This document shows positions 1-64,000 of a stretch of 64,000 bases of DNA, piece by piece. The notes beneath the pieces are model-generated. The model was not told where the DNA came from. It did not search any database and worked only from the letters and a program-made list of their open reading frames with translations. The first letter of the stretch is position 1. Each line of letters starts with the position of its first letter. A program made the position numbers and the translations under genes. Origin of the DNA: Levilactobacillus senmaizukei DSM 21775 = NBRC 103853 (GTDB lineage: Bacteria > Bacillota > Bacilli > Lactobacillales > Lactobacillaceae); the NCBI RefSeq assembly GCF_001592085.1, contig NZ_BCWD01000006.1, positions 1 through 64,000 on the forward strand, in the 5' to 3' direction.

Positions 1-382
1 CGTACAAGGTTTCCAAAGCCCGCCAAGTATCTAGGGTCAAGTCAAAGTCTTCTTCGTTAGGCCAATGGATCAGGTACAGATCTAAATAGTCCAACTGTAA
101 GTCAGCTAACGTCCGGTCAAAAGCGGCCAGGGTTGTCTCGTAACCTTGGTCAGCGTTCCAAACCTTAGATGTTACAAACAGGTCGGACCGGTCGATGCCG
201 GAAGCCTTGATGGCCGCACCAACCGCTGGTTCATTGCCGTAAATGTGGGCACAGTCGAGATGGCGATAGCCAGCGTCTAGGGCCGTCTTGATCGCGGCCG
301 GAACGTCCTGACTGTCGATCAAGTACGTCCCAAACCCTAACATGGGGATGGTCACACCGTTGGTTAATTGAGTCGTTTCCAT
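1..382 (-). CDS. Aldo/keto reductase, C-terminal part outside window
   Basis: Reads from an ATG at 382 off the left edge, so only about 127 N-terminal residues are visible. They begin METTQLTNGVTIPMLGFGTY, the usual start of aldo/keto reductases. GYRHLDCAHIYGNE carries the catalytic Asp and Tyr, TSKVWN the catalytic Lys, and LIHWP the active-site His. The family reduces aldehydes or ketones with NADPH in the cytosol; in lactobacilli it is often annotated as 2,5-diketo-D-gluconate reductase-like. The substrate cannot be told from sequence. The gene is transcribed in the same direction as rpiA but lies beyond its terminator, so it is probably a separate unit. Confidence 0.9.
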   Translation of the reverse strand, partial: METTQLTNGVTIPMLGFGTYLIDSQDVPAAIKTALDAGYRHLDCAHIYGNEPAVGAAIKASGIDRSDLFVTSKVWNADQGYETTLAAFDRTLADLQLDYLDLYLIHWPNEEDFDLTLDTWRALETLY

Positions 383-523
383 GAAATTACCTCGCTCTAC
401 AAATATTTTGGAACATAACGAATATAGACCAATGATACACTACCGTACCAATAGTTTCATGAATGGGTGCTTACCGTCACTGAGAATACCTCAGAGAAAG
501 ACGGAATGATTTTGCCTTTAAGC

Positions 524-570
524 GCAAAAAAATCACCCATCCAATGCCGGTGTGGTGGTTGAATGAGTGA
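524..570 (-). terminator. Terminator of the rpiA unit
   Basis: On the minus strand the arm TCACTCATTCAA (570-559) pairs with TTGGATGGGTGA (544-533) through two G-U pairs, followed by a run of seven T. It lies just after the rpiA stop. Confidence 0.65.
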
Positions 571-595
571 CCTGGAGCCGTTATTTAATTTGGAA

Positions 596-1282
596 CTAGT
601 CGCGGGCGTTTAAGACTTCTGGACCGTCGGGGCGACCGACAATCACGGTGTTTACCGTATCTAAGAAGAGTCCGTGTTCAACCACACCAACAATGCCGTT
701 TAAGGTATTTGCTAATTCGTGGGGGTGATCAATGCGGCCTAGGTGCAGGTCGATGATGTAATTCTTGGAGTCGGTCATGACGTGCTGACCGTCGGCGTTC
801 ATCCGGAATTCTGGATGGAGGTCCATCTTGTCCAGCTTTTCTAAGACGTGGGTGGAACCGAAGGGAATGACTTCCAGTGGCAGTGGGAATTGGCCCAGGT
901 GGTGGACCAATTTACTTTCGTCCACGATCCACATGTTTTTAGTGGAGTTGATGGCGACGATCTTTTCCCAGAGGTGCGCGGCACCGCCACCCTTGATGCC
1001 TTGGAAGTTATCGTCGATTTCATCGGCGCCATCAATGGTTAAATCGATATGGTCGACGTCATCCAGATTCTTGATGGTAATACCAAGGGATTCAGCTTGG
1101 TTAGCGGTCCGGTCGGAGGTCGCCACACCAATGATGTGCAGGCCTTCGTCGGCAACTCGCTTGCCTAGGGCATCGACCATGTATTTAACGGTTGATCCGG
1201 TCCCTAGACCGAGGATCATCCCGTCTTCAACGTACTTGACAGCAGCCTGGCCTACGAGGGCCTTAAGGGCGTCTTGATTCAT
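596..1282 (-). CDS. rpiA: Ribose-5-phosphate isomerase A
   Basis: Interconverts ribose 5-phosphate and ribulose 5-phosphate in the pentose phosphate/phosphoketolase pathway. The 228 residues match the usual RpiA length. Visible are the phosphate-binding [15 protein letters not shown] near residues 25-39, the catalytic GADEID near 85-90, and [14 protein letters not shown] near 97-110, which carries the active-site Lys and Glu. The ATG at 1282 has GAGGAGG about ten bases upstream. The gene overlaps the end of the upstream acetyltransferase gene by 20 bp, which suggests translational coupling. A terminator follows. Confidence 0.97.
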
Positions 1283-1622
1283 TTGTCTTTTCCTCCTCTA
1301 GAGATGGGTAATGTTCACTGACAGGTTGAATCGCGTTTGGTCCAGTGACCGGTAACTGATTCGGTGCCAGTAACGAAGTTAGGTGGACACTCAGGTATCG
1401 TTTAGCGTAAGGGTCGAGCACCTTTAAGGTCACGGCATTGTCCGCGGCAATTTCTAAGAAGCGACTAATCAGGTGATCAGCTAAGGTGGCCGATTGGCCG
1501 GGGCGGACGAAGAGCTGTTCCAGCACCCAGATGTGTTCGGATAAACTCAAATAATGCAGACTTGCCAGCCGTTGATCGGTTTCGACCAGGTTTAATTGCC
1601 CTGGTGCTTCCTGGATTACCAT
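1263..1622 (-). CDS. Small GNAT-like N-acetyltransferase (YjdJ type)
   Basis: A 119-residue protein. The central stretch [20 protein letters not shown] followed by [14 protein letters not shown] resembles the acetyl-CoA-binding and C-terminal parts of the short YjdJ-type GNAT proteins, in which a basal pattern ends in P-Y-x-K-x-Y. The acetyl-CoA loop (normally R-x-x-G-x-G/A) is degenerate here, reading RPGQSA. I chose the ATG at 1622 because GGAGG at 1631-1635 sits upstream of it; a longer start at 1637 would place that motif inside the gene. It precedes and overlaps rpiA, so the two are likely co-transcribed. The substrate is unknown. Confidence 0.7.
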
Positions 1623-1776
1623 TGTGTCTACCTCCATTTCCTAATTGATTTTGGTCGATCACGCGGGCATTGTCAACTCCTTTTGACCGACCGCGGTTTT
1701 ACTGGTAATCTCTTCATAGTTTGCTTATTCTAGTAACAGAGCCAACGAAAGCGATTTATTAATAGAAGGAGTGTCA

Positions 1777-2319
1777 ATGATGAAACGTGGATTTGAAATT
1801 GTCTCACGGTACCAAGATCAGGGCTTGTCACTGCCTTATCGAACAACCCAACAGGCGGCGGGTTACGACTTTGAATGTGCGGAAGATTTTACGCTGCCCT
1901 CAATTTGGCGGCATGATCTATTGCATGCCTTCAAACGGTTATGGCAGAAGACGCCCCTGACAACGGCCGAACTGGCCGCCGGGCAGCACGACTTGAAGCC
2001 CTGGCTAGTCCCTACTGGAATTAAAGCGTACATGGAACCCGGTGAGGTCCTCATCTTAGCTAACCGGTCTAGTAATCCGTTGAAGCATAACCTAATCTTG
2101 CCAAATGGGGTGGGGGTTATCGATGCCGATTACTACAACAATGAAAAGAACGAGGGAGAAATCTTCGTTCAGCTAGTGAACGTTGGGCTGAGTGATGTCG
2201 TGATTAAGCAGGGACAAAGAATTGCCCAGGGAATTTTTATGCCCTATTATTTGGCTGACGACGAACAGGCGCCACAACAGGAACGGCAAGGGGGCTTCGG
2301 CTCATCGGATCGCAAGTAA
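1777..2319 (+). CDS. dut: dUTP diphosphatase (dUTPase)
   Basis: Hydrolyses dUTP to dUMP and pyrophosphate, keeping uracil out of DNA and supplying dTMP synthesis. Trimeric dUTPase motifs are visible: AGYDFECAEDF (motif 1), NRSSNPLKHNL (motif 2), GVIDADYY (motif 3), GQRIAQGIF (motif 4) and the C-terminal glycine-rich arm RQGGFGSSDRK (motif 5). At 180 residues it is longer than the roughly 150-residue classical enzyme, because of an insertion between motifs 1 and 2 (LLHAFKRLWQKTPLTTAELA). This insertion is familiar in Firmicutes and phage forms. AGAAGGAG lies just upstream of two adjacent ATGs (1777 and 1780), so the start is uncertain by one codon. Confidence 0.93.
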   Translation: MMKRGFEIVSRYQDQGLSLPYRTTQQAAGYDFECAEDFTLPSIWRHDLLHAFKRLWQKTPLTTAELAAGQHDLKPWLVPTGIKAYMEPGEVLILANRSSNPLKHNLILPNGVGVIDADYYNNEKNEGEIFVQLVNVGLSDVVIKQGQRIAQGIFMPYYLADDEQAPQQERQGGFGSSDRK

Positions 2320-2414
2320 ATCTTTAGAAAATGTGTCAACAGACTAGTGTAGGATCACCTAGTAGGTATGCTAAAATAAAAGTATCTAGAAGAAACTTCT
2401 AAGGGGGAGCTACG

Positions 2415-3788
2415 GTGGCTAAAGCCAAAACGAATTTTGTTTGTCAAAATTGTGCATACAGTTCACCACGTTACTTGGGCCGCTGTCCAAACTGTGGCGA
2501 GTGGAATACCATGGTTGAAGAAGTGGTCACGCCAACGGCGAAGCCACAATCAACCCGAGTTAGTGCGTCTGGTCAACATTCGCATCCCCAATTAATGAAT
2601 GAGATAAAACATACGACTGAAACTCGGGTGAAGACCGAGATGGGGGAGCTAAACCGGGTACTCGGTGGCGGGATCGTTCCGGGCTCTTTAATCCTGATTG
2701 GTGGGGATCCGGGGATTGGAAAATCAACCTTGTTGTTACAAGTTTCTGGTCAGTTAAGCGCCACGGGTGGCAAGGTGTTGTATGTCTCTGGGGAAGAAAG
2801 TGCCCCACAGATTAAGATGCGGGCGGACCGATTGGTCGTTAATAGTGACAACCTTTATTTGTACCCAGAGACTGATATGGCCAGTATTCGGGCGAATATT
2901 GAAGAGATGCAGCCGGACTATGTGGTCATCGACTCCGTGCAAACCATGCAGGCGCCGGGGGTGACTTCGGCCATTGGATCCGTTTCGCAAATCCGGGAAG
3001 TAACGGGTGAGCTGATGCAGATCGCCAAGACTAACGGCATCACCATTTTTGTCGTGGGTCACGTGACTAAGGGCGGAGCGATTGCCGGGCCTAAGATTTT
3101 GGAACACATGGTGGATACGGTGTTGTACTTCGAGGGCGACCTCCACCACACCTACCGAATTCTCCGGGCGGTGAAGAACCGGTTCGGATCGACCAATGAA
3201 CTTGGAATTTTTGAGATGCGTGAGGGTGGCCTTTACGAGGTTGCTAACCCATCCGAAATATTTTTGGAAGAACGACTCAAGGACGCTACGGGGTCGGCCA
3301 TCGTGGTCTCTATGGAGGGCACACGGCCAATTCTGGTGGAAGTCCAAGCATTGATTACGCCTTCTGTCTTTGGCAATGCCCAGCGAACATCCAGCGGTCT
3401 TGACCGCAACCGGGTTTCGTTGTTGATGGCGGTCCTGGAAAAACGAGCTAATCTGATGCTTCAGAACCAGGATGCCTTCCTAAAAGCGGCGGGTGGCGTT
3501 AAGCTCGATGAACCGGCGATTGACTTAGCCATTGCGTTAAGCATCGCTTCAAGCTACCAAGATACCGCGACCGAACCTACGGATTGTTTTGTCGGTGAAG
3601 TTGGATTGACCGGTGAGATTCGACGGGTTAGCCGGATTGAACAGCGGGTTGCCGAGGCCAAGAAGTTAGGCTTCAAGCGGATCTTTGTTCCTAAGAACAA
3701 TCTCCAAGGGTGGGTACCGCCTAAAGGGATCGACGTCGTTGGGGTGTCAACCCTACGACAAACATTAAAGCTAGCACTCGACGTTTAG
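2415..3788 (+). CDS. radA: DNA repair protein RadA
   Basis: A branch-migration ATPase that helps RecA process recombination intermediates and, in Gram-positives, supports transformation. It has an N-terminal C4 zinc finger (Cys10, 13, 24, 27), a RecA-like ATPase with Walker [11 protein letters not shown] at residues 96-105, the RadA-specific KNRFG motif near 254-258, and a Lon-protease-like C-terminal domain containing [11 protein letters not shown]. The 457 residues are typical. It starts at GTG 2415 after AAGGGGGAGC. Upstream, TGCTAAAAT at 2369-2377 looks like an extended -10. It is followed closely by yacL, as in many Firmicutes. Confidence 0.97.
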
Positions 3789-3822
3789 GTTGGGTCAGCA
3801 TTGAAAGGGGGTGAAATTTAAA

Positions 3823-5001
3823 ATGCGTAAAAAGAGTGTCGTTTTATTCATCTTTGCCGTTTTGGGGGGAGTTATGGGCGCGGCCTATCTCCCTCGAGTC
3901 TGGCAAATTTCAGGCGTCACTAGCCCAATGGTGAACAATCTGGCGGTAAACATACTGGTTGGTGCACTTATTTTTCTTATTCTCGGGTTGCTCTTTGCAG
4001 GCTTATTGCTTCGGTTGATTAACAAGATTGAAGCGTACCTGAATCGACAGAACCCCATGACGCTTATTTTTGGCAGTTTGGTTACCATTGTCGGGCTAGT
4101 GTTAGCGTTATTAATTTCAGTTTCATTTCGCGAATCAAAGTCGGTGTTTTTCAATACCGTGATTCCGTGGATATTGATGATTCTTTTTGGTTACCTTGGG
4201 TTCCGGATCGGGACTCGACTCAGCAAGCTTAAGCTGGAAGATTGGCGACGGTTGTTTCAAGCACCCGGTCGCAAGTCGACGGGTGAAGATACTGGCAAAG
4301 AGGTCTTGGACAAGGACCGCGAGCCGAATTTTCATCATTATAAGATTTTGGATACCAACATTTTAATTGACGGACGCATCTATGATTTGGCTAAAACTGG
4401 CTTCCTTGAAGGAACGTTGTTGGTTCCTAACTTTGTGTTATACGAGTTACAATACATCGCGGATTCCAGTGACTCCATCAAGCGCGTGCGGGGTCGTCGT
4501 GGCTTGGACATTTTGAACAAACTTCAAAACGAACAGATTATGCCGATCGAAATGTATGAAGGTGACTTCGAGGATATTCCGGAAGTTGACAGCAAGCTAA
4601 TCCAATTAGCCAAGCAAAATGGCGGGATTATCGTGACGAATGATTACAATCTGAACAAGGTGATTCAATTCCAGAATGTTCAGGTCTTAAATATCAATTC
4701 ATTGGCCAATGCCTTGAAACCACGGGTTATTCCTGGTGAAGACCTGCATGTAATGGTTGTGAAAAACGGAACCGAGCGGCAACAAGGGGTGGCTTATCTG
4801 GATGATGGGACCATGGTCGTCGTGGAAGACGGTCGGTACTTCATCAACAAGCAACTCGATGTGGTCGTGACGAGTGCCATTCAAACCGACGCTGGGCGAA
4901 TGATTTTTGCTAAACCGGTCCATTCAAGTAAGAATATTGAAGATGGCAACGGTGGTAAGAAGTCTGACGGTAGCAATCGTAACGGTAAAAAATCGTCATA
5001 A
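3823..5001 (+). CDS. yacL: PIN/TRAM-domain membrane protein YacL
   Basis: A 392-residue protein with four hydrophobic segments in the first 115 residues, then a PIN-type nuclease domain beginning at YKILDTNILIDGRIYDL (about residues 173-290). The acidic residues DTN, E (NFVLYELQ) and TNDYN fit a metal-dependent RNase fold. A TRAM-like RNA-binding region follows (about 305-365), and the tail is rich in Lys, Gly and Ser. YacL proteins are conserved in Gram-positives next to radA, but their physiological substrate is not well established. The ATG at 3823 is preferred because GAAAGGGGGT lies upstream of it; the in-frame GTG at 3811 falls inside that motif. A terminator follows. Confidence 0.93.
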   Translation: MRKKSVVLFIFAVLGGVMGAAYLPRVWQISGVTSPMVNNLAVNILVGALIFLILGLLFAGLLLRLINKIEAYLNRQNPMTLIFGSLVTIVGLVLALLISVSFRESKSVFFNTVIPWILMILFGYLGFRIGTRLSKLKLEDWRRLFQAPGRKSTGEDTGKEVLDKDREPNFHHYKILDTNILIDGRIYDLAKTGFLEGTLLVPNFVLYELQYIADSSDSIKRVRGRRGLDILNKLQNEQIMPIEMYEGDFEDIPEVDSKLIQLAKQNGGIIVTNDYNLNKVIQFQNVQVLNINSLANALKPRVIPGEDLHVMVVKNGTERQQGVAYLDDGTMVVVEDGRYFINKQLDVVVTSAIQTDAGRMIFAKPVHSSKNIEDGNGGKKSDGSNRNGKKSS

Positions 5002-5024
5002 TGTTGTCGAAGCGTAACGAAACG

Positions 5025-5077
5025 ATTAAGAAGTCGATCTGTCTGCCTATTGGCTGCCGGTCGACTTCTTAATTTTT
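5025..5077 (+). terminator. Rho-independent terminator after yacL
   Basis: The perfect 13-bp arms ATTAAGAAGTCGA (5025-5037) and TCGACTTCTTAAT (5061-5073) are followed by TTTT. It separates radA-yacL from cysS. Confidence 0.85.
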
Positions 5078-5086
5078 GGTCGGATA

Positions 5087-5095
5087 TGCTACAAT
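5087..5095 (+). promoter_or_regulatory. Extended -10 promoter of cysS
   Basis: TGCTACAAT forms an extended -10 (TG-N-TACAAT) 39 bp upstream of cysS. No good -35 hexamer lies 17 bp further up. There is no room for a T-box leader between the terminator and cysS. Confidence 0.45.
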
Positions 5096-5133
5096 AGACA
5101 TAATTTATGTCGTGACGCGAAAGGAGTTTCGGG

Positions 5134-6546
5134 ATGCTTAAAGTTTTTAATACCATGACTCGCCAAAAAGAAACCTTTGAACCGATGACCCCCGGCGTGG
5201 TCACTATGTACGTCTGTGGCCCGACGGTTTACAACTATATTCACATTGGGAATGCGCGGAGTGCAATTGCCTTCGATACCATTCGCCGATATTTTGAATA
5301 CCGTGGCTTTAAGGTGAAGTACGTTTCTAACTTTACCGATGTCGACGATAAGATGATTAAGCAAGCTAAAAAATTAGGCATTACTGTGCCAGAATTGGGC
5401 GACCGGTTCATCAAAGCCTTCAAAGAAGATACGGCAGCCTTAAACATTGAACCGGCGACCGTTAACCCCCGGGCAACGGAACATATTAATGAAATTATTG
5501 AGTTCGTTCAGGACTTAATCGATAAGGACTATGCCTACCCAGTTGATGGGGATGTCTATTATCGGGCGCATAAGTTTGCCCACTATGGTGAACTGTCGCA
5601 CCTGAAGTTAGACGACCTAGAGGAAGGGGCCTCCCAGCATACGGCCGATGAAGAGACCGCACGTAAGGAAGATCCCGTTGACTTTGCCCTATGGAAGGGG
5701 GCTAAGCCCGGTGAAATCTCTTGGCCATCCCCTTGGGGTGCCGGTCGTCCCGGTTGGCACATTGAGTGTTCCGTGATGTCGACCCATTACTTGGGTGATA
5801 CGTTTGATATCCATGCTGGTGGTGAAGACCTGGTTTTCCCCCACCATGAAAACGAAATCGCTCAGAGTGAAGCCAAGACCGGCAAGACCTTCGTGCACTA
5901 TTGGTTACACAATGGGTTCGTGACTGTTGGTGATGAGAACGAGAAGATGAGTAAGTCGCTCGGAAATTTTGTCACGGTGCATGATATCTTGAAGACGGTT
6001 GACGCTCAGACGTTGCGGTTCTTCATGGCGACGACGCAGTACCGACGGCCGATCCAATATAGCCAACGGAACCTAGATACGGCCGCACGTAATCTGGAAC
6101 GCCTGCAAACGGCCTACGACAATATGGGTTATCGCTTAAAGGATGCCGAGGGTGGTCATGACCCGAAGACGGACCAAGAAGTTCGGCAAATCGTGGCCAA
6201 TTACATGGACGTCATGGATGACGATTTCAATGTTCAAAATGGGGTCGCCGAGGTCTACGAAGTCGCTCGACTGGGGAATGTTTATGCTGAACGGCCAGTG
6301 GTTTTTGCGGGGACCTTAAGTTTCATTCGTAAGACGTTAACCGATTTGCTCAGTGTCTTTGGGGTTGAACTCCAGGAAGCGGCCGAATTAGCAGATCAAG
6401 ATATCGAAGACTTAATTGCTGAACGGATTGCCGCACGGAAGAACAAAGATTTCTTGCGTAGCGATGAAATCCGCGAACAACTGAAAAATCAAGGAATTAT
6501 TTTGGAAGACACGCCCCAAGGGACGCGTTGGCGAAAGGGAAATTAA
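5134..6546 (+). CDS. cysS: Cysteine--tRNA ligase
   Basis: Charges tRNA-Cys with cysteine. It is a class I synthetase of 470 residues, the normal size. Visible are the zinc-ligand Cys28 in CGPTVYN, the HIGH signature as HIGNA at residues 37-41, the zinc-binding HIECSVM and [15 protein letters not shown] region, and KMSKS at 271-275. SD AAAGGAG precedes the ATG at 5134. The end overlaps the mrnC start by one base. CysS-MrnC-RlmB is a standard Firmicutes cluster. Confidence 0.98.
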
Positions 6547-6953
6547 TGACAACTGAAGTAGATTATCGACAATTAAATGGGGTGGCATTGGCCTACATGG
6601 GAGATGCTGCTTACGAGGTCATTATTCGGCGGCACTTAATCGCCGAGGGACTCGCCAAGCCTAATCATTTACAAAAGACGGCCACGCATTACGTTTCCGC
6701 GAAGGCCCAGGCAGCCTTGATTAACCTGATGGAACAGGATAAGGTTCTTAGCGAGGACGAATGGACGATGTTCAAGCGTGGACGTAATGCCAAGAGCTAC
6801 ACCCACGCGAAGAATACGGACGTCGTGACTTATCGGATCTCCACCGGTTTTGAAGCCTTGATGGGCTACTTAGCTCTGAGCGGTAAGCAGGACCGGGTGG
6901 ATGAGTTAAGTCAATGGTGTATTGAACAAGTGGAAGCGGGGCGGACTGAATAA
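6546..6953 (+). CDS. mrnC: Mini-ribonuclease III
   Basis: Trims the ends of 23S rRNA precursor. It is the dimeric RNase III catalytic domain without a dsRNA-binding domain, 135 residues long. The motif [14 protein letters not shown] near the N terminus corresponds to the RNase III signature with its metal-binding Asp and Glu, and [14 protein letters not shown] is typical of the family. The ATG at 6546 overlaps the cysS stop (TAATG), with AAGGGA upstream. The stop overlaps the rlmB start, so cysS-mrnC-rlmB is tightly coupled. Confidence 0.95.
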
Positions 6954-7723
6954 TGAATCCAGAACAAACAACACCAGCCAATGACACCGATTTTGTTATC
7001 GGTCGTCATCCAGCCGTTGCGGCTTTACGGAGTCAGCAAACGATCAATAAAGTCTTTTTACAAAGTGGGTTGAAGGCGGAAGCTATCGATGAGATTCGTC
7101 AGCTGGCTAAGAAGCGCCATCTGGTTATTTCTGAAGTGCCTAAGCAAAAGCTAGACCAATTGACTGACCACCAGAATCATCAAGGGGTGGCGTTAGGTGT
7201 TGCAGCTTTTGAATATGCCACGGTTGATGATTTGTTTGCCAAGGCAGAGGCCGCTGGGGAAGCCCCGTTCTTTCTGATCTTGGATGGCGTCGAAGATCCT
7301 CACAACTTGGGTTCGATTCTCCGAACCGCCGATGCTAGTGGCGTGCATGGGGTGATCATTCCCAAACGTCGGGCAGTGGGCTTGACCTCGGTGGTGGCTA
7401 AGACGTCTACCGGGGCCATCGAACGGGTGCCAGTTGCTCGGGTCACTAACCTGGTTAATACCGTGCGTGACTTGAAGGACCGGGGCGTCTGGGTCTTTGG
7501 CACTGACATGGACGGCACCGATTATCGTGACTGGAATGCTAAGGGGGCCAGTGCCCTCATTATTGGTAACGAAGGCAAGGGAATTTCCCGTTTGTTAAAG
7601 GAAACCGTCGATGAGATGCTGACCATTCCTATGGTTGGGGAAGTTCAAAGCCTGAACGCCAGTGTGGCTGCGGGACTCTTGATGTACCAAGGATTTAGCT
7701 CTCGGCATCCGGTTCAACACTAA
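6953..7723 (+). CDS. rlmB: 23S rRNA (guanosine-2'-O)-methyltransferase RlmB
   Basis: A SpoU/TrmH-class methyltransferase of 256 residues that methylates a guanosine in 23S rRNA with SAM; this gene's position matches B. subtilis yacO. It has an N-terminal substrate-binding domain (VIGRHPAVAALRS) and the knotted SPOUT domain with the three family motifs: DGVEDPHNLGSILRTADASG, ALIIGNEGKGISR and IPMVGEVQSLNASVAA. The start ATG at 6953 overlaps the mrnC stop. Confidence 0.95.
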   Translation: MNPEQTTPANDTDFVIGRHPAVAALRSQQTINKVFLQSGLKAEAIDEIRQLAKKRHLVISEVPKQKLDQLTDHQNHQGVALGVAAFEYATVDDLFAKAEAAGEAPFFLILDGVEDPHNLGSILRTADASGVHGVIIPKRRAVGLTSVVAKTSTGAIERVPVARVTNLVNTVRDLKDRGVWVFGTDMDGTDYRDWNAKGASALIIGNEGKGISRLLKETVDEMLTIPMVGEVQSLNASVAAGLLMYQGFSSRHPVQH

Positions 7724-7738
7724 CTTTAGAAGGAATGA

Positions 7739-8299
7739 GTGCGGGAAAAAATGAAAAAAGATATTTTAATTGTCGATGCTTATAATATGATCGGCAACTG
7801 GCCCGAACTCAACCGTCTAAAGTTGACCGATCGGTTACCAGAAGCCAGAGACCAACTCTTAAATATGTTGGCTAACTATCGTAAGCTACGGGATGCGGCC
7901 ATCACAGTGGTCTTTGATGCCATGTACGTCCCCGGAATTTCCAAGAGCTATCGGCAATTTGACTTGGAGGTCGTTTGGACCAATCGGGACGAAACAGCCG
8001 ATAGTTATATAGAACGTTTGGCGAAGGAACGGCAGACGAGGTTCACACAGGTCACGGTTGCGACCAGTGACCAGGCCGAGCAATGGACGATTTTTTCTGA
8101 AGGAGCACTACGTATTCCGGCAGGAGAATTGCTGCGGGATATCGAGCGGGCACAGAATGAAGTGAAGCAGACTGCTCGGGAGTACGCCGATCGGGGAATT
8201 GTGCGGAAGTCACCGTGGAATGACCAACAACTCTATAAATTAGAAAAATTACGAGACCAAATGATGTCTCGGCCGCAGCAACGCCCGAAGAAAAAATAA
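7739..8299 (+). CDS. NYN-domain ribonuclease YacP/Rae1
   Basis: A PIN-like NYN domain protein of 186 residues. The N terminus ILIVDAYNMIGNWPELN contains the first catalytic Asp, VVFDAMYVPG the next acidic cluster, and TVATSDQAEQW the third. In B. subtilis the orthologue Rae1 is a ribosome-associated endoribonuclease that enters the A site and cuts certain mRNAs. The C-terminal 40 residues are basic (RPQQRPKKK). The GTG at 7739 has AAGGA four bases upstream; an ATG at 7751 is a possible alternative without a clear SD. It is part of the rlmB-yacP-sigH cluster. Confidence 0.88.
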   Translation: MREKMKKDILIVDAYNMIGNWPELNRLKLTDRLPEARDQLLNMLANYRKLRDAAITVVFDAMYVPGISKSYRQFDLEVVWTNRDETADSYIERLAKERQTRFTQVTVATSDQAEQWTIFSEGALRIPAGELLRDIERAQNEVKQTAREYADRGIVRKSPWNDQQLYKLEKLRDQMMSRPQQRPKKK

Positions 8300-8370
8300 A
8301 CGGGTGTTCGCTAAGGGATTACTGAGGCGTCCTTTACACTGGAGTAACCAGTTGAAGGAGGCCTTTTTAA

Positions 8371-8940
8371 TTGAAAACCATGAGTGACATCGTGTTAATT
8401 GAAATGATTCGTCGGACGGCCGAGTCGCCCGCCTTGCCAGTGCTTTTTGATCGGTATCGACCAGTCTTGTTGCGGCTACGGCAACGGTACTTTATTCCGG
8501 GCTATGACCAAGACGACTGGGAGCAAGAGGCGTTAATGGTATTTTGTCAAGTGGTCACCAAGTTTCAACTGAGCCGGTCCGTGAACTTTGGCGCCTTTTA
8601 CCGCTTAAACCTGATGCATCGAGTATACGACCTGATTCGCCAGAGTAGAGCACAGAAGCGGCAATGCAATCGTGGTGTGGTTTCAATCGATGCCAATGGC
8701 CCCTTTTTCGCGGATACGCTGGTTGACCCCCGTTGGGTCATTCGTGAACAACTCGAAGTTAAAGAAGCCGTGGGGTTGGTTCAGAGTCGGTTGTCAATCG
8801 TTGAACGGGTAGTCTTCCTTGGCCTGGTGCGGGGAGCAACCCTGACCGAGATTAGCCGCCAGGAACGATTAACCACTGCGCAAGCGACCGCAGCGGCCTA
8901 CCGTTGTCAGGCGAAACTACGACGAGTCTTGGCCGAATGA
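8371..8940 (+). CDS. sigH: RNA polymerase sigma factor, SigH/ComX-like
   Basis: A 189-residue sigma-70-family protein. Region 2 spans about residues 20-95 (YDQDDWEQEALMVFCQVV and FYRLNLMHRVYDLIRQ), and region 4 is a helix-turn-helix near the end (ATLTEISRQERLTTAQATAA). The position between yacP and rpmG-secE-nusG equals that of B. subtilis sigH. In lactobacilli this factor is thought to drive late competence genes, and comFA-comFC lie elsewhere in this window. The TTG at 8371 is chosen because GAAGGAGG at 8354-8361 is nine bases away; the next ATG (8380) would be 18 away. Confidence 0.88.
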   Translation: MKTMSDIVLIEMIRRTAESPALPVLFDRYRPVLLRLRQRYFIPGYDQDDWEQEALMVFCQVVTKFQLSRSVNFGAFYRLNLMHRVYDLIRQSRAQKRQCNRGVVSIDANGPFFADTLVDPRWVIREQLEVKEAVGLVQSRLSIVERVVFLGLVRGATLTEISRQERLTTAQATAAAYRCQAKLRRVLAE

Positions 8941-8969
8941 TTGACGGCCTTGTCCAATGATGGTAAGCT
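8941..8969 (+). promoter_or_regulatory. Promoter of rpmG-secE
   Basis: TTGACG at 8941-8946, a 17-bp spacer and TAAGCT at 8964-8969 lie directly after the sigH stop and 46 bp before rpmG. Confidence 0.5.
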
Positions 8970-9014
8970 ACTACAGTATGAGTTAGACAGGATTTTATTA
9001 AAGGTGGTGGCAAA

Positions 9015-9164
9015 ATGTCACAAGGAAAGATTGCGTTGGCCTGTTCCGTTTGTGGGTCACGAAACTACACCATCACAGCGAGTGCAACCCGGACTCAGCG
9101 ACTTGAGGTTAAGAAGTTTTGTAAGTTTTGCGGGAAGCACACGTTGCATCGCGAAACACGTTAA
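9015..9164 (+). CDS. rpmG: 50S ribosomal protein L33, zinc-binding form
   Basis: A 49-residue protein starting [20 protein letters not shown]. Four cysteines in two CxxC pairs (Cys10/13 and Cys36/39) form the zinc ribbon of the C+ type L33. It sits between sigH and secE, as rpmGB does in B. subtilis. AAAGGTGGTGG precedes the ATG at 9015. Most lactobacilli carry a second rpmG copy elsewhere, which cannot be checked here. Confidence 0.96.
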
Positions 9165-9212
9165 TTGATGAATTCAGCTTATAACGGATACTAACATTAG
9201 GGAGGCAACACC

Positions 9213-9389
9213 ATGCATTTATTCCGTTTCTTCAAATCGGTCGGCAAGGAAATGAAACAAGTTTCTTGGCCAGGCATTAAGCAGCTTCGGCATGATACCG
9301 GAACGGTTATTGGCATCTCAGTGCTCTTCTCCATCTTCTTTGGGGCTGTGGACTGGGTCGTTCAATACGGCTTGAAGTTCCTCTCGTAG
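9213..9389 (+). CDS. secE: Preprotein translocase subunit SecE
   Basis: A 58-residue single-span subunit of the SecYEG channel. The amphipathic N-terminal part contains KEMKQVSWPG, the conserved SecE signature (V-x-W-P), followed by a hydrophobic segment VIGISVLFSIFFGAVDWVV at about residues 32-50. GGGAGGC precedes the ATG at 9213. A hairpin terminator lies between it and nusG. Confidence 0.96.
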   Translation: MHLFRFFKSVGKEMKQVSWPGIKQLRHDTGTVIGISVLFSIFFGAVDWVVQYGLKFLS

Positions 9390-9443
9390 TGGAATTATCG
9401 GTGGTCAAAGCAGCTTAAATATGCTATATTAGTAGCTAACGGG

Positions 9444-9468
9444 AACTTCGTGTATGCGGAGTTTTTTT
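9444..9468 (+). terminator. Terminator or attenuator between secE and nusG
   Basis: AACTTCG (9444-9450) pairs with CGGAGTT (9457-9463) around a six-base loop and runs into T7. TATATT at 9425-9430 lies just upstream, so the hairpin may equally sit at the start of a nusG transcript. Confidence 0.6.
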
Positions 9469-9511
9469 ATTTTGCTCGAAAAGTCAAAGACATTAAAGGA
9501 GTGCACCATAC

Positions 9512-10063
9512 ATGGTTGAGTCAGCTGAAAAACAATGGTACGTTCTGCATACTTACGCAGGATACGAAAACAAAGTCATGGCAAACTTGGAATCACGGGC
9601 CGAATCAATGGGGATGCAAGATAACATCTTCCGCGTGGTCGTTCCTGAAGAAGAGGAACATGAAGTTAAGAATGGTAAGGACAAGGTTTCCATGGAAAAG
9701 GTTTTCCCTGGTTATGTCTTGGTCGAAATGGTCATGAGTGACCAAGCCTGGTATATCGTCCGGAACACGCCTGGGGTTACTGGCTTCTTAGGTTCTCATG
9801 GTCAAGGTAGTAAGCCAACGCCATTGTTACCTGACGAAGTCGAACGGATTCTCCGTCGTGTTGGTATCTCAGCCCGGCATGCTGAACTGGATGTTGCTCC
9901 TGGTGACTCCGTAACCATCGTGGATGGGGCCTTCAGCGGCTTAGTTGGTAAGATTACCGAAGTCGATGACGAAAAGATGAAGTTGAAGGTTAACATTGAT
10001 ATGTTCGGTCGGGAAACCAGTACTGAACTGAACTTTGACCAAGTTGATCCGATCTTAGGTTAA
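9512..10063 (+). CDS. nusG: Transcription termination/antitermination protein NusG
   Basis: Binds RNA polymerase and modulates pausing and termination. Its 183 residues hold the NGN domain (QWYVLHTYAGYENKVMANLE through FPGYVLVEM), the NTPGVTGFLG segment, and a C-terminal KOW domain (APGDSVTIVDGAFSGLVGKI) at about residues 125-180. AAAGGAG lies upstream of the ATG at 9512. It is followed by a separate promoter for rplK, so it probably has its own transcript. Confidence 0.97.
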   Translation: MVESAEKQWYVLHTYAGYENKVMANLESRAESMGMQDNIFRVVVPEEEEHEVKNGKDKVSMEKVFPGYVLVEMVMSDQAWYIVRNTPGVTGFLGSHGQGSKPTPLLPDEVERILRRVGISARHAELDVAPGDSVTIVDGAFSGLVGKITEVDDEKMKLKVNIDMFGRETSTELNFDQVDPILG

Positions 10064-10191
10064 TTCGTTCATGACGCTGCTGACTACCGCACGTCGGTTG
10101 GTCGAGTATTTCGCAGTCGAGCAGGCCAAATCCGTGGTTTATCAGGCTTAATCGTCGTGGACGATTCTAAAATATTGGTTTCAAAATGAAC

Positions 10192-10220
10192 TTGTTGTAG
10201 TTAGTAAAGTGTGGTATGAT
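10192..10220 (+). promoter_or_regulatory. Promoter of rplK-rplA
   Basis: TTGTTG at 10192-10197 and TATGAT at 10215-10220 are separated by exactly 17 bp. A perfect 6-bp hairpin (GTATGC/GCATAC, 10227-10244) lies at the expected transcript start. Confidence 0.7.
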
Positions 10221-10251
10221 TCTCAAGTATGCGTTAGAGCATACAGTTAAC

Positions 10252-10285
10252 GTGGGAGGAGCAAACTAACAGCTCCACTTACCAC
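10252..10285 (+). promoter_or_regulatory. Putative ribosomal protein L1 leader site before rplK
   Basis: GTGG (10252-10255) can pair with CCAC (10282-10285), enclosing an inner hairpin GGAGC/GCTCC (10258-10262 and 10272-10276). The GTGGGAGG core resembles the L1-binding site that L1 uses to repress its own operon in bacteria. A second GTGGGAGG site lies before rplA. Confidence 0.5.
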
Positions 10286-10311
10286 ACACGGACTCAAGGA
10301 GGTATTGTCTC

Positions 10312-10737
10312 GTGGCTAAAAAAGTAGCTAATGTCGTCAAATTACAGATTCCTGCGGGTAAAGCAACCCCAGCTCCCCCAGTTGGACCAGCTTTAGGTCA
10401 AGCAGGGATTAACATCATGGGCTTCACTAAGGAATTCAACGCTCGTACCGCTGACCAAGCTGGTATGATCATTCCTGTTGTGATCAGTGTCTATGAAGAT
10501 CGTTCCTTTGATTTCATCACCAAGACTCCTCCAGCAGCAACGCTGTTGAAGAAGGCTGCTGGTGTTGAACACGGTTCTGGCGAACCTAACACGAACAAGG
10601 TTGCAACTGTAACCAAGGATCAAGTTAAGCAAATCGCTGAAACTAAAATGCAAGATCTAAACGCAGCTGATGTTGAAGCAGCTATGCGCATGATTGAAGG
10701 TACTGCCCGGAGCATGGGCTTCACGGTCGAAGGTTAA
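10312..10737 (+). CDS. rplK: 50S ribosomal protein L11
   Basis: A 141-residue protein of the GTPase-associated centre. It shows the N-terminal [20 protein letters not shown] and [10 protein letters not shown] signature, and the C-terminal rRNA-binding part ([20 protein letters not shown]). GTG at 10312 is preceded by CAAGGAGG. It forms an operon with rplA under a shared promoter. Confidence 0.98.
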
Positions 10738-10785
10738 GCTCAGTTTTCGGATAGTCGGACACTTCACGAAAATGAAATGTGTCAA

Positions 10786-10811
10786 GTGGGAGGTTTATCC
10801 GTTACAACCAC
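10786..10811 (+). promoter_or_regulatory. Putative L1 leader site before rplA
   Basis: GTGGGAGG at 10786-10793 and a complementary CCAC at 10808-10811 bracket a short loop. It repeats the motif before rplK and sits 25 bp upstream of the rplA start, so L1 could act on both cistrons. A bulged hairpin (GACAC.../...GTGTC) lies directly upstream. Confidence 0.5.
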
Positions 10812-10835
10812 ATTTGCAAGGAGGAATACACAAAA

Positions 10836-11531
10836 ATGGCTCACAAACGAGGTAAAAAGTATCAAGACGCCGTCAAGATGGTTGAGGCCGACAAGGTCTA
10901 CAACATGAGCGACGCCATTGATTTGGTAAAGAAGATGGATTTCGCTAAGTTCGATGCAACTGTTGAAGTTGCTTTCAAGCTTAACGTTGATACAAAGCAA
11001 GCGGACCAACAACTCCGTGGCGCACTGGTACTTCCTAATGGTACTGGTAAGGATACAACGGTTGTTGTATTCGCCAAGGGTGACCAAGCTAAGGCTGCTG
11101 AAGCAGCTGGTGCCGATGTCGTTGGCGAACAAGACTTAGTAGAACGCATCCAAGACGGTTGGTTGGACTTTGACGTTGCAATTGCAACGCCAGATATGAT
11201 GGCCCAAGTTGGTCGTTTAGGCCGTGTCTTAGGACCTAAGGGCTTAATGCCTAACCCTAAGACGGGGACTGTTACGATGAACGTTGAAAAGGCTGTTTCC
11301 GACGCTAAGAACGGTCAAGTTACTTACCGGACTGACCGGGATGGTAACGTTGCTGTTCCATTTGGTAAGGTTTCCTTTGATGCTGACAAGCTTGCCGGCA
11401 ACTTGAAGACCATTGCCGAAACGATTGTACGTATTCGTCCAGCCGCTGTGCGTGGGACTTACGTTCAACACGTTTCAATCGCTTCTACGTTCGGCCCTAG
11501 TGTCGACGTTGACTTGAGCACTATGATCTAG
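10836..11531 (+). CDS. rplA: 50S ribosomal protein L1
   Basis: A 231-residue L1-stalk protein and probable operon repressor. It begins [20 protein letters not shown] and contains the family signature [18 protein letters not shown] near residues 127-145. The ATG at 10836 follows CAAGGAGG with correct spacing; a longer reading from 10779 would run through the leader site and is rejected. Confidence 0.98.
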
Positions 11532-11571
11532 TCCAAGTTATGAAGTGAATAAAAAAATCCCTCTCAATACG

Positions 11572-11600
11572 TTGACACTGGCTGTTGAGTATTGTATGCT
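11572..11600 (+). promoter_or_regulatory. Promoter of rplJ-rplL
   Basis: Consensus TTGACA at 11572-11577, a 17-bp spacer and TATGCT at 11595-11600. It lies between rplA and the L10 leader. Confidence 0.8.
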
Positions 11601-11605
11601 ATTAA

Positions 11606-11740
11606 AGTTATTAATAGATCTACCTAAGACTCAGGTGGCCCAACGGCCTTAATCGATGCCTGCCGAGGCAGAAGTTTACTTAAACTTTTGTTTCCTTATG
11701 TCTTGGTGGCATAGGGATTTTTTTATCCCACCAATCTACT
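11606..11740 (+). ncRNA. Ribosomal protein L10 leader
   Basis: The untranslated leader upstream of rplJ contains the conserved-looking TGCCTGCCGAGGCAGAAG hairpin (about 11657-11674) and a downstream terminator-like hairpin. Both position and architecture fit the L10 leader family, in which the L10(L12)4 complex binds its own mRNA to control expression. The exact ends are estimated. Confidence 0.7.
11694..11724 (+). terminator. Attenuator inside the L10 leader
   Basis: CCTTATGT pairs with GCATAGGG (with G-U pairs) around a short loop and is followed by T7. It lies about 33 bp before rplJ, so read-through must be regulated for rplJL to be expressed. Confidence 0.65.
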
Positions 11741-11756
11741 CTGGGAGGTGAACAAT

Positions 11757-12263
11757 TTGAGTGAACAAGCTATTGCTGTTAAAGCAAAACATGTTGATGC
11801 CGTTGTTGACAAGTTTAACAACGCAACGAGTGCCATTGTCGTTGACTACCGTGGTTTAACGGTTGAACAAGTAACCGACTTACGGAAGCAATTACGTGAC
11901 GCCGGCGTTCAGATGAACGTCATCAAAAACAAGGTTTTGACTCGGGCTGCCGACAAGGCGGGCTACGGTGACTTAAACGAAGTCTTCGCAGGTCCTACTG
12001 CCGTTGCTTTCTCTGACGAGGATCCAATCGCCCCAGCCAAGATTTTGAAGAAATTTGCTGATAGTGTAGACGCCCTTGAAATCAAGGGGGGTTACATCGA
12101 AGGAAAGATCGTTTCCGTTGATGAAATCAACACCTACGCTACCTTGCCTAGTCGTGAAGACTTGCTCTCCATGCTGGCTAGCGAACTTCAAGCACCAGTA
12201 CGGAACGTGGCCTACGCAATTAAGGCTATCGTTGACAAGGGTGACGAAGGCGACGCAGCCTAA
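11757..12263 (+). CDS. rplJ: 50S ribosomal protein L10
   Basis: Anchors L7/L12 dimers on the ribosome and with them represses the operon. The 168 residues show [20 protein letters not shown] near the N terminus and [20 protein letters not shown] near the end. TTG at 11757 is taken as the start because GGGAGG lies eight bases upstream; the in-frame GTG at 11748 overlaps that motif. Confidence 0.97.
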
Positions 12264-12311
12264 GTACCCACGCTACACAAAAAATAAACCCAATTATTGG
12301 AGGAAAATAAC

Positions 12312-12680
12312 ATGGCTTTTGATAAAGATGCTATCATCGCTTCTCTTAAAGAAGCATCCATTACTGACCTTAGCGACTTAGTTAAGGCAATTGAAGACGA
12401 ATTCGGCGTATCCGCTGCTGCCCCTGTTGCTGCAGCCGGTGCTGCTGGTGGCGACGGTGCCGCCGCTAAGGACTCATTCGACGTTGAGTTGACTGAATCT
12501 GGTGACGCCAAAGTTAAGGCTATTAAGGCCGTTCGTGAAATCACTGGTCTTGGTTTGAAGGACGCTAAGGGTCTTGTTGACAACGTACCATCTGTCATCA
12601 AGGAAGGCGTTTCAGAAGACGAAGCTAACGACGTCAAGGAAAAGCTTGAAGCCGTTGGTGGTGTGGTTACGCTTAAGTAG
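12312..12680 (+). CDS. rplL: 50S ribosomal protein L7/L12
   Basis: The 122-residue stalk protein that recruits translational GTPases. It has an N-terminal dimerisation helix, an Ala/Gly-rich hinge at about residues 38-56, and the C-terminal domain with [20 protein letters not shown]. The ATG at 12312 follows TGGAGGAAAATAAC. A strong terminator follows, and rpoBC is not downstream in this window. Confidence 0.98.
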
Positions 12681-12700
12681 TCATTTACTAACTAATATCA

Positions 12701-12750
12701 AAAGGGGCTCAATCGTATCGCTGAAAAGCGGTGCGGTTGAGCCTTTTTTC
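12701..12750 (+). terminator. Terminator after rplL
   Basis: GGGGCTCAATCGTATCGC pairs with GCGGTGCGGTTGAGCC (imperfect) and runs into T6-C-T7. Confidence 0.85.
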
Positions 12751-12784
12751 TTTTTTTCTGTTTTGATGGATTGCGATTAAAGCA

Positions 12785-12846
12785 TGGGACGAAATGTGGT
12801 ACAAAAACTCTGGACCACATTTTTGAGAATCTAAGTGGGACAGAAG
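12785..12846 (+). other. Inverted repeat with GGGAC motifs
   Basis: AAATGTGGT (12792-12800) and ACCACATTT (12814-12822) form a perfect 9-bp stem. It is flanked by TGGGACGA and GTGGGACAGAAG, close to the CTGGGACAAAAG at about 60795-60806. It may be a dispersed 3'-UTR-type element; its function is unknown. Confidence 0.35.
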
Positions 12847-12938
12847 CGATTACTGAACGGTTGATTGATATTTTGGCGGTTTGTAACTCATGGTTGGCGA
12901 TGATATAGTTGGATTGGATTCAATTAGGAGGTCATTAA

Positions 12939-13535
12939 ATGACAGTAAAAATTGGCGTCATTTTGGGTTCTACCCGGACCCATTCATTGGGAGACCAAAT
13001 ATTTAAGTATCTTCAACGGACGACCTCAATCCCGAATGGTGATTTTACCTGGATTGATTTGAAAGACTACCCGTTGCCAATGTACGATCATGATGAGACA
13101 CCATTGTCAGAACCAATTCAAAATCTAACAAGTCGTGAGCGAAGCTGGCTGTCGGTTTTGGAACAGCAAGATGGGTATATCTTCTTGAGTCCAGAGTATG
13201 ATCACGCCATTCCTGGGAGTCTTAAGAATGCCTTGGACTTTGTTGGTCCAGAAACAGCTAATAAACCGGTACAAATTGTGACGTATTCCAAGTATAGTGA
13301 TGGCGGAATGTTAGCTGCCGCTTCATTTGTCGGTGTCTTACAGATGCTTAAGCTGATCGTCTTGCCGACACCGGTACTGTTATGGAATGCCGATACTAAC
13401 TTTGCGTCGGATGGGACATTGATTGCTGAAGCGGCGAATAGTGACCATTTTGCCGAAAGATTGCCAAGTGCTTTTCGTGAGTTAACCCACTACGCTCAGA
13501 TTATGAAGGAACATCCGTTGCCAACGTCGCTTTGA
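12939..13535 (+). CDS. NADPH-dependent FMN reductase-family protein
   Basis: A 198-residue flavodoxin-fold oxidoreductase. The N-terminal GVILGSTRTHSLGDQI is the FMN phosphate-binding loop, and LSPEYDHAIPGSLKNALDFV matches the family's isoalloxazine-binding motif (S-P-E-Y-N-x-x-x-P-G-x-L-K-N-A-x-D). Such enzymes reduce FMN, quinones, azo dyes or chromate; the true substrate is unknown. The ATG at 12939 is preceded by TTAGGAGG. It is a single-gene unit with a terminator 120 bp downstream. Confidence 0.88.
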   Translation: MTVKIGVILGSTRTHSLGDQIFKYLQRTTSIPNGDFTWIDLKDYPLPMYDHDETPLSEPIQNLTSRERSWLSVLEQQDGYIFLSPEYDHAIPGSLKNALDFVGPETANKPVQIVTYSKYSDGGMLAAASFVGVLQMLKLIVLPTPVLLWNADTNFASDGTLIAEAANSDHFAERLPSAFRELTHYAQIMKEHPLPTSL

Positions 13536-13657
13536 CAACGAGGGGGCCTGACCAGTTTAGTCGGTTCGTGACGATTAGCAGGGAATTGCAAAAATATTTA
13601 GCGGTTTTGCTCATTCGTCGTGAGTGAAATTAGTCAAAGGGATTAGTTCGACCATCA

Positions 13658-13689
13658 AAAGCGTTTAGGATAACCTGAACGCTTTTTTT
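13658..13689 (+). terminator. Terminator after the FMN reductase gene
   Basis: AAAGCGTTTAGG and CCTGAACGCTTT form a stem around ATAA, followed by T7. Confidence 0.85.
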
Positions 13690-13805
13690 GGTCACTTTTA
13701 AGCTGGCCAATCATATAACTTTTTCTAAGATTTGTGGTGGCTCATAGTACTTCTGATGATAAACATCTATGCTGGAGAAAAAGAATTTTGCAGGGGGATC
13801 TCGGT

Positions 13806-14501
13806 ATGACGGGAACAGTTTTAATCGTCGAGGATGACGCTGCGTTGTTAGATTCATTAACAACGGAGTTGCAATTCGAGGACTACACGGTATTGAATGC
13901 TCGCGATGGTCGAGCGGCGCTTAAAATTTACGAGAGTAATCAGGGACAGCTGGATCTAATTTTATTGGACTGGATGTTGCCAGAACTGGATGGCCTAGGT
14001 GTGTTACGACGAATCCGCAAAAGTGACAATTTACCGGTGATTATGATGACGGCCAGAGACTATGTAGGGGATAAGGTGGCTGGTTTAGATACTGGTGCTG
14101 ACGATTACATCACTAAACCGTTCGATATTGAGGAATTACTAGCTAGAATTCGAGTTGTCTTGCGCCATCAATCTCGGCAACAGGCTGCCGGTAGTCAACT
14201 TCACGTCGGCGATCTGGTGTTAGATATCAGGTCGCGGCAAGTTCTGCGTGACGGTCAATTGATTCAGTTGACCCAGCGAGAGTATGAGCTACTCCTCTGT
14301 CTGATGAAAAATTCCGGACAGACGATGACTCGGGATGAGTTACTTAACAGTGTCTGGGGGGTGGATTTTGAAGGCCAGCCGAATATTGTCGATGTCTATG
14401 TCCGTTATCTCCGAAATAAATTACGGGAAGAACATTTTCAACCACTAATCCATACGGTCCGTGGCGTTGGGTATGTGCTCTCGGCCGAGTATCACGGGTA
14501 A
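13806..14501 (+). CDS. OmpR/PhoB-family response regulator
   Basis: A 231-residue two-component regulator. The receiver domain covers residues 1-118, with the acidic pair in VEDDAALLDS, the phosphoacceptor Asp55 in LLLDWMLPELDG, Thr in MMTARD and Lys in DDYITKPF. The winged-helix DNA-binding domain lies at about 130-228 (LTQREYELLLCLMKNSGQ, VDVYVRYLRNKL and TVRGVGYVL). The ATG at 13806 follows GCAGGGGGATC and gives the standard N terminus. It overlaps the histidine kinase gene by one base. With PAP2 and mprF genes downstream, an envelope-stress role is plausible but inferred. Confidence 0.95.
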   Translation: MTGTVLIVEDDAALLDSLTTELQFEDYTVLNARDGRAALKIYESNQGQLDLILLDWMLPELDGLGVLRRIRKSDNLPVIMMTARDYVGDKVAGLDTGADDYITKPFDIEELLARIRVVLRHQSRQQAAGSQLHVGDLVLDIRSRQVLRDGQLIQLTQREYELLLCLMKNSGQTMTRDELLNSVWGVDFEGQPNIVDVYVRYLRNKLREEHFQPLIHTVRGVGYVLSAEYHG

Positions 14502-15895
14502 TGCGGATGAAAAAGCAAATTGAGAATCATACAACAGCCCAGGAGATTCAGCGTCGCTTTTTGACGATGCTAGTTTTGATGACCTTATTTATGGGGGTGT
14601 CAATCGTTAGCACGGTTGGTTATCAATTGGTCAAGCAGAGTGAACATTCTTCTCAGCAACTTATTCGGAGCTTGCGGCGGTCCTTTATCAATGATCGACC
14701 CGATTGGAATTATTGGCAACGGACTAGCCCGTTAGACACTCGAAATACCTTCGTGCGGGTTTATAAGGAACATGATCGTCGGTCAACGAGTACCTTTTAC
14801 TCGGCGCGGGCGCGACATTTTATTCACCAACATCATTACCCGCTCCCATTCTATCCGTCATTGGATTATACGCCAGGCTATGGGATTACCTACTATCGTG
14901 CAGGTAGTCGGGCGGGATTCTATTCCGAAATCTGGATGAGTTTGACCCCGGTCACAACGATTCTATTTTCAGTCTTAGTGGTGACGGCTGGTGTGGCGAT
15001 TCTGATGATTGGTGTTGGGTGGATTTATGTTCGTCGGACGGCGAATAAAATCACACAGCCGTTAGCCGGCTTGAATACCGCTGCCAAGAAGCAGGCCCAA
15101 GTTCGAACGGTTAAAGCCGCGTTGCCGATCCCGGATCGGCCGCAGGAGGTGACACAGCTAGCCGCGAGCTTCAATGAGTTACTCACAGTGATTAATCAAA
15201 ATGCGGAGCAGGAACGGGCGTTTACCTCTAATGCAGCCCACGAACTGCGAACACCGATTGCCGCTATTCGTGGTCACGTTCGCTTGCTGGAACGGCGGGC
15301 GGCGGGACATCCAGAGATTATTCCGCGGTCGATTCAATTCATTGATGAAGAGTCGATTCGAATGCAGAAGCTAGTTGATAGTTTGCTGACACTGTCCAGA
15401 GCCGATCGCGGCGCCCTGACCTTAACGAGTTTTGATCTAGTCCCGATTATTCATGAGACGATTGAAGAGGAACGGGCAGTTTTACAGCAGCCGATTGAGG
15501 TTCATTTAATGGAAAATGTCATAGTGTTTGGCCATGCGGAGAGTATCCAACAGATTTTGACGGCGCTCCTGGATAATGCTGGTAAGTATTCACCGAAAGA
15601 TCAGCCGATTTCGGTGATCGTAACGGTTAATGACGGTTGGATTGACCTAAGCGTTGCTGACTTAGGGCTGGGCATTGCAGATGCGGATAAACCGCGAATA
15701 TTTGATCGATTCTATCGGGTTGATTCAGCCAGAACTCGTGAGGTTGGCGGAACCGGGTTAGGTTTAGCCATTGTGGCCCAGTTAGTCAAGTTAAATCGTG
15801 CGACCATTCGGGTCATCGATAATCGACCTCAGGGGAGTCGATTCACTGTAAGATTTCAGGCAGGAAATACGAATTCTGAGAATCCTTCAGTCTAA
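14501..15895 (+). CDS. Sensor histidine kinase
   Basis: A 464-residue membrane kinase, partner of the preceding regulator. Hydrophobic spans at about residues 20-44 and 150-178 enclose a roughly 105-residue extracytoplasmic sensor region rich in Tyr, His and Arg. A HAMP-like linker follows, then HisKA with phospho-acceptor His247 in SNAAHELRTPIAAI, and HATPase_c with N box DNAGKYSP, G1 DLGLGIAD and G2 GTGLGLAIV. The sensor region has no recognisable domain. The start ATG overlaps the regulator's stop. A terminator follows. Confidence 0.94.
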   Translation: MRMKKQIENHTTAQEIQRRFLTMLVLMTLFMGVSIVSTVGYQLVKQSEHSSQQLIRSLRRSFINDRPDWNYWQRTSPLDTRNTFVRVYKEHDRRSTSTFYSARARHFIHQHHYPLPFYPSLDYTPGYGITYYRAGSRAGFYSEIWMSLTPVTTILFSVLVVTAGVAILMIGVGWIYVRRTANKITQPLAGLNTAAKKQAQVRTVKAALPIPDRPQEVTQLAASFNELLTVINQNAEQERAFTSNAAHELRTPIAAIRGHVRLLERRAAGHPEIIPRSIQFIDEESIRMQKLVDSLLTLSRADRGALTLTSFDLVPIIHETIEEERAVLQQPIEVHLMENVIVFGHAESIQQILTALLDNAGKYSPKDQPISVIVTVNDGWIDLSVADLGLGIADADKPRIFDRFYRVDSARTREVGGTGLGLAIVAQLVKLNRATIRVIDNRPQGSRFTVRFQAGNTNSENPSV

Positions 15896-15924
15896 TCTCT
15901 TTTGGAACCGGTAGCTAGAACCCT

Positions 15925-15972
15925 AGTCCTTGCCTATGATGGAGACATTCCAGCATGGGTAAGGATTTTTTT
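15925..15972 (+). terminator. Terminator after the two-component genes
   Basis: AGTCCTTGCCTATGATG pairs with CAGCATGGGTAAGGATT (imperfect) around a short loop, followed by T7. Confidence 0.8.
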
Positions 15973-16016
15973 GTAGCAACAGTGGTCTAATGATGACCAG
16001 AGAGGTAGGTAGCGTG

Positions 16017-16652
16017 ATGACAGAGGCGCAAGCCAATCAAGAATTAGCCGTGGGTTTTGGGGGATTATTTGGGATTCTAGCCATCTTGATCAAGTTCGGA
16101 TCGGCTAGGCTGGCGGAAGTGGATCGATTGGGTCTAAGCATTTTAAATTCGGGTTTGTTGGGACAACCCGTTCGATGGTGGTCGTGGTTAACGGCAACCG
16201 GGAGTCCCCTGATTATGGGCGGGATAACCGTGGGATTGGGCCTGTCCTTGTGGTACCGGCGCCAGGTGGCTTGGGCTGCGACGATAATCATTGCCTGGGT
16301 AAGTGGTGATGTTCTGATCATGATGCTAAAACATCTAGTGGTTCGCTTGCCATCGGCTCAAAGCACGATGGGCGTTGAGCGGATCGGCTTTCTTAGCAGT
16401 CGGGTGTTTAGTACCACCTTGCTAACCCTGATGGTGGGAACGCTACTTTTTAAAATGTTAAATCAGAGCTGGTTGGTATGGCTACTAGTGGGTCTACTTG
16501 GATTGTGGGTTACCGGTGTCATGCGGGCCAGCATGGGGTTGAATAATTATTTTCCCAGTGATGTTTTGGGAAGTCTTCTGCTAGCAGGCGGCTGGTGGTG
16601 CCAATGCGTGAGCCTGCATGAGCGATTCTGGGTTAAACGCTCAATGGTGTAG
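16017..16652 (+). CDS. PAP2-superfamily-like membrane protein, catalytic residues missing
   Basis: A 211-residue protein with about five or six hydrophobic segments arranged like lipid phosphatases. Family landmarks can be aligned but are degenerate. KHLVVRLP stands where K-x6-R-P is expected, and GFLSSRVFSTTLL stands where G-x-S-F-P-S-G-H-x-x-x-T-T is expected, so the catalytic His is replaced or lost. MRASMGLNNYFPSDVLGS stands where R-x-x-x-G-x-H-Y-x-S-D-V is expected, with the second His replaced. It is therefore probably not a phosphatase, or a diverged one. The ATG at 16017 (or GTG at 16014) follows AGAGAGGTAGG. It lies between a two-component system and mprF. Confidence 0.75.
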   Translation: MTEAQANQELAVGFGGLFGILAILIKFGSARLAEVDRLGLSILNSGLLGQPVRWWSWLTATGSPLIMGGITVGLGLSLWYRRQVAWAATIIIAWVSGDVLIMMLKHLVVRLPSAQSTMGVERIGFLSSRVFSTTLLTLMVGTLLFKMLNQSWLVWLLVGLLGLWVTGVMRASMGLNNYFPSDVLGSLLLAGGWWCQCVSLHERFWVKRSMV

Positions 16653-17215
16653 CTGTTAACGGGGAAGAAGCGTGAGTGATTAGGCAATATTTAACACGGT
16701 GTGATTCTGTGGTGTTTGGATTCTGAAAGTTTCTCAGAAGAATCACTTTTGGAGCCAGTTTTGATGGTGTAGCTAATGGTTTATTATGAATTTAATCAAT
16801 GGGACCTTAATCATTGATTAGAAACAGCACCTTGGGGGAAGCCAAATAATGGTTGCCAGTTTGGAACGGGTTATTTGCTTGAGATTACGAGTTCCAAGAA
16901 TTGAAATTTGTCGTCAGCGTGATGGTGGTCATTGGGGTAAGGGAATAAAAAACGACATTAAGCTAAGATTTGGCGTTAAGTCGACGATCTAGCGGGGAAA
17001 CCTTAATTGTCATGAGAAGTCAGGATGCCATTGATTGGGGAATCAAGACATTGTAGCGGTCAGGATTACTTTCTGGCCGTTTTTTGTTTGACGATGAAAC
17101 GAGTCACTGGTAATTGGTTAAGATAGGTCATTGACAAAACTAGCTAATGGATTATCGGTCTAATTGTGATTTGGATTAATGGTTGGCATAATGAAGGACT
17201 ACGGGGGGGATTATC
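16653..17215 (+). other. 563-bp intergenic region with hairpins
   Basis: No convincing gene. It contains a TTCTGA/TCAGAA hairpin (16730-16749), an AATCAATG/CATTGATT hairpin (16794-16819), a 47-codon reading frame from an ATG at 16849 to 16992 with GGGGGA nine bases upstream (Arg/Lys-rich, no recognisable family), and a terminator at 17056. TTGACA at 17131-17136 could serve the mprF promoter, but no good -10 lies at the right distance. Confidence 0.5.
17056..17085 (+). terminator. Terminator without an obvious upstream gene
   Basis: CGGTCAG (17057-17063) and CTGGCCG (17073-17079) are followed by T6. It is 400 bp beyond the PAP2-like gene, so it may end a small RNA or small gene in this gap. 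Confidence 0.65.
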
Positions 17216-19852
17216 ATGGGGAAACGTCTTTGGGCAGGAATTCAGAAACGGATGGGCTTGATTAAAGGCATTTTTATCTTCTCGATGCTAATTTTTATCA
17301 TTCAAGCAGGGGCGCACGTCGCACATGAAGTCAATGGACATCAGTTACAGGCCGAGTTGAGCAGTCTGAGCTGGGCGAATGGGTTGCTGCTAATAGTGGG
17401 AGGCTTTGTGGCCGTTCTACCGATGTTAATCTATGACTTTACGATCGTTGAGTTTCTCCCGGGAAAATTCTCTCGCGGGTATGTTTTCCGTACCGGGTGG
17501 GTGACGAACACCTTCACCAATTTAGCGGGAATGGGCGGCTTATTAGGGGCTAGCCTGCGAGCCAACTTTTATGCCAAGTCGGCTACTAGAAAACAGGTCG
17601 TCTATGCAATTTCTAAGATTGCCTTGTTTCTCCTGGCAGGCCTGTCGATGGCCTGTTGGGTGGCCTTACTGAGCTTATTTGTGTTTCACGTCGGCATTGC
17701 TTATGAGGGGTACTGGTTCTGGTTATTAGGCGGTGGCTTGTATTTTCCGTGCCTCTTAATCTTTACGCGATTGAATGATGGTGAATTTTTCCAGGATCTT
17801 ACTTGGTCGCGGGAGTGTCGGTTGATTCTCGGCTCGTGCTTGGAATGGGGGAGTTGTGCGCTCTTCTTCCTACTGATTGGCTGGACGCTGGGTCTCCCGA
17901 TTAACCTGGGTGCCGTCTTCCCAATGTTTGTAGTGGCCTCAGTGGCAGGGGTGGTCTCGATGATTCCTGGGGGTCTAGGATCATTTGATGTGTTCATGAT
18001 CATTGGATTGGGATTCATGGGCGTTAGTCGGGCGGATGCCACCGGATGGCTGTTACTATACCGGCTATTTTACTATCTCCTGCCGTTTGGCGTAGGCGTA
18101 GGGTTCTTCATTCACGATGCCGGGCGACGCCTAAATCACTTCCTAAACGGCCTTCCGGTGGCAGCCTTACGACGAGCAGCACAAATTTTCGTGACCGTTT
18201 TTATGTACTTCTCGGGGGTTATGATGCTGCTTTTCGCCACGATTCCGGATGTGGTTCTGGCTAATAAGGTCTACCTTCAACTGGTGCCTTACATGTTTTA
18301 CTTTCTCAGTCAGGTGGATAATATTGTGGTGGCCTTTCTTTTAATTGGATTGGCGCGAGGCGTTGGTGCCCGAGTTAAACGGGCGTTTTGGCCAACCGTC
18401 ATCGTTTTGGCAATCGCCATTGTGAATACTTTGGTTGCGGAAAACTTTCCGGGCGGATTAGTCATCTTACTATGCTTGGTAATGGTTTCGTTAGTCTTTG
18501 CCCGACCGGAACTCTATCGCAGCGGGTTCCATTATTCTTGGGGTGGGCTAACGGTCGACAGTCTCATATTTGTCGGTACATTTTTACTTTATACGGTGCT
18601 GGGAATTTTGACACTACATGGTCACCATCATCACTCCTGGATTCCCCACTCCTGGTGGATTCCATCGACGCAGGTTTGGCTCGATGGGCTCGGAGGTCTC
18701 CTAGTGGCGCTGTTTATTTTGGCGGCTATTTATCGTTACTTGGCCTTTCATCCAGCGAATTGGTTACGACGACCGTTCAATGCGGAACGGGTTCGCCGGT
18801 TGATTAAGAAGTATGGTGGCAATGAAGTCAGTCATTTAGCCTTCTTGAGGGATAAACACACGTACTTTTATCGTGAAAACGGGGAGGACCAGTTGTTAAT
18901 TCTGTTCCGGCGACGGGCGAACAAGCTGATGGTCATGGGCGAACCCATTGGGAATCAAACAAAGGTACGATCGGCTCTAGCAGCATTCATGACCGATGCC
19001 GATGAGGCGGGGATGACCCCCGTCTTCTACGAGGTCAGCGAGGCGTTGACGCTTTCCCTCCACGAGATGGGGTTTGATTTCATTAAGATGGGGGAAGAAG
19101 GCCACGTGGACTTGTCGACCTTTACGTTGGCTGGCAAGCCGCATCGCGGTGAGCGGGCATTGGTCAATAAGTTCACCCGTGAGGGCTTTTATTTTGAACT
19201 CTTACAACCACCGTTAAGCGATGATACCTTTGAACAACTGGCCAAAATTTCTACGGAATGGTTAGGCGATGAAACAGAAAAGGGGTTCTCCATGGGGTTC
19301 TTTGACCGAGATTATCTGAATGAGGCACCGGTAGCGGTGATGAAGGATGCCAACGATCAAATTGTGGCGTTTGCTAATCTCATGCCAACCGGGAAGCATG
19401 ATGTGACTTCAATCGATCTAATGCGGGCGGGCCATGCCGCTCCGTCTGGTATTATGGATGGCCTCTTTGTCCATCTGTTTAGTCTTTGTCGAGAACAGGG
19501 TTATCAGACATTTAATCTGGGGATGACCCCATTGGCTAATGTAGGTGTCTCTCGGTTTAGCTTCATTGAAGAACGGGCGGCACATCTGATCTACGAGTAT
19601 GGGTCGACGTTTTACAGTTTCCAGGGCCTGCGATCGTATAAGGAGAAATACGTCAGCAATTGGCAACCTAAGTACCTGGCCTATCGGCGGCGCCAGTCGT
19701 TGGTCTTTACGATGTTGCAACTGATGCAAACGATCAATCATCCTGCGCGAACGAATCGTTGGTTACCTGGGTGGCTTAACGCCTGGATTGACGATGAGAT
19801 TCGTTGGCAGAATCGTAAAACAGTTGATAAGCCAGTTGAAAAAGGTAATTAA
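17216..19852 (+). CDS. mprF: Phosphatidylglycerol lysyltransferase/flippase MprF
   Basis: An 878-residue protein of standard MprF architecture: about 14 hydrophobic spans in the first 540 residues (flippase plus synthase membrane part) and a cytoplasmic DUF2156 GNAT-like synthase domain at about 550-860. MprF moves lysine or alanine from aminoacyl-tRNA to phosphatidylglycerol and flips the product, lowering negative surface charge and raising resistance to cationic antimicrobial peptides. VSMIPGGLGSFDVFMI is a typical flippase motif, and FNLGMTPLANVG with FQGLRSYKEKYVSNWQPKYL is typical of the synthase. Which amino acid is used is not evident. It follows a two-component system that may control it. 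Confidence 0.95.
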   Translation: MGKRLWAGIQKRMGLIKGIFIFSMLIFIIQAGAHVAHEVNGHQLQAELSSLSWANGLLLIVGGFVAVLPMLIYDFTIVEFLPGKFSRGYVFRTGWVTNTFTNLAGMGGLLGASLRANFYAKSATRKQVVYAISKIALFLLAGLSMACWVALLSLFVFHVGIAYEGYWFWLLGGGLYFPCLLIFTRLNDGEFFQDLTWSRECRLILGSCLEWGSCALFFLLIGWTLGLPINLGAVFPMFVVASVAGVVSMIPGGLGSFDVFMIIGLGFMGVSRADATGWLLLYRLFYYLLPFGVGVGFFIHDAGRRLNHFLNGLPVAALRRAAQIFVTVFMYFSGVMMLLFATIPDVVLANKVYLQLVPYMFYFLSQVDNIVVAFLLIGLARGVGARVKRAFWPTVIVLAIAIVNTLVAENFPGGLVILLCLVMVSLVFARPELYRSGFHYSWGGLTVDSLIFVGTFLLYTVLGILTLHGHHHHSWIPHSWWIPSTQVWLDGLGGLLVALFILAAIYRYLAFHPANWLRRPFNAERVRRLIKKYGGNEVSHLAFLRDKHTYFYRENGEDQLLILFRRRANKLMVMGEPIGNQTKVRSALAAFMTDADEAGMTPVFYEVSEALTLSLHEMGFDFIKMGEEGHVDLSTFTLAGKPHRGERALVNKFTREGFYFELLQPPLSDDTFEQLAKISTEWLGDETEKGFSMGFFDRDYLNEAPVAVMKDANDQIVAFANLMPTGKHDVTSIDLMRAGHAAPSGIMDGLFVHLFSLCREQGYQTFNLGMTPLANVGVSRFSFIEERAAHLIYEYGSTFYSFQGLRSYKEKYVSNWQPKYLAYRRRQSLVFTMLQLMQTINHPARTNRWLPGWLNAWIDDEIRWQNRKTVDKPVEKGN

Positions 19853-19882
19853 TCCTGCAACCGACTAATCACTGAGACTAAA

Positions 19883-19910
19883 AAAGGCGGTGACCATGGT
19901 CACCGCCTTT
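19883..19910. terminator. Bidirectional terminator between mprF and the LOG gene
   Basis: Perfect 28-bp palindrome: AAAGGCGGTGACCA and its complement without a spacer, with A/T runs on both sides. It serves the converging genes. Confidence 0.85.
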
Positions 19911-19915
19911 AGTTG

Positions 19916-20494
19916 TTAATTTGTGTATTTATAAGGAAGTTGATGGTGGAAGGTTGCGAACCCCGCAAAGATTTCATCAATCGTCGTGGCATTGATAAAT
20001 AGATCTAGATTTTCCTGTGGCGCAAAACCAGCATCACAACACTTGTGCATCATGGCAACTAGGTCATCATAGTAATGATTGATATTGAATAGGGCGATGG
20101 GCTTTTGATGGACGTTGATCTGACTCCATGACAACATGGTGGTGAACTCTTCGAATGTGCCAAAGCCGCCGGGCAATACGATAAAGGCATCTGATTGGCG
20201 GAGCATTTCGTCTTTGCGCTCATCCATGGTGGACGTTTCTAGTAGGGTCGTGACGTTGGTTTCGGCTAACCCCATTTCGCTTAAAAAAGTGGGGATGATC
20301 CCGATAACTTCACCGCCGGCATTCATGGTCGACTTGGCGATAGCCCCCATCAGGCCTTCCTTACCGCCCCCGTAAACGACGGGATGATGGTGGTCAGCTA
20401 AGTACTGCCCCAGAGCATTGGTTTCGCTTAAAAATTGTGGGTCGTACCCATGGTTAGATCCACAGAACACACAGACATTCTTGATGGTTGTCAT
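19916..20494 (-). CDS. LOG-family (TIGR00730) nucleotide hydrolase
   Basis: A 192-residue Rossmann-fold protein of the lysine-decarboxylase-like/LOG family. It begins VCVFCGSNHGYDPQF and carries the two hallmark motifs: VYGGGKEGLMGAIA and VLPGGFGTFEEFTTMLSWSQ (PGGxGTxxE). Characterised members release free base from nucleoside 5'-monophosphates (cytokinin-type phosphoribohydrolase activity); older annotations as lysine decarboxylase are misleading. The ATG giving MTTIKN at 20494 is chosen because GGGGG precedes it; the reading from 20533 adds an unrelated tail. It is a single gene converging on mprF. Confidence 0.9.
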   Translation of the reverse strand: MTTIKNVCVFCGSNHGYDPQFLSETNALGQYLADHHHPVVYGGGKEGLMGAIAKSTMNAGGEVIGIIPTFLSEMGLAETNVTTLLETSTMDERKDEMLRQSDAFIVLPGGFGTFEEFTTMLSWSQINVHQKPIALFNINHYYDDLVAMMHKCCDAGFAPQENLDLFINATTIDEIFAGFATFHHQLPYKYTN

Positions 20495-20698
20495 GTCAAA
20501 TACCCCCGAAAGTAAGTTTGCTAAAGCTATCATTAGTATACCGCAAACCCCTGGAAGTTTAAGTGAAAATTTAGTTTGAGCTCTGGGTGATTTTGTTAGT
20601 TTTTGAGGTTAACTGGCAGTTCTTCGTTGCTCGATAAAGAGGAGTGGCCTATGCTTGTCAGCATGGAAAATGAGGCTAGGCCAAAAGGATGGATGACT

Positions 20699-21601
20699 AT
20701 GGGGATTAAAAAAGTCGTGGTTGCTGGTGGCGGAACCATTGGAAGTCAGATCGCGTATCAAGCAGCCTACAGTGGATTTACCGTGACCATTTATGACCGC
20801 AGCGTGGCCGCTGTGGCGGCGACTAAGCGGCGGACGGCAACCTGGGACCAAGTCTATGCGGAACGACTCTTTGCCACGCCAGCCGTGGTTTATGATACGA
20901 ATGAGCGGATTCATTACGCCACGGATTTAGAAACGGCCGTTGAGGGTGCCGATCTCATCATTGAGGCCATTCCTGAGGTCTTAGCCGTGAAGAATGAGTC
21001 TTATGCCGCCCTCGCCAAGGTGGTTTCGGCTCAATCAATCTTGGTCACCAACTCCTCAACATTTCTACCGAGCCAATTTGCCACCATTTCGGGTCATCCG
21101 GAGAACTTTCTGGCGCTGCATTTTACGCCCCATGTTTGGCCCAATCAACCGGCCGAGATTATGGGACAAACGTTGACCACGCGGACCGCCTATCAGGCGG
21201 TGGTTGAGTTTGTTCGCGAGATTGACATGGTTCCAATCCAATTGACCAAGGAACAGCCGGCCTACATCTTGAATACCTTGATGGCACCATTTCTGGAGTC
21301 GGCACTGTTACTATGGGAAAAGGGTGTCGCTGAGCCAGAAATGATCGATCGGGCCTGGATGATTGCTACCGGTGGCACCAAGGGGCCCTTCGGCATTCTC
21401 GACGAGATGGACCTGCGTTCGGCCTATCGGTTAATGTTGGCAACTGGTGCGGAGCCTGGTAAGGAGGCCTTGGTGGCGGTAGCGCGGCGGTTAAAGACCG
21501 AGATGCTGGATAAACACCGCTATGGTCAAATTAGTGGTCGCGGATTCTATCATTATCCGCAGCCAGCCTATAGCAGCCCAGGGTTTCTAAAACACAAATA
21601 A
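20699..21601 (+). CDS. 3-hydroxyacyl-CoA dehydrogenase family protein
   Basis: A 300-residue NAD-dependent dehydrogenase. The N terminus VVVAGGGTIGSQIAYQAAYS is the dinucleotide-binding fold (GxGxxG as GGGTIG), NSSTFLPSQF and ALHFTPHVWPNQPAEIMG hold the catalytic Ser/His region, and the C-terminal helical domain runs from about residue 185 (PAYILNTLMAPFLESAL). The family oxidises 3-hydroxyacyl-CoA, though relatives act on gulonate or carnitine. No beta-oxidation genes are nearby, so the substrate is open. Start ATG 20699 has AAGGATGG six bases upstream; 20693 is an alternative. The 204 bp before it hold no other gene. Confidence 0.85.
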   Translation: MGIKKVVVAGGGTIGSQIAYQAAYSGFTVTIYDRSVAAVAATKRRTATWDQVYAERLFATPAVVYDTNERIHYATDLETAVEGADLIIEAIPEVLAVKNESYAALAKVVSAQSILVTNSSTFLPSQFATISGHPENFLALHFTPHVWPNQPAEIMGQTLTTRTAYQAVVEFVREIDMVPIQLTKEQPAYILNTLMAPFLESALLLWEKGVAEPEMIDRAWMIATGGTKGPFGILDEMDLRSAYRLMLATGAEPGKEALVAVARRLKTEMLDKHRYGQISGRGFYHYPQPAYSSPGFLKHK

Positions 21602-21650
21602 ACAAAGGACGATTACCGGCGAGAAGATTCTCGTGGTAATCGTCCTTTGT
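21602..21650. terminator. Bidirectional hairpin between convergent genes
   Basis: Perfect 16-bp arms ACAAAGGACGATTACC and GGTAATCGTCCTTTGT around a 17-base loop that itself holds GAGAA/TTCTC. The T-run is short on either strand. Confidence 0.75.
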
Positions 21651-21668
21651 AACTAGGATTATTTTGAT

Positions 21669-23603
21669 TTATTCGTGACGCTTCCGACTAGCTCCAAGGC
21701 CTAAGATACTGATGACCATGGCAACACCGGCAACAATCGCGCTGACGGAACTCTTTTCGTTGGTTTGTGGTAAGGTCGTGGCGTTCTTGTTGGTATCTGC
21801 ATGGTTAGCAAGCTTCAACGCATAGTCAGTCTTAGGATTCTTGTTCATGCTGTTGTAAGTCACACGGTTACCTTTTGAGGCGGTTACCTTGGCAGCGGCA
21901 GCACCCTTCTTAGGTGTAGGTGTAGTGACTTTCTTACCCGTAACCTTGGCAGCGGCGCCACCCTTGGTTGGTGTGCCGGTGGTGATGGTTGCACCATCGC
22001 CGCCCGTTACAGGCGTGGTGACGGTGCTACCGCCATTGTCCGTCGGTGTGGTCGTGGTGCCAGTGGTAGGAGGCGTTACGACAATGATGGGGTCCTTGCC
22101 ATTGACGATGGTAAATTCCAAGGAGAAGGCGTATTGGCTGGTCTTGGAATTCAAGGCCCAAACTCTGTAGGTGCCATCGGGAACATCGGCATTAGCGGTT
22201 AAGTTAAAACCAATTGGATTCGTTGGGTCAGCCGTGACCGTGAAGAGGCTACCCTTGCCATTGCTCCAGCCATAAACTTGCATGGGGTCAGTCGTGTCAA
22301 AGGTCACACCATCGGCACCCCGGACACCAGCAACCAGGTCGGTCAATGGATCAAACGTCCGGTTCTTAGGGGTGATGGTAAAGGTTCCACCCGTTAAGAT
22401 TTGATTCATGGTCGTTTGGTTAGAGGTTGGTGATTGTTGACCAGAGGTGAAGTGGTTTTGTTGCGCATCAACGATGATATCTGGCCGCAGGACTGGCAGG
22501 TTGCCAGAGAAGTCATTGTGACTGATATACAGGCTGTTGATGTTGGTCAGGTCGGCTTCGGTGATTGGGCCAGATAGCTTGTTGTCGGCCAGATTGAGTG
22601 AAGTTTCAGGAGCAGCAGGGCCCATATTTTCAAGGCCACCGGTTAATTCGTTGCTGGAAAGGTTAATCCAGTTGAGATCCTTGTAGTTTGTCAGGTTAGG
22701 TAAGTTACCGGTTAAGTGGTAGCCCACGATGTATAGGTAGTTCAACGCCGTATTTTCACCTAGCACGTTGTTCATAAAGGTCGAGGCGTCGACTGGTGAG
22801 GTTGCTTGATCCTTGCTGAGAATGGCGAAATGAGTCAGATTGGGTGCAAAGGAGAAGTTAACGTAGTTGGCTGGGTCAACGTCACCAGTAAAACTGAAGT
22901 ATGTTAAGTTCTTGAAGTATTGTAAGCCTTCAAAGGTCGTTGGCAGGGTGCCGGTGTAACCATCGGTGTATAACATTGAAAGTTGGTCAATGTATTGGTA
23001 CAGGTTGTCATCGGTCACCGTGATACCACGGGCCGGATTAAACGACTTTTGTAAATCGAATTCTACTAAGGACCGTAAGCCGTCGTCCTTTAGCCATTCG
23101 GTTGCATTCACACCTTGGACGGACGAGGCGTCATATGTAGGAGTCTCGGCATCCTTAACGAGCTTGGCTCGTGAAGAGTAGCCAACCTTGCCCAGATTGT
23201 CGTCAACGCTGCCAGATCCATCAGGGTTAGTGACTTTGTGGGTGGTGATGTCACCCGTATGGTGGTTTACGTCGGAACCAGCATCCTGGTCAGTACCTGA
23301 GCCGGTATCCTTGTCGGTACCTGAAGTGACATCCTTATCGGCGCCCGCATTTTTAGGATCATTGGTATTACCAGCACCCAATGTTGTAGTACTGGACTTA
23401 ATATCGTTAGCAGCTGCTGGTGCTTGATTGTCGGTGTTAGGTGTATCGCTGATATTGCCAGTGGTATCGGCAGAGGCCGTGGCACTCATACCGGTGACGC
23501 CTAAGCTTAAGGCTGCAACCGTTACACAAGCGAATACCCAGTTCTTGCCAGCCTTGTAGCTCTTGTAATGTTCCTTCGTATTTAACGTAACTTGCTTTCT
23601 CAT
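21669..23603 (-). CDS. Sortase-anchored leucine-rich-repeat surface protein
   Basis: A 644-residue cell-wall protein. The N terminus has the KxYKxGKxW signal (KSYKAGKNW at about residues 14-22), a hydrophobic core and ASADT as the likely cleavage site. An Asp/Gly/Thr-rich linker (about 75-125) precedes a region of imperfect LRRs (about 190-385, e.g. LPNLTNYKDLNWINLSSNEL). A beta-rich module follows to about 505, then a Thr/Gly/Pro-rich wall-spanning stretch with two AAAKVT-type repeats. The C terminus carries LPQTNE (611-616), a hydrophobic segment and a RKRHE tail, i.e. a sortase A substrate. Likely an adhesion or surface-contact protein; the ligand is unknown. Confidence 0.9.
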   Translation of the reverse strand: MRKQVTLNTKEHYKSYKAGKNWVFACVTVAALSLGVTGMSATASADTTGNISDTPNTDNQAPAAANDIKSSTTTLGAGNTNDPKNAGADKDVTSGTDKDTGSGTDQDAGSDVNHHTGDITTHKVTNPDGSGSVDDNLGKVGYSSRAKLVKDAETPTYDASSVQGVNATEWLKDDGLRSLVEFDLQKSFNPARGITVTDDNLYQYIDQLSMLYTDGYTGTLPTTFEGLQYFKNLTYFSFTGDVDPANYVNFSFAPNLTHFAILSKDQATSPVDASTFMNNVLGENTALNYLYIVGYHLTGNLPNLTNYKDLNWINLSSNELTGGLENMGPAAPETSLNLADNKLSGPITEADLTNINSLYISHNDFSGNLPVLRPDIIVDAQQNHFTSGQQSPTSNQTTMNQILTGGTFTITPKNRTFDPLTDLVAGVRGADGVTFDTTDPMQVYGWSNGKGSLFTVTADPTNPIGFNLTANADVPDGTYRVWALNSKTSQYAFSLEFTIVNGKDPIIVVTPPTTGTTTTPTDNGGSTVTTPVTGGDGATITTGTPTKGGAAAKVTGKKVTTPTPKKGAAAAKVTASKGNRVTYNSMNKNPKTDYALKLANHADTNKNATTLPQTNEKSSVSAIVAGVAMVISILGLGASRKRHE

Positions 23604-24035
23604 GATATTTACCCCCTAGTATGGTAATGGAACCTTTTTATCTTCCGCATCGATGATTAGCATTTGTACCACAGATTTGTAAATGTGGATAACTTTCTAC
23701 AACTTCATTGTACACCCTGGTTGACTAAATACAATCCTAAAATATTAAATAAAGAAACTATTTCGCCAATAAGAAGGATTGTTAAGGATCTATTGTTAGA
23801 AAGCGCTTAGAAATGCACCACACCAGTCTCTTCACTATATGTTGCCTTTCACGAAAAGTGGTTTATAATCACGGATAAACCGGCGTTTTTGGCCGACGAG
23901 TGGTTAGCATTGGTCGAGCGGAAGATGGCTAAACTGGGGCCAAATGGGTTAGGGTATGTTCGTTAATCGAGCAATCTAAGTCCTACAGAGTTGTCGGTGT
24001 TGGCAGAAAACATGAACGGTTAAGACCCTCGAGCA
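23604..24035. other. 432-bp intergenic region
   Basis: No supported gene. Reading frame 23811-23966 (+) is open for 51 codons, ends ...LGPNGLGYVR, and has no ATG, GTG or TTG start with an SD; it may be the tail of a decayed gene. AGAAAGCGCTTAGA at 23799 resembles a cre site only loosely. The promoter of the surface-protein gene should lie at 23610-23750 on the minus strand, but I cannot choose a single -35/-10 pair. Confidence 0.4.
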
Positions 24036-24070
24036 TAAAAAAGGCTCCTAGACGAGTTGGTCTAGGGGCC
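24036..24070 (-). terminator. Terminator after nrdF
   Basis: On the minus strand GGCCCCTAGAC pairs with GTCTAGGAGCC (one mismatch), followed by T6. Confidence 0.8.
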
Positions 24071-24079
24071 GTGGTGAAA

Positions 24080-25075
24080 TTATTTGCTAGGATCATCGGG
24101 GTCCTTAGCGGCACCGATGGTGTAGTCACTGTCGTTCATGGCTTCCACATCGCCTAAGAGATACCCATTCCCAACTTGGGAGAAGAAATCATGGTTAGCC
24201 GTGGAGGTTGAAATTCCGTTCATGACGACGGGGTCAACGTCTTCGGCGGTATCCGGAAACAGGGGGTCTTGACCCAAGTTCATGAGGGCCTTGTTGGCAT
24301 TGTAGCGGATAAAGGTTAGGACCTTTTCCGTCCAACCGATTTGATCATATAAGGTGTGGGTGTATTTTTCCTCGTTAGCATAAAGTTTGTAGAGGAAGTC
24401 GTACATCCAGTCCTTCATTTGCTGCTGCTCGTTGTCGGTTAATTCCTTCATGCCTAATTGGAATTTGTAACCGATATAGGTTCCGTGGACGGATTCGTCC
24501 CGCAAGATTAGCTTGATGATTTCGGCAACGTTGTTGAGCTTGTTGTGGCCGAGGTAATAGAGCGGGGTGAAGAATCCAGAATAGAATAAGAAGGTTTCCA
24601 AGAAGACACTGGAGATCTTTTTCTTTAAGGGATGTTCATCGTCGTGATACAGGTCGTAGATCCGTTTCGTTTTGTTCTGTAAGAATTCTTCGGAATCGCT
24701 CCATTGGAAAATCTCATCGATTTCATTGGGCGTGTTCAGCGTGGAAAAGATGGTGGAATAACTCTTGGCGTGAACGGATTCCATGAATTGAATGTTGTTC
24801 AAAACCGCCGTTTCGTGAGGGGTACGGACGTCCTTACGTAGGGCGGCCATTCCATCTTGGGACTGGAGCGTGTCCAATAGGGTGAGGCCACCAAAGACGT
24901 GACCAACCACCCACTGGTGATCAGTGTCAAGCGTCCGCCAGTCGTCCAGGTCATTTGAAACCGGGATCCGGGTGTCGAGCCAAAATTGTTCCGTGAGTTT
25001 TTCCCAGGTTGCCTTGTCGATCTCGTCCGAGACCGCATTCCAGTTAATTGCATCATAATTTTCAATTCTTGCCAT
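24080..25075 (-). CDS. nrdF: Ribonucleoside-diphosphate reductase class Ib, beta subunit
   Basis: The 331-residue R2F subunit that houses the dimetal-tyrosyl radical cofactor. Metal-ligand motifs are visible in MESVHAKSYSTIF (Glu-x-x-His) and LRDESVHGTYIGYKF (Glu-x-x-His). It works with NrdE to reduce ribonucleoside diphosphates under aerobic conditions. It is last in the nrdH-nrdE-nrdF order and has its own terminator. ATG at 25075 follows CAAAGGAG. No nrdI, whose flavodoxin product helps assemble the Mn cofactor, lies in this cluster. Confidence 0.96.
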   Translation of the reverse strand: MARIENYDAINWNAVSDEIDKATWEKLTEQFWLDTRIPVSNDLDDWRTLDTDHQWVVGHVFGGLTLLDTLQSQDGMAALRKDVRTPHETAVLNNIQFMESVHAKSYSTIFSTLNTPNEIDEIFQWSDSEEFLQNKTKRIYDLYHDDEHPLKKKISSVFLETFLFYSGFFTPLYYLGHNKLNNVAEIIKLILRDESVHGTYIGYKFQLGMKELTDNEQQQMKDWMYDFLYKLYANEEKYTHTLYDQIGWTEKVLTFIRYNANKALMNLGQDPLFPDTAEDVDPVVMNGISTSTANHDFFSQVGNGYLLGDVEAMNDSDYTIGAAKDPDDPSK

Positions 25076-25155
25076 GTTGCCACTCCTTTGTAAGGGACTA
25101 GGTGTCAGTGCTGATGATTAAGTTAACGGCTTACTTTAAAAGCGATCAGCCTTAA

Positions 25156-27321
25156 TTAGATCACACAACTCTCACATTGGTTAGCCCCGACTTCGTTGTT
25201 GTCATCGGTAAAGGTCCGTACGTAGTAGATGGACTTGATTCCTTGGCGGTAGGCATAATTGCGAAGAATACTGAGGTCACGAGTGGTCATTTTGTCGGTC
25301 CGACCATTCTTCCATTCGTACAAGCCTTCGGGAATGGTTGACCGCATGAAGAGAGTCAAACTCATGCCTTGGTCTACGTGCTTTTGAGCCGCAGCATAGA
25401 CGTCAATGACCCGACGCATGTCAGTGTCGTAGGCTGATTTGTAGTAAGGCATGGTGTCGTTGTCGAGGTAAGGCGCTGGGTAATAAATCTTCCCAATGGT
25501 CTTCTCTTGGCGTTCCTCAATCCGATTGATAATAGGGTGGAGGCTAGCCGTTGTGTCGTTGATGTATGAGATTGAGCCGTTAGGGGCGACGGCCATACGG
25601 TTCTGATGGTATAAACCATCGGCCATGACAGCGGTCTTGAGGGCGGCCCAGTCGTCAGGAGAAGGTAACCAAACATCTGCAAAGAGGTCCTGAACCTTAG
25701 CGGAACTTGGCCGCCAATCGGTTTCGGTGTAGCAGTCGAAATAGGATCCATCGGCGTAGGCACTCTTATCGAAGTTGTGGAAGGTTTCGTGACGTTCCTT
25801 AGCAATTTCATTGGAGGCCTTCAGCGTCCAGTAGTTGAGGAGCATGAAGTAAACACTGGTGAACGCGATACTGTCCTTAGAGCCATACATCATATGGTTC
25901 TTAGCAAAGTAGCTGTGGAGACCCATGGCGCCTAAGCCAATGGTGTGGGCGAGTTGGTTGCCCTTTTGAATGGATGGCACGACGTCGATGTCAGAATTAT
26001 CCGTGACAAAGGTCAGGGCCCGAACCATGGTTTCGACGGAATGGCCAAAGTCTGGGGCCTTCATCAAGTTAACGATGTTAGTGGACCCCAGGTTACAGGA
26101 GATGTCCGTTCCTAATTGGTCGTACTCCTGACGATTGTTGACGGTCGACGGCACTTGGACCTGCATAATCTCGGAACACAGGTTACTCATGACGATGCGA
26201 CCGTCAATAGGACTTTCGCGGTTGGCCGTATCGATGTTGACAATGTAAGGGTAACCGGACTCTTGTTGTAACTTGCCAATTTCGGTTTCGAGGTCCCGGG
26301 CCTTGAGTTTCTTCTTGCGAATATCGGGGTTAGCAACCATGGCATCGTAGTTTTCCGTGATGTCGACGTAGGCGAATGGCTTGCCGTAGATTCGTTCAAC
26401 ATCGTAGGGGCTAAAGAGGTACATGTCGGCGTCGGCTTGGCAAAGTTCATAGAACTTGTCGGGAACGGTAATCCCAAGTGACAAGGTCTTCAAGCGAATC
26501 TTTTCGTCCGCGTTCTCTTTCTTGGCGCCTAAGAAGGCGACAATATCAGGATGGAAAACACTGAGATAGACTACACCGGCACCTTGACGTTGGCCCAGTT
26601 GGTTGGAGTAAGAGAAACTGTCTTCTAGCAACTTCATGACGGGAACAACACCGGAAGCGGCGCCATCAATATGTTTGATTGGATCGCCGGCTCCGCGCAA
26701 GTTGGAGAGGCTGATGCCGACTCCGCCACCGATTCGTGACAGTTGCAGGGCAGAGTTAATCGTCCGGCCGATGGTATTCATGTCGTCGGTTGATTGGATT
26801 AAGAAACAAGACACCAGTTCACCCCGCCGGGCCCGGCCGGCATTCAAAAAGCTCGGGGTGGCTGGTTGGTAACGTTGGTGAATAATCTCATCGGCCAGGT
26901 TAAGCGCCAGTTTCTGATCACCGGCGCCAAAGTCGAGGGCATTCATCGCCACCCGGTCGATAAAGTTTTCCAAGTAGTAAGCGTTGTCGTCAGTCTTTAA
27001 AGCGTACTGAGCATAGAATTTGTAGGCTGCCATGAATGACTTGAATTGGAAGTGTTGGTCGCGGAGATAACGGTAGAGATCTTTAATGAAACTCATTGGA
27101 TATTCAGCAATCACTTTTTTTTCTACATAGTTACCGGCAATCAGGTAGTCAAAGCGATCCTTCAGTGAATCGAAGGTCTTGGTGTTGGGTTCGACATTTT
27201 CCTTCATGAAAGCCTGAAGGGCTTCCTGGTCCTTGTTCAACGGAATCTGCCCATCGACGGGGATGTTGATTTCGTTATTCAGGTCATAGTAAGTGACGTC
27301 CTTTAAGTCATGTAAACTCAT
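25156..27321 (-). CDS. nrdE: Ribonucleoside-diphosphate reductase class Ib, alpha subunit
   Basis: The 721-residue catalytic subunit. Active-site cysteines occur in MSNLCSEIMQV and SCNLGSTNIV, the substrate/radical region in RMAVAPNGSISYINDTTAS, and the C-terminal redox pair in NQCESCVI, which is reduced by NrdH. Ib enzymes lack the long N-terminal ATP cone, in agreement with this length. It starts at ATG 27321 with GAGAAAGAAG upstream and lies 80 bp before nrdF. A terminator-like hairpin separates it from nrdH. Confidence 0.97.
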   Translation of the reverse strand: MSLHDLKDVTYYDLNNEINIPVDGQIPLNKDQEALQAFMKENVEPNTKTFDSLKDRFDYLIAGNYVEKKVIAEYPMSFIKDLYRYLRDQHFQFKSFMAAYKFYAQYALKTDDNAYYLENFIDRVAMNALDFGAGDQKLALNLADEIIHQRYQPATPSFLNAGRARRGELVSCFLIQSTDDMNTIGRTINSALQLSRIGGGVGISLSNLRGAGDPIKHIDGAASGVVPVMKLLEDSFSYSNQLGQRQGAGVVYLSVFHPDIVAFLGAKKENADEKIRLKTLSLGITVPDKFYELCQADADMYLFSPYDVERIYGKPFAYVDITENYDAMVANPDIRKKKLKARDLETEIGKLQQESGYPYIVNIDTANRESPIDGRIVMSNLCSEIMQVQVPSTVNNRQEYDQLGTDISCNLGSTNIVNLMKAPDFGHSVETMVRALTFVTDNSDIDVVPSIQKGNQLAHTIGLGAMGLHSYFAKNHMMYGSKDSIAFTSVYFMLLNYWTLKASNEIAKERHETFHNFDKSAYADGSYFDCYTETDWRPSSAKVQDLFADVWLPSPDDWAALKTAVMADGLYHQNRMAVAPNGSISYINDTTASLHPIINRIEERQEKTIGKIYYPAPYLDNDTMPYYKSAYDTDMRRVIDVYAAAQKHVDQGMSLTLFMRSTIPEGLYEWKNGRTDKMTTRDLSILRNYAYRQGIKSIYYVRTFTDDNNEVGANQCESCVI

Positions 27322-27360
27322 ATGATCAACGCTTCTTTCTCTCTTAAGGTTATGAAATCA

Positions 27361-27399
27361 AATAAAAATGGCGCCACCGTGAACAAACACGACGTCGCC
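27361..27399 (-). terminator. Intercistronic terminator/attenuator between nrdH and nrdE
   Basis: On the minus strand GGCGACGTCGTG pairs with CACGGTGGCGCC (11 of 12 positions allowing G-U) and is followed by ATTTTTATTT. It may make nrdH transcripts more abundant than nrdEF. Confidence 0.6.
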
Positions 27400-27423
27400 A
27401 AGACGGGTTTGTGCTAACTTAAA

Positions 27424-27651
27424 TTAGCCGGCGAACTGCATCAGTTGGTCGGGACGGAAGCCATAGAAAGCTGGGTGACCAGGGGCCTCAACCACTGGCA
27501 CCGCTTGGAAACCTTTTTCCTTCAAGTAAGCCACGTATTCTGGATTTTGATTGATATTACGTTCTTCAAAGTCCACGTTGTGTTCACTCAGGAAACGCTT
27601 CGTCATCTTGCATTGCATACAGTTGTTTTTAGAATAAATCGTTATTTTCAT
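27424..27651 (-). CDS. nrdH: Glutaredoxin-like protein NrdH
   Basis: A 75-residue thioredoxin-fold redoxin, electron donor to NrdEF. It begins MKITIYSKNNCMQCKMTKRF with the active-site CMQC, and the C-terminal half carries GFQAVPVVEAPGHPAFYGFR, typical of NrdH (the cis-Pro region VPVV and the WSGFRPD-type motif). The ATG at 27651 is preferred: GAGGAAG lies 11 bases upstream, whereas the GTG at 27660 is too close to it. It is first gene of the nrd operon, downstream of paired NrdR-like boxes. Confidence 0.94.
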   Translation of the reverse strand: MKITIYSKNNCMQCKMTKRFLSEHNVDFEERNINQNPEYVAYLKEKGFQAVPVVEAPGHPAFYGFRPDQLMQFAG

Positions 27652-27726
27652 TGTTGCCACTTCCTCAGCTTTTCTTTTACGATGAATTCAGTTTACACCA
27701 GATATAGAAAAATACAATCAAAAAAA

Positions 27727-27774
27727 GCACTATATTTGGTAGTTGGATCATACAATAACTACCAAATATAGTGC
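27727..27774 (-). promoter_or_regulatory. NrdR-box pair around the nrdHEF promoter
   Basis: Two 16-bp sites, 27727-27742 and 27759-27774, each match most of the NrdR consensus acaCwAtATaTwGtgt. They are mirror images, with centres exactly 32 bp apart, about three helical turns, as expected for cooperative NrdR binding. The minus-strand -10 TATGAT (27752-27747) lies between them. NrdR represses ribonucleotide reductase genes when (d)ATP is abundant. Confidence 0.8.
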
Positions 27775-27849
27775 TATAAGCGTTTTTTTTATTTTATTAG
27801 CTTCTCCCAAATATCTACGGTAAAATAGACCTTAAAGGTGGCGGATAAA

Positions 27850-28458
27850 TTGACTAATCACTATTATACACAAAATCCAGATGTTTTACACGAAGAACAC
27901 CATTGGCCATTCACCCTTTTAGGCAACGAATTGTTGTTTACCACCGACAACGGGGTTTTTTCAAAAAACCGGGTCGACTATGGGTCGCGGGTTCTTTTAG
28001 CAGCGTTTGATGCCGAGAAGACCCCGGCTGGGCCTTGGCTTGACTTGGGAACGGGCTACGGCCCAATTGGTCTGGCTCTAGCTAAGCGTTGGCCAGAGCG
28101 ACGGATCACCATGGTTGATGTGAACGAATTGGCCTTGGCACTAGCTCGTCAGAACGCGGTGGCTAATCAGATTGAAAATGTTGAAATTAAGACGTCAGAC
28201 ATTTATAGCGAGGTTACACAGCGTTATGCGGCGATCATTACGAACCCCCCCGTACGCGCTGGTAAGTCCGTGGTCTCAACGATGCTAACGGCAGCCAAGG
28301 ACCACTTGTTATCTGGGGGAACCTTAACGGTGGTCTTACAGAAGAAGCAAGGGGCGCCGTCGGCCAAGAAATTAATGACGGCAACGTTTGGTAACTGTAC
28401 TATCATTAAGAAGGATAAGGGCTACTACATCTTGGAAAGTACGCTGATGTCCGAATAA
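27850..28458 (+). CDS. RsmC-like class I SAM-dependent methyltransferase
   Basis: A 202-residue single-domain methyltransferase resembling B. subtilis YbxB and the C-terminal half of E. coli RsmC, a 16S rRNA guanine-N2 methyltransferase. SAM-binding motif I is LDLGTGYGPIGLALA, and the catalytic motif NPPVRAGK corresponds to the N-P-P-[FY/I] of RNA/DNA N-methyltransferases. QKKQGAPSAKKLM is highly conserved in YbxB proteins. TTG at 27850, with AAAGGTGG eight bases upstream, gives the expected M-T-N-H-Y-Y start; GTG at 27838 overlaps that SD. It starts a unit with tadA. Confidence 0.88.
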   Translation: MTNHYYTQNPDVLHEEHHWPFTLLGNELLFTTDNGVFSKNRVDYGSRVLLAAFDAEKTPAGPWLDLGTGYGPIGLALAKRWPERRITMVDVNELALALARQNAVANQIENVEIKTSDIYSEVTQRYAAIITNPPVRAGKSVVSTMLTAAKDHLLSGGTLTVVLQKKQGAPSAKKLMTATFGNCTIIKKDKGYYILESTLMSE

Positions 28459-28477
28459 GCGAAAGGAAGCGGTCTGC

Positions 28478-29002
28478 TTGCGTAAGCTGGCTTATTCACC
28501 AACCGAACGACATTATATGGAAGAAGCCTTGTTCGAGGCGGACCAGGCGGCTTTGATTGGCGAGGTACCAATCGGCGCGGTGATTGTTCGTGACGGGCAA
28601 ATCATTGGACGAGGACATAACCTACGTGAACACGGCAATGACGCTACCTTGCACGCAGAGATTCGGGCCATTGAAGAGGCTTGTGCCTGGCTGAATAGCT
28701 GGCGACTAAATGACTGCCAATTGTATGTCACCATTGAACCCTGTCTGATGTGTAGTGGGGCCATCATTAACGCTCGGATTCCACAAGTGTTCTATGGTGC
28801 TCGTGATCCAAAGGCGGGAGCGGTGGATAGTCTCTACGAGGTCTTGGGCGACGACCGGTTGAATCATACCGTGACGGTGTATGAGGGCCTCATGGCTAAG
28901 GATGCTGGTGAACGAATGGTGGCGTTTTTTAAGGCGGCTAGAAAGCGGCAAAAGGCCCGCAAAAAGGCGCGGCAAGCAGCCAAGCGGGCGGCGGCTGATT
29001 AG
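28478..29002 (+). CDS. tadA: tRNA adenosine(34) deaminase
   Basis: Deaminates A34 of tRNA-Arg(ACG) to inosine. The 174 residues show the cytidine/deoxycytidylate deaminase zinc site: HAEIRAIEEAC (His ligand plus catalytic Glu) and EPCLMCSGAI (two Cys ligands). The last 25 residues are a Lys/Arg/Ala-rich tail. TTG at 28478 is used, with AAAGGAAG nine bases upstream. The gene directly precedes the SRP RNA and dnaX, as is common in Firmicutes. Confidence 0.95.
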   Translation: MRKLAYSPTERHYMEEALFEADQAALIGEVPIGAVIVRDGQIIGRGHNLREHGNDATLHAEIRAIEEACAWLNSWRLNDCQLYVTIEPCLMCSGAIINARIPQVFYGARDPKAGAVDSLYEVLGDDRLNHTVTVYEGLMAKDAGERMVAFFKAARKRQKARKKARQAAKRAAAD

Positions 29003-29006
29003 TCGC

Positions 29007-29035
29007 TAGACAGCACTTGCTAATCATGATACACT
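29007..29035 (+). promoter_or_regulatory. Promoter of the SRP RNA
   Basis: TAGACA at 29007-29012, a 17-bp spacer and TACACT at 29030-29035, ending just before the RNA. Confidence 0.7.
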
Positions 29036-29039
29036 ATTA

Positions 29040-29148
29040 GTTGCCGTTAAGGCCTTGGAGCAAGGGTGGACTTACGAATTGTGTCAGGTCCGGAAGGAAG
29101 CAGCACTAAGTTTGTTTCGCTTTGTGCTTCAAGTTTATGAGCTAATTC
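29040..29148 (+). ncRNA. ffs: Signal recognition particle RNA (small bacterial type)
   Basis: Contains the invariant domain IV loop GTCAGGTCCGGAAGGAAGCA (about 29083-29102), where Ffh binds. It has a promoter directly upstream and a terminator directly downstream, and lies between tadA and dnaX, the usual location. A long B. subtilis-type Alu domain does not fit in the available space, so it is the short form. The exact ends are estimated. Confidence 0.9.
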
Positions 29149-29149
29149 C

Positions 29150-29180
29150 AACTCCTAGTCCGTTGACTGGGAGTTTTTTT
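29150..29180 (+). terminator. Terminator of the SRP RNA
   Basis: AACTCCTAGTC pairs with GACTGGGAGTT (one mismatch) followed by T7. Confidence 0.85.
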
Positions 29181-29214
29181 ATGGTTTCAACATCAAATTT
29201 CTGACGAGTAGGTC

Positions 29215-29244
29215 GTGACAGCACCCGTCGGGAAAGGCTATAAT
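29215..29244 (+). promoter_or_regulatory. Promoter of dnaX
   Basis: GTGACA (29215-29220), an 18-bp spacer and a consensus TATAAT (29239-29244), 48 bp before dnaX. Confidence 0.6.
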
Positions 29245-29292
29245 TAATTTCAGCAAAATTAAATGTCATCATTAAAGAAAGGAACCGATTAC

Positions 29293-31026
29293 ATGGCTTA
29301 TCAAGCATTGTATCGTGTTTGGCGGCCCCAACGCTTCGAAGACATGATTGGGCAGGGCGTCATCACACGAACCCTTAAGAACGCCATTACTACCAATCAA
29401 ATCAGTCACGCCTATCTCTTTGCGGGCCCCCGGGGAACCGGGAAGACGTCCGCTGCCAAGATTTTTGCCAAGGCCATTAATTGTCATCATCAGGTCGATG
29501 GTGAACCTTGTAACGAGTGTGAAACGTGTCGCGCCATTACGGATGGCACCTTAAACGATGTCATTGAAATTGATGCGGCATCTAACAATGGTGTCGAAGA
29601 AATTCGAGATATTCGAGATAAGGTGAAGTATGCGCCCACCGTTGCGGACTATAAGGTCTATATCATTGATGAAGTTCATATGCTATCGACGGGCGCCTTC
29701 AACGCTTTATTGAAAACGTTAGAAGAACCCCCGGCTAACGTGATCTTCATCTTAGCCACTACGGAACCACATAAGATTCCGGCGACGATTATTTCGCGGA
29801 CCCAACGGTTTGACTTTAAACGAATTGCGGCCAGTGACAGTTATGAACGAATGATTTATATCCTGAATCAAAAAGATGTCACCTATGACGAGCAAGCGGT
29901 GAAGGTGATCGCTAAGGCAGCCGAAGGCGGGATGCGAGATGCCTTGAGCATTCTCGATCAGGCGCTGTCGTTTGGTGATAATGAAATTACCTTGGACAAT
30001 GCCCTGTTAGTCACAGGGAGTGTCGCGCATGAGCTATTGGCGACCTTTGTTGGGCAAACGTTGGCCGGTGATACCAAGGCGGCATTAGCGACCCTACAGT
30101 CCGTCTTGGAGGCCGGGAAGGATGCTGAACGATTCACGGAAGATATTATCGGTTATGCCCGTGATTTGTTACTCTACCAACAAGCGCCACAATTAGTTGA
30201 GGAAGCAGAGATGGGGAGTGTCAGCGATGACTTCCAGGCACTAGCTAAACAGACGCCTGCTCAGACGATGTACGCGATGATTAATGAGCTTAATGCCATT
30301 CAGCAACAGATGCGCTATACCACCCATCCGGACGTTTACCTTGAAATTCTGACAATTAAATTGGCCGAGATTGGTCAACAACAGGGGCAACCAGCGCCGA
30401 CACCAACGGTTGCCGCGGCGCCTGTTGCCGAACCAGCGGCTGTTAAGGTCTTGCAACGCGAAGTCGAACAGCTCCAACAAACAGTGAAGCAGTTGCAGGC
30501 GACCCCGGCAGCTGCCACGACGGCAACCCCAGCAGCTAAGCCGAAGCCGCGGGTGGCCAAGTCCAGTGGAACCAAGGAAGTCAATTTGGCCAAGGTTTAT
30601 CCGGTCTTGGGTTCGGCAACCAGAGAGAAGCTGAACCAGCTACAAGAGGTGTGGCCCGATCTACTGAATAGCCTGTCAGTCACTCAACGTGCTGTTATGA
30701 AGGTGTCTCAACCCGTGGCGGCTGCGGACTCAGGGGTGATTGTTGCCTTTGATTATTCCTTCCTGTACCAGCGCGCCACCACTGATAACGAGCTGACCGA
30801 TGCACTCGAAAATGGCTTGGATCGAATGATTGGGACCGCGTTACCGGTTGTCTTTGTTCCTAAGGACGAGTGGCCAGTGATTCGGAAGAATTACCTGGCG
30901 GCCCATCAGGCCGAACTTCAGGATCATAGTGATTCCGAAGCACCGAAGCAGCCAGAGACCGCGCCGATCGTTTCTAAGGCCGAGGAACTCTTCGGCAAGG
31001 ACATTGTTGAAGTTAAACCAGATTAA
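29293..31026 (+). CDS. dnaX: DNA polymerase III subunits gamma/tau
   Basis: The clamp-loader ATPase, 577 residues. AAA+ motifs: Walker A GPRGTGKTSAAK near residues 45-56, a zinc module with four Cys (NCHHQVDGEPCNECETCRAI spans it), Walker B DEVHMLST, and sensor/Arg finger in TIISRTQRF. After about residue 370 an Ala/Pro/Gln-rich linker leads to the tau-specific C-terminal part. I see no A-rich slippery sequence, so separate gamma by frameshifting is not indicated. The ATG at 29293 follows GAAAGGA. It starts a dense replication/repair cluster. Confidence 0.97.
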   Translation: MAYQALYRVWRPQRFEDMIGQGVITRTLKNAITTNQISHAYLFAGPRGTGKTSAAKIFAKAINCHHQVDGEPCNECETCRAITDGTLNDVIEIDAASNNGVEEIRDIRDKVKYAPTVADYKVYIIDEVHMLSTGAFNALLKTLEEPPANVIFILATTEPHKIPATIISRTQRFDFKRIAASDSYERMIYILNQKDVTYDEQAVKVIAKAAEGGMRDALSILDQALSFGDNEITLDNALLVTGSVAHELLATFVGQTLAGDTKAALATLQSVLEAGKDAERFTEDIIGYARDLLLYQQAPQLVEEAEMGSVSDDFQALAKQTPAQTMYAMINELNAIQQQMRYTTHPDVYLEILTIKLAEIGQQQGQPAPTPTVAAAPVAEPAAVKVLQREVEQLQQTVKQLQATPAAATTATPAAKPKPRVAKSSGTKEVNLAKVYPVLGSATREKLNQLQEVWPDLLNSLSVTQRAVMKVSQPVAAADSGVIVAFDYSFLYQRATTDNELTDALENGLDRMIGTALPVVFVPKDEWPVIRKNYLAAHQAELQDHSDSEAPKQPETAPIVSKAEELFGKDIVEVKPD

Positions 31027-31047
31027 ATTTTGAAAGGATGATTATAA

Positions 31048-31356
31048 ATGCGTAACATGGGAAATATGATGAAACAAATGAAGCAGATGCAAAAAAAGAT
31101 GGCGGAGGATCAAGCTGAATTGAACGCCCAAACTTTCACGGGGACTTCACCCGACGATTTGGTTACGGCTACCTTTACCGGTGAACGGAAGATGACTGAC
31201 TTGAGTATTAAGCCCGAAGCCATCGATCCCGATGATCCTGATATGTTAGCTGATCTCGTCTTGGCCGCTGTCAATGAAGCCTTGACCAAGGTGGATGACA
31301 CGACGAAGCAATCTTTAGGTAAGTACACGCAAGGCTTGAACATCCCCGGGATGTAA
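31048..31356 (+). CDS. YbaB/EbfC family nucleoid-associated protein
   Basis: A 102-residue dimeric DNA-binding protein. The N-terminal helix is Met/Lys/Gln-rich ([20 protein letters not shown]), and the core shows [20 protein letters not shown] and the family's D-P-x-D-x-x-x-L-x-D-L-V. GAAAGGATG precedes the ATG. It sits between dnaX and recR, the classical location of ybaB. Confidence 0.95.
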
Positions 31357-31386
31357 GCCAAGCCTTAGCGGAAAGGACGTTGCAGC

Positions 31387-31986
31387 ATGCAATACCCAGA
31401 ACCGATTGCACAACTCATTGACAGTTATATGAAATTACCGGGAATTGGTCAAAAGTCGGCGACGCGCTTAGCGTTCTTTACCATTGACATGGCGGAAGAT
31501 GATGTCACGGCCTTTTCGAAGGCGCTGGTGGCGGCAAAGAAAGATCTGCACTTTTGTTCCATTTGTGGCAATATCACTGAGGGTGACCCATGTACGATCT
31601 GTGCCGACAAGACCCGAGACCAATCCCATGTACTGGTGGTTGAACAGGCTAAGGACATCATGGTCATGGAGAAGATGAAGGAATATCATGGTCTGTACCA
31701 TGTGTTACATGGGGTCATGTCGCCCATCGAAGGTAAGGGGCCCGAGGACTTGAACATCTCAAGTCTGATCAGCCGGTTACAACAGAATCCATCAATTAAA
31801 GAAGTTATTATTGCAACCAATGCCACCCCAGAAGGTGAGGCCACGGCCATGTATCTATCGCGGCTAATCAAGCCGGCAGGAATTACCGTGACGCGGTTGG
31901 CCCATGGCTTGTCCGTTGGTAGCGATATTGAGTACGCCGATGAAATGACGTTATTTAAGGCCGTTGAAGGCCGTACAGAAATGTAG
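31387..31986 (+). CDS. recR: Recombination protein RecR
   Basis: A 199-residue partner of RecO/RecF that helps load RecA at gaps. It has the helix-hairpin-helix [15 protein letters not shown], the C4 zinc finger [16 protein letters not shown] at residues 58-73, the Toprim core [14 protein letters not shown], and the Walker-like C-terminal region. AAAGGACG lies upstream of the ATG. It is tightly packed after ybaB. Confidence 0.97.
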
Positions 31987-31999
31987 GGAGGAATTCGCG

Positions 32000-32251
32000 A
32001 TGTTTGGACGAAAGAAACGGCAGTTGCCGCGATTGAAGGCAGCCTATGATGATGATCTCTTGTCGAGCATTGACGAGGCAAAGGATCGTTGGGATCACGC
32101 CAAGCAAACCGAAGAGGCCATTGCCGATGCTGACAATCAGATGATTGCCAATACTGCGCTGGCTCGTCAGACCTACCTGTTTTTATATCGTGAGGCCCGG
32201 CTTCGTCGGGTTCGAAGCAAACATATTTCGGCGGCGGTTTTCCGTGACTAG
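32000..32251 (+). CDS. YaaL/DUF2508 family protein
   Basis: An 83-residue, highly charged, probably helical protein (FGRKKRQLPRLKAAYDDDLL at the start). YaaL-type proteins are conserved between recR and tmk in Firmicutes and have no established function. The ATG at 32000 has GGGAGGAATT upstream. It ends the ybaB-recR unit, since a perfect terminator follows. Confidence 0.85.
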   Translation: MFGRKKRQLPRLKAAYDDDLLSSIDEAKDRWDHAKQTEEAIADADNQMIANTALARQTYLFLYREARLRRVRSKHISAAVFRD

Positions 32252-32288
32252 CTGAGATTCATGGCGTCAGATTGACTGCCGATGACTG

Positions 32289-32316
32289 AAGCGTTTGGGG
32301 GTCCCCAAACGCTTTT
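32289..32316 (+). terminator. Terminator after the recR unit
   Basis: Perfect 12-bp stem AAGCGTTTGGGG/CCCCAAACGCTT with a two-base spacer, then TT. Confidence 0.8.
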
Positions 32317-32353
32317 AATATGGTGGGAAATTTAGGAATCCCATTGATGCAAA

Positions 32354-32382
32354 TAGACATCAATTATCAATTCAAGTACAAT
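32354..32382 (+). promoter_or_regulatory. Promoter of tmk-darA-holB-yabA-rsmI
   Basis: TAGACA (32354-32359), a 17-bp spacer and TACAAT (32377-32382), 32 bp upstream of the tmk start. Confidence 0.7.
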
Positions 32383-32414
32383 ATAACTATCAATAAAAAA
32401 TGAGGTCGAGGATT

Positions 32415-33056
32415 GTGTCAGGAACGTTTATCAGTTTTGAAGGACCCGATGGTGCTGGGAAAACCAGTGCAATGAAGGCAATAGTAGCTAAGCTCCAACC
32501 CACAATTGGGCAAAAGTTGACGGTGACTCGCGAGCCGGGTGGTAATCCTATTTCGGAGAGTATTCGGTCGATCATTTTAGATCGGAAAAATACGGCGATG
32601 GATTACCGAACGGAAGCGCTGCTTTATGCTGCGGCCCGGCGCCAGCACCTGGCCGAGACGATCCTCCCCGCTTTGGCGAACAATCAGATTGTTCTTTGTG
32701 ACCGTTATGTGGATAGTTCGGTCGCGTATCAGGGAGCGGGTCGTGAAATTGGGGAAGCGGCAGTGGCTGAGATGAATCAGTTCGCCACGGATGGCTTGTT
32801 ACCGGCATTAACGATCTATTTTGACGTACCGGCAACGGTTGGCCTCAAGCGAATTAAAGCCCACCGGAATCCGGCAAAGGTTGACCGCCTGGATGTTGAA
32901 CAGACGGCGTTTCATGACCGAGTTCGGGCAGCTTATTTGCGGCTACAGACGGCCGAACCTGACCGGATTAAACTGATTGATGCGACCCAGTCGCCCGATC
33001 AGGTGATTAAGGAAGCCTTAGCTTTAATTCAATCAATCTTACCAAAGACCATTTGA
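32415..33056 (+). CDS. tmk: Thymidylate kinase
   Basis: Phosphorylates dTMP to dTDP. The 213 residues contain the P-loop FEGPDGAGKTS, the DR(Y/H) motif CDRYVDSSVAYQGAGR and a LID region with basic residues. GTG at 32415 is chosen because GAGG lies nine bases upstream and it gives the usual short N terminus (S-G-T-F-I-S-F-E-G); the ATG at 32400 has no SD. First gene of its operon. Confidence 0.95.
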   Translation: MSGTFISFEGPDGAGKTSAMKAIVAKLQPTIGQKLTVTREPGGNPISESIRSIILDRKNTAMDYRTEALLYAAARRQHLAETILPALANNQIVLCDRYVDSSVAYQGAGREIGEAAVAEMNQFATDGLLPALTIYFDVPATVGLKRIKAHRNPAKVDRLDVEQTAFHDRVRAAYLRLQTAEPDRIKLIDATQSPDQVIKEALALIQSILPKTI

Positions 33057-33082
33057 ACGGATAATTACGGAGGAAGATAATT

Positions 33083-33412
33083 ATGAAATTAATCATTGCC
33101 ATCGTCCAAGACAAGGACGCTAACCGCTTAAGTAATGACTTTATCGAACACAATATTCGTGCGACTCGGTTATCCACCACTGGTGGTTTTCTCAAGTCGG
33201 GGAACACGACTTTTCTGGTAGGGGTTGAAGATGAACGGGTAGACGACGCGATGGAAGTCATCAAAGATGCCAGCCACACGCGTCAACAATTTATGACGCC
33301 ACCCGTTAACTTAGATGCGCAGTTAGACAGTACTTCATCGTACCCCGTTGAGGTGCAGGTCGGTGGCGCAACCGTCTTTGTCTTGCCAGTTGACCAATTT
33401 CACCACTTTTAG
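33083..33412 (+). CDS. darA: Cyclic-di-AMP receptor, PII-like (DarA/PstA)
   Basis: A 109-residue DUF970 protein, trimeric PII-like fold. It begins MKLIIAIVQDKDANRLSNDF, with TRLSTTGGFLKSGNTTFLVG forming the c-di-AMP-binding and B-loop region and VDDAMEVIKD following. In B. subtilis, S. aureus and Listeria the orthologue binds c-di-AMP; the downstream target is not firmly known. The ATG has GGAGGAAGA upstream. The location between tmk and holB is conserved. A KimA-type potassium importer, another c-di-AMP-linked protein in B. subtilis, lies at 45472. Confidence 0.95.
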   Translation: MKLIIAIVQDKDANRLSNDFIEHNIRATRLSTTGGFLKSGNTTFLVGVEDERVDDAMEVIKDASHTRQQFMTPPVNLDAQLDSTSSYPVEVQVGGATVFVLPVDQFHHF

Positions 33413-33421
33413 GGGGCACCA

Positions 33422-34435
33422 ATGACCGAGGAATCCTTGCTATCCACCGCCCAACGGTTACAACCGCAGCTGGTGAATCATTTCATGAATCTGATTACGA
33501 AGCACGAGTTAAGCCATGCCTATTTGTTTAATGGGGCCGATGGTACGGGACGTCAGGTCGTGGCAACGACCATTGCCATGCGGCTTTTTTGCCGAAATGT
33601 AACGGCCGAGGGGCGACCTTGTGGGGAATGTTCTGAATGCCGGCGGATTCTGTCCGGGGATCACCCGGACGTCGTGAGTGTCGTCCCGGATGGCCAACGA
33701 ATTAAGGTAGAACAAGTCCGCTACTTGAAGGCGGAGTTTTCTAAGAGCGCGGTCGAAGGCAACCAAAAGATTTTCATCGTTGACCAGGTTGACCGGTTGA
33801 CGACCAGTGCTGCTAACAGCCTGCTGAAGTTTATTGAAGAACCAGTGGGGAACACAGTAGCCTTGCTCCTGACGGCCAGCAAGAATCTCATTTTGCCCAC
33901 AATTCTGTCGCGGACTCAGGTGGTTGATTTTCCTGGGGTCGCTCCCAAGGAGCTGGCTAATGAATTGGAAAAAGCCGGCGTGGTTCCGAGTCAACGACTA
34001 CTATTAGCGACACTGACCGAGAGTGTAACCGCGGCGACCGAGTTGATTGCTGACGACTGGCTGGGCGACGCCCAAGCCAAAGTTGGCCAATGGTTTACGG
34101 CCTGCTGTGAGGGAGATGAACGGGCCTTTGTTCGGGTACAAACGGAGCTGGTTCCGCTGGCGACGAATCGTGAGCGGCAGGGCATCGTATTGGATATGCT
34201 GGTGGCCGTTTGGCATGATGCTCTGCGGTTGCAGACGACCCAGCTGAGTAATGACCAACTGGCCTATCCGCAGGTAGCCAAGGTGAGTCAACGGGTCGCA
34301 ACCCAGCTGACCACGGACCAACTAGTCAATGTGATGACGTTGTGCCTGGGCACCCGCAGTCAGTTGGCCGGGAATATTAATTTTCAAACAATCTTAGAGG
34401 CCTTAACGCTACGGATCTTGGAACAGACGCGTTAG
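33422..34435 (+). CDS. holB: DNA polymerase III subunit delta'
   Basis: A clamp-loader stator of 337 residues. The AAA+ fold is recognisable but the P-loop reads NGADGTGRQ, lacking the Walker Lys, as expected for delta'. A zinc module (CGECSECRRI) and IFIVDQVDRLTTSAANSLLK with LPTILSRTQVV are visible. It starts at ATG 33422 after GGGGGCACC. Part of the tmk operon, with nine bases after darA. Confidence 0.95.
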   Translation: MTEESLLSTAQRLQPQLVNHFMNLITKHELSHAYLFNGADGTGRQVVATTIAMRLFCRNVTAEGRPCGECSECRRILSGDHPDVVSVVPDGQRIKVEQVRYLKAEFSKSAVEGNQKIFIVDQVDRLTTSAANSLLKFIEEPVGNTVALLLTASKNLILPTILSRTQVVDFPGVAPKELANELEKAGVVPSQRLLLATLTESVTAATELIADDWLGDAQAKVGQWFTACCEGDERAFVRVQTELVPLATNRERQGIVLDMLVAVWHDALRLQTTQLSNDQLAYPQVAKVSQRVATQLTTDQLVNVMTLCLGTRSQLAGNINFQTILEALTLRILEQTR

Positions 34436-34464
34436 GCGCCAAAATGACAAAGGAGGGTCACGGC

Positions 34465-34803
34465 TTGGATAAACAGGCAGTGTATGATCAACTGAAGAAT
34501 TTAGAGAATCAATTGCAACAAACGCTGAGTCAGTTCACTGATCTGCAGGCCGAATTGACCCAGGTCTTCGAGCAGAATGCCGAGTTGGAAATTGAAAACC
34601 AACATCTCCGCGATTTGTTACGGGAACTGCAGAAGAGTCTGCCAGAGGATCCGCAAACGCCACAAGGACTCTCGAAGTCTCGGCAAATTTTGGAGAAATT
34701 GTATGAAGAAGGGTTCCATGTTTGTCGTGAATTTTATGGCACGCGGCGTAAGCAGGATGAAGAATGTGCCTTCTGTCTAGAAGTTATTTATCGTGATCAA
34801 TAG
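34465..34803 (+). CDS. yabA: Replication initiation control protein YabA
   Basis: A 112-residue negative regulator of DnaA that links it to DnaN. It has an N-terminal coiled coil (about residues 1-65, e.g. NLENQLQQTLSQFTDLQAEL) and a C-terminal zinc-binding domain with FHVCREFYGTRR and CAFCLEVIY. TTG at 34465 is taken as the start: AAAGGAGG lies eight to ten bases upstream, and the product then begins M-D-K-Q like B. subtilis YabA. The ATG at 34444 would precede that SD. Confidence 0.93.
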   Translation: MDKQAVYDQLKNLENQLQQTLSQFTDLQAELTQVFEQNAELEIENQHLRDLLRELQKSLPEDPQTPQGLSKSRQILEKLYEEGFHVCREFYGTRRKQDEECAFCLEVIYRDQ

Positions 34804-34817
34804 GGAGGCTAACAATA

Positions 34818-35696
34818 ATGGAACGACGACGCAGCTTTCCTGCTGAATCAACCGGGCATTTGTACCTGGTTCCAACGCCAATTGGTAATTTAGATGATAT
34901 GACCTTTCGGGCCGTCAAGACCTTAAAGGACGTGGATTTAATTGCCGCCGAAGATACCCGCAATACTCAGAAACTGTTAAATCATTTTGAAATTGAAACG
35001 AAGCAAATTAGTTTTCATGAACACAACACCCAGGAACGGATCCCTCAGCTAGTGGCCAAGTTAGCGGCTGGCATGCAGATTGCTCAAGTGAGTGACGCGG
35101 GGATGCCGTCTATTTCTGATCCCGGACACGAGCTGGTTGTGGCCTGTGTCGAAGCTAATATTCCGGTGGTGCCATTGCCTGGGGCTAATGCGGGGCTAAC
35201 CGCCTTGATCGCTTCGGGGCTAGCTCCCCAACCCTTCTATTTTTATGGTTTTCTGGACCGTAAGCCCAAGGATCAACGGGCCGAGATTGCCGAATTAGCG
35301 CAGCGACCAGAGACCCTGATTTTTTATGAAGCGCCGCATCGACTGAAGAAAACGTTGACGAATCTGGTAGATGGCCTAGGGGCCGATCGGCCAGCGGTCC
35401 TATGTCGAGAGCTGACGAAGCGCTATGAGGAATTCCTACGGGGAACCCTGAGCGAACTGGCCACTTGGACCGCCACGGATACGGTTCGAGGGGAATTTGT
35501 CGTCTTGGTTGGTGGTAACCCCGAACCAATCTCTAACGAGGCAACGGTGGATCTGAGTGAACCGATTGAGGAACAGGTTGACCGGCTCATCGCCGCCGGT
35601 GACAAGCCTAACGCTGCGATCAAATCAGTCGCAAAGTTACGTGGCTTAAAGAAACAGGACGTTTATCGTGAATACCATCATCTTGATAAGGAGTGA
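34818..35696 (+). CDS. rsmI: 16S rRNA (cytidine-1402-2'-O)-methyltransferase
   Basis: A 292-residue tetrapyrrole-methylase-fold enzyme that modifies C1402 in the decoding centre. It shows LVPTPIGNLDDMTFRAVKTL, VSDAGMPSISDPGHELV and the SAM-contacting LPGANAGLTALIASGL. AGGGAGGC precedes the ATG at 34818. The stop overlaps the SD of the following thioesterase gene. Confidence 0.96.
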   Translation: MERRRSFPAESTGHLYLVPTPIGNLDDMTFRAVKTLKDVDLIAAEDTRNTQKLLNHFEIETKQISFHEHNTQERIPQLVAKLAAGMQIAQVSDAGMPSISDPGHELVVACVEANIPVVPLPGANAGLTALIASGLAPQPFYFYGFLDRKPKDQRAEIAELAQRPETLIFYEAPHRLKKTLTNLVDGLGADRPAVLCRELTKRYEEFLRGTLSELATWTATDTVRGEFVVLVGGNPEPISNEATVDLSEPIEEQVDRLIAAGDKPNAAIKSVAKLRGLKKQDVYREYHHLDKE

Positions 35697-35701
35697 CCAG
35701 C

Positions 35702-36445
35702 TTGGCCGCCAATGAATTTTCAGAGAGCCATCGCGTTGTTGACCATGAGGTCGATGACACCAGACGGTTAACGCTAGCTCAATTAATTAATTTATTTGTA
35801 CTGGTATCGGAAGACCAGAACGATAACCTGGGCCTTGGGGTGGACTTTGTGCAGTCCCATGGGGTTGGCTGGGTGGTGACTCAGTACCATTTCCAGGTGA
35901 CCCGGATGCCGTTGGCGGGAGATACCGTTGTGGTTAAGACCAAGGCGACGGCCTTTAATAAGTATTTTGCCTACCGGGAATATTGGTTGTTTGCTGCCGA
36001 TGGGACGACGTTAGCCTATGGTGAATCCATCTGGGTAGCCATGAGTTATGCCACCCGAAAGATTGCAACGATCCCGATGGAAATTATTGCGCCGTATGAA
36101 ACGGCGCCCGTTAAACGCTTGCCACGGTTACCACGGCCAAGTCGATTTGACGAAACGCAAACGACTGAAACCAAGCCCTACCTAGTTCGCTACTTCGATA
36201 TCGACGCTAATGGTCATGTGAACAATGCCCATTACTTTGACTGGATGTTGGATGCCTTACCAGCAGAGTTTCTACGGACACATCAACTCCGCGATTTTCA
36301 AATTCGATTTGAAAATGAGGTTCGTTATGGCGAAGCGGTTGCCAGTGTGGCTAGTCATACGGCCACGACTAGTCAACATCGAATTATGATGGGCGCTACC
36401 ACGGCGGCCACGGCCAATGCCGCTTGGGCAATGCGTGAGCGTTAG
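35702..36445 (+). CDS. Acyl-ACP thioesterase
   Basis: A 247-residue double hot-dog protein of the FatA/oleoyl-ACP hydrolase type, which releases free fatty acids from acyl-ACP. The N-terminal hot-dog shows LAQLINLFVLVSEDQNDNLG, and the second half holds VRYFDIDANGHVNNAHYFDW, the family's conserved Asp/Asn/His catalytic region (N-x-H-V-N-N). GTG at 35693 and TTG at 35702 are both in frame; TTG is preferred because AAGGAG (35688-35693) is eight bases upstream. It separates rsmI from tsaB and is common in lactobacilli. Confidence 0.9.
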   Translation: MAANEFSESHRVVDHEVDDTRRLTLAQLINLFVLVSEDQNDNLGLGVDFVQSHGVGWVVTQYHFQVTRMPLAGDTVVVKTKATAFNKYFAYREYWLFAADGTTLAYGESIWVAMSYATRKIATIPMEIIAPYETAPVKRLPRLPRPSRFDETQTTETKPYLVRYFDIDANGHVNNAHYFDWMLDALPAEFLRTHQLRDFQIRFENEVRYGEAVASVASHTATTSQHRIMMGATTAATANAAWAMRER

Positions 36446-36507
36446 AGTGGGATCTTTAGCGTGGTCAGCGTTACAATGATGAGAGATTTTGAAGGGGAAT
36501 ATTAAAT

Positions 36508-37230
36508 ATGAAGATTTTAGCAATTGAGTCATCTAACCGTCCCCTGAGTGTTGCCGTCTTAGAGGATCAAACAGTTCTGGCAGCGGTCACCGTGACGGTG
36601 CATCAAAAGCATGCCGAGTACCTGTTACCCGAAATCGAACGGTTGATGGGTATGGCGGGGATGCAACCCAGCGACTTGGATCGGGTGGTCGTTGCCGCTG
36701 GCCCCGGCTCGTACACCGGCATTCGTTTGGCGGTCACAACGGCGAAGACCTTGGCGGCAACGTTAGATATCGATTTAGTGGCCGTTTCTAGTTTGGCGAC
36801 TTTAGCCGCCAATGTTCCCGTCGAAGGCGCGCTAGTTGCCCCCATGTTTGATGCTCGCAATCAGAATGTTTTTGCTGGGTTGTACCGAATCAAGCAGGGG
36901 CAGCCAGTGAGTGAGATTGCCGATGCCCATACGAGTGTGGCTGATTTTCTTTCCGAAGTGAAGGAGTATGGTGAACCAATCTGGTTCCTTGGTGATGCGG
37001 GTCATTTTGCGGAGAGCATTCAGACGACCGTTTCCGCGGCTACTCCCCAGGTTAGTCCGTGGCTTAACCTGCCACAGGCGGCGACCATTGGTCTCCTTGG
37101 TGCCACAATGACACCAGTTGCTGATGTCGACCACTTTGTCCCGAACTACTTACGCTTGACACAAGCCGAAGCAGATTGGCGGGCCAAGAATCCGGGAAGG
37201 GATGCTGAATCCTATGTTGAAAAAATTTAG
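36508..37230 (+). CDS. tsaB: tRNA threonylcarbamoyladenosine biosynthesis protein TsaB
   Basis: A 240-residue ASKHA-fold partner of TsaD in t6A37 formation on ANN-decoding tRNAs. It begins MKILAIESSNRPLSVAVLED and has VVVAAGPGSYTGIRLAVTTA, both diagnostic. GAAGGGG lies upstream of the ATG. It overlaps rimI by 17 bp, so tsaB-rimI-tsaD form a unit. Confidence 0.95.
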   Translation: MKILAIESSNRPLSVAVLEDQTVLAAVTVTVHQKHAEYLLPEIERLMGMAGMQPSDLDRVVVAAGPGSYTGIRLAVTTAKTLAATLDIDLVAVSSLATLAANVPVEGALVAPMFDARNQNVFAGLYRIKQGQPVSEIADAHTSVADFLSEVKEYGEPIWFLGDAGHFAESIQTTVSAATPQVSPWLNLPQAATIGLLGATMTPVADVDHFVPNYLRLTQAEADWRAKNPGRDAESYVEKI

Positions 37231-37801
37231 AATCTGGTATCAGAGTATCTTTGGCGATCGTCAGGATGTGGTTCGTGAAGAGGCGTTGGATGTTAAGAAT
37301 CAGCGTGTCGACATCAATGGGATTCCTTACTTTGTGGCGAAAGCGCTATTCACCGATATTCCAGAAATGATTGAGATCGAACGGGCCGTTTATTCTGGTC
37401 AGGCACCATGGGATGCCACCGCCTTTGCCAGTGAGCTTCGTCGTGAACGCGATCGACTTTACCTAGTGATTCGCAAGAATGATCAATTGCTTGCCTTTAT
37501 TGGGTGTACCTTCGAGGAGCGGGAACGCGATGCCCATATCACGAATATCGCGGTAATTCCGGATTTTCAACGGCATGGGTTGGGGAAACACCTGATTCAA
37601 GTCATGATTAAACGGGCACAGCGCTTGGGTTATCAAAGTATGAGCCTCGAAGTCCGCATCTCCAATGTCAATGCCAAGCGGTTGTACCGGAGCCTGCAAT
37701 TTGAACAGGCCGGCATTAAGCGCGGTTACTACTTTGGGGACCACGAGGACGCGGTTGACATGGTCTTGGATCTTAGTAAGGTCAGTCCGGCAGACGAGTA
37801 G
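37214..37801 (+). CDS. rimI: Ribosomal-protein-alanine N-acetyltransferase RimI
   Basis: A GNAT enzyme of 195 residues. The acetyl-CoA loop is DFQRHGLGKHLIQVM (Q/R-x-x-G-x-G/A as QRHGLG), preceded by ITNIAVIP and followed by LEVRISNVNAKRLYRSLQFE, the RimI hallmark. RimI acetylates ribosomal protein S18 in E. coli; in Firmicutes the gene is usually found between tsaB and tsaD. An N-terminal basic extension of about 45 residues precedes the GNAT core. ATG 37214 is preferred over 37202, which is too near GGAAGG. Confidence 0.92.
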   Translation: MLKKFRIWYQSIFGDRQDVVREEALDVKNQRVDINGIPYFVAKALFTDIPEMIEIERAVYSGQAPWDATAFASELRRERDRLYLVIRKNDQLLAFIGCTFEERERDAHITNIAVIPDFQRHGLGKHLIQVMIKRAQRLGYQSMSLEVRISNVNAKRLYRSLQFEQAGIKRGYYFGDHEDAVDMVLDLSKVSPADE

Positions 37802-37849
37802 GGTGGCCAGTGCCGCCCGTTTTTAATGAGACGACAGGGAGTAAGAGGA

Positions 37850-38893
37850 GTGAGTCCAACGAAAGACCGAAATTTAATTTTAGCATTTGAATCAAGTTGT
37901 GATGAGACTAGTGTGGCGGTCATCGAGGATGGCCACAAGATCTTGTCAAACATCGTGGCGACGCAGATCAAGAGTCATCAACGATTTGGTGGCGTGGTGC
38001 CAGAAGTTGCCAGTCGTCACCATATCGAAGAGGTCACACTGTGTATCAAGGATGCTCTGAGTGAAGCCGCTGTGACCTATGCGGACCTCGATGCCGTTGC
38101 TGTTACCTATGGTCCCGGTTTGGTGGGGGCCTTGCTTATTGGGGTAACGGCGGCTAAAACCGTGGCGTTTGCCCATGATTTGCCATTGATTCCAGTGAAT
38201 CACATGGCGGGGCACATTTACGCGGCGCGCTACGTGGAACCCATCGAATTTCCGGCGATGGCCTTACTGGTCTCTGGGGGGCATACCGAGCTGGTTTATA
38301 TGCCAGCCGAGAATGAGTTTGAAATTATCGGTGAGACTCGTGATGACGCTGCCGGTGAGGCCTATGATAAGGTTGGCCGGGTGATGGGCGTTAACTATCC
38401 GGCTGGCAAGACGGTCGATGAATGGGCGCATCAGGGGCACGATAGTTTTAAGTTTCCGCGGGCCATGGAAAAGGACGATAACTTTGACTTTAGCTTTAGT
38501 GGGTTAAAGAGTGCCTTCATTAACACAACCCATCATGCTGATCAAATTGGCGAAACGCTGAACAAGCAGGACTTGTCGGCCAGTTTCCAACAAGCCGTGG
38601 TAGATGTTTTGGCGGAAAAGACTCAGCGCGCCCTATCCGACTATCCGGTTAAGCAACTGATCCTGGCCGGTGGGGTTGCCGCCAACCTTGGTCTGCGGGA
38701 ACGGTTGGAGCAAGACTTGCAACACAACCCGACGACTCACTTGGTCAAGGCACCGCTGAACTTGTGTGGCGATAATGCTGCCATGATTGGGGCATTTGCA
38801 TACGTCGCTTACAAGCACGGGGTCTTTGCCGACGCGACTCTGAACGCCGATCCAAGCCTAGAATTTGACTGGCTGGCGAACTCGGTGAAGTAA
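37850..38893 (+). CDS. tsaD: tRNA threonylcarbamoyltransferase TsaD
   Basis: Transfers threonylcarbamoyl to A37 with TsaB and TsaE. The 347 residues contain [20 protein letters not shown], the metal-binding [11 protein letters not shown] (His-x3-His), [12 protein letters not shown] and the nucleotide-binding [16 protein letters not shown] at 37850 is chosen because AGGGAG lies eight bases upstream; the ATG at 37826 has no SD. A terminator follows. Confidence 0.96.
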
Positions 38894-38914
38894 TTCTTAT
38901 AGTGACAAATGATC

Positions 38915-38945
38915 AAAGGCCACCCGTTATTAATGGGTGGCCTTT
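38915..38945 (+). terminator. Terminator after tsaD
   Basis: AAAGGCCACCC and GGGTGGCCTTT, perfect 11-bp stem with a nine-base loop. Confidence 0.8.
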
Positions 38946-38972
38946 ATTGAATACTGTGATTAGGCTAGCAAG

Positions 38973-39205
38973 CTTGATGGCAAGGTCGGGGTGATCGCAG
39001 GTGGATTTTCTGGAATTGGTCTGGCCACACGGTTGTTAAGGGGCCGACTTAATGGGGGCACGGAATCGGTGGTGAGAAAGGGGTCGGCTGGCGCACCCGG
39101 CTGCAATCGGCAATATCATCATCTCTAGTCAGTCGAGGGGCGTCATTTCTCACCGGCACCACGATTAACGTCGATGACGGGTCCCATTGCCAAAATATTG
39201 ATTAA
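38973..39205 (+). pseudogene. Relic of a short-chain dehydrogenase/reductase
   Basis: Three fragments of an SDR remain, in order but frameshifted and internally deleted. The first, LDGKVGVIAGGFSGIGLATR, is the N-terminal cofactor-binding motif (normally T-G-x-x-x-G-I-G). The second, NIIISSQS at about 39107, matches the central N-x-S-S stretch. The third, SFLTGTTINVDDG at about 39150-39187, matches the C-terminal F-x-T-G-x-x-I-N-V-D-G-G. An intact SDR is about 250 residues, so roughly two thirds is missing. A terminator follows directly. The original substrate cannot be told. Confidence 0.75.
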
Positions 39206-39241
39206 AAAAACCACCGTGCTCGCTAGAGATGGTGGTTTTTT
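39205..39241. terminator. Bidirectional terminator after the SDR relic and the ABC-F gene
   Basis: ACCACC and GGTGGT flanked by A7 and T7 around a 15-base loop. The A-run gives a T-run on the minus strand for the ABC-F gene. Confidence 0.75.
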
Positions 39242-39247
39242 GATCGA

Positions 39248-41200
39248 TTAGTCCGTGAAGTCTTCTAAGGCCAGACTCTTTTCGGTCCAGGATTCTTCGG
39301 TTTCATTTAGTTGATTCGTCACAGCGGTGAGTTCCTGTTGTAAGTCGGCTAGTTTATCGGCGTCGTTAAAGTTTTCCGGAGCGCTCATCTCGGTTTCAAC
39401 CGCCGTTTTCTTGGCGTCGAGGTCATTCATCTGTTCCTCAAGCGCGTCGACTTGGCGGGAAAGTTTCCGTTTAGCTTTCTGTTGTTCCTTTTGCTGCTGG
39501 TAATCGACCTGGGTCTGTTTAGGCTGGTCAACGGTTGGATGGGCTGCTTCGGCCTCGGCGGCTTCCTGGGCAGCATAGGCAGCCTGTTCCGCCTTCTTGT
39601 CGACATAGTAGTCGTAGTTACCTAAATAGCGGGTGGTGCCGGTCGGCTCGAGCTCAACCACTTCGGTTGCGACCTGGTTAATGAAGTAGCGGTCATGGGA
39701 AACAAAAAGGATGGTCCCATCGAATTCATTCAGTGCGTTCTCCAAGACCTCGCGGCTGTCGATGTCCAAGTGGTTAGTCGGCTCGTCTAGCATTAGGAAA
39801 TTATCATGGCGTAGGGCTAACTTGGTGAGGAGTAAGCGCGCCTTTTCACCCCCGCTGAGACTGTGCACAGCTTTATCCACATCGCTACCAGTGAAGAGAA
39901 AGCTCCCAAGAATTGACCGAATGTCGCCCTCGGGTGTGGTGGGATGATCATCCCAAAGTTCGTGCAACACCGTCTTTTTAGGGTGTAGGGTGGCTTGATC
40001 TTGGTCATAGTAGCCCGTATCAACGCCGGTGCCAAAGATAATCTGGCCCTGAATGGCCGGGAGTCGGCCAAGAATGGTCTTTAAGAGCGTGGACTTGCCA
40101 ATTCCGTTGGGGCCCACGATAGCCACCGCCTGATGCTTTTTGATATCCAAATTGACAGGGGTGCAAAGGGTCTGCTGTTCATAACCGATGGCACCATTGA
40201 CCACGTCCAAGACGATATTCCCGCTTTGACGATGGGGCCGAAAGGAGAAGCGGGCGACTTTTTCATCGCCCTCGGGTCGGTCGATCCGGTCCATCTTTTC
40301 CAATTGTTTTCGTCGGGCTTGGGCCCGCTTAGTCGTTGAGGCGCGAACGATGTTTTTATTCACAAAGTCTTCCAGCTTGGATATTTCGGTCTGTTGCTTG
40401 TCATATTCCTTCCATTCCCGCCGTAATCGCTCAGCCTTTGCATCGATGTAATGGGAATAGTTTCCCGGGTAGTGCACGAGGCCACCGTGGGCCATATCAT
40501 ACACGTCGTTGACCACGTGATCGAGGAAGTAGCGGTCATGAGAAACGACGAGGATGGCGCCAGGATAGCCTTGTAAGTAGCCTTCTAGCCAAGTTAACGT
40601 CTCCACGTCCAAGTGGTTGGTGGGTTCGTCCAGGATTAACAGGTCTGGGCGTTCCAGTAGTAGTTTGGCGAGGGCCAGCTGTGTTCGTTGACCACCAGAC
40701 AGCTCGTTGATCGGTTTATCATAGTAGTTTTCATCGAATTCAAAACCGTGGAGTACTCCCCGAATTTCGGCTTGGTAGCCGTACCCGTTTTGGTCGCTGA
40801 AGTCTTGTTGTAGCTGGTCATAGGTTGCGGAGACCTGGTTAAATTGTTCTTGGTCTGCGATAATGTTGGGATCACTCATGCTGTTTTCCAATTCGTGCAT
40901 GCGTTTCTCCATGGCTTGAAGTTTGGCAAAGACACTCATCATTTCTGCCCAGACCGTCTTAGTTGACGCCAGGCCAGCATTTTGGGCCTGATAGCCGAAG
41001 GTGAGCCCACGCTTGGTGGTAATCTGGCCTTCGTCGGGAGTTGTCTCACCCGCGATCATCTTGAGTAGGGTGGATTTTCCAGCCCCGTTGCGTCCCACTA
41101 GGGCGACCCGACCGTGCTCCGGCACGTCGAGACTCACGTTACTGAAGAGCACTGACGCCCCGAATCGGCGGGTCACCTGTTGTACTTGTAAAAGAATCAC
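39248..41200 (-). CDS. ABC-F family ATPase (YdiF-like)
   Basis: A 650-residue soluble protein with two ABC domains and no membrane part. Domain 1 has Walker A GRNGAGKST and signature LSGGQRTQLALAKLL; domain 2 has GPNGIGKST and LSGGEKARLLLTKL. Both have DEPTNHLD. The inter-domain linker is basic, and a C-terminal coiled coil (about residues 545-645) is rich in Gln, Lys and Glu. ABC-F proteins act at the ribosomal E site, some relieving stalls and some giving antibiotic resistance; nothing here points to resistance. GTG at 41200 follows AAAGGAGG. Position next to tsaD and rex matches B. subtilis ydiF. Confidence 0.92.
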   Translation of the reverse strand: MILLQVQQVTRRFGASVLFSNVSLDVPEHGRVALVGRNGAGKSTLLKMIAGETTPDEGQITTKRGLTFGYQAQNAGLASTKTVWAEMMSVFAKLQAMEKRMHELENSMSDPNIIADQEQFNQVSATYDQLQQDFSDQNGYGYQAEIRGVLHGFEFDENYYDKPINELSGGQRTQLALAKLLLERPDLLILDEPTNHLDVETLTWLEGYLQGYPGAILVVSHDRYFLDHVVNDVYDMAHGGLVHYPGNYSHYIDAKAERLRREWKEYDKQQTEISKLEDFVNKNIVRASTTKRAQARRKQLEKMDRIDRPEGDEKVARFSFRPHRQSGNIVLDVVNGAIGYEQQTLCTPVNLDIKKHQAVAIVGPNGIGKSTLLKTILGRLPAIQGQIIFGTGVDTGYYDQDQATLHPKKTVLHELWDDHPTTPEGDIRSILGSFLFTGSDVDKAVHSLSGGEKARLLLTKLALRHDNFLMLDEPTNHLDIDSREVLENALNEFDGTILFVSHDRYFINQVATEVVELEPTGTTRYLGNYDYYVDKKAEQAAYAAQEAAEAEAAHPTVDQPKQTQVDYQQQKEQQKAKRKLSRQVDALEEQMNDLDAKKTAVETEMSAPENFNDADKLADLQQELTAVTNQLNETEESWTEKSLALEDFTD

Positions 41201-41307
41201 CGATCTGAACCTCCTTTAACTGTTGCTCAGAGTTATTAAGTCTATTTTAGCATATTCGCTGGGGAGACCGAAATTAGGAAATAATTGTGAAAAATATTTG
41301 CAAATTC

Positions 41308-41336
41308 TTTCACAAGAGGGGCGGTTATGCTATAAT
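41308..41336 (+). promoter_or_regulatory. Promoter of rex
   Basis: TTTCAC (41308-41313), a 17-bp spacer and a consensus TATAAT (41331-41336). TTGTGA and TCACAA half-sites occur nearby (41285, 41310) but not at Rex-operator spacing. Confidence 0.6.
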
Positions 41337-41434
41337 CTGTGAGGAAGTGGATTTCACAATCACGTGAACTTAAATTCATTAAGACGCTAATAAGTTAGAA
41401 GCAAAGCAGCTATTTTATATAGGAGGTATTATTT

Positions 41435-42073
41435 TTGACTGATCAGAAAATTCCCCGGGCGACAGCCAAGCGGTTGCCGATTTACTATCGCTACCTGAAT
41501 ATTTTACTGGATGCTGATAAGACCCGCGTTTCTTCAACGGAACTGTCCGATGCCGTTAAGGTCGATTCGGCCACGATTCGTCGTGATTTCTCGTACTTTG
41601 GTGCCCTGGGCAAGCGTGGCTATGGCTACGATGTTGAAAGCCTGGTCAAGTTCTTTAAGAAGATCTTGAATCAAGATCGCCTAACCAACGTTGGGTTGAT
41701 CGGGGTGGGTAACCTGGGTCATGCGTTGTTAAACTTTAATTTTCATCAGGATGGTAATGTGCGAATCAGTGCGGCCTTCGATGTTAATGAAGAGTTGGCC
41801 AATACTATTCAGAGTGGCGTACCGATTTATCCAATGACGGATTTACGGAAGCAGTTGGAAGAACAGCAGATTCAAGTGGCTATCTTGACGGTACCGGCCG
41901 ATGTGGCCCAAGAAGTCACGAATGACGCCGTTGCCGGCGGGGTCAAAGGAATCCTGAACTTTACCCCCCTTAGAATTACGGTCCCTAAGGATGTTCGGGT
42001 ACAAAACGTTGACTTGACGAATGAATTACAAACGCTGATTTACTTCTTGGAACACTATAACCATAAAGATTAG
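41435..42073 (+). CDS. rex: Redox-sensing transcriptional repressor Rex
   Basis: A 212-residue dimeric repressor that senses the NADH/NAD+ ratio and controls fermentative genes. The N-terminal winged helix (residues 10-80) includes [20 protein letters not shown], and the Rossmann domain begins at [17 protein letters not shown]. The C-terminal domain-swapped helix closes the protein. TTG at 41435 has AGGAGG upstream. It lies between ydiF and groES, as in B. subtilis. Confidence 0.96.
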
Positions 42074-42152
42074 GCAGCAGCTAGGCGGGGACTTGGGTCT
42101 CGGCCTTTTTATTTTGGTCAGGTGTTTGGCAGCAATTTGTTTGTCAAATTCC

Positions 42153-42181
42153 TTGATTTTTAAATCGAAAAACCATATATT
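42153..42181 (+). promoter_or_regulatory. Promoter of groESL
   Basis: TTGATT (42153-42158), a 17-bp spacer and TATATT (42176-42181), immediately upstream of the CIRCE element. Confidence 0.75.
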
Positions 42182-42192
42182 AGATACTGTGA

Positions 42193-42219
42193 TTAGCACT
42201 TATGTTAGTCAAGTGCTAA
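42193..42219 (+). promoter_or_regulatory. CIRCE element (HrcA operator)
   Basis: TTAGCACTT-N9-AAGTGCTAA is a perfect inverted repeat that differs from the classical CIRCE (TTAGCACTC-N9-GAGTGCTAA) at one position in each arm. Its place just after the -10 fits HrcA repression. A third partial arm, AGTGCTAA, follows at 42221. Confidence 0.92.
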
Positions 42220-42254
42220 CAGTGCTAAAAAGTAAGTTTATTGGAGGGATTCAA

Positions 42255-42539
42255 GTGTTAAAACCATTAGGAGACCGCGTCATTTTGGATCAACCAGAAG
42301 AAGAAGAAACCACGGTTGGTGGCATTGTTTTAGCAAGTAATGCCCAAGAAAAGCCTTCAACGGCTAATGTTGTGGCCGTTAGCGATGGCCGTGTGTTAGA
42401 CAATGGCGATAAGGTAGCCCCAGCCGTTAAGGTTGGCGACAAGGTATTGTTCGACAAGTACGCCGGTACGGAAGTTAAGTATGCCGACAAGACTTACCTT
42501 GTTTTACACGAAAAGGATTTAGTCGCTGTTATTGACTAG
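42255..42539 (+). CDS. groES: Co-chaperonin GroES
   Basis: The 94-residue lid of the GroEL chamber. It begins [20 protein letters not shown] and contains [20 protein letters not shown] and [23 protein letters not shown] at 42255 follows TTGGAGGGA. The longer reading frame from 42093 would run through the promoter and CIRCE and is rejected. It forms an operon with groEL under HrcA. Confidence 0.97.
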
Positions 42540-42585
42540 GGACTTTCCCACTGATACGAAGTCAAAAAAATCTAGTATGAGGTGA

Positions 42586-44217
<1,632 letters not shown>

Positions 44218-44245
44218 TCAATGCGCCACATTTAAAATGAATTTA

Positions 44246-44292
44246 AAACAGCGACTCACTGCCAATGACAGTTTGGCAGTGAGTCGCTGTTT
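44246..44292 (+). terminator. Terminator after groEL
   Basis: Perfect stem of about 20 bp (AAACAGCGACTCACTGCCAA and its complement) around a short loop. The T-run is short. Confidence 0.8.
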
Positions 44293-44302
44293 GTCTTTCC
44301 GA

Positions 44303-44336
44303 ATAAAAAGTTGTTTCACCAGTCGGCAAAACAACT
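44303..44336 (-). terminator. Terminator after the acetyltransferase gene
   Basis: On the minus strand AGTTGTTT pairs with AAACAACT around a 12-base loop, followed by TTTTTATT. Confidence 0.65.
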
Positions 44337-44352
44337 CGTTCAAGCTTTAAGG

Positions 44353-45216
44353 CTAGTCCTGACCGTCTTCAATGCTGTCGTGGCGTTCGGCCATTTCGAC
44401 GAAGTCATCGAGCGTGGTCACCGGTGGGGTGAAGGGCTGCAGGTCGCCGTCTGCCACCTGTTGTTCGACCTTGTCGAGGAAGGTCTCGATATCATCATCT
44501 GGAGCAACGGCTAGGTCGCCATAGCCGTATTGCCACCATTTAAGGGCCATTAACCGTTCAATGATGGGTTCCGGAAACCGGTATTTAAGAATCTTTGCTG
44601 GCGATCCACCAACGATCGCATAGGGTGGGACGTCCTTCGTTACCAGGGCGCCGCCGGCCACAATGGCGCCGTCACCAATTGTCAGTGGCTTAGGGACAAA
44701 GCGAGCCTCGGCACCGATCCACACGTCGTTACCAATGACGAGAGGCCCGCCATTTGGTTCTGTGTTGGGTTTGTAGTCAACGGTGTTGCCAGAATCCTGT
44801 AAGTATTGCTGAAACGCCAAAGTGCTCCGGTCGTATGTCAACATGGAAGTCGTATACCGCTTTGTCGGGTGACTAAGCGGGAATCGATGCACACTGCTAG
44901 CGATGGAAGAGTAACGCCCAACAATGGTGTCTAGTGGCAGATTGCTGGCTGCCAGACTAAAGGCACCCATGCTAAAGAAGTGGTGGCCAGACAAGAACAT
45001 GGTATAAGGTTCCGTTCGAAAAGTGTTTGATACCCGGACTTGTTGATAACGGCCGGGGTAACGGCTAGTCTGGTGGCCACGGGCAATCAGATAAATATGA
45101 TGTTCTTTGAAGACCTTCTCGGCGATATCGGTGTAGGGAAACACGTGGTTTTGTACGACCGGTTTTGGATTCAGGCCGTCCTGAAAGAAAGTCACGCCAT
45201 TAATAATAGTTGACAT
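44353..45216 (-). CDS. CatB-related O-acetyltransferase (left-handed beta-helix)
   Basis: A 287-residue hexapeptide-repeat protein. The repeats run from about residue 85 to 225; GNDVWIGAEARFVPKPLTIG, DGAIVAGGALVTKDVPPYAI and VGGSPAKILKYRFPEPIIER are the typical xenobiotic-acetyltransferase/CatB C-terminal pattern ending in KWWQYG. The roughly 85 residues before the repeats are longer than in Vat/CatB drug acetyltransferases and unfamiliar to me. Acceptor could be a sugar of the cell surface rather than a drug. It is a lone gene with its own terminator, and the N terminus has GGAGGG upstream. Confidence 0.82.
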   Translation of the reverse strand: MSTIINGVTFFQDGLNPKPVVQNHVFPYTDIAEKVFKEHHIYLIARGHQTSRYPGRYQQVRVSNTFRTEPYTMFLSGHHFFSMGAFSLAASNLPLDTIVGRYSSIASSVHRFPLSHPTKRYTTSMLTYDRSTLAFQQYLQDSGNTVDYKPNTEPNGGPLVIGNDVWIGAEARFVPKPLTIGDGAIVAGGALVTKDVPPYAIVGGSPAKILKYRFPEPIIERLMALKWWQYGYGDLAVAPDDDIETFLDKVEQQVADGDLQPFTPPVTTLDDFVEMAERHDSIEDGQD

Positions 45217-45335
45217 AGTGTCCCTCCTTGTTTATTTCCATCATACTATAATGTGTTCAGATGGTGGCCGAAAATGATTGAATTTTTGTAAAAAGTTTGG
45301 TGGGATATTTAATTGCTAAGTAAACGTTTTTAAGG

Positions 45336-45364
45336 TTTGCTAACTATTTGAGGTGTGGTAATGT
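45336..45364 (+). promoter_or_regulatory. Possible promoter of the KimA gene
   Basis: TTTGCT (45336-45341), 17 bp and TAATGT (45359-45364). The leader that follows holds a small hairpin (CGGGC-TGAG-GCCCG, 45424-45437) before the SD. No c-di-AMP (ydaO) riboswitch is recognisable. Confidence 0.4.
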
Positions 45365-45471
45365 GGGGGTAATTGTAGTAGAATTACGTCTGCATTCAGA
45401 TTTCGATGAATGAAGGAGTTAAGCGGGCTGAGGCCCGTTTCATTATTTGTGGAGATAAGGAGAAAGTAGTC

Positions 45472-47307
45472 ATGTGGCATTATTTAAAGCGGGTTTTGAT
45501 TGGAAAACCCCTCAAGACTATGGACGAAGGTGGCCAGGCGCTGACCAAGTTTAAAGCATTAGCATTGTTATCGTCTGATGCCCTTTCATCCGTGGCATAT
45601 GGTACTGAGCAAATCACCACAGTTCTTATTACCTTATCTGCAGCCGCCCTCATGTATCAATTGTGGGTCGCTGCGTTGGTTTTAATTCTGTTGTTTGCGA
45701 TCACGCTTTCCTACCAACAAATTATTCACGCTTACCCCTCTGGAGGTGGCGCTTATGTGGTTGCCAGCAAGAACTGGGGACAATCTGCCGGTTTAGTTGC
45801 CGGGGGGTCCTTGTTGGTCGATTACATGTTGACGGTGGCTGTTTCAACGACGTCAGGGACTGAGGCCATCACTTCGGCCATTCCAGCTCTGTATCCGTAT
45901 TCAGTTTTGATTTCAATCTTAATTGTGATTGGCATCATGTTGTTGAATTTACGGGGGATGCGGGAATCGGCGTCGTTTTTGACGGTGCCAGTTTATCTCT
46001 TTATCGGAATGATTATTGTCATGGTTGGGATGGGGCTTTACAACATCACGACCGGCAATATTACCTATCATGCCGCAGCGCCAATGAATGGTAGCGTGCA
46101 GGGGATGACCTTGTTACTATTCTTCCGGGCATTCTCGTCGGGGTCTTCCTCATTGACTGGGGTTGAAGCCATCAGTAATGCCGTGCCTAACTTTAAGGAG
46201 CCCAAGCGGCACAACGCGGCAGCGACTTTGGCGATTATGGCGGCTATCTTGGCGGTCTTCTTCGCCGGGATCACCTATCTGAGTTACTACATGGGCATTC
46301 GTCCCGAGAGTAGTCAAACGGTCTTGTCACAAATTGCGTCCGGGGTCTTTGGCCACGGCGTGCTCTATTACCTGTTGCAACTGTCGACGGCCATGATCTT
46401 GGCTGTGGCAGCTAACACAGGTTTTTCCGCCTTTCCAATTCTGGCGTACAACTTGGCAAAGGATAAGTTTTTGCCACATGCGTACCTTGATCGCGGGGAC
46501 CGGCTGGGTTATTCCAACGGCATTATCTCGTTAGCGGTTGGAGCGATCGTGTTGATCTTTATCTTCCATGGTCAAACAACGCTGTTAATCCCACTGTATG
46601 CGATTGGGGTGTTTGTCCCATTCGTGCTTTCTCAATCCGGGATGATTATTCACTGGTTCCGCGAACGTGAGGGCTTCTGGGCTGGTAAGGCCTTTATCAA
46701 CTTAATTGGGGCATTGATTTCATTGGGTTTGGTCATCCTCTTATTGTGGCAACATTTCAGCAATGTTTGGCCATATCTGATCATCATGCCACTGGTCTTG
46801 CGGCTGTTCTACCGTATCAAACATCATTACCGTAACGTTGCCCGGCAATTGCGGGTGGCAGAAAAGGCTAAGGCCGATATTCACAGTTATGACGGGGCAA
46901 CTGTCATCGTCCTGGTTAGCAACATTACTCGGGTGACGACCGGCGCCATCAACTATGCACAATCGATTGGTGATTACGTGATTGCCATGCATGTGTCCTT
47001 CGATGAGAATCCAGAGAAGGAACACAAGACGGCTCAGGAATTTAAGGCGGAGTTTCCAGACATTCGGTTCGTGGATATTCATTCCTCTTATCGGTCCATC
47101 GCCACGCCAACCCTACGCTTCTGTGACGTGATTGCCAAACGGGCGGCTGAGCGTAATTTCACCACGACGGTTCTGGTTCCACAATTCGTGCCACGGCATC
47201 CTTGGCAGAATGTTTTGCATAACCAGACAGCATTGCGGTTACGAGCAATTTTGAACTCACGGGAAAACATCATCGTGTCTACTTACAATTATCACTTAAA
47301 AGACTAA
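45472..47307 (+). CDS. kimA: KimA-type APC-fold potassium importer
   Basis: A 611-residue protein with 12 hydrophobic spans in the first 460 residues and a cytoplasmic USP-like C-terminal domain. It closely follows B. subtilis KimA (YdaO) as I know it: FKALALLSSDALSSVAYGTE at the start, AYPSGGGAYVVASKNWG, and AFSSGSSSLTGVEAISNAVP later. The C-terminal VSFDENPEKEHKT, HSSYRS and NQTALRLR also match. KimA is a high-affinity K+/H+ symporter inhibited by c-di-AMP. ATG 45472 has AAGGAG upstream; the frame extends to 45406 but without an SD. Many databases will call it 'APC family permease'. Confidence 0.87.
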   Translation: MWHYLKRVLIGKPLKTMDEGGQALTKFKALALLSSDALSSVAYGTEQITTVLITLSAAALMYQLWVAALVLILLFAITLSYQQIIHAYPSGGGAYVVASKNWGQSAGLVAGGSLLVDYMLTVAVSTTSGTEAITSAIPALYPYSVLISILIVIGIMLLNLRGMRESASFLTVPVYLFIGMIIVMVGMGLYNITTGNITYHAAAPMNGSVQGMTLLLFFRAFSSGSSSLTGVEAISNAVPNFKEPKRHNAAATLAIMAAILAVFFAGITYLSYYMGIRPESSQTVLSQIASGVFGHGVLYYLLQLSTAMILAVAANTGFSAFPILAYNLAKDKFLPHAYLDRGDRLGYSNGIISLAVGAIVLIFIFHGQTTLLIPLYAIGVFVPFVLSQSGMIIHWFREREGFWAGKAFINLIGALISLGLVILLLWQHFSNVWPYLIIMPLVLRLFYRIKHHYRNVARQLRVAEKAKADIHSYDGATVIVLVSNITRVTTGAINYAQSIGDYVIAMHVSFDENPEKEHKTAQEFKAEFPDIRFVDIHSSYRSIATPTLRFCDVIAKRAAERNFTTTVLVPQFVPRHPWQNVLHNQTALRLRAILNSRENIIVSTYNYHLKD

Positions 47308-47310
47308 TTA

Positions 47311-47352
47311 AAAAAATGGCCTCCACAATCATCTGATTGCGGAGGCCATTTT
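47311..47352. terminator. Terminator between convergent kimA and lrgB
   Basis: ATGGCCTCC and GGAGGCCAT enclose a second stem AATCA/TGATT; A6 and T4 flank it, so it can work both ways. Confidence 0.85.
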
Positions 47353-47376
47353 AAGTTATCATGACTGAATTTTAAA

Positions 47377-48183
47377 TTAACGTAAGCCCATCATAGTGGC
47401 AAATGGTGGAACCACGATATCAACGACGATGGAAATAATTACCACGGCGATGGACGCCATTGACCCTTGAATGGAACCTAATTGAAGAGCCTTAGCGGAT
47501 CCAACCGTGTGGCCGGCGGTCCCAAGACCTAACCCGGCACCGATAGGATCGTTGTTGATCCGGAAGAACTTAACCAGCCAGTCACCCAACGCGTAAATAA
47601 TGACGGCGTTTAAGATGCAGGCCATAGCCGTTACAGCGGCGTTCCCACCGATGGCTGTGGCGATTGGCATGGCAATCGCAGTCGTTGCGGCTTGTGGCAA
47701 CATGGAAGCAATTCCCACCTTGTCCAGGCCAAACAACTTGGCGGCGTAGTAAATAATGAATAGAGAAATAACTAACCCAATAATAAGTGCCAAGACAATT
47801 TCTAGCCAGAACCGCTTGACTACGTCATTCCGGCGATACAGTGGAATGGCAAAGGCGATCGTTGCGGGATTCAAGAACCAAAAGATGATATTCCCACCAG
47901 GAAGGTAGGCTGACTTGTAGAAGGTTGCGGTATCCGTGCCGAAGACTTTAGCCATCAGGTAGAGAATGAAGATCCCTAAGACCATCCCCACAAACAGTGG
48001 TTGAAAGAGGAAGAAACCTTTCCCAATCTTAAATAACCATTGACCGAACAGATACACAACTAATGAAAGAAAAATACCAAAGAGTGCATTACCAGCAGAA
48101 GCTCCAGCGGCGTTGGTGCCCAACGCATCGCCTAGCCACTTACCCCAGACAGCCATGTGCGGGGTCGCAGTTAAGATCATCAT
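47377..48183 (-). CDS. lrgB: LrgB/CidB-family membrane protein
   Basis: A 268-residue polytopic protein with about seven or eight hydrophobic spans. It carries LLPQAATTAIAMPIATAIGG-type and GAGLGLGTAGHTVGSAKALQ-type motifs, the latter being the best-conserved LrgB block, and ends with a long hydrophobic region. LrgAB was named for murein hydrolase control; in B. subtilis (PftAB) and streptococci it functions in pyruvate uptake or release. It follows lrgA with a 46-bp gap, including a fresh SD (AAAGGATG). Confidence 0.92.
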   Translation of the reverse strand: MMILTATPHMAVWGKWLGDALGTNAAGASAGNALFGIFLSLVVYLFGQWLFKIGKGFFLFQPLFVGMVLGIFILYLMAKVFGTDTATFYKSAYLPGGNIIFWFLNPATIAFAIPLYRRNDVVKRFWLEIVLALIIGLVISLFIIYYAAKLFGLDKVGIASMLPQAATTAIAMPIATAIGGNAAVTAMACILNAVIIYALGDWLVKFFRINNDPIGAGLGLGTAGHTVGSAKALQLGSIQGSMASIAVVIISIVVDIVVPPFATMMGLR

Positions 48184-48229
48184 ATGTCGTCATCCTTTTC
48201 TATTTATTGTTTGCGAATACGAGATGAGG

Positions 48230-48676
48230 TTAGTCATCGTCGTCGACGTCAACGTTACGGTGGAAGACATTCTTCCGAATCCGGATGAGCAAGGCAGCGG
48301 TGTAAGCAACCACAACCAACAGGACGATGGTAGCGATGAGCACAACAACAACGATTTGGACACCTTGAGTCTTAAGGATGTCCAGACTCGCGGCCAACTG
48401 GATCCCCGATGGCACAAACAGAAAAGCAATCAGACTGATCATGAAATCCCCAAACTTTTCCACATTCCGTAACTTCACGATATGAGAAGCCAAGAGAATG
48501 TATAGGAGGACTAATCCAATAACCGGCGTTGGTACTGGAAATGATGCCGGAAATAAGGGGGAAATTAAACTGGAAACAAATAAAATAGCAGCGAAAATCC
48601 CCATTTGAATTAGGATGGGAGAAGCGGGTTTTTCTTCAGCCGAATCAACCTTTTCAACATCTTTATTAGCAGCCAA
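48230..48676 (-). CDS. lrgA: LrgA/CidA-family membrane protein
   Basis: A 148-residue protein with four hydrophobic spans at about residues 25-45, 50-70, 82-105 and 112-138, and conserved PTPVIGLVLLYILL and LIAFLFVPSGIQ. It is the holin-like partner of LrgB. The N terminus carries a charged soluble stretch (AANKDVEKVDSAEEKP) and the C terminus ends in an Asp-rich tail (DVDDDD). TTG at 48676 is preferred, since AAAGGAG is nine bases upstream. The operon probably responds to carbon source, as a cre-like site lies upstream. Confidence 0.9.
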   Translation of the reverse strand: MAANKDVEKVDSAEEKPASPILIQMGIFAAILFVSSLISPLFPASFPVPTPVIGLVLLYILLASHIVKLRNVEKFGDFMISLIAFLFVPSGIQLAASLDILKTQGVQIVVVVLIATIVLLVVVAYTAALLIRIRKNVFHRNVDVDDDD

Positions 48677-48859
48677 TAGAAAAATCTCCTTTCTAAAATC
48701 AAACCCAGGGTGACAAACAAGGAAAAATTTCACAAACTTAAAAGGACGATATCACCCGATAAAGGTTAATGTGAAACCTTTCTCAATACCTTAAATCCAT
48801 TATATGGCTTATACAGTCTTTGCACAAGCTTAATCTGTGTTTTTTCGGTCTTCAGCTGC

Positions 48860-48877
48860 TTACTTGTGCACAAGTAA
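48860..48877. promoter_or_regulatory. 18-bp perfect palindrome upstream of lrgAB
   Basis: TTACTTGTGCACAAGTAA is perfectly self-complementary. A related half-site, TTGCACAAGCTTAA, lies at about 48820. It is in the 406-bp region between divergent lrgA and tagO, 184 bp before lrgA. Likely a dimeric regulator's operator, regulator unknown. Confidence 0.6.
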
Positions 48878-48893
48878 TGATGATTAAATTGAT

Positions 48894-48907
48894 AGTAAGC
48901 GCTTCCT
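48894..48907. promoter_or_regulatory. cre-like catabolite response element
   Basis: AGTAAGCGCTTCCT matches the CcpA consensus TGTAAGCGCTTACA at 11 of 14 positions, including the central AAGCGCTT. It could serve lrgAB (pyruvate use) or tagO. Confidence 0.5.
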
Positions 48908-49016
48908 ATAACGTTTCTAATTGTGAACCGGTACACAGGATGCAATAAATTTGGCTTGTGAATTAATTAAGTGACTTAGACAAACCGGTTAGACCAGTTA
49001 TAACCTTAAATTGCGG

Positions 49017-49045
49017 TTGTGTTTAATTTGGGAGATTTGTATAAT
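49017..49045 (+). promoter_or_regulatory. Promoter of tagO
   Basis: TTGTGT (49017-49022), a 17-bp spacer and a consensus TATAAT (49040-49045), 37 bp before the tagO start. Confidence 0.6.
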
Positions 49046-49082
49046 TAGCAAAAGATACGTTAGGAAAGAAAGAGGACGCTCT

Positions 49083-50177
49083 ATGAAATTTGAGATTATT
49101 GTTAGCTTATTTGCTACCATGATTATCTCCGCAGTCCTAACACCATTTGTGCGCCGGTTTGCGTTCCAAATTGGTGCGGTGGATAAGCCTAATCAGCGGC
49201 GGGTCAATAAGGTACCAATGCCGACCATTGGTGGTCTGGCAATTTTTATTGCATTTACCTTTTCAACCATGTTTTTACTTCGCGACCAGATGCCAACGCA
49301 ACAGTTGTGGGGACTCTTTGGTGGTGAATGTATTATCGTGGCTGAAGGGATGCTCGACGACATCTTTGAGTTGACGCCGCGGCAGAAAATATTTGGACAG
49401 TTATTAGCCGCCTTGGAAGTTTACTTCGTGGCGGGTGTCCGCATGCGGTATCTAACGTTACCATTCATTGGTGCCTGGCACTTTGGGTGGTTGGCATTGC
49501 CCATTACACTCTTGTGGATTGTGGCAATCATCAACGCCATTAATCTGATCGACGGCCTTGATGGCTTGGCGACCGGGGTGTCGATCATTGCGCTGACGAC
49601 TACAGGAATCACCGGGCTGTTTTTCCTAAATCTGGCTAATACCTGGGTGGCCATTATGATTTTTGCGTTGGTTGCCGCGATGGTTGGCTTTCTTCCATAT
49701 AACTTCTTTCCGGCCCGAATTTACTTGGGGGACACGGGAGCTCAGTTCATTGGGTTTATGATTGCCTGTTTCTCGTTGTATGGGTTGAAGAACGTCACGT
49801 TTATCTCCGTTGTGATTCCCGTGATTATTCTGGGGGTCCCCATTACGGATACCGTTTATGCGATGATTCGGCGAATCCTAAACCGTCAGCCCATTTCTCA
49901 TGCCGACAAGCATCATTTGCATCATCGGCTTATGCAACTTGGCCTGACTCACCGGCAAACGGTGCTCGTGATTTATGGGATTGCCTTAATCTTCTCCTTT
50001 ATCTCACTGTTGTATCCGTTGTCGACCATTTGGGGATCGGTTCTGCTGACGATTGCCATTTTAGTTGGACTAGAGCTATTTGTGGAGGCCATTGGGCTCG
50101 TTGGGTCGGACCGGCAGCCGTTGCTTCACTGGATCAAACATATTGTTAAAAAGATGACTTCGAAAAACTCCGATTAA
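49083..50177 (+). CDS. tagO: Undecaprenyl-phosphate GlcNAc-1-phosphate transferase (TagO/WecA)
   Basis: A 364-residue polytopic enzyme that starts wall teichoic acid (and some other) glycopolymer synthesis by putting GlcNAc-1-P on undecaprenyl phosphate. Motifs of the MraY/WecA family: MLDDIFELTPRQK (Asp pair), NLIDGLDGLATGVS, YLGDTGAQFIGFM and the His motif KHHLHHRLMQLG. Eleven or so hydrophobic spans. The ATG at 49083 follows AAAGAGGACG; the reading frame from 49011 includes the promoter. A terminator follows. Confidence 0.94.
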   Translation: MKFEIIVSLFATMIISAVLTPFVRRFAFQIGAVDKPNQRRVNKVPMPTIGGLAIFIAFTFSTMFLLRDQMPTQQLWGLFGGECIIVAEGMLDDIFELTPRQKIFGQLLAALEVYFVAGVRMRYLTLPFIGAWHFGWLALPITLLWIVAIINAINLIDGLDGLATGVSIIALTTTGITGLFFLNLANTWVAIMIFALVAAMVGFLPYNFFPARIYLGDTGAQFIGFMIACFSLYGLKNVTFISVVIPVIILGVPITDTVYAMIRRILNRQPISHADKHHLHHRLMQLGLTHRQTVLVIYGIALIFSFISLLYPLSTIWGSVLLTIAILVGLELFVEAIGLVGSDRQPLLHWIKHIVKKMTSKNSD

Positions 50178-50180
50178 CGA

Positions 50181-50217
50181 AAAGTTGCCCCAACAATTTA
50201 GTTGGGGCAACTTTTTT
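50181..50217. terminator. Terminator between tagO and yigZ
   Basis: AAAGTTGCCCCAAC and GTTGGGGCAACTTT with T6; it overlaps the stop of the opposing gene by two bases. Confidence 0.85.
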
Positions 50218-50878
50218 AGTCGTCGGAATGACGACTGGCATTGATTTCAACGGGAACCTCATGATAATCGATGTCGCCGATCACAATCGACAATCGATCG
50301 CTGAGTAGATTGGTCATAGCTGCTTGAACGGCGGTGACGTCGGCTAGGTCGGCGGCAATTGTCACGGCAACATTGGCGCCGTACGTTGTATCCAACACCG
50401 AAATTTTTTCATCGGTGAGAAAGTGACTGAGTCGATCAAAGTTTCCGTAGTCGACCGTTATCGTCAGGGCTTGCTGACGAACCAGTTTGACGACGCCGGT
50501 GGCTTCAATCCCGGTAGAGGTTGCATTACTGTAGGCCCGAATGAGGCCGCCAGCTCCCAGTTTAATACCCCCAAAATATCGCGTCACCACGGCAATCACA
50601 TTGTGCAGGTGGTTACGTTGCAGCACGGTTAGGATGGGAACCCCGGCCGTCCCGGAAGGCTCACCATTGTCACTTTCACGCTGAATTTCGTCGTGTTCGC
50701 CAATCAGATACGCCCAACAATGGTGAGTGGCCTTGGATTCCCTGGCAGTAATGTTTGCAATAAAGGCCTTGGCGGCGGTCTCATCGGTGGCTCGACCGAG
50801 ATCCGCGATGAAACGAGATTTTTTAATTTCTAGTTCATGGGTGCCATTGGTTCGGATGGTTAAATAGTCGGTTTCCAT
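50216..50878 (-). CDS. YigZ/IMPACT family protein
   Basis: A 220-residue two-domain protein. The UPF0029 N-terminal domain shows IKKSRFIADLGRA, ATHHCWAYLIG and the signature DNGEPSGTAGVPILTVL; the C-terminal DUF1949 ferredoxin-like domain covers about residues 140-208. The family is linked to regulation of translation-related kinases in eukaryotes and has a structural RNA- or EF-G-like C-terminal fold; the bacterial function is unsettled. It begins at ATG 50878 with GAAAGAGG upstream. It is divergent from comFA and converges with tagO. Confidence 0.92.
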   Translation of the reverse strand: METDYLTIRTNGTHELEIKKSRFIADLGRATDETAAKAFIANITARESKATHHCWAYLIGEHDEIQRESDNGEPSGTAGVPILTVLQRNHLHNVIAVVTRYFGGIKLGAGGLIRAYSNATSTGIEATGVVKLVRQQALTITVDYGNFDRLSHFLTDEKISVLDTTYGANVAVTIAADLADVTAVQAAMTNLLSDRLSIVIGDIDYHEVPVEINASRHSDD

Positions 50879-50956
50879 AAAAAAGCCTCTTTCTGTAGAA
50901 AAAATAACGATGCTCGCGCGGAGTTACCCTAGTTAGCAAAAATAAGGAGGGTAAAT

Positions 50957-52267
50957 ATGCTTAGCGAGAAGAGTTGGTTTGGCCGTCAAGTCCCGCAGCC
51001 ATCGGAACACGGAGCGGGGCGTCCGGCGCTAGTGGCCTTAGGCCAAGGCTGGCAGTGTCAACGATGTCATCAGTGGACCCATTCAAATGATCGATTGCCC
51101 AATGGTAATGGCTATTGTCGACAGTGCCTACAAATGGGGCGATTAACGACTCAAGATAAATTATACACTATTCCCGAGCCTAATCGTTTTAGCCAGCAAT
51201 CGACGCCAATCTTATCTTGGCTTGGGAGTTTGAGCCCCCAGCAACAGCAGGCCTCACGAGCCGTTCTACAATATTTACGGGCTCATCGGAATCATTTGTT
51301 GTGGGCCGTGACGGGAGCGGGGAAGACGGAAATTGCCTTTCCGGCACTGGCTTGGGCCTTGGCGCAGGGCTGGCGGGTCGCCTGGTGCTCACCACGGGTA
51401 GATGTCTGTCTTGAACTGGCACCACGCCTGCAACGAGCCTTTGCGACAACCTCACAAGCCATTCTGTATGGCGGTCAGACACGGCCCTATACCTATTCTC
51501 AATTAACCATTTGCACCACGCATCAACTGCTACGGTTCCAATCGGCTTTCGATTGGATCATCGTCGACGAGGTGGATGCTTTTCCCCTTCGGAGCAGCCC
51601 TATGCTGCAGTCAGCCGTTCGGTCCGCCCAGAAGCCCACTGGTAGCCAGCTGCTCCTAACGGCGACCCCCGGTCCAGACTTGCAGCGCCTAGTTCGGCGC
51701 CATGAGCTGGCCGTCACTTATGTTCCGCTTCGATACCACGGGGTGCTGTTACCACAGATCGACGTTCAAATAGTTTGGCATTGGCGACAGCGTCTTGAAA
51801 ATGGTCGATTGCCCGCCAAGTTAACGCAGCAAGTACGGCGGTATTTGGCCGACCATCAGCCGTTTCTACTCTTCGTTCCCCATGTCGTCGATTTACAAGC
51901 AGTTCAAGCGGCCTTGGATCGGGCGGGTATCTTGGATGCAGTCACGGTGCATGCAGCCGATCCACGACGTCAAGAGAAGGTGCTGGCCATGCGTGAGCAC
52001 CGGATCCCCTTTCTAGTTACTACCACGATTCTAGAACGGGGCGTGACCTTTGCGAATGTGGCCGTGATTATTTTTGGCGGGGATGACGAGGTGTTTTCGA
52101 CCGCGGCTCTGGTTCAAATTGCTGGAAGAGTTGGGAGATCTGCCCAGTATCCGACTGGCGAGGTGACTTGTTACTGCCATTCACAAACTCGGGTGATTCA
52201 AGGGGCCCAACACATGATTGGGCAATTGAATCGGCAAGGTCGATTACTCGGCGGACGGATCAGCTGA
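50957..52267 (+). CDS. comFA: Competence helicase ComFA
   Basis: A 436-residue DEAD-like ATPase that helps move single-stranded DNA in during transformation. It has an N-terminal C4 zinc finger (CQRCHQW and CRQCLQ), Walker A AVTGAGKTE near residue 118-126, DEVDAF for motif II, LTATPG for motif III and QIAGRVGRS for motif VI. AAGGAGGG precedes the ATG. The stop overlaps the comFC start (CTGATG). The DNA-uptake gene is intact, so the strain may be transformable if other com genes are intact. Confidence 0.95.
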   Translation: MLSEKSWFGRQVPQPSEHGAGRPALVALGQGWQCQRCHQWTHSNDRLPNGNGYCRQCLQMGRLTTQDKLYTIPEPNRFSQQSTPILSWLGSLSPQQQQASRAVLQYLRAHRNHLLWAVTGAGKTEIAFPALAWALAQGWRVAWCSPRVDVCLELAPRLQRAFATTSQAILYGGQTRPYTYSQLTICTTHQLLRFQSAFDWIIVDEVDAFPLRSSPMLQSAVRSAQKPTGSQLLLTATPGPDLQRLVRRHELAVTYVPLRYHGVLLPQIDVQIVWHWRQRLENGRLPAKLTQQVRRYLADHQPFLLFVPHVVDLQAVQAALDRAGILDAVTVHAADPRRQEKVLAMREHRIPFLVTTTILERGVTFANVAVIIFGGDDEVFSTAALVQIAGRVGRSAQYPTGEVTCYCHSQTRVIQGAQHMIGQLNRQGRLLGGRIS

Positions 52268-52941
52268 TGCGCTGTGTTTGGTGTCATCGAGTACTGGGCC
52301 AGTCACTGTCGTTGGCGGAGATCTGGCGATTGGGTCCATTGACCAGCACACCGGTTTGTGAGAGGTGCCTGCAGAGTTTTCAAAGAATAACGTCTGATCA
52401 TTGCCCGCAATGTGGTCGCCAGCAACGTGACCAAACACGCTGCCGTGACTGTGATCGTTGGGGGACTAACCAGTTAAACAATCGAGCAGTTTATCAGTAT
52501 GATGCCAGCTTCAAGGCCTATATGCAGCAATATAAGTTTCAAGGTGACTACGCGTTGCGGCGGGTCTTCCAGGAAGTGTTGACGCAGGTCCTCTTAGATT
52601 GTGAGTATGATATCTTGGTGCCGATCCCGGTTGATTTGGCGACCTGGCAAAACCGGGGCTTTAATCAGGTCACGGCCTGGTTAACTGATCAGCCCTATTT
52701 TCAAGCGCTCACAGTTAAAGCCCATCATAAGTCTCAACCTCAGTCAGCCAAGAGTCGGGCGGAACGATTGCGGACGTCCCAGCCCTTTCAGTTGGTAGAA
52801 AAAGCGGCCCCACTGTTAGCCGGCCAACGCGTTTTATTACTCGATGACGTGTACACCACCGGTCGGACCTTGCGACATGCCGCGGCTGAAATTATTTTAG
52901 GGGGCGCGAAAGCGGTTACTAGCCTGACATTAGCCCGATAA
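52267..52941 (+). CDS. comFC: Competence protein ComFC (phosphoribosyltransferase-like)
   Basis: A 224-residue ComF-type protein. It has an N-terminal zinc region (CVWCHRVL, CERCLQSF, CPQCGRQQRDQTRCRDC) and a type I phosphoribosyltransferase fold with the PRPP loop VLLLDDVYTTGRTLRHA. The alignment VPIPVDLATWQNRGFNQVTA is typical of the family. Its start overlaps comFA by three bases; the ORF extension to 52168 lies inside comFA and is rejected. It acts with ComFA in DNA uptake. Confidence 0.93.
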   Translation: MRCVWCHRVLGQSLSLAEIWRLGPLTSTPVCERCLQSFQRITSDHCPQCGRQQRDQTRCRDCDRWGTNQLNNRAVYQYDASFKAYMQQYKFQGDYALRRVFQEVLTQVLLDCEYDILVPIPVDLATWQNRGFNQVTAWLTDQPYFQALTVKAHHKSQPQSAKSRAERLRTSQPFQLVEKAAPLLAGQRVLLLDDVYTTGRTLRHAAAEIILGGAKAVTSLTLAR

Positions 52942-52966
52942 ACTTCAATAAAAATCATTAGATTAA

Positions 52967-52995
52967 TTGTTTATGAGAAGGCTTTCCATTATAAT
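52967..52995 (+). promoter_or_regulatory. Promoter of hpf
   Basis: TTGTTT (52967-52972), 17 bp and a consensus TATAAT (52990-52995), about 85 bp upstream of hpf. Confidence 0.6.
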
Positions 52996-53080
52996 ATTAG
53001 TAAGCAAAGCATATTAGAAGAGTGGTCCTTCTAATGCTGAGCAAGCCAAGTGATTTCTTGGCTGAAGGGAGAGAAGTTTT

Positions 53081-53644
53081 ATGCTCACATTTAATATTCG
53101 TGGTGAAAACATCGAAGTTACTGACGCAATACGGGATTACGTCGAAAAGCGTATCAGCAAGTTAGAGAAATATTTCGATAACAACGTTGAGGCAATTGCG
53201 CATATTAACCTGAAGGTCTACCAAAATAAGACCGCTAAGGTTGAAGTAACAATCCCACTCCCATACTTGACATTACGGGCAGAGGAAACCTCCCCAGACT
53301 TATATGCCAGTGTTGACTTGGTAACGGATAAGCTGGAACGGCAAATTCGCAAATACAAGACCAAGGTCAACCGTAAGTCGCGGGAAAAGGGTTACAAGAA
53401 CCTTGACTTCTCAACTGACGATGCTGCTGACAAAGATTCAGCAGACGATGGCAAGTTAGAAGTTGTTCGGACCAAGCGCGTTTCATTGAAGCCAATGGAC
53501 AATGAAGAAGCTGTTCTCCAAATGGACATGTTAGGCCACGACTTCTTTATTTATGAAGATGCCGAAACTAATGGCATTAGCATTGTTTATCGGCGGAATG
53601 ATGGTCGTTATGGTTTAATCGAAGCCGACGGTAATGATCGTTAA
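53081..53644 (+). CDS. hpf: Ribosome hibernation promoting factor, long form
   Basis: A 187-residue HPF that dimerises 70S ribosomes into inactive 100S particles at low growth. The N-terminal domain (about residues 1-100, MLTFNIRGENIEVTDAIRDY) blocks the mRNA/tRNA channel; a variable acidic linker (STDDAADKDSADDG) leads to the C-terminal dimerisation domain (about 130-187, VRTKRVSLKPMDNEEAVLQM). AGGGAGAG lies upstream of the ATG. It precedes secA, as in other Firmicutes. Confidence 0.96.
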   Translation: MLTFNIRGENIEVTDAIRDYVEKRISKLEKYFDNNVEAIAHINLKVYQNKTAKVEVTIPLPYLTLRAEETSPDLYASVDLVTDKLERQIRKYKTKVNRKSREKGYKNLDFSTDDAADKDSADDGKLEVVRTKRVSLKPMDNEEAVLQMDMLGHDFFIYEDAETNGISIVYRRNDGRYGLIEADGNDR

Positions 53645-53655
53645 TTCAACAATTG

Positions 53656-53687
53656 AGGGTGTCGCAGTGATGCGACGCCTTTTTTTA
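53656..53687 (+). terminator. Terminator after hpf
   Basis: GGTGTCGCA and TGCGACGCC with a GTGA loop, followed by T7. Confidence 0.85.
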
Positions 53688-53841
53688 TTGAACTGGCGCC
53701 AAAGGAAGCGCTTTACGCTGAACGGCTTATGTGGAATAGTTTCATCTCGGCTGGGATAGTGGTAAACTGTAGGTTGAATTATCGCAAATAAATGGGTAAC
53801 TTTAAAATAGACTTACTAAATGTACTGAAGGGAATTCTCAC

Positions 53842-56205
53842 ATGCCAAATATTTTGAAACGATGGGTCGAAAGTGATCGCCGAACTTTACGACGCCTCAG
53901 TAAATTAGCGGATCAGGTTGGTTCTTACGCTGATCAATATGAACAGCTCTCAGACGACGACCTGAAGGCGAAAACGCCTGAGTTTAAACAGCGTTATCAA
54001 GCTGGCGAAACTTTAGACGACCTTTTGCCTGAAGCCTTTGCGGCCATTCGTGAGGGTGCTCGGCGGGTTCTGGGTCTCTATCCATTCCACGTCCAAATCA
54101 TGGGTGGGATTGTCCTCCACGAAGGGAACATTTCTGAAATGAAAACCGGTGAAGGGAAGACCTTGACCGCGACCATGCCCGTGTACCTGAATGCCATTGC
54201 CGGCAAAGGGGTTCACGTGGTTACGGTTAACGAATACCTCTCTGCTCGGGATGCTACCGAAATGGGCGAACTTTACAACTGGATGGGATTGACCGTTGGG
54301 TTAAACTCTGCCGAAAAATCGCCTGAAGAAAAGCGAGAAGCTTACAATGCCGATATCACTTATTCCACCAACGGGGAAATCGGGTTTGATTACCTGCGGG
54401 ATAACATGGTCGTCTACAAAGAAGACATGGTGCAACGGCCATTAAACTTTGCAATTGTCGACGAAGTGGACTCTATCTTAATTGATGAGGCTCGGACCCC
54501 ATTGATCATTTCTGGTCAATCTGAAGGAACCAGCGCGCTTTATCGTCGAGTTGATCGGTTTGCTAAAACCTTACACGACAACGATGACTTCAAGATTGAC
54601 TTGGAATCTAAGACGGTTGCCTTAACCGACACTGGGATTGAAAAGGCTGAAAAGTACTTCAACCTGGATAACTTATATGATACCGATAATACCGCCTTGA
54701 CCCATCATATGGACCAAGCCTTGCGGGCAAACTTTATTATGTTGCGGGACAAGGATTACGTGGTGCAAGATGGTGAAGTCTTGATCGTTGATTCCTTTAC
54801 TGGTCGGGTTATGGATGGTCGGCGTTATTCCGATGGCTTGCATCAAGCGATTGAGGCCAAGGAAGGCGTTGAGATTCAGGAAGAAACTAAGACCATGGCC
54901 AACATCACTTATCAAAACTTGTTCCGGATGTACAAGAAGCTTGCCGGGATGACTGGTACGGCCAAGACTGAATCCGAAGAATTCCGTGAAATTTACAACA
55001 TGGAAGTTATTTCTGTGCCCACGAACAAGCCAGTTGTGCGGGTTGACCAACCTGACCTACTGTACCCAACGTTGGAATCTAAATTCAACGCGGTTGTTCG
55101 TGAAATCAAGGAACTCCATGAAAAGGGTCAGCCTATGTTAATTGGGACCGTTGCCGTGGAAACTTCTGAATACCTGTCACAACGTTTAGATGAAGAACAA
55201 ATTCCTCACGTGGTCTTGAATGCCAAGAATCATGCCAAGGAAGCTGATATCATCCAAAACGCCGGTCAACGTGGTGCCGTGACGATCGCCACCAACATGG
55301 CTGGGCGGGGGACCGACATTAAGTTGGGACCTGGCGTGGTTGAAATCGGTGGCCTCGCAGTTATTGGGACCGAACGACACGAATCGCGGCGGATTGATAA
55401 CCAACTTCGTGGACGTTCCGGTCGTCAAGGGGATCCTGGTATGACGCAGTTCTACCTGTCCTTGGAAGATGACCTGATGCGGCGGTTTGGTTCCGACCGG
55501 GTTAAGAGCTTCCTGGAACGGATGAACGTTGATGGTGAAGATGCCGTTATCCGTAGCAAGATGATTACCAAGCAAGTTGAATCGGCTCAAAAACGGGTTG
55601 AAGGGAACAACTACGACTCGCGTAAGAACGTCTTGCAATACGATGATGTTATGCGGCAACAACGGGACGTTATCTACGGCGAACGGAATGAAGTCATTAA
55701 TCAGGACAAGTCCCTGAAGTGGGTCTTAATGCCAATGATTAAACGGACCGTTGACCGAGTGGTCGATCTCCATACGCAGGGCGATCAAAAGGACTGGGAT
55801 CTGGATACGTTACTTGACTTCGGAATCTCTGCCATGGTTTCCCCTGAAAAGATTAGCTTGGATGACTTGAAGAACAAGTCGGCCGACGAAATTAAGGCAT
55901 TTTTCATGGACTTGGCGGCAGATGTCTATGACGAGAAGGAAAAGCAGCTCTACGATCCAGCACAAATGCTGGAATTCGAAAAGGTTGTGCTGTTACGTGT
56001 GGTCGATTCCCATTGGACTGATCACATCGATGCCATGGACCAATTGCGCCAATCAATTGGCTTGCGTGGTTACGGCCAATTGAACCCATTGGTTGAATAT
56101 CAACAGGAAGGTTTCCGGATGTTTGGGGAAATGATTTCTGATATTGATTACGACACCACGCGGTTGTTCATGAAGTCTGAAATTCGACAAAACATTACCC
56201 GATAA
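53842..56205 (+). CDS. secA: Preprotein translocase ATPase SecA
   Basis: The 787-residue motor of the general secretion system. Landmarks: Walker [13 protein letters not shown], the DEAD-like [27 protein letters not shown] in the preprotein-binding domain, [11 protein letters not shown] and [12 protein letters not shown] in NBD2. It ends SEIRQNITR, so the C-terminal zinc-binding SecB/phospholipid tail found in many bacteria is absent, as commonly seen in lactobacilli. It starts at ATG 53842 with TGAAGGG upstream. A terminator separates it from prfB. Confidence 0.98.
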
Positions 56206-56218
56206 GCGGGCACGAGTC

Positions 56219-56253
56219 AACGAGGCGGGAAGTCATTCCAGCCTCGTTTTCTT
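56219..56253 (+). terminator. Terminator after secA
   Basis: AACGAGGC and GCCTCGTT with an inner GGGA/TTCC pairing, followed by TT-C-TT. Confidence 0.7.
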
Positions 56254-56279
56254 CTAAAAAACAAAAAGGAGCCAATACC

Positions 56280-57396
56280 ATGGAATTAAGTGATGCAAAA
56301 CGCGAAATTGCGGCCATGCGTGATCAACTGACCGGCTTTAGGAGGTCACTTTGACTTTGATGCCTTAAACGAAAGCATCAGTGTCAATGAGGCCCAGATG
56401 GCTGATCCCGGCTTTTGGGATGATGCCGCTAAGGCACAGCGATTAATCGATGAAACCAATGAGATGAAGAAAAAAGTCGACGAATTTCAACATCTGACGG
56501 ACCAGGTGGCGGATTTGGATGTGGCCGTGTCATTGCTGCAAGAAGAGGCCGACCCGGATATGCAGGCGGAATTTGAACAAAGTTTTACGGCAACTACGGC
56601 TAGCCTACGGCAGTATCGACTCAATCTGCTGTTGAATCAGCGGTATGACCGCAACAACGCGATCTTAGAAATTCATCCTGGGGCTGGGGGTACGGAATCT
56701 CAGGATTGGGGTGACATGCTCATGCGGATGTATTCCCGTTGGGCAGATCAACATAACTTCAAGGTCACCGTCTTGGACTATCAACCGGGAGATGTAGCCG
56801 GCTTGAGTAGTGCCACGTTGTTGATTTCTGGGCATAACGCTTACGGTTACCTGCGTTCCGAAAAGGGCGTTCACCGGTTAGTCCGAATTTCGCCATTTGA
56901 TTCTGCCGGTCGGCGGCACACCTCATTCGCCTCGGTTGATGTTTTACCCGAGCTAGATGATACGGTGGATGTCGAGATTAATCCCGCAGACCTCAAGGTT
57001 GACGTCTATCGGGCGTCCGGGGCCGGGGGGCAACACGTTAACAAGACATCTTCAGCGGTCCGCATCACTCATTTGCCGACGGGGATTGTGACCCAGAGTC
57101 AGGCGCAGCGGTCACAATTGCAGAACCGGCAGACGGCATTAGCGATGTTGCGAGCTAAGCTGTATGAACGTGAAGAAGAGAAAAAGGCTGCCGAGAAGGC
57201 CAAGTTGGAAGGCGACCAGATGGACATTGGCTGGGGATCGCAGATTCGCTCCTATGTTTTCCATCCCTATACGATGGTTAAGGATCACCGAACCAACTAC
57301 GAAACTGGGAATGGTCAGGCGGTCATGGATGGTGATTTGGACCCCTTCATCGATGCTTATCTTCAGTGGCAATTGAGTCAAAAGAATCCAGATTAA
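56280..57396 (+). CDS. prfB: Peptide chain release factor 2 (with +1 frameshift)
   Basis: Terminates translation at UGA and UAA. The gene begins at ATG 56280 (frame 0, 24 codons to CTT at 56349-56351) and continues in the +1 frame from GAC at 56353, giving about 371 residues. Codon recognition is by SPF in RISPFDSAGRRHTSFAS, and peptidyl-tRNA hydrolysis by GGQ in RASGAGGQHVNKTSS. Caller software that ignores the frameshift starts the gene at about 56398 and loses 63 residues. The first frame alone gives a 24-residue peptide. SD is AAAAGGAGCC. Confidence 0.95.
56340..56354 (+). promoter_or_regulatory. Programmed +1 frameshift site of prfB
   Basis: AGGAGG acts as an internal SD-like stimulator, followed after TCA by CTT-TGA-C: the classic autoregulatory slip, in which low RF2 lets the ribosome skip one base at the UGA stop. 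Confidence 0.93.
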
Positions 57397-57461
57397 ACCG
57401 TCGCGTGATGTTTGTTCGTTAAGCGGACCAATGCCAGTGACTATTACAATAATGGTTGTGA

Positions 57462-57492
57462 GGGTAACACGAATGTCGTGTTACCCTTTTTT
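57462..57492 (+). terminator. Terminator after prfB
   Basis: GGGTAACACG/CGTGTTACCC perfect stem with a five-base loop, followed by T6. Confidence 0.9.
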
Positions 57493-57540
57493 ATTTCATG
57501 ATATACTGGGAACAGTATTTTCAAGGAAGGTGTCGATTGG

Positions 57541-58695
57541 ATGCGGACATTTATAACGGTGGGAAGCTTTGTGCTTCAACCGGTGGTTTGGCTAGTGGTT
57601 CTGCGACTGTGGTTAACGAGTCGAGCACGAATCAAACACGAACGCCATGACTTTGGTAGTGCGGTTTATAGTGATCATTATGAATTACGTCACTTATTGA
57701 CGCAGGGGATCGGCTTAGGATTGGGCCTGGCCGTCTTAAACCTATGCGTGGGATTCAGTCTGCCGCTAGTGTGGATTGTGATTTATGAAATTTTAACACT
57801 GATAACTTTGATTATTTTACCCACAACGGTGTTGCCCTTGACGCTGATAGTCGTCAGTACCGGGCTCACATTGGTGGCAAAGGCATACATAACCCAATGG
57901 CCAGACCTGCAGCCAACGGGCCTGAGTTGGCACTTGGTCGGCAACCAAAACTTTTTTTGGCTGGTACTGATGGTCTTCTTGTTGTTGGGTCACTGGCTAG
58001 CTAACTACGGGGGCCGTTTCAATAGTCCGCGAATTTATGCCAAACAGCGGGGTAAGCGGATTGCCGGTTACCCATGGCGAGAGTTCCTGGCTATTCCCAT
58101 GGTGACCCTGGTGCCGGGTGATTGGTTCAGCAGTCACTGGGCCTTTTGGCCGGTCTTCAATATTCAAGGTCATTCCTTTGCAATTTTAATTATTCCTTTG
58201 ATTTTGGGACTGCGGTTTACCGTGTTTCGGCAGATTCCTCAGGCGGTTTACCGGCGTCTAGGGAAGCGGATGCTACCATTGGCCGGACTGGCAATTATTG
58301 GCTTGGCGTGGATGTATTTCCGACCCCAAGATTTGATCATTGGGTTAGTCGTCTTGTTGGTTGGTTACGGACTGATCCTATGGCAAGCAAAACGTTATGA
58401 CGCCCGTCAGCCATTCTGGTATTCTCAAGTGGATAACGGGGTTCGGGTCCTAGCGATTCGCCCGCAGACACCGGCCGTTAAGCTTGAATTGGCGCCGGGA
58501 GATATTATTCTAGAATGTAATCAGCAACCGGTGACTAGTGAAACCAGTTTCTATGAGGCCCTCTTACGCAACCCTACCTATTGTCATTTGCGGGTACGGG
58601 ATGTAGCCGGGGAACTCAAGGTAACTGAAACCGCTATTTACTCGGGAGCACCACACGAAATTGGGATCGTGTTATTCAGAGATCAGGAGGGGTAA
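57541..58695 (+). CDS. Membrane PDZ-domain protein, MinJ-like
   Basis: A 384-residue protein with about eight hydrophobic segments in the first 290 residues and a PDZ domain at about 293-384: RVLAIRPQTPAVKLELAPGD and IILECNQQPVTSETSFYEAL show the G-D-x-I-x-x-x-N/D pattern. Size, topology (spans plus C-terminal PDZ) and locus near secA-prfB match B. subtilis MinJ, which bridges DivIVA and MinD. No protease domain is present. Function in lactobacilli is unproven. AAGGAAGGTG precedes the ATG. The stop is followed by the regulator gene after three bases, suggesting co-transcription. Confidence 0.75.
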   Translation: MRTFITVGSFVLQPVVWLVVLRLWLTSRARIKHERHDFGSAVYSDHYELRHLLTQGIGLGLGLAVLNLCVGFSLPLVWIVIYEILTLITLIILPTTVLPLTLIVVSTGLTLVAKAYITQWPDLQPTGLSWHLVGNQNFFWLVLMVFLLLGHWLANYGGRFNSPRIYAKQRGKRIAGYPWREFLAIPMVTLVPGDWFSSHWAFWPVFNIQGHSFAILIIPLILGLRFTVFRQIPQAVYRRLGKRMLPLAGLAIIGLAWMYFRPQDLIIGLVVLLVGYGLILWQAKRYDARQPFWYSQVDNGVRVLAIRPQTPAVKLELAPGDIILECNQQPVTSETSFYEALLRNPTYCHLRVRDVAGELKVTETAIYSGAPHEIGIVLFRDQEG

Positions 58696-58698
58696 TCA

Positions 58699-59406
58699 AT
58701 GATTAGAGTGCTAGTCGTCGACGATGAACCAGCAATCGTGACCTTGCTGCAATATAACTTGGAACAAGCGGATTACCAAGTCGTCACCGCTATTGATGGT
58801 GAACAGGCTTTGAATTTAGCTTTGCATGAAAAATTTGATGTGATTCTGTTGGATTTAATGCTGCCTAAAATGGACGGTGTTGAAGTGACCAAGCGTTTAC
58901 GACAAGAAAAGATTAGTACCCCGATTATTATGATTACCGCAAAGACCAGTGAGTTTGATACCGTGTTTGGTCTTGAACTCGGCGCGGATGACTATATCAC
59001 CAAACCATTCAGTCCGCGCGAGGTGATTGCCAGAATGAAGGCGGTCATGCGGCGGTATCGGGACGATCAACCACAGGAAAATGTGACGCGACGTAACGAT
59101 CACCGACTCCGGGTTGGCGATTTAACTATTGACCAGGATAAATTTCGGGTCATGCGAGGACAACAGCAGATTGACCTCACACCCAAAGAATTTGAACTCT
59201 TACTCTTCTTTGCAAAGCGTCCGGGGAAGGTGTGGAGCCGAGAACAACTACTCGAAGGGGTTTGGGGCTTTGATTATAGTGGACAAACTCGGATGGTCGA
59301 CATTCACGTCTCACACTTGCGGGAGAAGATTGAATTGGATCCTAAGCATCCGGTCCTCCTCAAAACGGTCCGGGGCTTTGGCTATACCTTTGAGGTGCCA
59401 TCATGA
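58699..59406 (+). CDS. phoP: Response regulator, PhoP/OmpR family
   Basis: A 235-residue regulator. The receiver domain contains VLVVDDEPAIV, the phosphoacceptor Asp52 in LLDLMLPKMDG, and DDYITKPFSPRE; the winged-helix domain begins after residue 130 and shows LTPKEFELLLFFAKRPGKV, MVDIHVSHLREKI and TVRGFGYTFE. It lies before a PAS-containing kinase and the pst operon, whose promoter carries 11-bp-phased TTTACA repeats like PhoP boxes, so the phosphate-regulon assignment is supported by context. AGGAGGGG lies upstream. Confidence 0.92.
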   Translation: MIRVLVVDDEPAIVTLLQYNLEQADYQVVTAIDGEQALNLALHEKFDVILLDLMLPKMDGVEVTKRLRQEKISTPIIMITAKTSEFDTVFGLELGADDYITKPFSPREVIARMKAVMRRYRDDQPQENVTRRNDHRLRVGDLTIDQDKFRVMRGQQQIDLTPKEFELLLFFAKRPGKVWSREQLLEGVWGFDYSGQTRMVDIHVSHLREKIELDPKHPVLLKTVRGFGYTFEVPS

Positions 59407-60755
59407 TGAAACGGCTAGCGGGCGCCTGGGTTATTATCGGGTTGGTCAACTCGCTACTCGTCTGGTTGGTTCAGGCCGCCCAAGAGCCGTGGGCACTAGT
59501 GGTTGCATGGTCCTTGGCGTTGTTGGAGACGGTGGGATTGGGCACGGTGTGGCACTGGGCCGAAAACCGGATTCACATTTTGACCAAAAAGGTTGAGGGA
59601 ATTCGTCACGAAGAAACACCGGCTCACGTGTTACTTTCGCCGCATGATCCGTTTCAGGAGTTAGCCCTACAGATTAATTATCTGCAGACGCATCAGCGTA
59701 AGGTTCAACGCCAGATGGCGGGACAGAACCAAGAGTTTGCCACGCTGCTGGACTATCTTCCGATTGGGGTGATGGTGATTGACCGTTATCGAAAGGTTGA
59801 GCTGGCCAATCCGGCCATGGAACAATTCTTACAGCATCAAATATCGCCGCGCAGGCATCCGTTCACTCAGGACATCAGTCAATTTGAATTGGCGAGCCTC
59901 ATCAATTCCGCGTTGTCAGAAAAACGCACACAGCAGCGTACGCTGAAGCTGGCCGGGGTGACCCGTGACTTGACGGTGGACGCGCGGGCAATTTATACGG
60001 CGACTTCGCAGGACTATTTTCAAGTGCTCGTTCTGCTGTATGACGTGACCGAGGTCTATGCCGTTGAGCAGATGCAAATGGACTTTGTGTCGAATGCTTC
60101 CCACGAGTTGAAGACACCGGTAACCGCTATCTCGGGATTTGCGAAGACGCTGTTGGCGGGGGCCAAGGATGACCCTGAGAAGTCGATTGAATTTCTCAAG
60201 ATTATTGACCAACAATCAGAACGATTAGTTGAGCTCATTAATGATGTGTTGACGATTTCACATATCGAGTCTGGAAATCAAGTGGAGGCAGCGGCGACGC
60301 CCGTCGGTCAGCAGGTAGCCAGTCAGGTGACCCTGCTGTCACCCTTGGCGGCGGTAAATCAAGTGACATTAATCAATCAAGTTGATCCTGATATTGTCGA
60401 AGTGACCGACCCTCATAAGTTTGATCAGATCCTAAAGAATGTCTTGGGCAACGCTATCAAGTATAATCGCCCGCAAGGAACGGTAACGCTGTCTTCCAAG
60501 GTGACGACCGTATCGTGGACGTTAACGATTGCGGATACCGGGATTGGGATTGCCCCGCAGGACCAGCTACGGGTCTTTGAGCGGTTTTACCGGGCCGAGT
60601 TATCCCACTCTAATCAACTTATCAGTGGGAGCGGCCTAGGACTGGCAATTGTTCGTGAGTTGGTGGAGTCGCTTAATGGCAAGATTAATCTTGAAAGCAC
60701 GCTCGATGTGGGGACAACGGTGACCTTGACCTTTCCGATTGTACCCATGCCCTAA
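59403..60755 (+). CDS. phoR: Phosphate-sensing histidine kinase PhoR
   Basis: A 450-residue kinase. Two hydrophobic segments lie in the first 60 residues (WVIIGLVNSLLVWLVQ and WSLALLETVGLGTV) with almost no extracytoplasmic loop between them. A PAS domain follows at about 115-215 (FATLLDYLPIGVMVIDRYRK), then HisKA with His234 in SNASHELKTPVTAIS, and HATPase_c (NVLGNAIKYN, ADTGIGIAPQ, GSGLGLAIV). The short input region is like PhoR proteins that sense through PstSCAB/PhoU. It overlaps phoP by four bases. Confidence 0.9.
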   Translation: MMKRLAGAWVIIGLVNSLLVWLVQAAQEPWALVVAWSLALLETVGLGTVWHWAENRIHILTKKVEGIRHEETPAHVLLSPHDPFQELALQINYLQTHQRKVQRQMAGQNQEFATLLDYLPIGVMVIDRYRKVELANPAMEQFLQHQISPRRHPFTQDISQFELASLINSALSEKRTQQRTLKLAGVTRDLTVDARAIYTATSQDYFQVLVLLYDVTEVYAVEQMQMDFVSNASHELKTPVTAISGFAKTLLAGAKDDPEKSIEFLKIIDQQSERLVELINDVLTISHIESGNQVEAAATPVGQQVASQVTLLSPLAAVNQVTLINQVDPDIVEVTDPHKFDQILKNVLGNAIKYNRPQGTVTLSSKVTTVSWTLTIADTGIGIAPQDQLRVFERFYRAELSHSNQLISGSGLGLAIVRELVESLNGKINLESTLDVGTTVTLTFPIVPMP

Positions 60756-60789
60756 GGCCAGGCTGGAAAAGTTAAATGCGTTTGAAACG

Positions 60790-60819
60790 AGAGTCTGGGA
60801 CAAAAGCCTAGACTCTTTT
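60790..60819 (+). terminator. First hairpin after phoR (GGGACAAAAG loop)
   Basis: AGAGTCT (60790-60796) and AGACTCT (60810-60816) enclose GGGACAAAAGCCT, followed by TTT. The GGGACA-R-AAG string also occurs at about 12837-12846. Confidence 0.6.
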
Positions 60820-60840
60820 GTTATATGATTTTAGATCGTC

Positions 60841-60884
60841 AAAGCGTGAGTCCAAAGGTAATTAGCTTTGGGCTCACGCTTTTT
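60841..60884 (+). terminator. Second hairpin/terminator after phoR
   Basis: AAAGCGTGAGTCCAAAG pairs with CTTTGGGCTCACGCTTT (one G-T) and runs into T5. Confidence 0.85.
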
Positions 60885-60994
60885 GTATGGAATCATCATC
60901 ATCATCATTAATGGTCGTAAAGCGGATTAATGTTGGATCTGGTTAGCTGAGTTCGTTAGTTGATTGGGCGAAAAATGGTCGGGTTCGGGGTGCA

Positions 60995-61048
60995 TTTACA
61001 TAACCTTTACAATACGTCTACGGGACATTTACATTTGTTCGCTATACT
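60995..61048 (+). promoter_or_regulatory. PhoP-box array and promoter of pstS
   Basis: Four direct repeats start at 60995 (TTTACA), 61006 (TTTACA), 61017 (TCTACG) and 61028 (TTTACA), exactly 11 bp apart, matching the tandem TT(A/C/T)ACA-N5 repeats bound by PhoP dimers in Gram-positives. TATACT at 61043-61048 is a good -10 and there is no -35, as expected for an activator-dependent promoter. The pstS start is about 50 bp downstream. Confidence 0.8.
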
Positions 61049-61097
61049 GACAAGTGAAATGGTTGAGTCAGTGGCTCGACTGATAGGAGGTTTTGGT

Positions 61098-61979
61098 ATG
61101 TCAAAGAAACGCTGGGTGCAAGGACTGATTGTGATCGCGCTCGTTGCCTTAGGGGGTTACGCTTACCAGACGCGTCAGGTCAGTCACGCTGGCGAATCGA
61201 TTACTGCTGTGGGATCAACGGCCTTACAACCACTCGTTGAAGCGGCAGGTGAACAGTATACCGGCGAACACTTAGGCACCTTTGTTAACGTGCAAGGTGG
61301 GGGAACCGGGACGGGGTTGAGCCAGATTCAAGAAGGTGCCGTTCAAATTGGCAACTCCGATCTCTTTGCCGGTGAACAGAAGGGCATCAAAGCCAATCAA
61401 CTGGTGGACCACCGCGTGGCCGTGGTGGGAATCACACCAATTGTGAATAAAAAAGTGGGCGTTACGAATCTTTCAACCGCTCAGCTAGTTAAAGTCTTCA
61501 CCGGTGAGGTCAATAATTGGCGGGAGGTCGGTGGTGCTAACCTGCCAATTGTACTGATCAATCGCGCACAAGGCAGTGGAACTCGGGCAACCTTTGAACA
61601 GTTTGGCCTGCAGGGACGCCGTTCGAAGACTGCCCAAGAACAGGATTCTTCCGGGATGGTGCGATCGATTGTGGCCACGACGCCCGGGGCCATTAGTTAC
61701 GTGGCCTTTTCTTACGTGGATAAAACGGTTCAAGACCTTGCGCTCGATCAGGTTGAACCGACGGAAGAAAATGTCACGACCAATGCCTGGAAAATTTGGT
61801 CGTATGAGCATCTCTATACCAAGGGTCAACCTAGAGGCTTGACGGCTAAATTCATTGACTACGTCCAGTCGGCGGCCGTTCAGCGGACACTGGTTCGGCA
61901 ATTGGGCTATCTTTCCCCGGACCAGATGACCGTTGACCGCGATGTTCATGGTCAAGTTACTAAAATCGGAGGTGAGTAG
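61098..61979 (+). CDS. pstS: Phosphate ABC transporter substrate-binding protein PstS
   Basis: A 293-residue extracellular phosphate-binding protein. The type II periplasmic-binding fold shows ITAVGSTALQPLVEAAGEQY and the phosphate-site NVQGGGTGTGLSQIQEGAVQ, with NRAQGSGTRATFEQF later. The N terminus is a hydrophobic stretch (GLIVIALVALGGYAYQ) with no Cys, so it lacks the lipobox expected for a lipoprotein and is probably anchored by, or cleaved from, this segment. ATG 61098 follows ATAGGAGG; the reading frame from 60960 runs through the PhoP boxes. First gene of pstSCAB. Confidence 0.95.
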   Translation: MSKKRWVQGLIVIALVALGGYAYQTRQVSHAGESITAVGSTALQPLVEAAGEQYTGEHLGTFVNVQGGGTGTGLSQIQEGAVQIGNSDLFAGEQKGIKANQLVDHRVAVVGITPIVNKKVGVTNLSTAQLVKVFTGEVNNWREVGGANLPIVLINRAQGSGTRATFEQFGLQGRRSKTAQEQDSSGMVRSIVATTPGAISYVAFSYVDKTVQDLALDQVEPTEENVTTNAWKIWSYEHLYTKGQPRGLTAKFIDYVQSAAVQRTLVRQLGYLSPDQMTVDRDVHGQVTKIGGE

Positions 61980-61981
61980 GT

Positions 61982-62914
61982 ATGAAGTCGACGCAACAAC
62001 TGGAACGCCAACTGAAACGTCATTCCAAAGCCGCTCGTCTCGAAAGTTGGGGCCGTTTCATTAGCTTTTCGGCTTTGCTTCTGATTGTCGCCGTTGTGGT
62101 CGGAATCATCGGCTTTGTGGCCTCCAAGGGGATTGCCACCTTCGCCACAAATCACGTTAGCCTCTGGGATTTTTTAACGGAGAAGACGTGGAACCCCAAT
62201 ATTAAAGATGCTCACGGTAACCCCGAGGTTGGGGCTTTGCCGATGATTGTCGGGTCATTTTTGATTACGATTTTATCGGCCATCGTGGCCACACCCTTTG
62301 CAATTGGGACTGCCGTCTTCATGAATGAGATTTCCCCCAACCGTGGGGCGAAGATTCTTCAGCCAGTCACTGAATTGCTAGTGGGAATTCCATCGGTGGT
62401 GTATGGATTTATCGGGCTATCCGTCGTGGTTCCCGTGACACGCGCGGTCTTCGGTGGTAGTGGGTTCGGAATTCTCTCCGGAACCTGTGTCCTGTTTGTT
62501 ATGATTCTACCAACCGTGACGTCCATGAGTACCGATGCTTTAAAGGCGGTTCCGCGGTATTATCGGGAGGCCTCGTTGGCGCTGGGCGCCACTCAGTGGC
62601 AAACCATCTATAAGGTGGTTCTCCGAGCCGCGACGCCTGGTCTGATGACTGCCGTAGTCTTTGGAATGGCACGGGCATTCGGTGAGGCCCTGGCGGTTCA
62701 AATGGTCATTGGGAATGCGGCGCTCATGCCAAGTAGTTTGGTGGCACCAGCGTCGACACTGACCTCTGTGCTAACAACGGGGATTGGGAATACCGTCATG
62801 GGTTCATTACAAAATAATGCCCTGTGGTCGCTGGCCTTAGTCCTCTTGCTGATGTCCCTCGTGTTTAATTTAATTATTCGATTAATCGGTCGAAAGGGGC
62901 GGATGCAGGCATGA
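61982..62914 (+). CDS. pstC: Phosphate ABC transporter permease PstC
   Basis: A 310-residue permease with six hydrophobic spans. The ABC-permease EAA loop YYREASLALGATQWQTIYKV is visible, as is the PstC-specific SVVYGFIGLSVVVPVTR. AGGTGAGTAGGT precedes the ATG, three bases after pstS. It overlaps pstA by four bases. Confidence 0.95.
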   Translation: MKSTQQLERQLKRHSKAARLESWGRFISFSALLLIVAVVVGIIGFVASKGIATFATNHVSLWDFLTEKTWNPNIKDAHGNPEVGALPMIVGSFLITILSAIVATPFAIGTAVFMNEISPNRGAKILQPVTELLVGIPSVVYGFIGLSVVVPVTRAVFGGSGFGILSGTCVLFVMILPTVTSMSTDALKAVPRYYREASLALGATQWQTIYKVVLRAATPGLMTAVVFGMARAFGEALAVQMVIGNAALMPSSLVAPASTLTSVLTTGIGNTVMGSLQNNALWSLALVLLLMSLVFNLIIRLIGRKGRMQA

Positions 62915-63795
62915 ATTCGAAAACGCAAAATAAAATGGCTATTGGGGCGCTGTACGGGATTGCCGGTTTCGTTGTCCTGATTCTCTTAGCCCTATTGGGT
63001 TACATTCTGATCAGTGGGACGCCACAACTCAGTTGGCACTTTCTGACGGCTCCCGCCAAGGCCTTTCTCAAAGGCGGCGGGGTTGGGGTGCAACTGTTCA
63101 ATTCGTTTTACTTACTCTTTTTGGCCATGTTGATCTCCTTTCCCATTGCCTTGGGAGCCGCTATTTATCTGTATGAGTATGCCAAGAATAACTGGCTAAC
63201 CACGACTATTCGGACGGCCATTGAAATCTTAAGTTCATTGCCTTCCGTGGTGGTAGGGTTGTTCGGATTCCTCTTCTTTGTGGTGAAGCTCCGATTGGGC
63301 TTCTCGATCCTGTCGGGGGCCTTTGCCTTGACCTTCTTCAATCTTCCACTGCTGACCAGAAGCATCGAAGATTCCCTGCGAACAATTAGTGAGACGCAGC
63401 GAGAAGGGGGCTTAGCCTTAGGGCTTTCGCGGTGGGAAACGGTGACCAAGGTGATTCTTCCCGCCGCCGTCCCCAGTATTTTAACCGGGGTAATCTTGAG
63501 TGCGGGTCGGGTCTTTGGTGAAGCAGCGGCCTTGATTTATACGGCCGGCCAGAGTGCCCCTGCCTTAAACTTTATGGACTGGAATCCTTTCAACATTTCT
63601 AGCCCCTTGAATCCAATGCGGCCGGCCGAAACGCTGGCGGTACACATTTGGAAGATTAATTCGGAAGGCATTATGCCGGACGCGAAAGCCATCTCGTCGG
63701 GATCGTCGGCTGTCTTGGTCTTAGCCATCTTGATATTTAATTTTGCTGCTCGCTATTTGGGTAAACGTTTGTACAAGCGTTTAACGTCAGCGTAA
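62911..63795 (+). CDS. pstA: Phosphate ABC transporter permease PstA
   Basis: A 294-residue permease with six hydrophobic spans and the EAA loop TQREGGLALGLSRWETVTKV. The PstA-specific ILSSLPSVVVGLFGFLFFVV is present, and RVFGEAAALIYTAGQ follows. The start overlaps the pstC stop (ATGA). It is followed by pstB with AAGGAGG. Confidence 0.95.
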   Translation: MNSKTQNKMAIGALYGIAGFVVLILLALLGYILISGTPQLSWHFLTAPAKAFLKGGGVGVQLFNSFYLLFLAMLISFPIALGAAIYLYEYAKNNWLTTTIRTAIEILSSLPSVVVGLFGFLFFVVKLRLGFSILSGAFALTFFNLPLLTRSIEDSLRTISETQREGGLALGLSRWETVTKVILPAAVPSILTGVILSAGRVFGEAAALIYTAGQSAPALNFMDWNPFNISSPLNPMRPAETLAVHIWKINSEGIMPDAKAISSGSSAVLVLAILIFNFAARYLGKRLYKRLTSA

Positions 63796-63805
63796 GGAGG
63801 TCGCC

Positions 63806-64000
63806 ATGTTAACCAGTAATGATGTTCGCGATGATGAAGCGATGCAGGAACGCCACGTGACCCAGCTGACAGATGTGGGGGAAGACATTATCCTGTCGAC
63901 ACACGATTTGCATGTTTTCTATGGTCAACACGAGGCGTTGTTCGAAGGCGATCTGCAGTTTGCCAATCATAAGATTACGGCACTCATCGGGCCTTCTGGC
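63806..64000 (+). CDS. pstB: Phosphate ABC transporter ATPase PstB, 3' end outside window
   Basis: The first 65 codons of the phosphate ABC transporter ATPase. It begins MLTSNDVRDDEAMQERHVTQ, an extra N-terminal stretch of about 30 residues before the ABC core (STHDLHVFYGQHEALFEGDL), and the window ends within the Walker A motif (ALIGPSG). AAGGAGG lies six bases upstream of ATG 63806. More pst genes (a second pstB, phoU) are usual downstream in lactobacilli, but are not visible. Confidence 0.93.
   Translation, partial: MLTSNDVRDDEAMQERHVTQLTDVGEDIILSTHDLHVFYGQHEALFEGDLQFANHKITALIGPSG

Follow-up and report, generated by a model that had tools for sequence, protein, structure and literature searches.

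A PAP2-fold membrane protein that has lost its catalytic histidines beside a histidine kinase and mprF in Levilactobacillus senmaizukei

A gene located directly behind a two-component system in Levilactobacillus senmaizukei encodes a membrane protein of the PAP2 phosphatase fold in which seven of the ten signature residues have been replaced, including both catalytic histidines. PAP2 phosphatases recycle the lipid carrier for cell-wall synthesis, and hydrolysis by this protein is, judging from its sequence, very unlikely. On balance, we favor the view that it is a pseudophosphatase without catalytic activity, retained to partner the neighboring histidine kinase or MprF in the membrane. The gene lies in a 64,000-nucleotide stretch of the L. 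senmaizukei genome (G000), called the window here, among the following features:

13806..14501, + strand: PhoB/OmpR-type response regulator
14501..15895, + strand: histidine kinase, immediately upstream of the PAP2-like gene
15925..15967, + strand: terminator-like hairpin with a T run, between the kinase and PAP2-like genes, found by folding and absent from the pattern-scan listing
16017..16652, + strand: PAP2-fold membrane protein of 211 aa, predicted to be catalytically dead from its sequence, an ortholog alignment and its predicted fold
16712..16821, + strand: non-coding stretch alike in the window and L. yonginensis, found by sequence comparison
17216..19852, + strand: mprF (lysylphosphatidylglycerol synthase/flippase)

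The first-pass annotation of this DNA had described the gene as a neighbor of a two-component system and mprF, and the order of response regulator, histidine kinase, PAP2-like gene and mprF bears this out. The frame is open from an ATG at 15990 to 16652, and the orthologs back a start at 16017, where the window protein begins MTEAQANQELAVGF and the orthologs begin MTxSQRNQQLALGF. Elsewhere in the window, on the minus strand at 21669-23603, there is a long surface-type protein that has Thr-rich repeats and, close to the C terminus, an LPQTN-like cell-wall anchor.

The descent of the protein was traced in 35 Levilactobacillus genomes, one per species and with the window's own included. A first contig scan with the window protein as query returned no relatives, whereas a protein search found matches in all 35 genomes. 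Judged by identity and locus, intact-length orthologs (34-52% identical) occur in 15 of the 34 other genomes; the nearest, from L. yonginensis (G031), is 52% identical and the other 14 are 34-48% identical. Genome G008 carries a truncated copy, while L. hammesii (G011) and Lactobacillus sp. HBUAS51381 (G022) each encode a divergent PAP2-like protein, PAP2', besides the ortholog. Every other match is either a short fragment or a separate PAP2 paralog (about 26-32% identity). Wherever the contig extends far enough, the window protein and its orthologs share the two-component-system neighborhood.

Profile searches do not recognize the window protein, as the Pfam scan returned no family up to E=1 and the NCBIfam scan was likewise empty. 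Against PF01569, whose cut-off is 27.2 bits, the L. yonginensis ortholog scores 33.4 and the window protein falls below; three other PAP2-profile genes in the window's genome exceed the cut-off and all have PSGH. The predicted structure tells more. In a structural alignment, the AlphaFold model, of middling confidence (mean pLDDT 69.8), matched Bacillus subtilis PgpB (5jki) best, with a Z score of 19.4 and an rmsd of 2.7 over 185 aligned residues. The first 17 rows of this comparison are all PAP2-type chains, and unrelated rows begin at Z 6.8. Foldseek alone also ranked 5jki first, at E 2.2e-3, with no match at E 0.001 or better. Part of this fold signal comes from the active orthologs, because the alignment behind the model includes them. 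Taking homology and predicted fold together, we conclude that this is a PAP2-fold protein, in agreement with the first-pass claims that it descends from PAP2 enzymes and has retained their membrane helices.

The PAP2 signature is K(X6)RP, PSGH and SR(X5)H(X3)D, as given in the portion of PMC7413402 available to us. Each of the 15 orthologs keeps all ten of its residues (K, R, P; P, S, G, H; R, H, D), with AR, SR or GR at the start of the third motif. The window protein aligns to them gaplessly across the motif region, and its three motifs are degraded:

16329..16355, + strand: C1 motif with K105 kept, R112P and P113S, from the alignment with 15 orthologs
16392..16403, + strand: C2 motif, PSGH changed to LSSR (P126L, G128S, H129R; S127 kept), from the alignment
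16530..16562, + strand: C3 motif with R172S, R176N and H178Y, D182 kept, from the alignment

C1 now reads K105-x6-P112-S113, with PS in place of RP, and does not match K(X6)RP. C2 has become L126-S127-S128-R129 without an indel and does not match PSGH, and C3 reads S172-x5-Y178-x3-D182, that is AS(X5)Y(X3)D rather than SR(X5)H(X3)D. The lost residues (R112, P113, P126, G128, H129, R172 and H178) take in both histidines and both arginines; K105, S127 and D182 remain. The loss of both catalytic histidines, which the first-pass annotation had proposed, is thus confirmed by the ortholog alignment as H129R and H178Y. Its account of damaged motifs also stands, but the R closing the K-x4-R that it took for C1 is R110, a different arginine, also invariant among the orthologs. 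Because the nucleophile and both arginines are absent, the protein is very unlikely to hydrolyze a substrate, and it is doubtful that it could work as a sensor that grips phosphate.

Losses are not spread evenly over the protein. The window protein keeps 28 of the 38 columns that are invariant in the 15 orthologs, whereas in a leave-one-out control no ortholog differed at more than 4 of its 38-42 such columns. Motif columns account for most of the losses (7 of 10, versus 3 of 28 other invariant columns; Fisher P=8.7e-4). The three non-motif losses, V117, G122 and R176, all lie in or between the motifs, and the other 25 of 28 columns are kept. The contrast weakens (7 of 10 motif columns versus 12 of 51 others, P=0.007) when the set is relaxed to columns conserved in 13 or more of the 15 orthologs. 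We calculated at the codon level how an intact gene would decay neutrally, taking the average across four starting sequences and leaving the absence of stops uncounted; the loss pattern had a joint P of at most 3.4e-4 across 11 durations. The gene has neither a stop nor a frameshift; after 0.15 neutral changes per site, the computed chance of remaining free of stops is 0.05, and it shrinks as decay goes on.

The same unevenness appears in identity to the L. yonginensis ortholog, comparing the window protein with the mean of seven active orthologs. The two are similar over residues 3-27 (0.72 versus 0.75), 84-109 (0.50 versus 0.54), 128-147 (0.65 versus 0.64) and 180-210 (0.61 versus 0.68), while segment 110-127 has collapsed (0.28 versus 0.79). 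The window protein is also more diverged over segments 30-45 (0.25 versus 0.53) and 64-80 (0.53 versus 0.77), and residues 128-147 contain two charged residues compared to a mean of 0.3 in the active orthologs. On this sequence pattern, plain decay appears to fit badly.

Codon tests on the gene itself depend on its place in the tree, which was undecided among the protein trees. A branch test of omega (dN/dS) took in 10 of the 15 orthologs, with G001, G002, G026, G033 and G034 left out. On a tree that makes L. yonginensis its sister, the window branch had an omega of 0.257 against a background of 0.126, and omega=1 was rejected (LR 17.6). A tree that places the window beside G012/G013 has a better fit by 10 log units; it gave an omega of 0.58, and omega=1 was not rejected (LR 0.77). 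Leaving out G012/G013 gave 0.216 (LR 23.5). Outside the active site, omega was 0.23 on the L. yonginensis-sister tree and 0.69 on the G012/G013 tree, and for active-site codons it was 0.52 on both. A history of function followed by neutrality never beat background constraint on the former tree; on the latter, it fitted about as well as background constraint, and a constant raised omega was better than it by 4.7 log units. Window-branch dN/dS therefore hinges on tree placement. The kinase has no omega rise on the L. yonginensis-sister tree (0.078 versus 0.069), and in the PAP2 tree no tip is as long as the window's (0.90, versus 0.26 for the kinase). The PAP2 of L. tangyuanensis (G026) lies on a long tree branch. 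We also tried a regression of PAP2 on kinase divergence as a test and set it aside: the window-L. yonginensis pair is 2.1 sd low and the mean of all 14 window pairs is -3.3 points, but the regression is not diagnostic because the other 13 window pairs lie within 1.2 sd.

The second line of evidence comes from PAP2', for which there are two copies:

L. hammesii, L056 10329-10964: PAP2', between a second kinase and mprF
Lactobacillus sp. HBUAS51381, L080 2601-3239: PAP2', between a second kinase and mprF

Both copies are without PSGH and without the His and Asp of C3. They are 71% identical to each other, with an omega of 0.146 that rejects omega=1 (LR 92.7); between the same two genomes, the active PAP2 pair gives 0.100 and the second kinase 0.064. 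By this codon measure PAP2' is clearly under strong purifying selection, and since both copies are dead, the constraint most simply post-dates the loss. Its model has a mean pLDDT of 67.9 and a weak best PDB match, again 5jki (E 0.029).

Like the window protein, PAP2' is a dead PAP2-like protein between a kinase and mprF, but the two are only 27-29% identical. In 34 columns where both depart from seven active sequences, they share the same residue in only two, which favors separate origins; the sequences thus suggest that PAP2' and the window protein are probably independent losses. A common dead ancestor was considered because the full protein tree groups both (support 68), but the agreement in 2 of 34 columns speaks against it. 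With the active-site columns removed, the best tree places the window protein with the active set, and AU tests reject neither topology.

PAP2' itself occurs in L. hammesii and Lactobacillus sp. HBUAS51381 among the 16 of 35 genus genomes that match it; the other 14 matches are ordinary PAP2, the window protein or the G008 fragment. In a draw of 397 genomes from the family, from which Lactobacillus sp. HBUAS51381 is absent, 17 match, comprising 11 genus members and six weak matches outside the genus (E 2.4e-5 or worse). Four of these six (G050, G200, G324 and G358) have C1 and PSGH intact, with no in-frame C3 following in G324, and the other two (G154 and G137) have no PAP2 motif on the stretch examined. 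A literature search on inactive, pseudo- or two-component-linked bacterial PAP2, with subscription papers mostly outside its scope, gave no account of a bacterial pseudo-PAP2 among the titles listed.

What surrounds the orthologs differs from what surrounds the window gene. We checked the flanks directly at nine of the 15 ortholog loci (G002, G006, G007, G011, G012, G015, G026, G030 and G031), and all nine have the order GT2 - PAP2 - YfhO, with mprF further downstream. The regulator and kinase precede this cassette in eight of the nine; the G002 contig ends before them. Between the cassette and mprF, G015 and G030 have a DedA/VTT-type gene, and L. hammesii has a second regulator-kinase-PAP2' set. 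In G001, G033 and G034, PAP2 follows directly behind the kinase after a gap of about 190-200 bases, which is too short for a GT2 gene. At the window locus GT2 and YfhO are absent, with no recognizable remnants in the window gaps, and the genome has homologs elsewhere of GT2 (57% at best), of YfhO (40% at best) and of GtrA-family proteins. L. tongjiangensis (G027) and G032 are without GT2, PAP2 and YfhO, and no PAP2 or GT2 remnants were found in their gaps; their kinases are 76-77% identical to the window's, about as close as that of L. yonginensis. In the sister species L. tangyuanensis, a probable frameshift has left yfhO as two reading frames that overlap (L055 4857-5564 and 5453-7504). Together with the losses at the window locus, these observations indicate that the cassette is eroding in several lineages. 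True decay of PAP2 within the genus is exemplified by G008, a 72% complete genome in which a truncated PAP2 follows the kinase (L067 4119-4307), with stops in every frame beyond it.

The neighbors of the window gene have discordant histories. The regulator and kinase are nearest to their L. yonginensis relatives (88% and 76%), whereas mprF is nearest to L. tangyuanensis (92% protein), as is the upstream ribosomal-gene region (96% DNA), which suggests recombination at this locus. The stretch alike in the window and L. yonginensis (16712..16821) is, from its sequence, a probable relic of a second regulator-kinase copy: 16720-16762 resembles the 3' ends of genes of this kinase family, and such a stretch also precedes mprF in L. 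yonginensis, L. tongjiangensis and G032.

The hairpin between the kinase and the window gene is strong (-25.2 kcal/mol, z -5.8). Hairpins behind other kinase genes range from z -5.6 in L. yonginensis to, behind the second kinase, a weaker -2.9 in L. hammesii and a slight -1.1 in Lactobacillus sp. HBUAS51381. Such a structure is not special to dead genes, because a comparable one follows the kinase in L. yonginensis. The promoter scan reported no promoter-like site between the hairpin and the start codon of the window gene, and its seven sites in the region are near the shuffled mean of 5.9.

Several of these observations would be expected of a decaying relic, a gene left purposeless by the loss of GT2 and YfhO that is drifting and has yet to meet a stop or frameshift. 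The cassette is missing in part here and wholly in L. tongjiangensis and G032, yfhO and PAP2 are broken in L. tangyuanensis and G008, respectively, omega is indistinguishable from 1 on the better-fitting tree, the gene forms the longest PAP2 tip, and the hairpin stands upstream of it. Nevertheless, losses concentrated in motif columns, with 25 of 28 other invariant positions kept, run against drift, as does a stop-free frame whose computed probability falls with longer decay. We consider a relic possible but rather unlikely, and a selected non-catalytic role the likelier explanation of the two. The case for such a role rests on the site pattern and the PAP2' paralog: a pseudoenzyme fits better, given that the losses cluster in the active site and that a dead PAP2' is under purifying selection.

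The remaining alternatives concern chemistry or error. An altered but real enzyme, using other residues for its chemistry or acting on a different substrate, could draw on K105, S127 and D182. However, the C3-histidine nucleophile is absent, no new conserved residue set is recognizable from a single sequence, and PgpB H207A, which lacks this histidine, is totally inactive, whereas the C2 mutant H163A still complements (PMC7413402, in the part available); we judge such an enzyme highly improbable. A substrate trap or lipid sensor, binding lipid (pyro)phosphate uncleaved and reporting its level to the kinase, has a precedent in that phosphate strongly stabilizes PgpB H207A (same portion of PMC7413402), and PDB 8bm3 is, by its title, H207A PgpB with a farnesyl compound. 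Yet in PgpB the phosphate is held by R104, S161 and R201, and the counterparts of its two arginines, R112 and R172, have both been replaced; moreover, the C2 glycine is a serine in the window protein, and G162A or G162D impairs PgpB (PMC7413402, likewise in part). We think this trap improbable. The first-pass proposal of a pseudoenzyme or regulator is the better-fitting reading, but its "lipid-binding" variant is weak if binding is to use the phosphate grip. It had also held that close orthologs with intact motifs would point to recent loss or sequencing error. The motifs are indeed intact in all 15. With ten invariant positions changed and no more than 52% identity to the closest ortholog, however, a sequencing error or single recent hit fails as an explanation. 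No evidence was found in favor of a sequencing or assembly artifact, and with all ten positions replaced by in-frame codon changes and no indel in the motif region, its probability is negligible.

Returning to the pseudophosphatase, its ancestor would have been the PAP2 phosphatase of a GT2-PAP2-YfhO cassette linked to the two-component system and devoted to teichoic-acid-type glycosylation, where it probably recycled the undecaprenyl lipid carrier. In the window lineage, GT2 and YfhO would have vanished from the locus and PAP2 would have shed its phosphate-holding and catalytic residues while its helical fold stayed. The remaining function may be contact with a membrane protein, for which the first and last helices, both conserved, would be largely responsible. 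From the gene order and the conservation of these helices, we suggest that the protein, presumably expressed, inactive in vitro and itself under selection, may now be an accessory to MprF or the neighboring kinase, acting as a scaffold or as a regulator. In favor of this reading as a whole, kinase and PAP2 are also direct neighbors in G001, G033 and G034; the absence of GT2 and YfhO, the absence of the cassette in L. tongjiangensis and G032, and the strong terminator-like hairpin count against it. Still more tentatively, PAP2 proteins beside this two-component system and mprF might have a second, non-enzymatic job, partnering the kinase or MprF in the membrane by way of the first and last helices; this job alone may have outlived catalysis in Levilactobacillus, perhaps twice independently, giving rise to a membrane pseudophosphatase that serves envelope-stress signaling. 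If a dead PAP2 is kept beside a sensor kinase and mprF, then the fold has a signaling or scaffolding use in bacteria, and the locus would be a harmless and workable system for studying how pseudoenzymes arise as operons break up. The constrained PAP2' pair makes the pseudoenzyme question testable now.

Among known systems, the cassette recalls glycosylation of the CsbB-GtcA-YfhO type; lipoteichoic-acid glycosylation in Bacillus involves GT2/YfhO pairs (PMC11898649 and PMC8035078, in the parts available). The orthologs checked likewise stand between GT2 and YfhO, but there the gene between the two encodes a PAP2, and the window locus is without both. With Escherichia coli PgpB and B. subtilis PgpB/YodM, the window protein shares sequence homology and its predicted fold, and its orthologs carry the full signature, whereas it differs in the seven signature residues and is without a Pfam PAP2 match. 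The inactive rhomboids, or iRhoms (PMC6451368, in part), have a different fold, and the protein described here belongs to a bacterial two-component-system locus; what they have in common is the loss of catalytic residues, a membrane fold that is kept and a suspected regulatory role.
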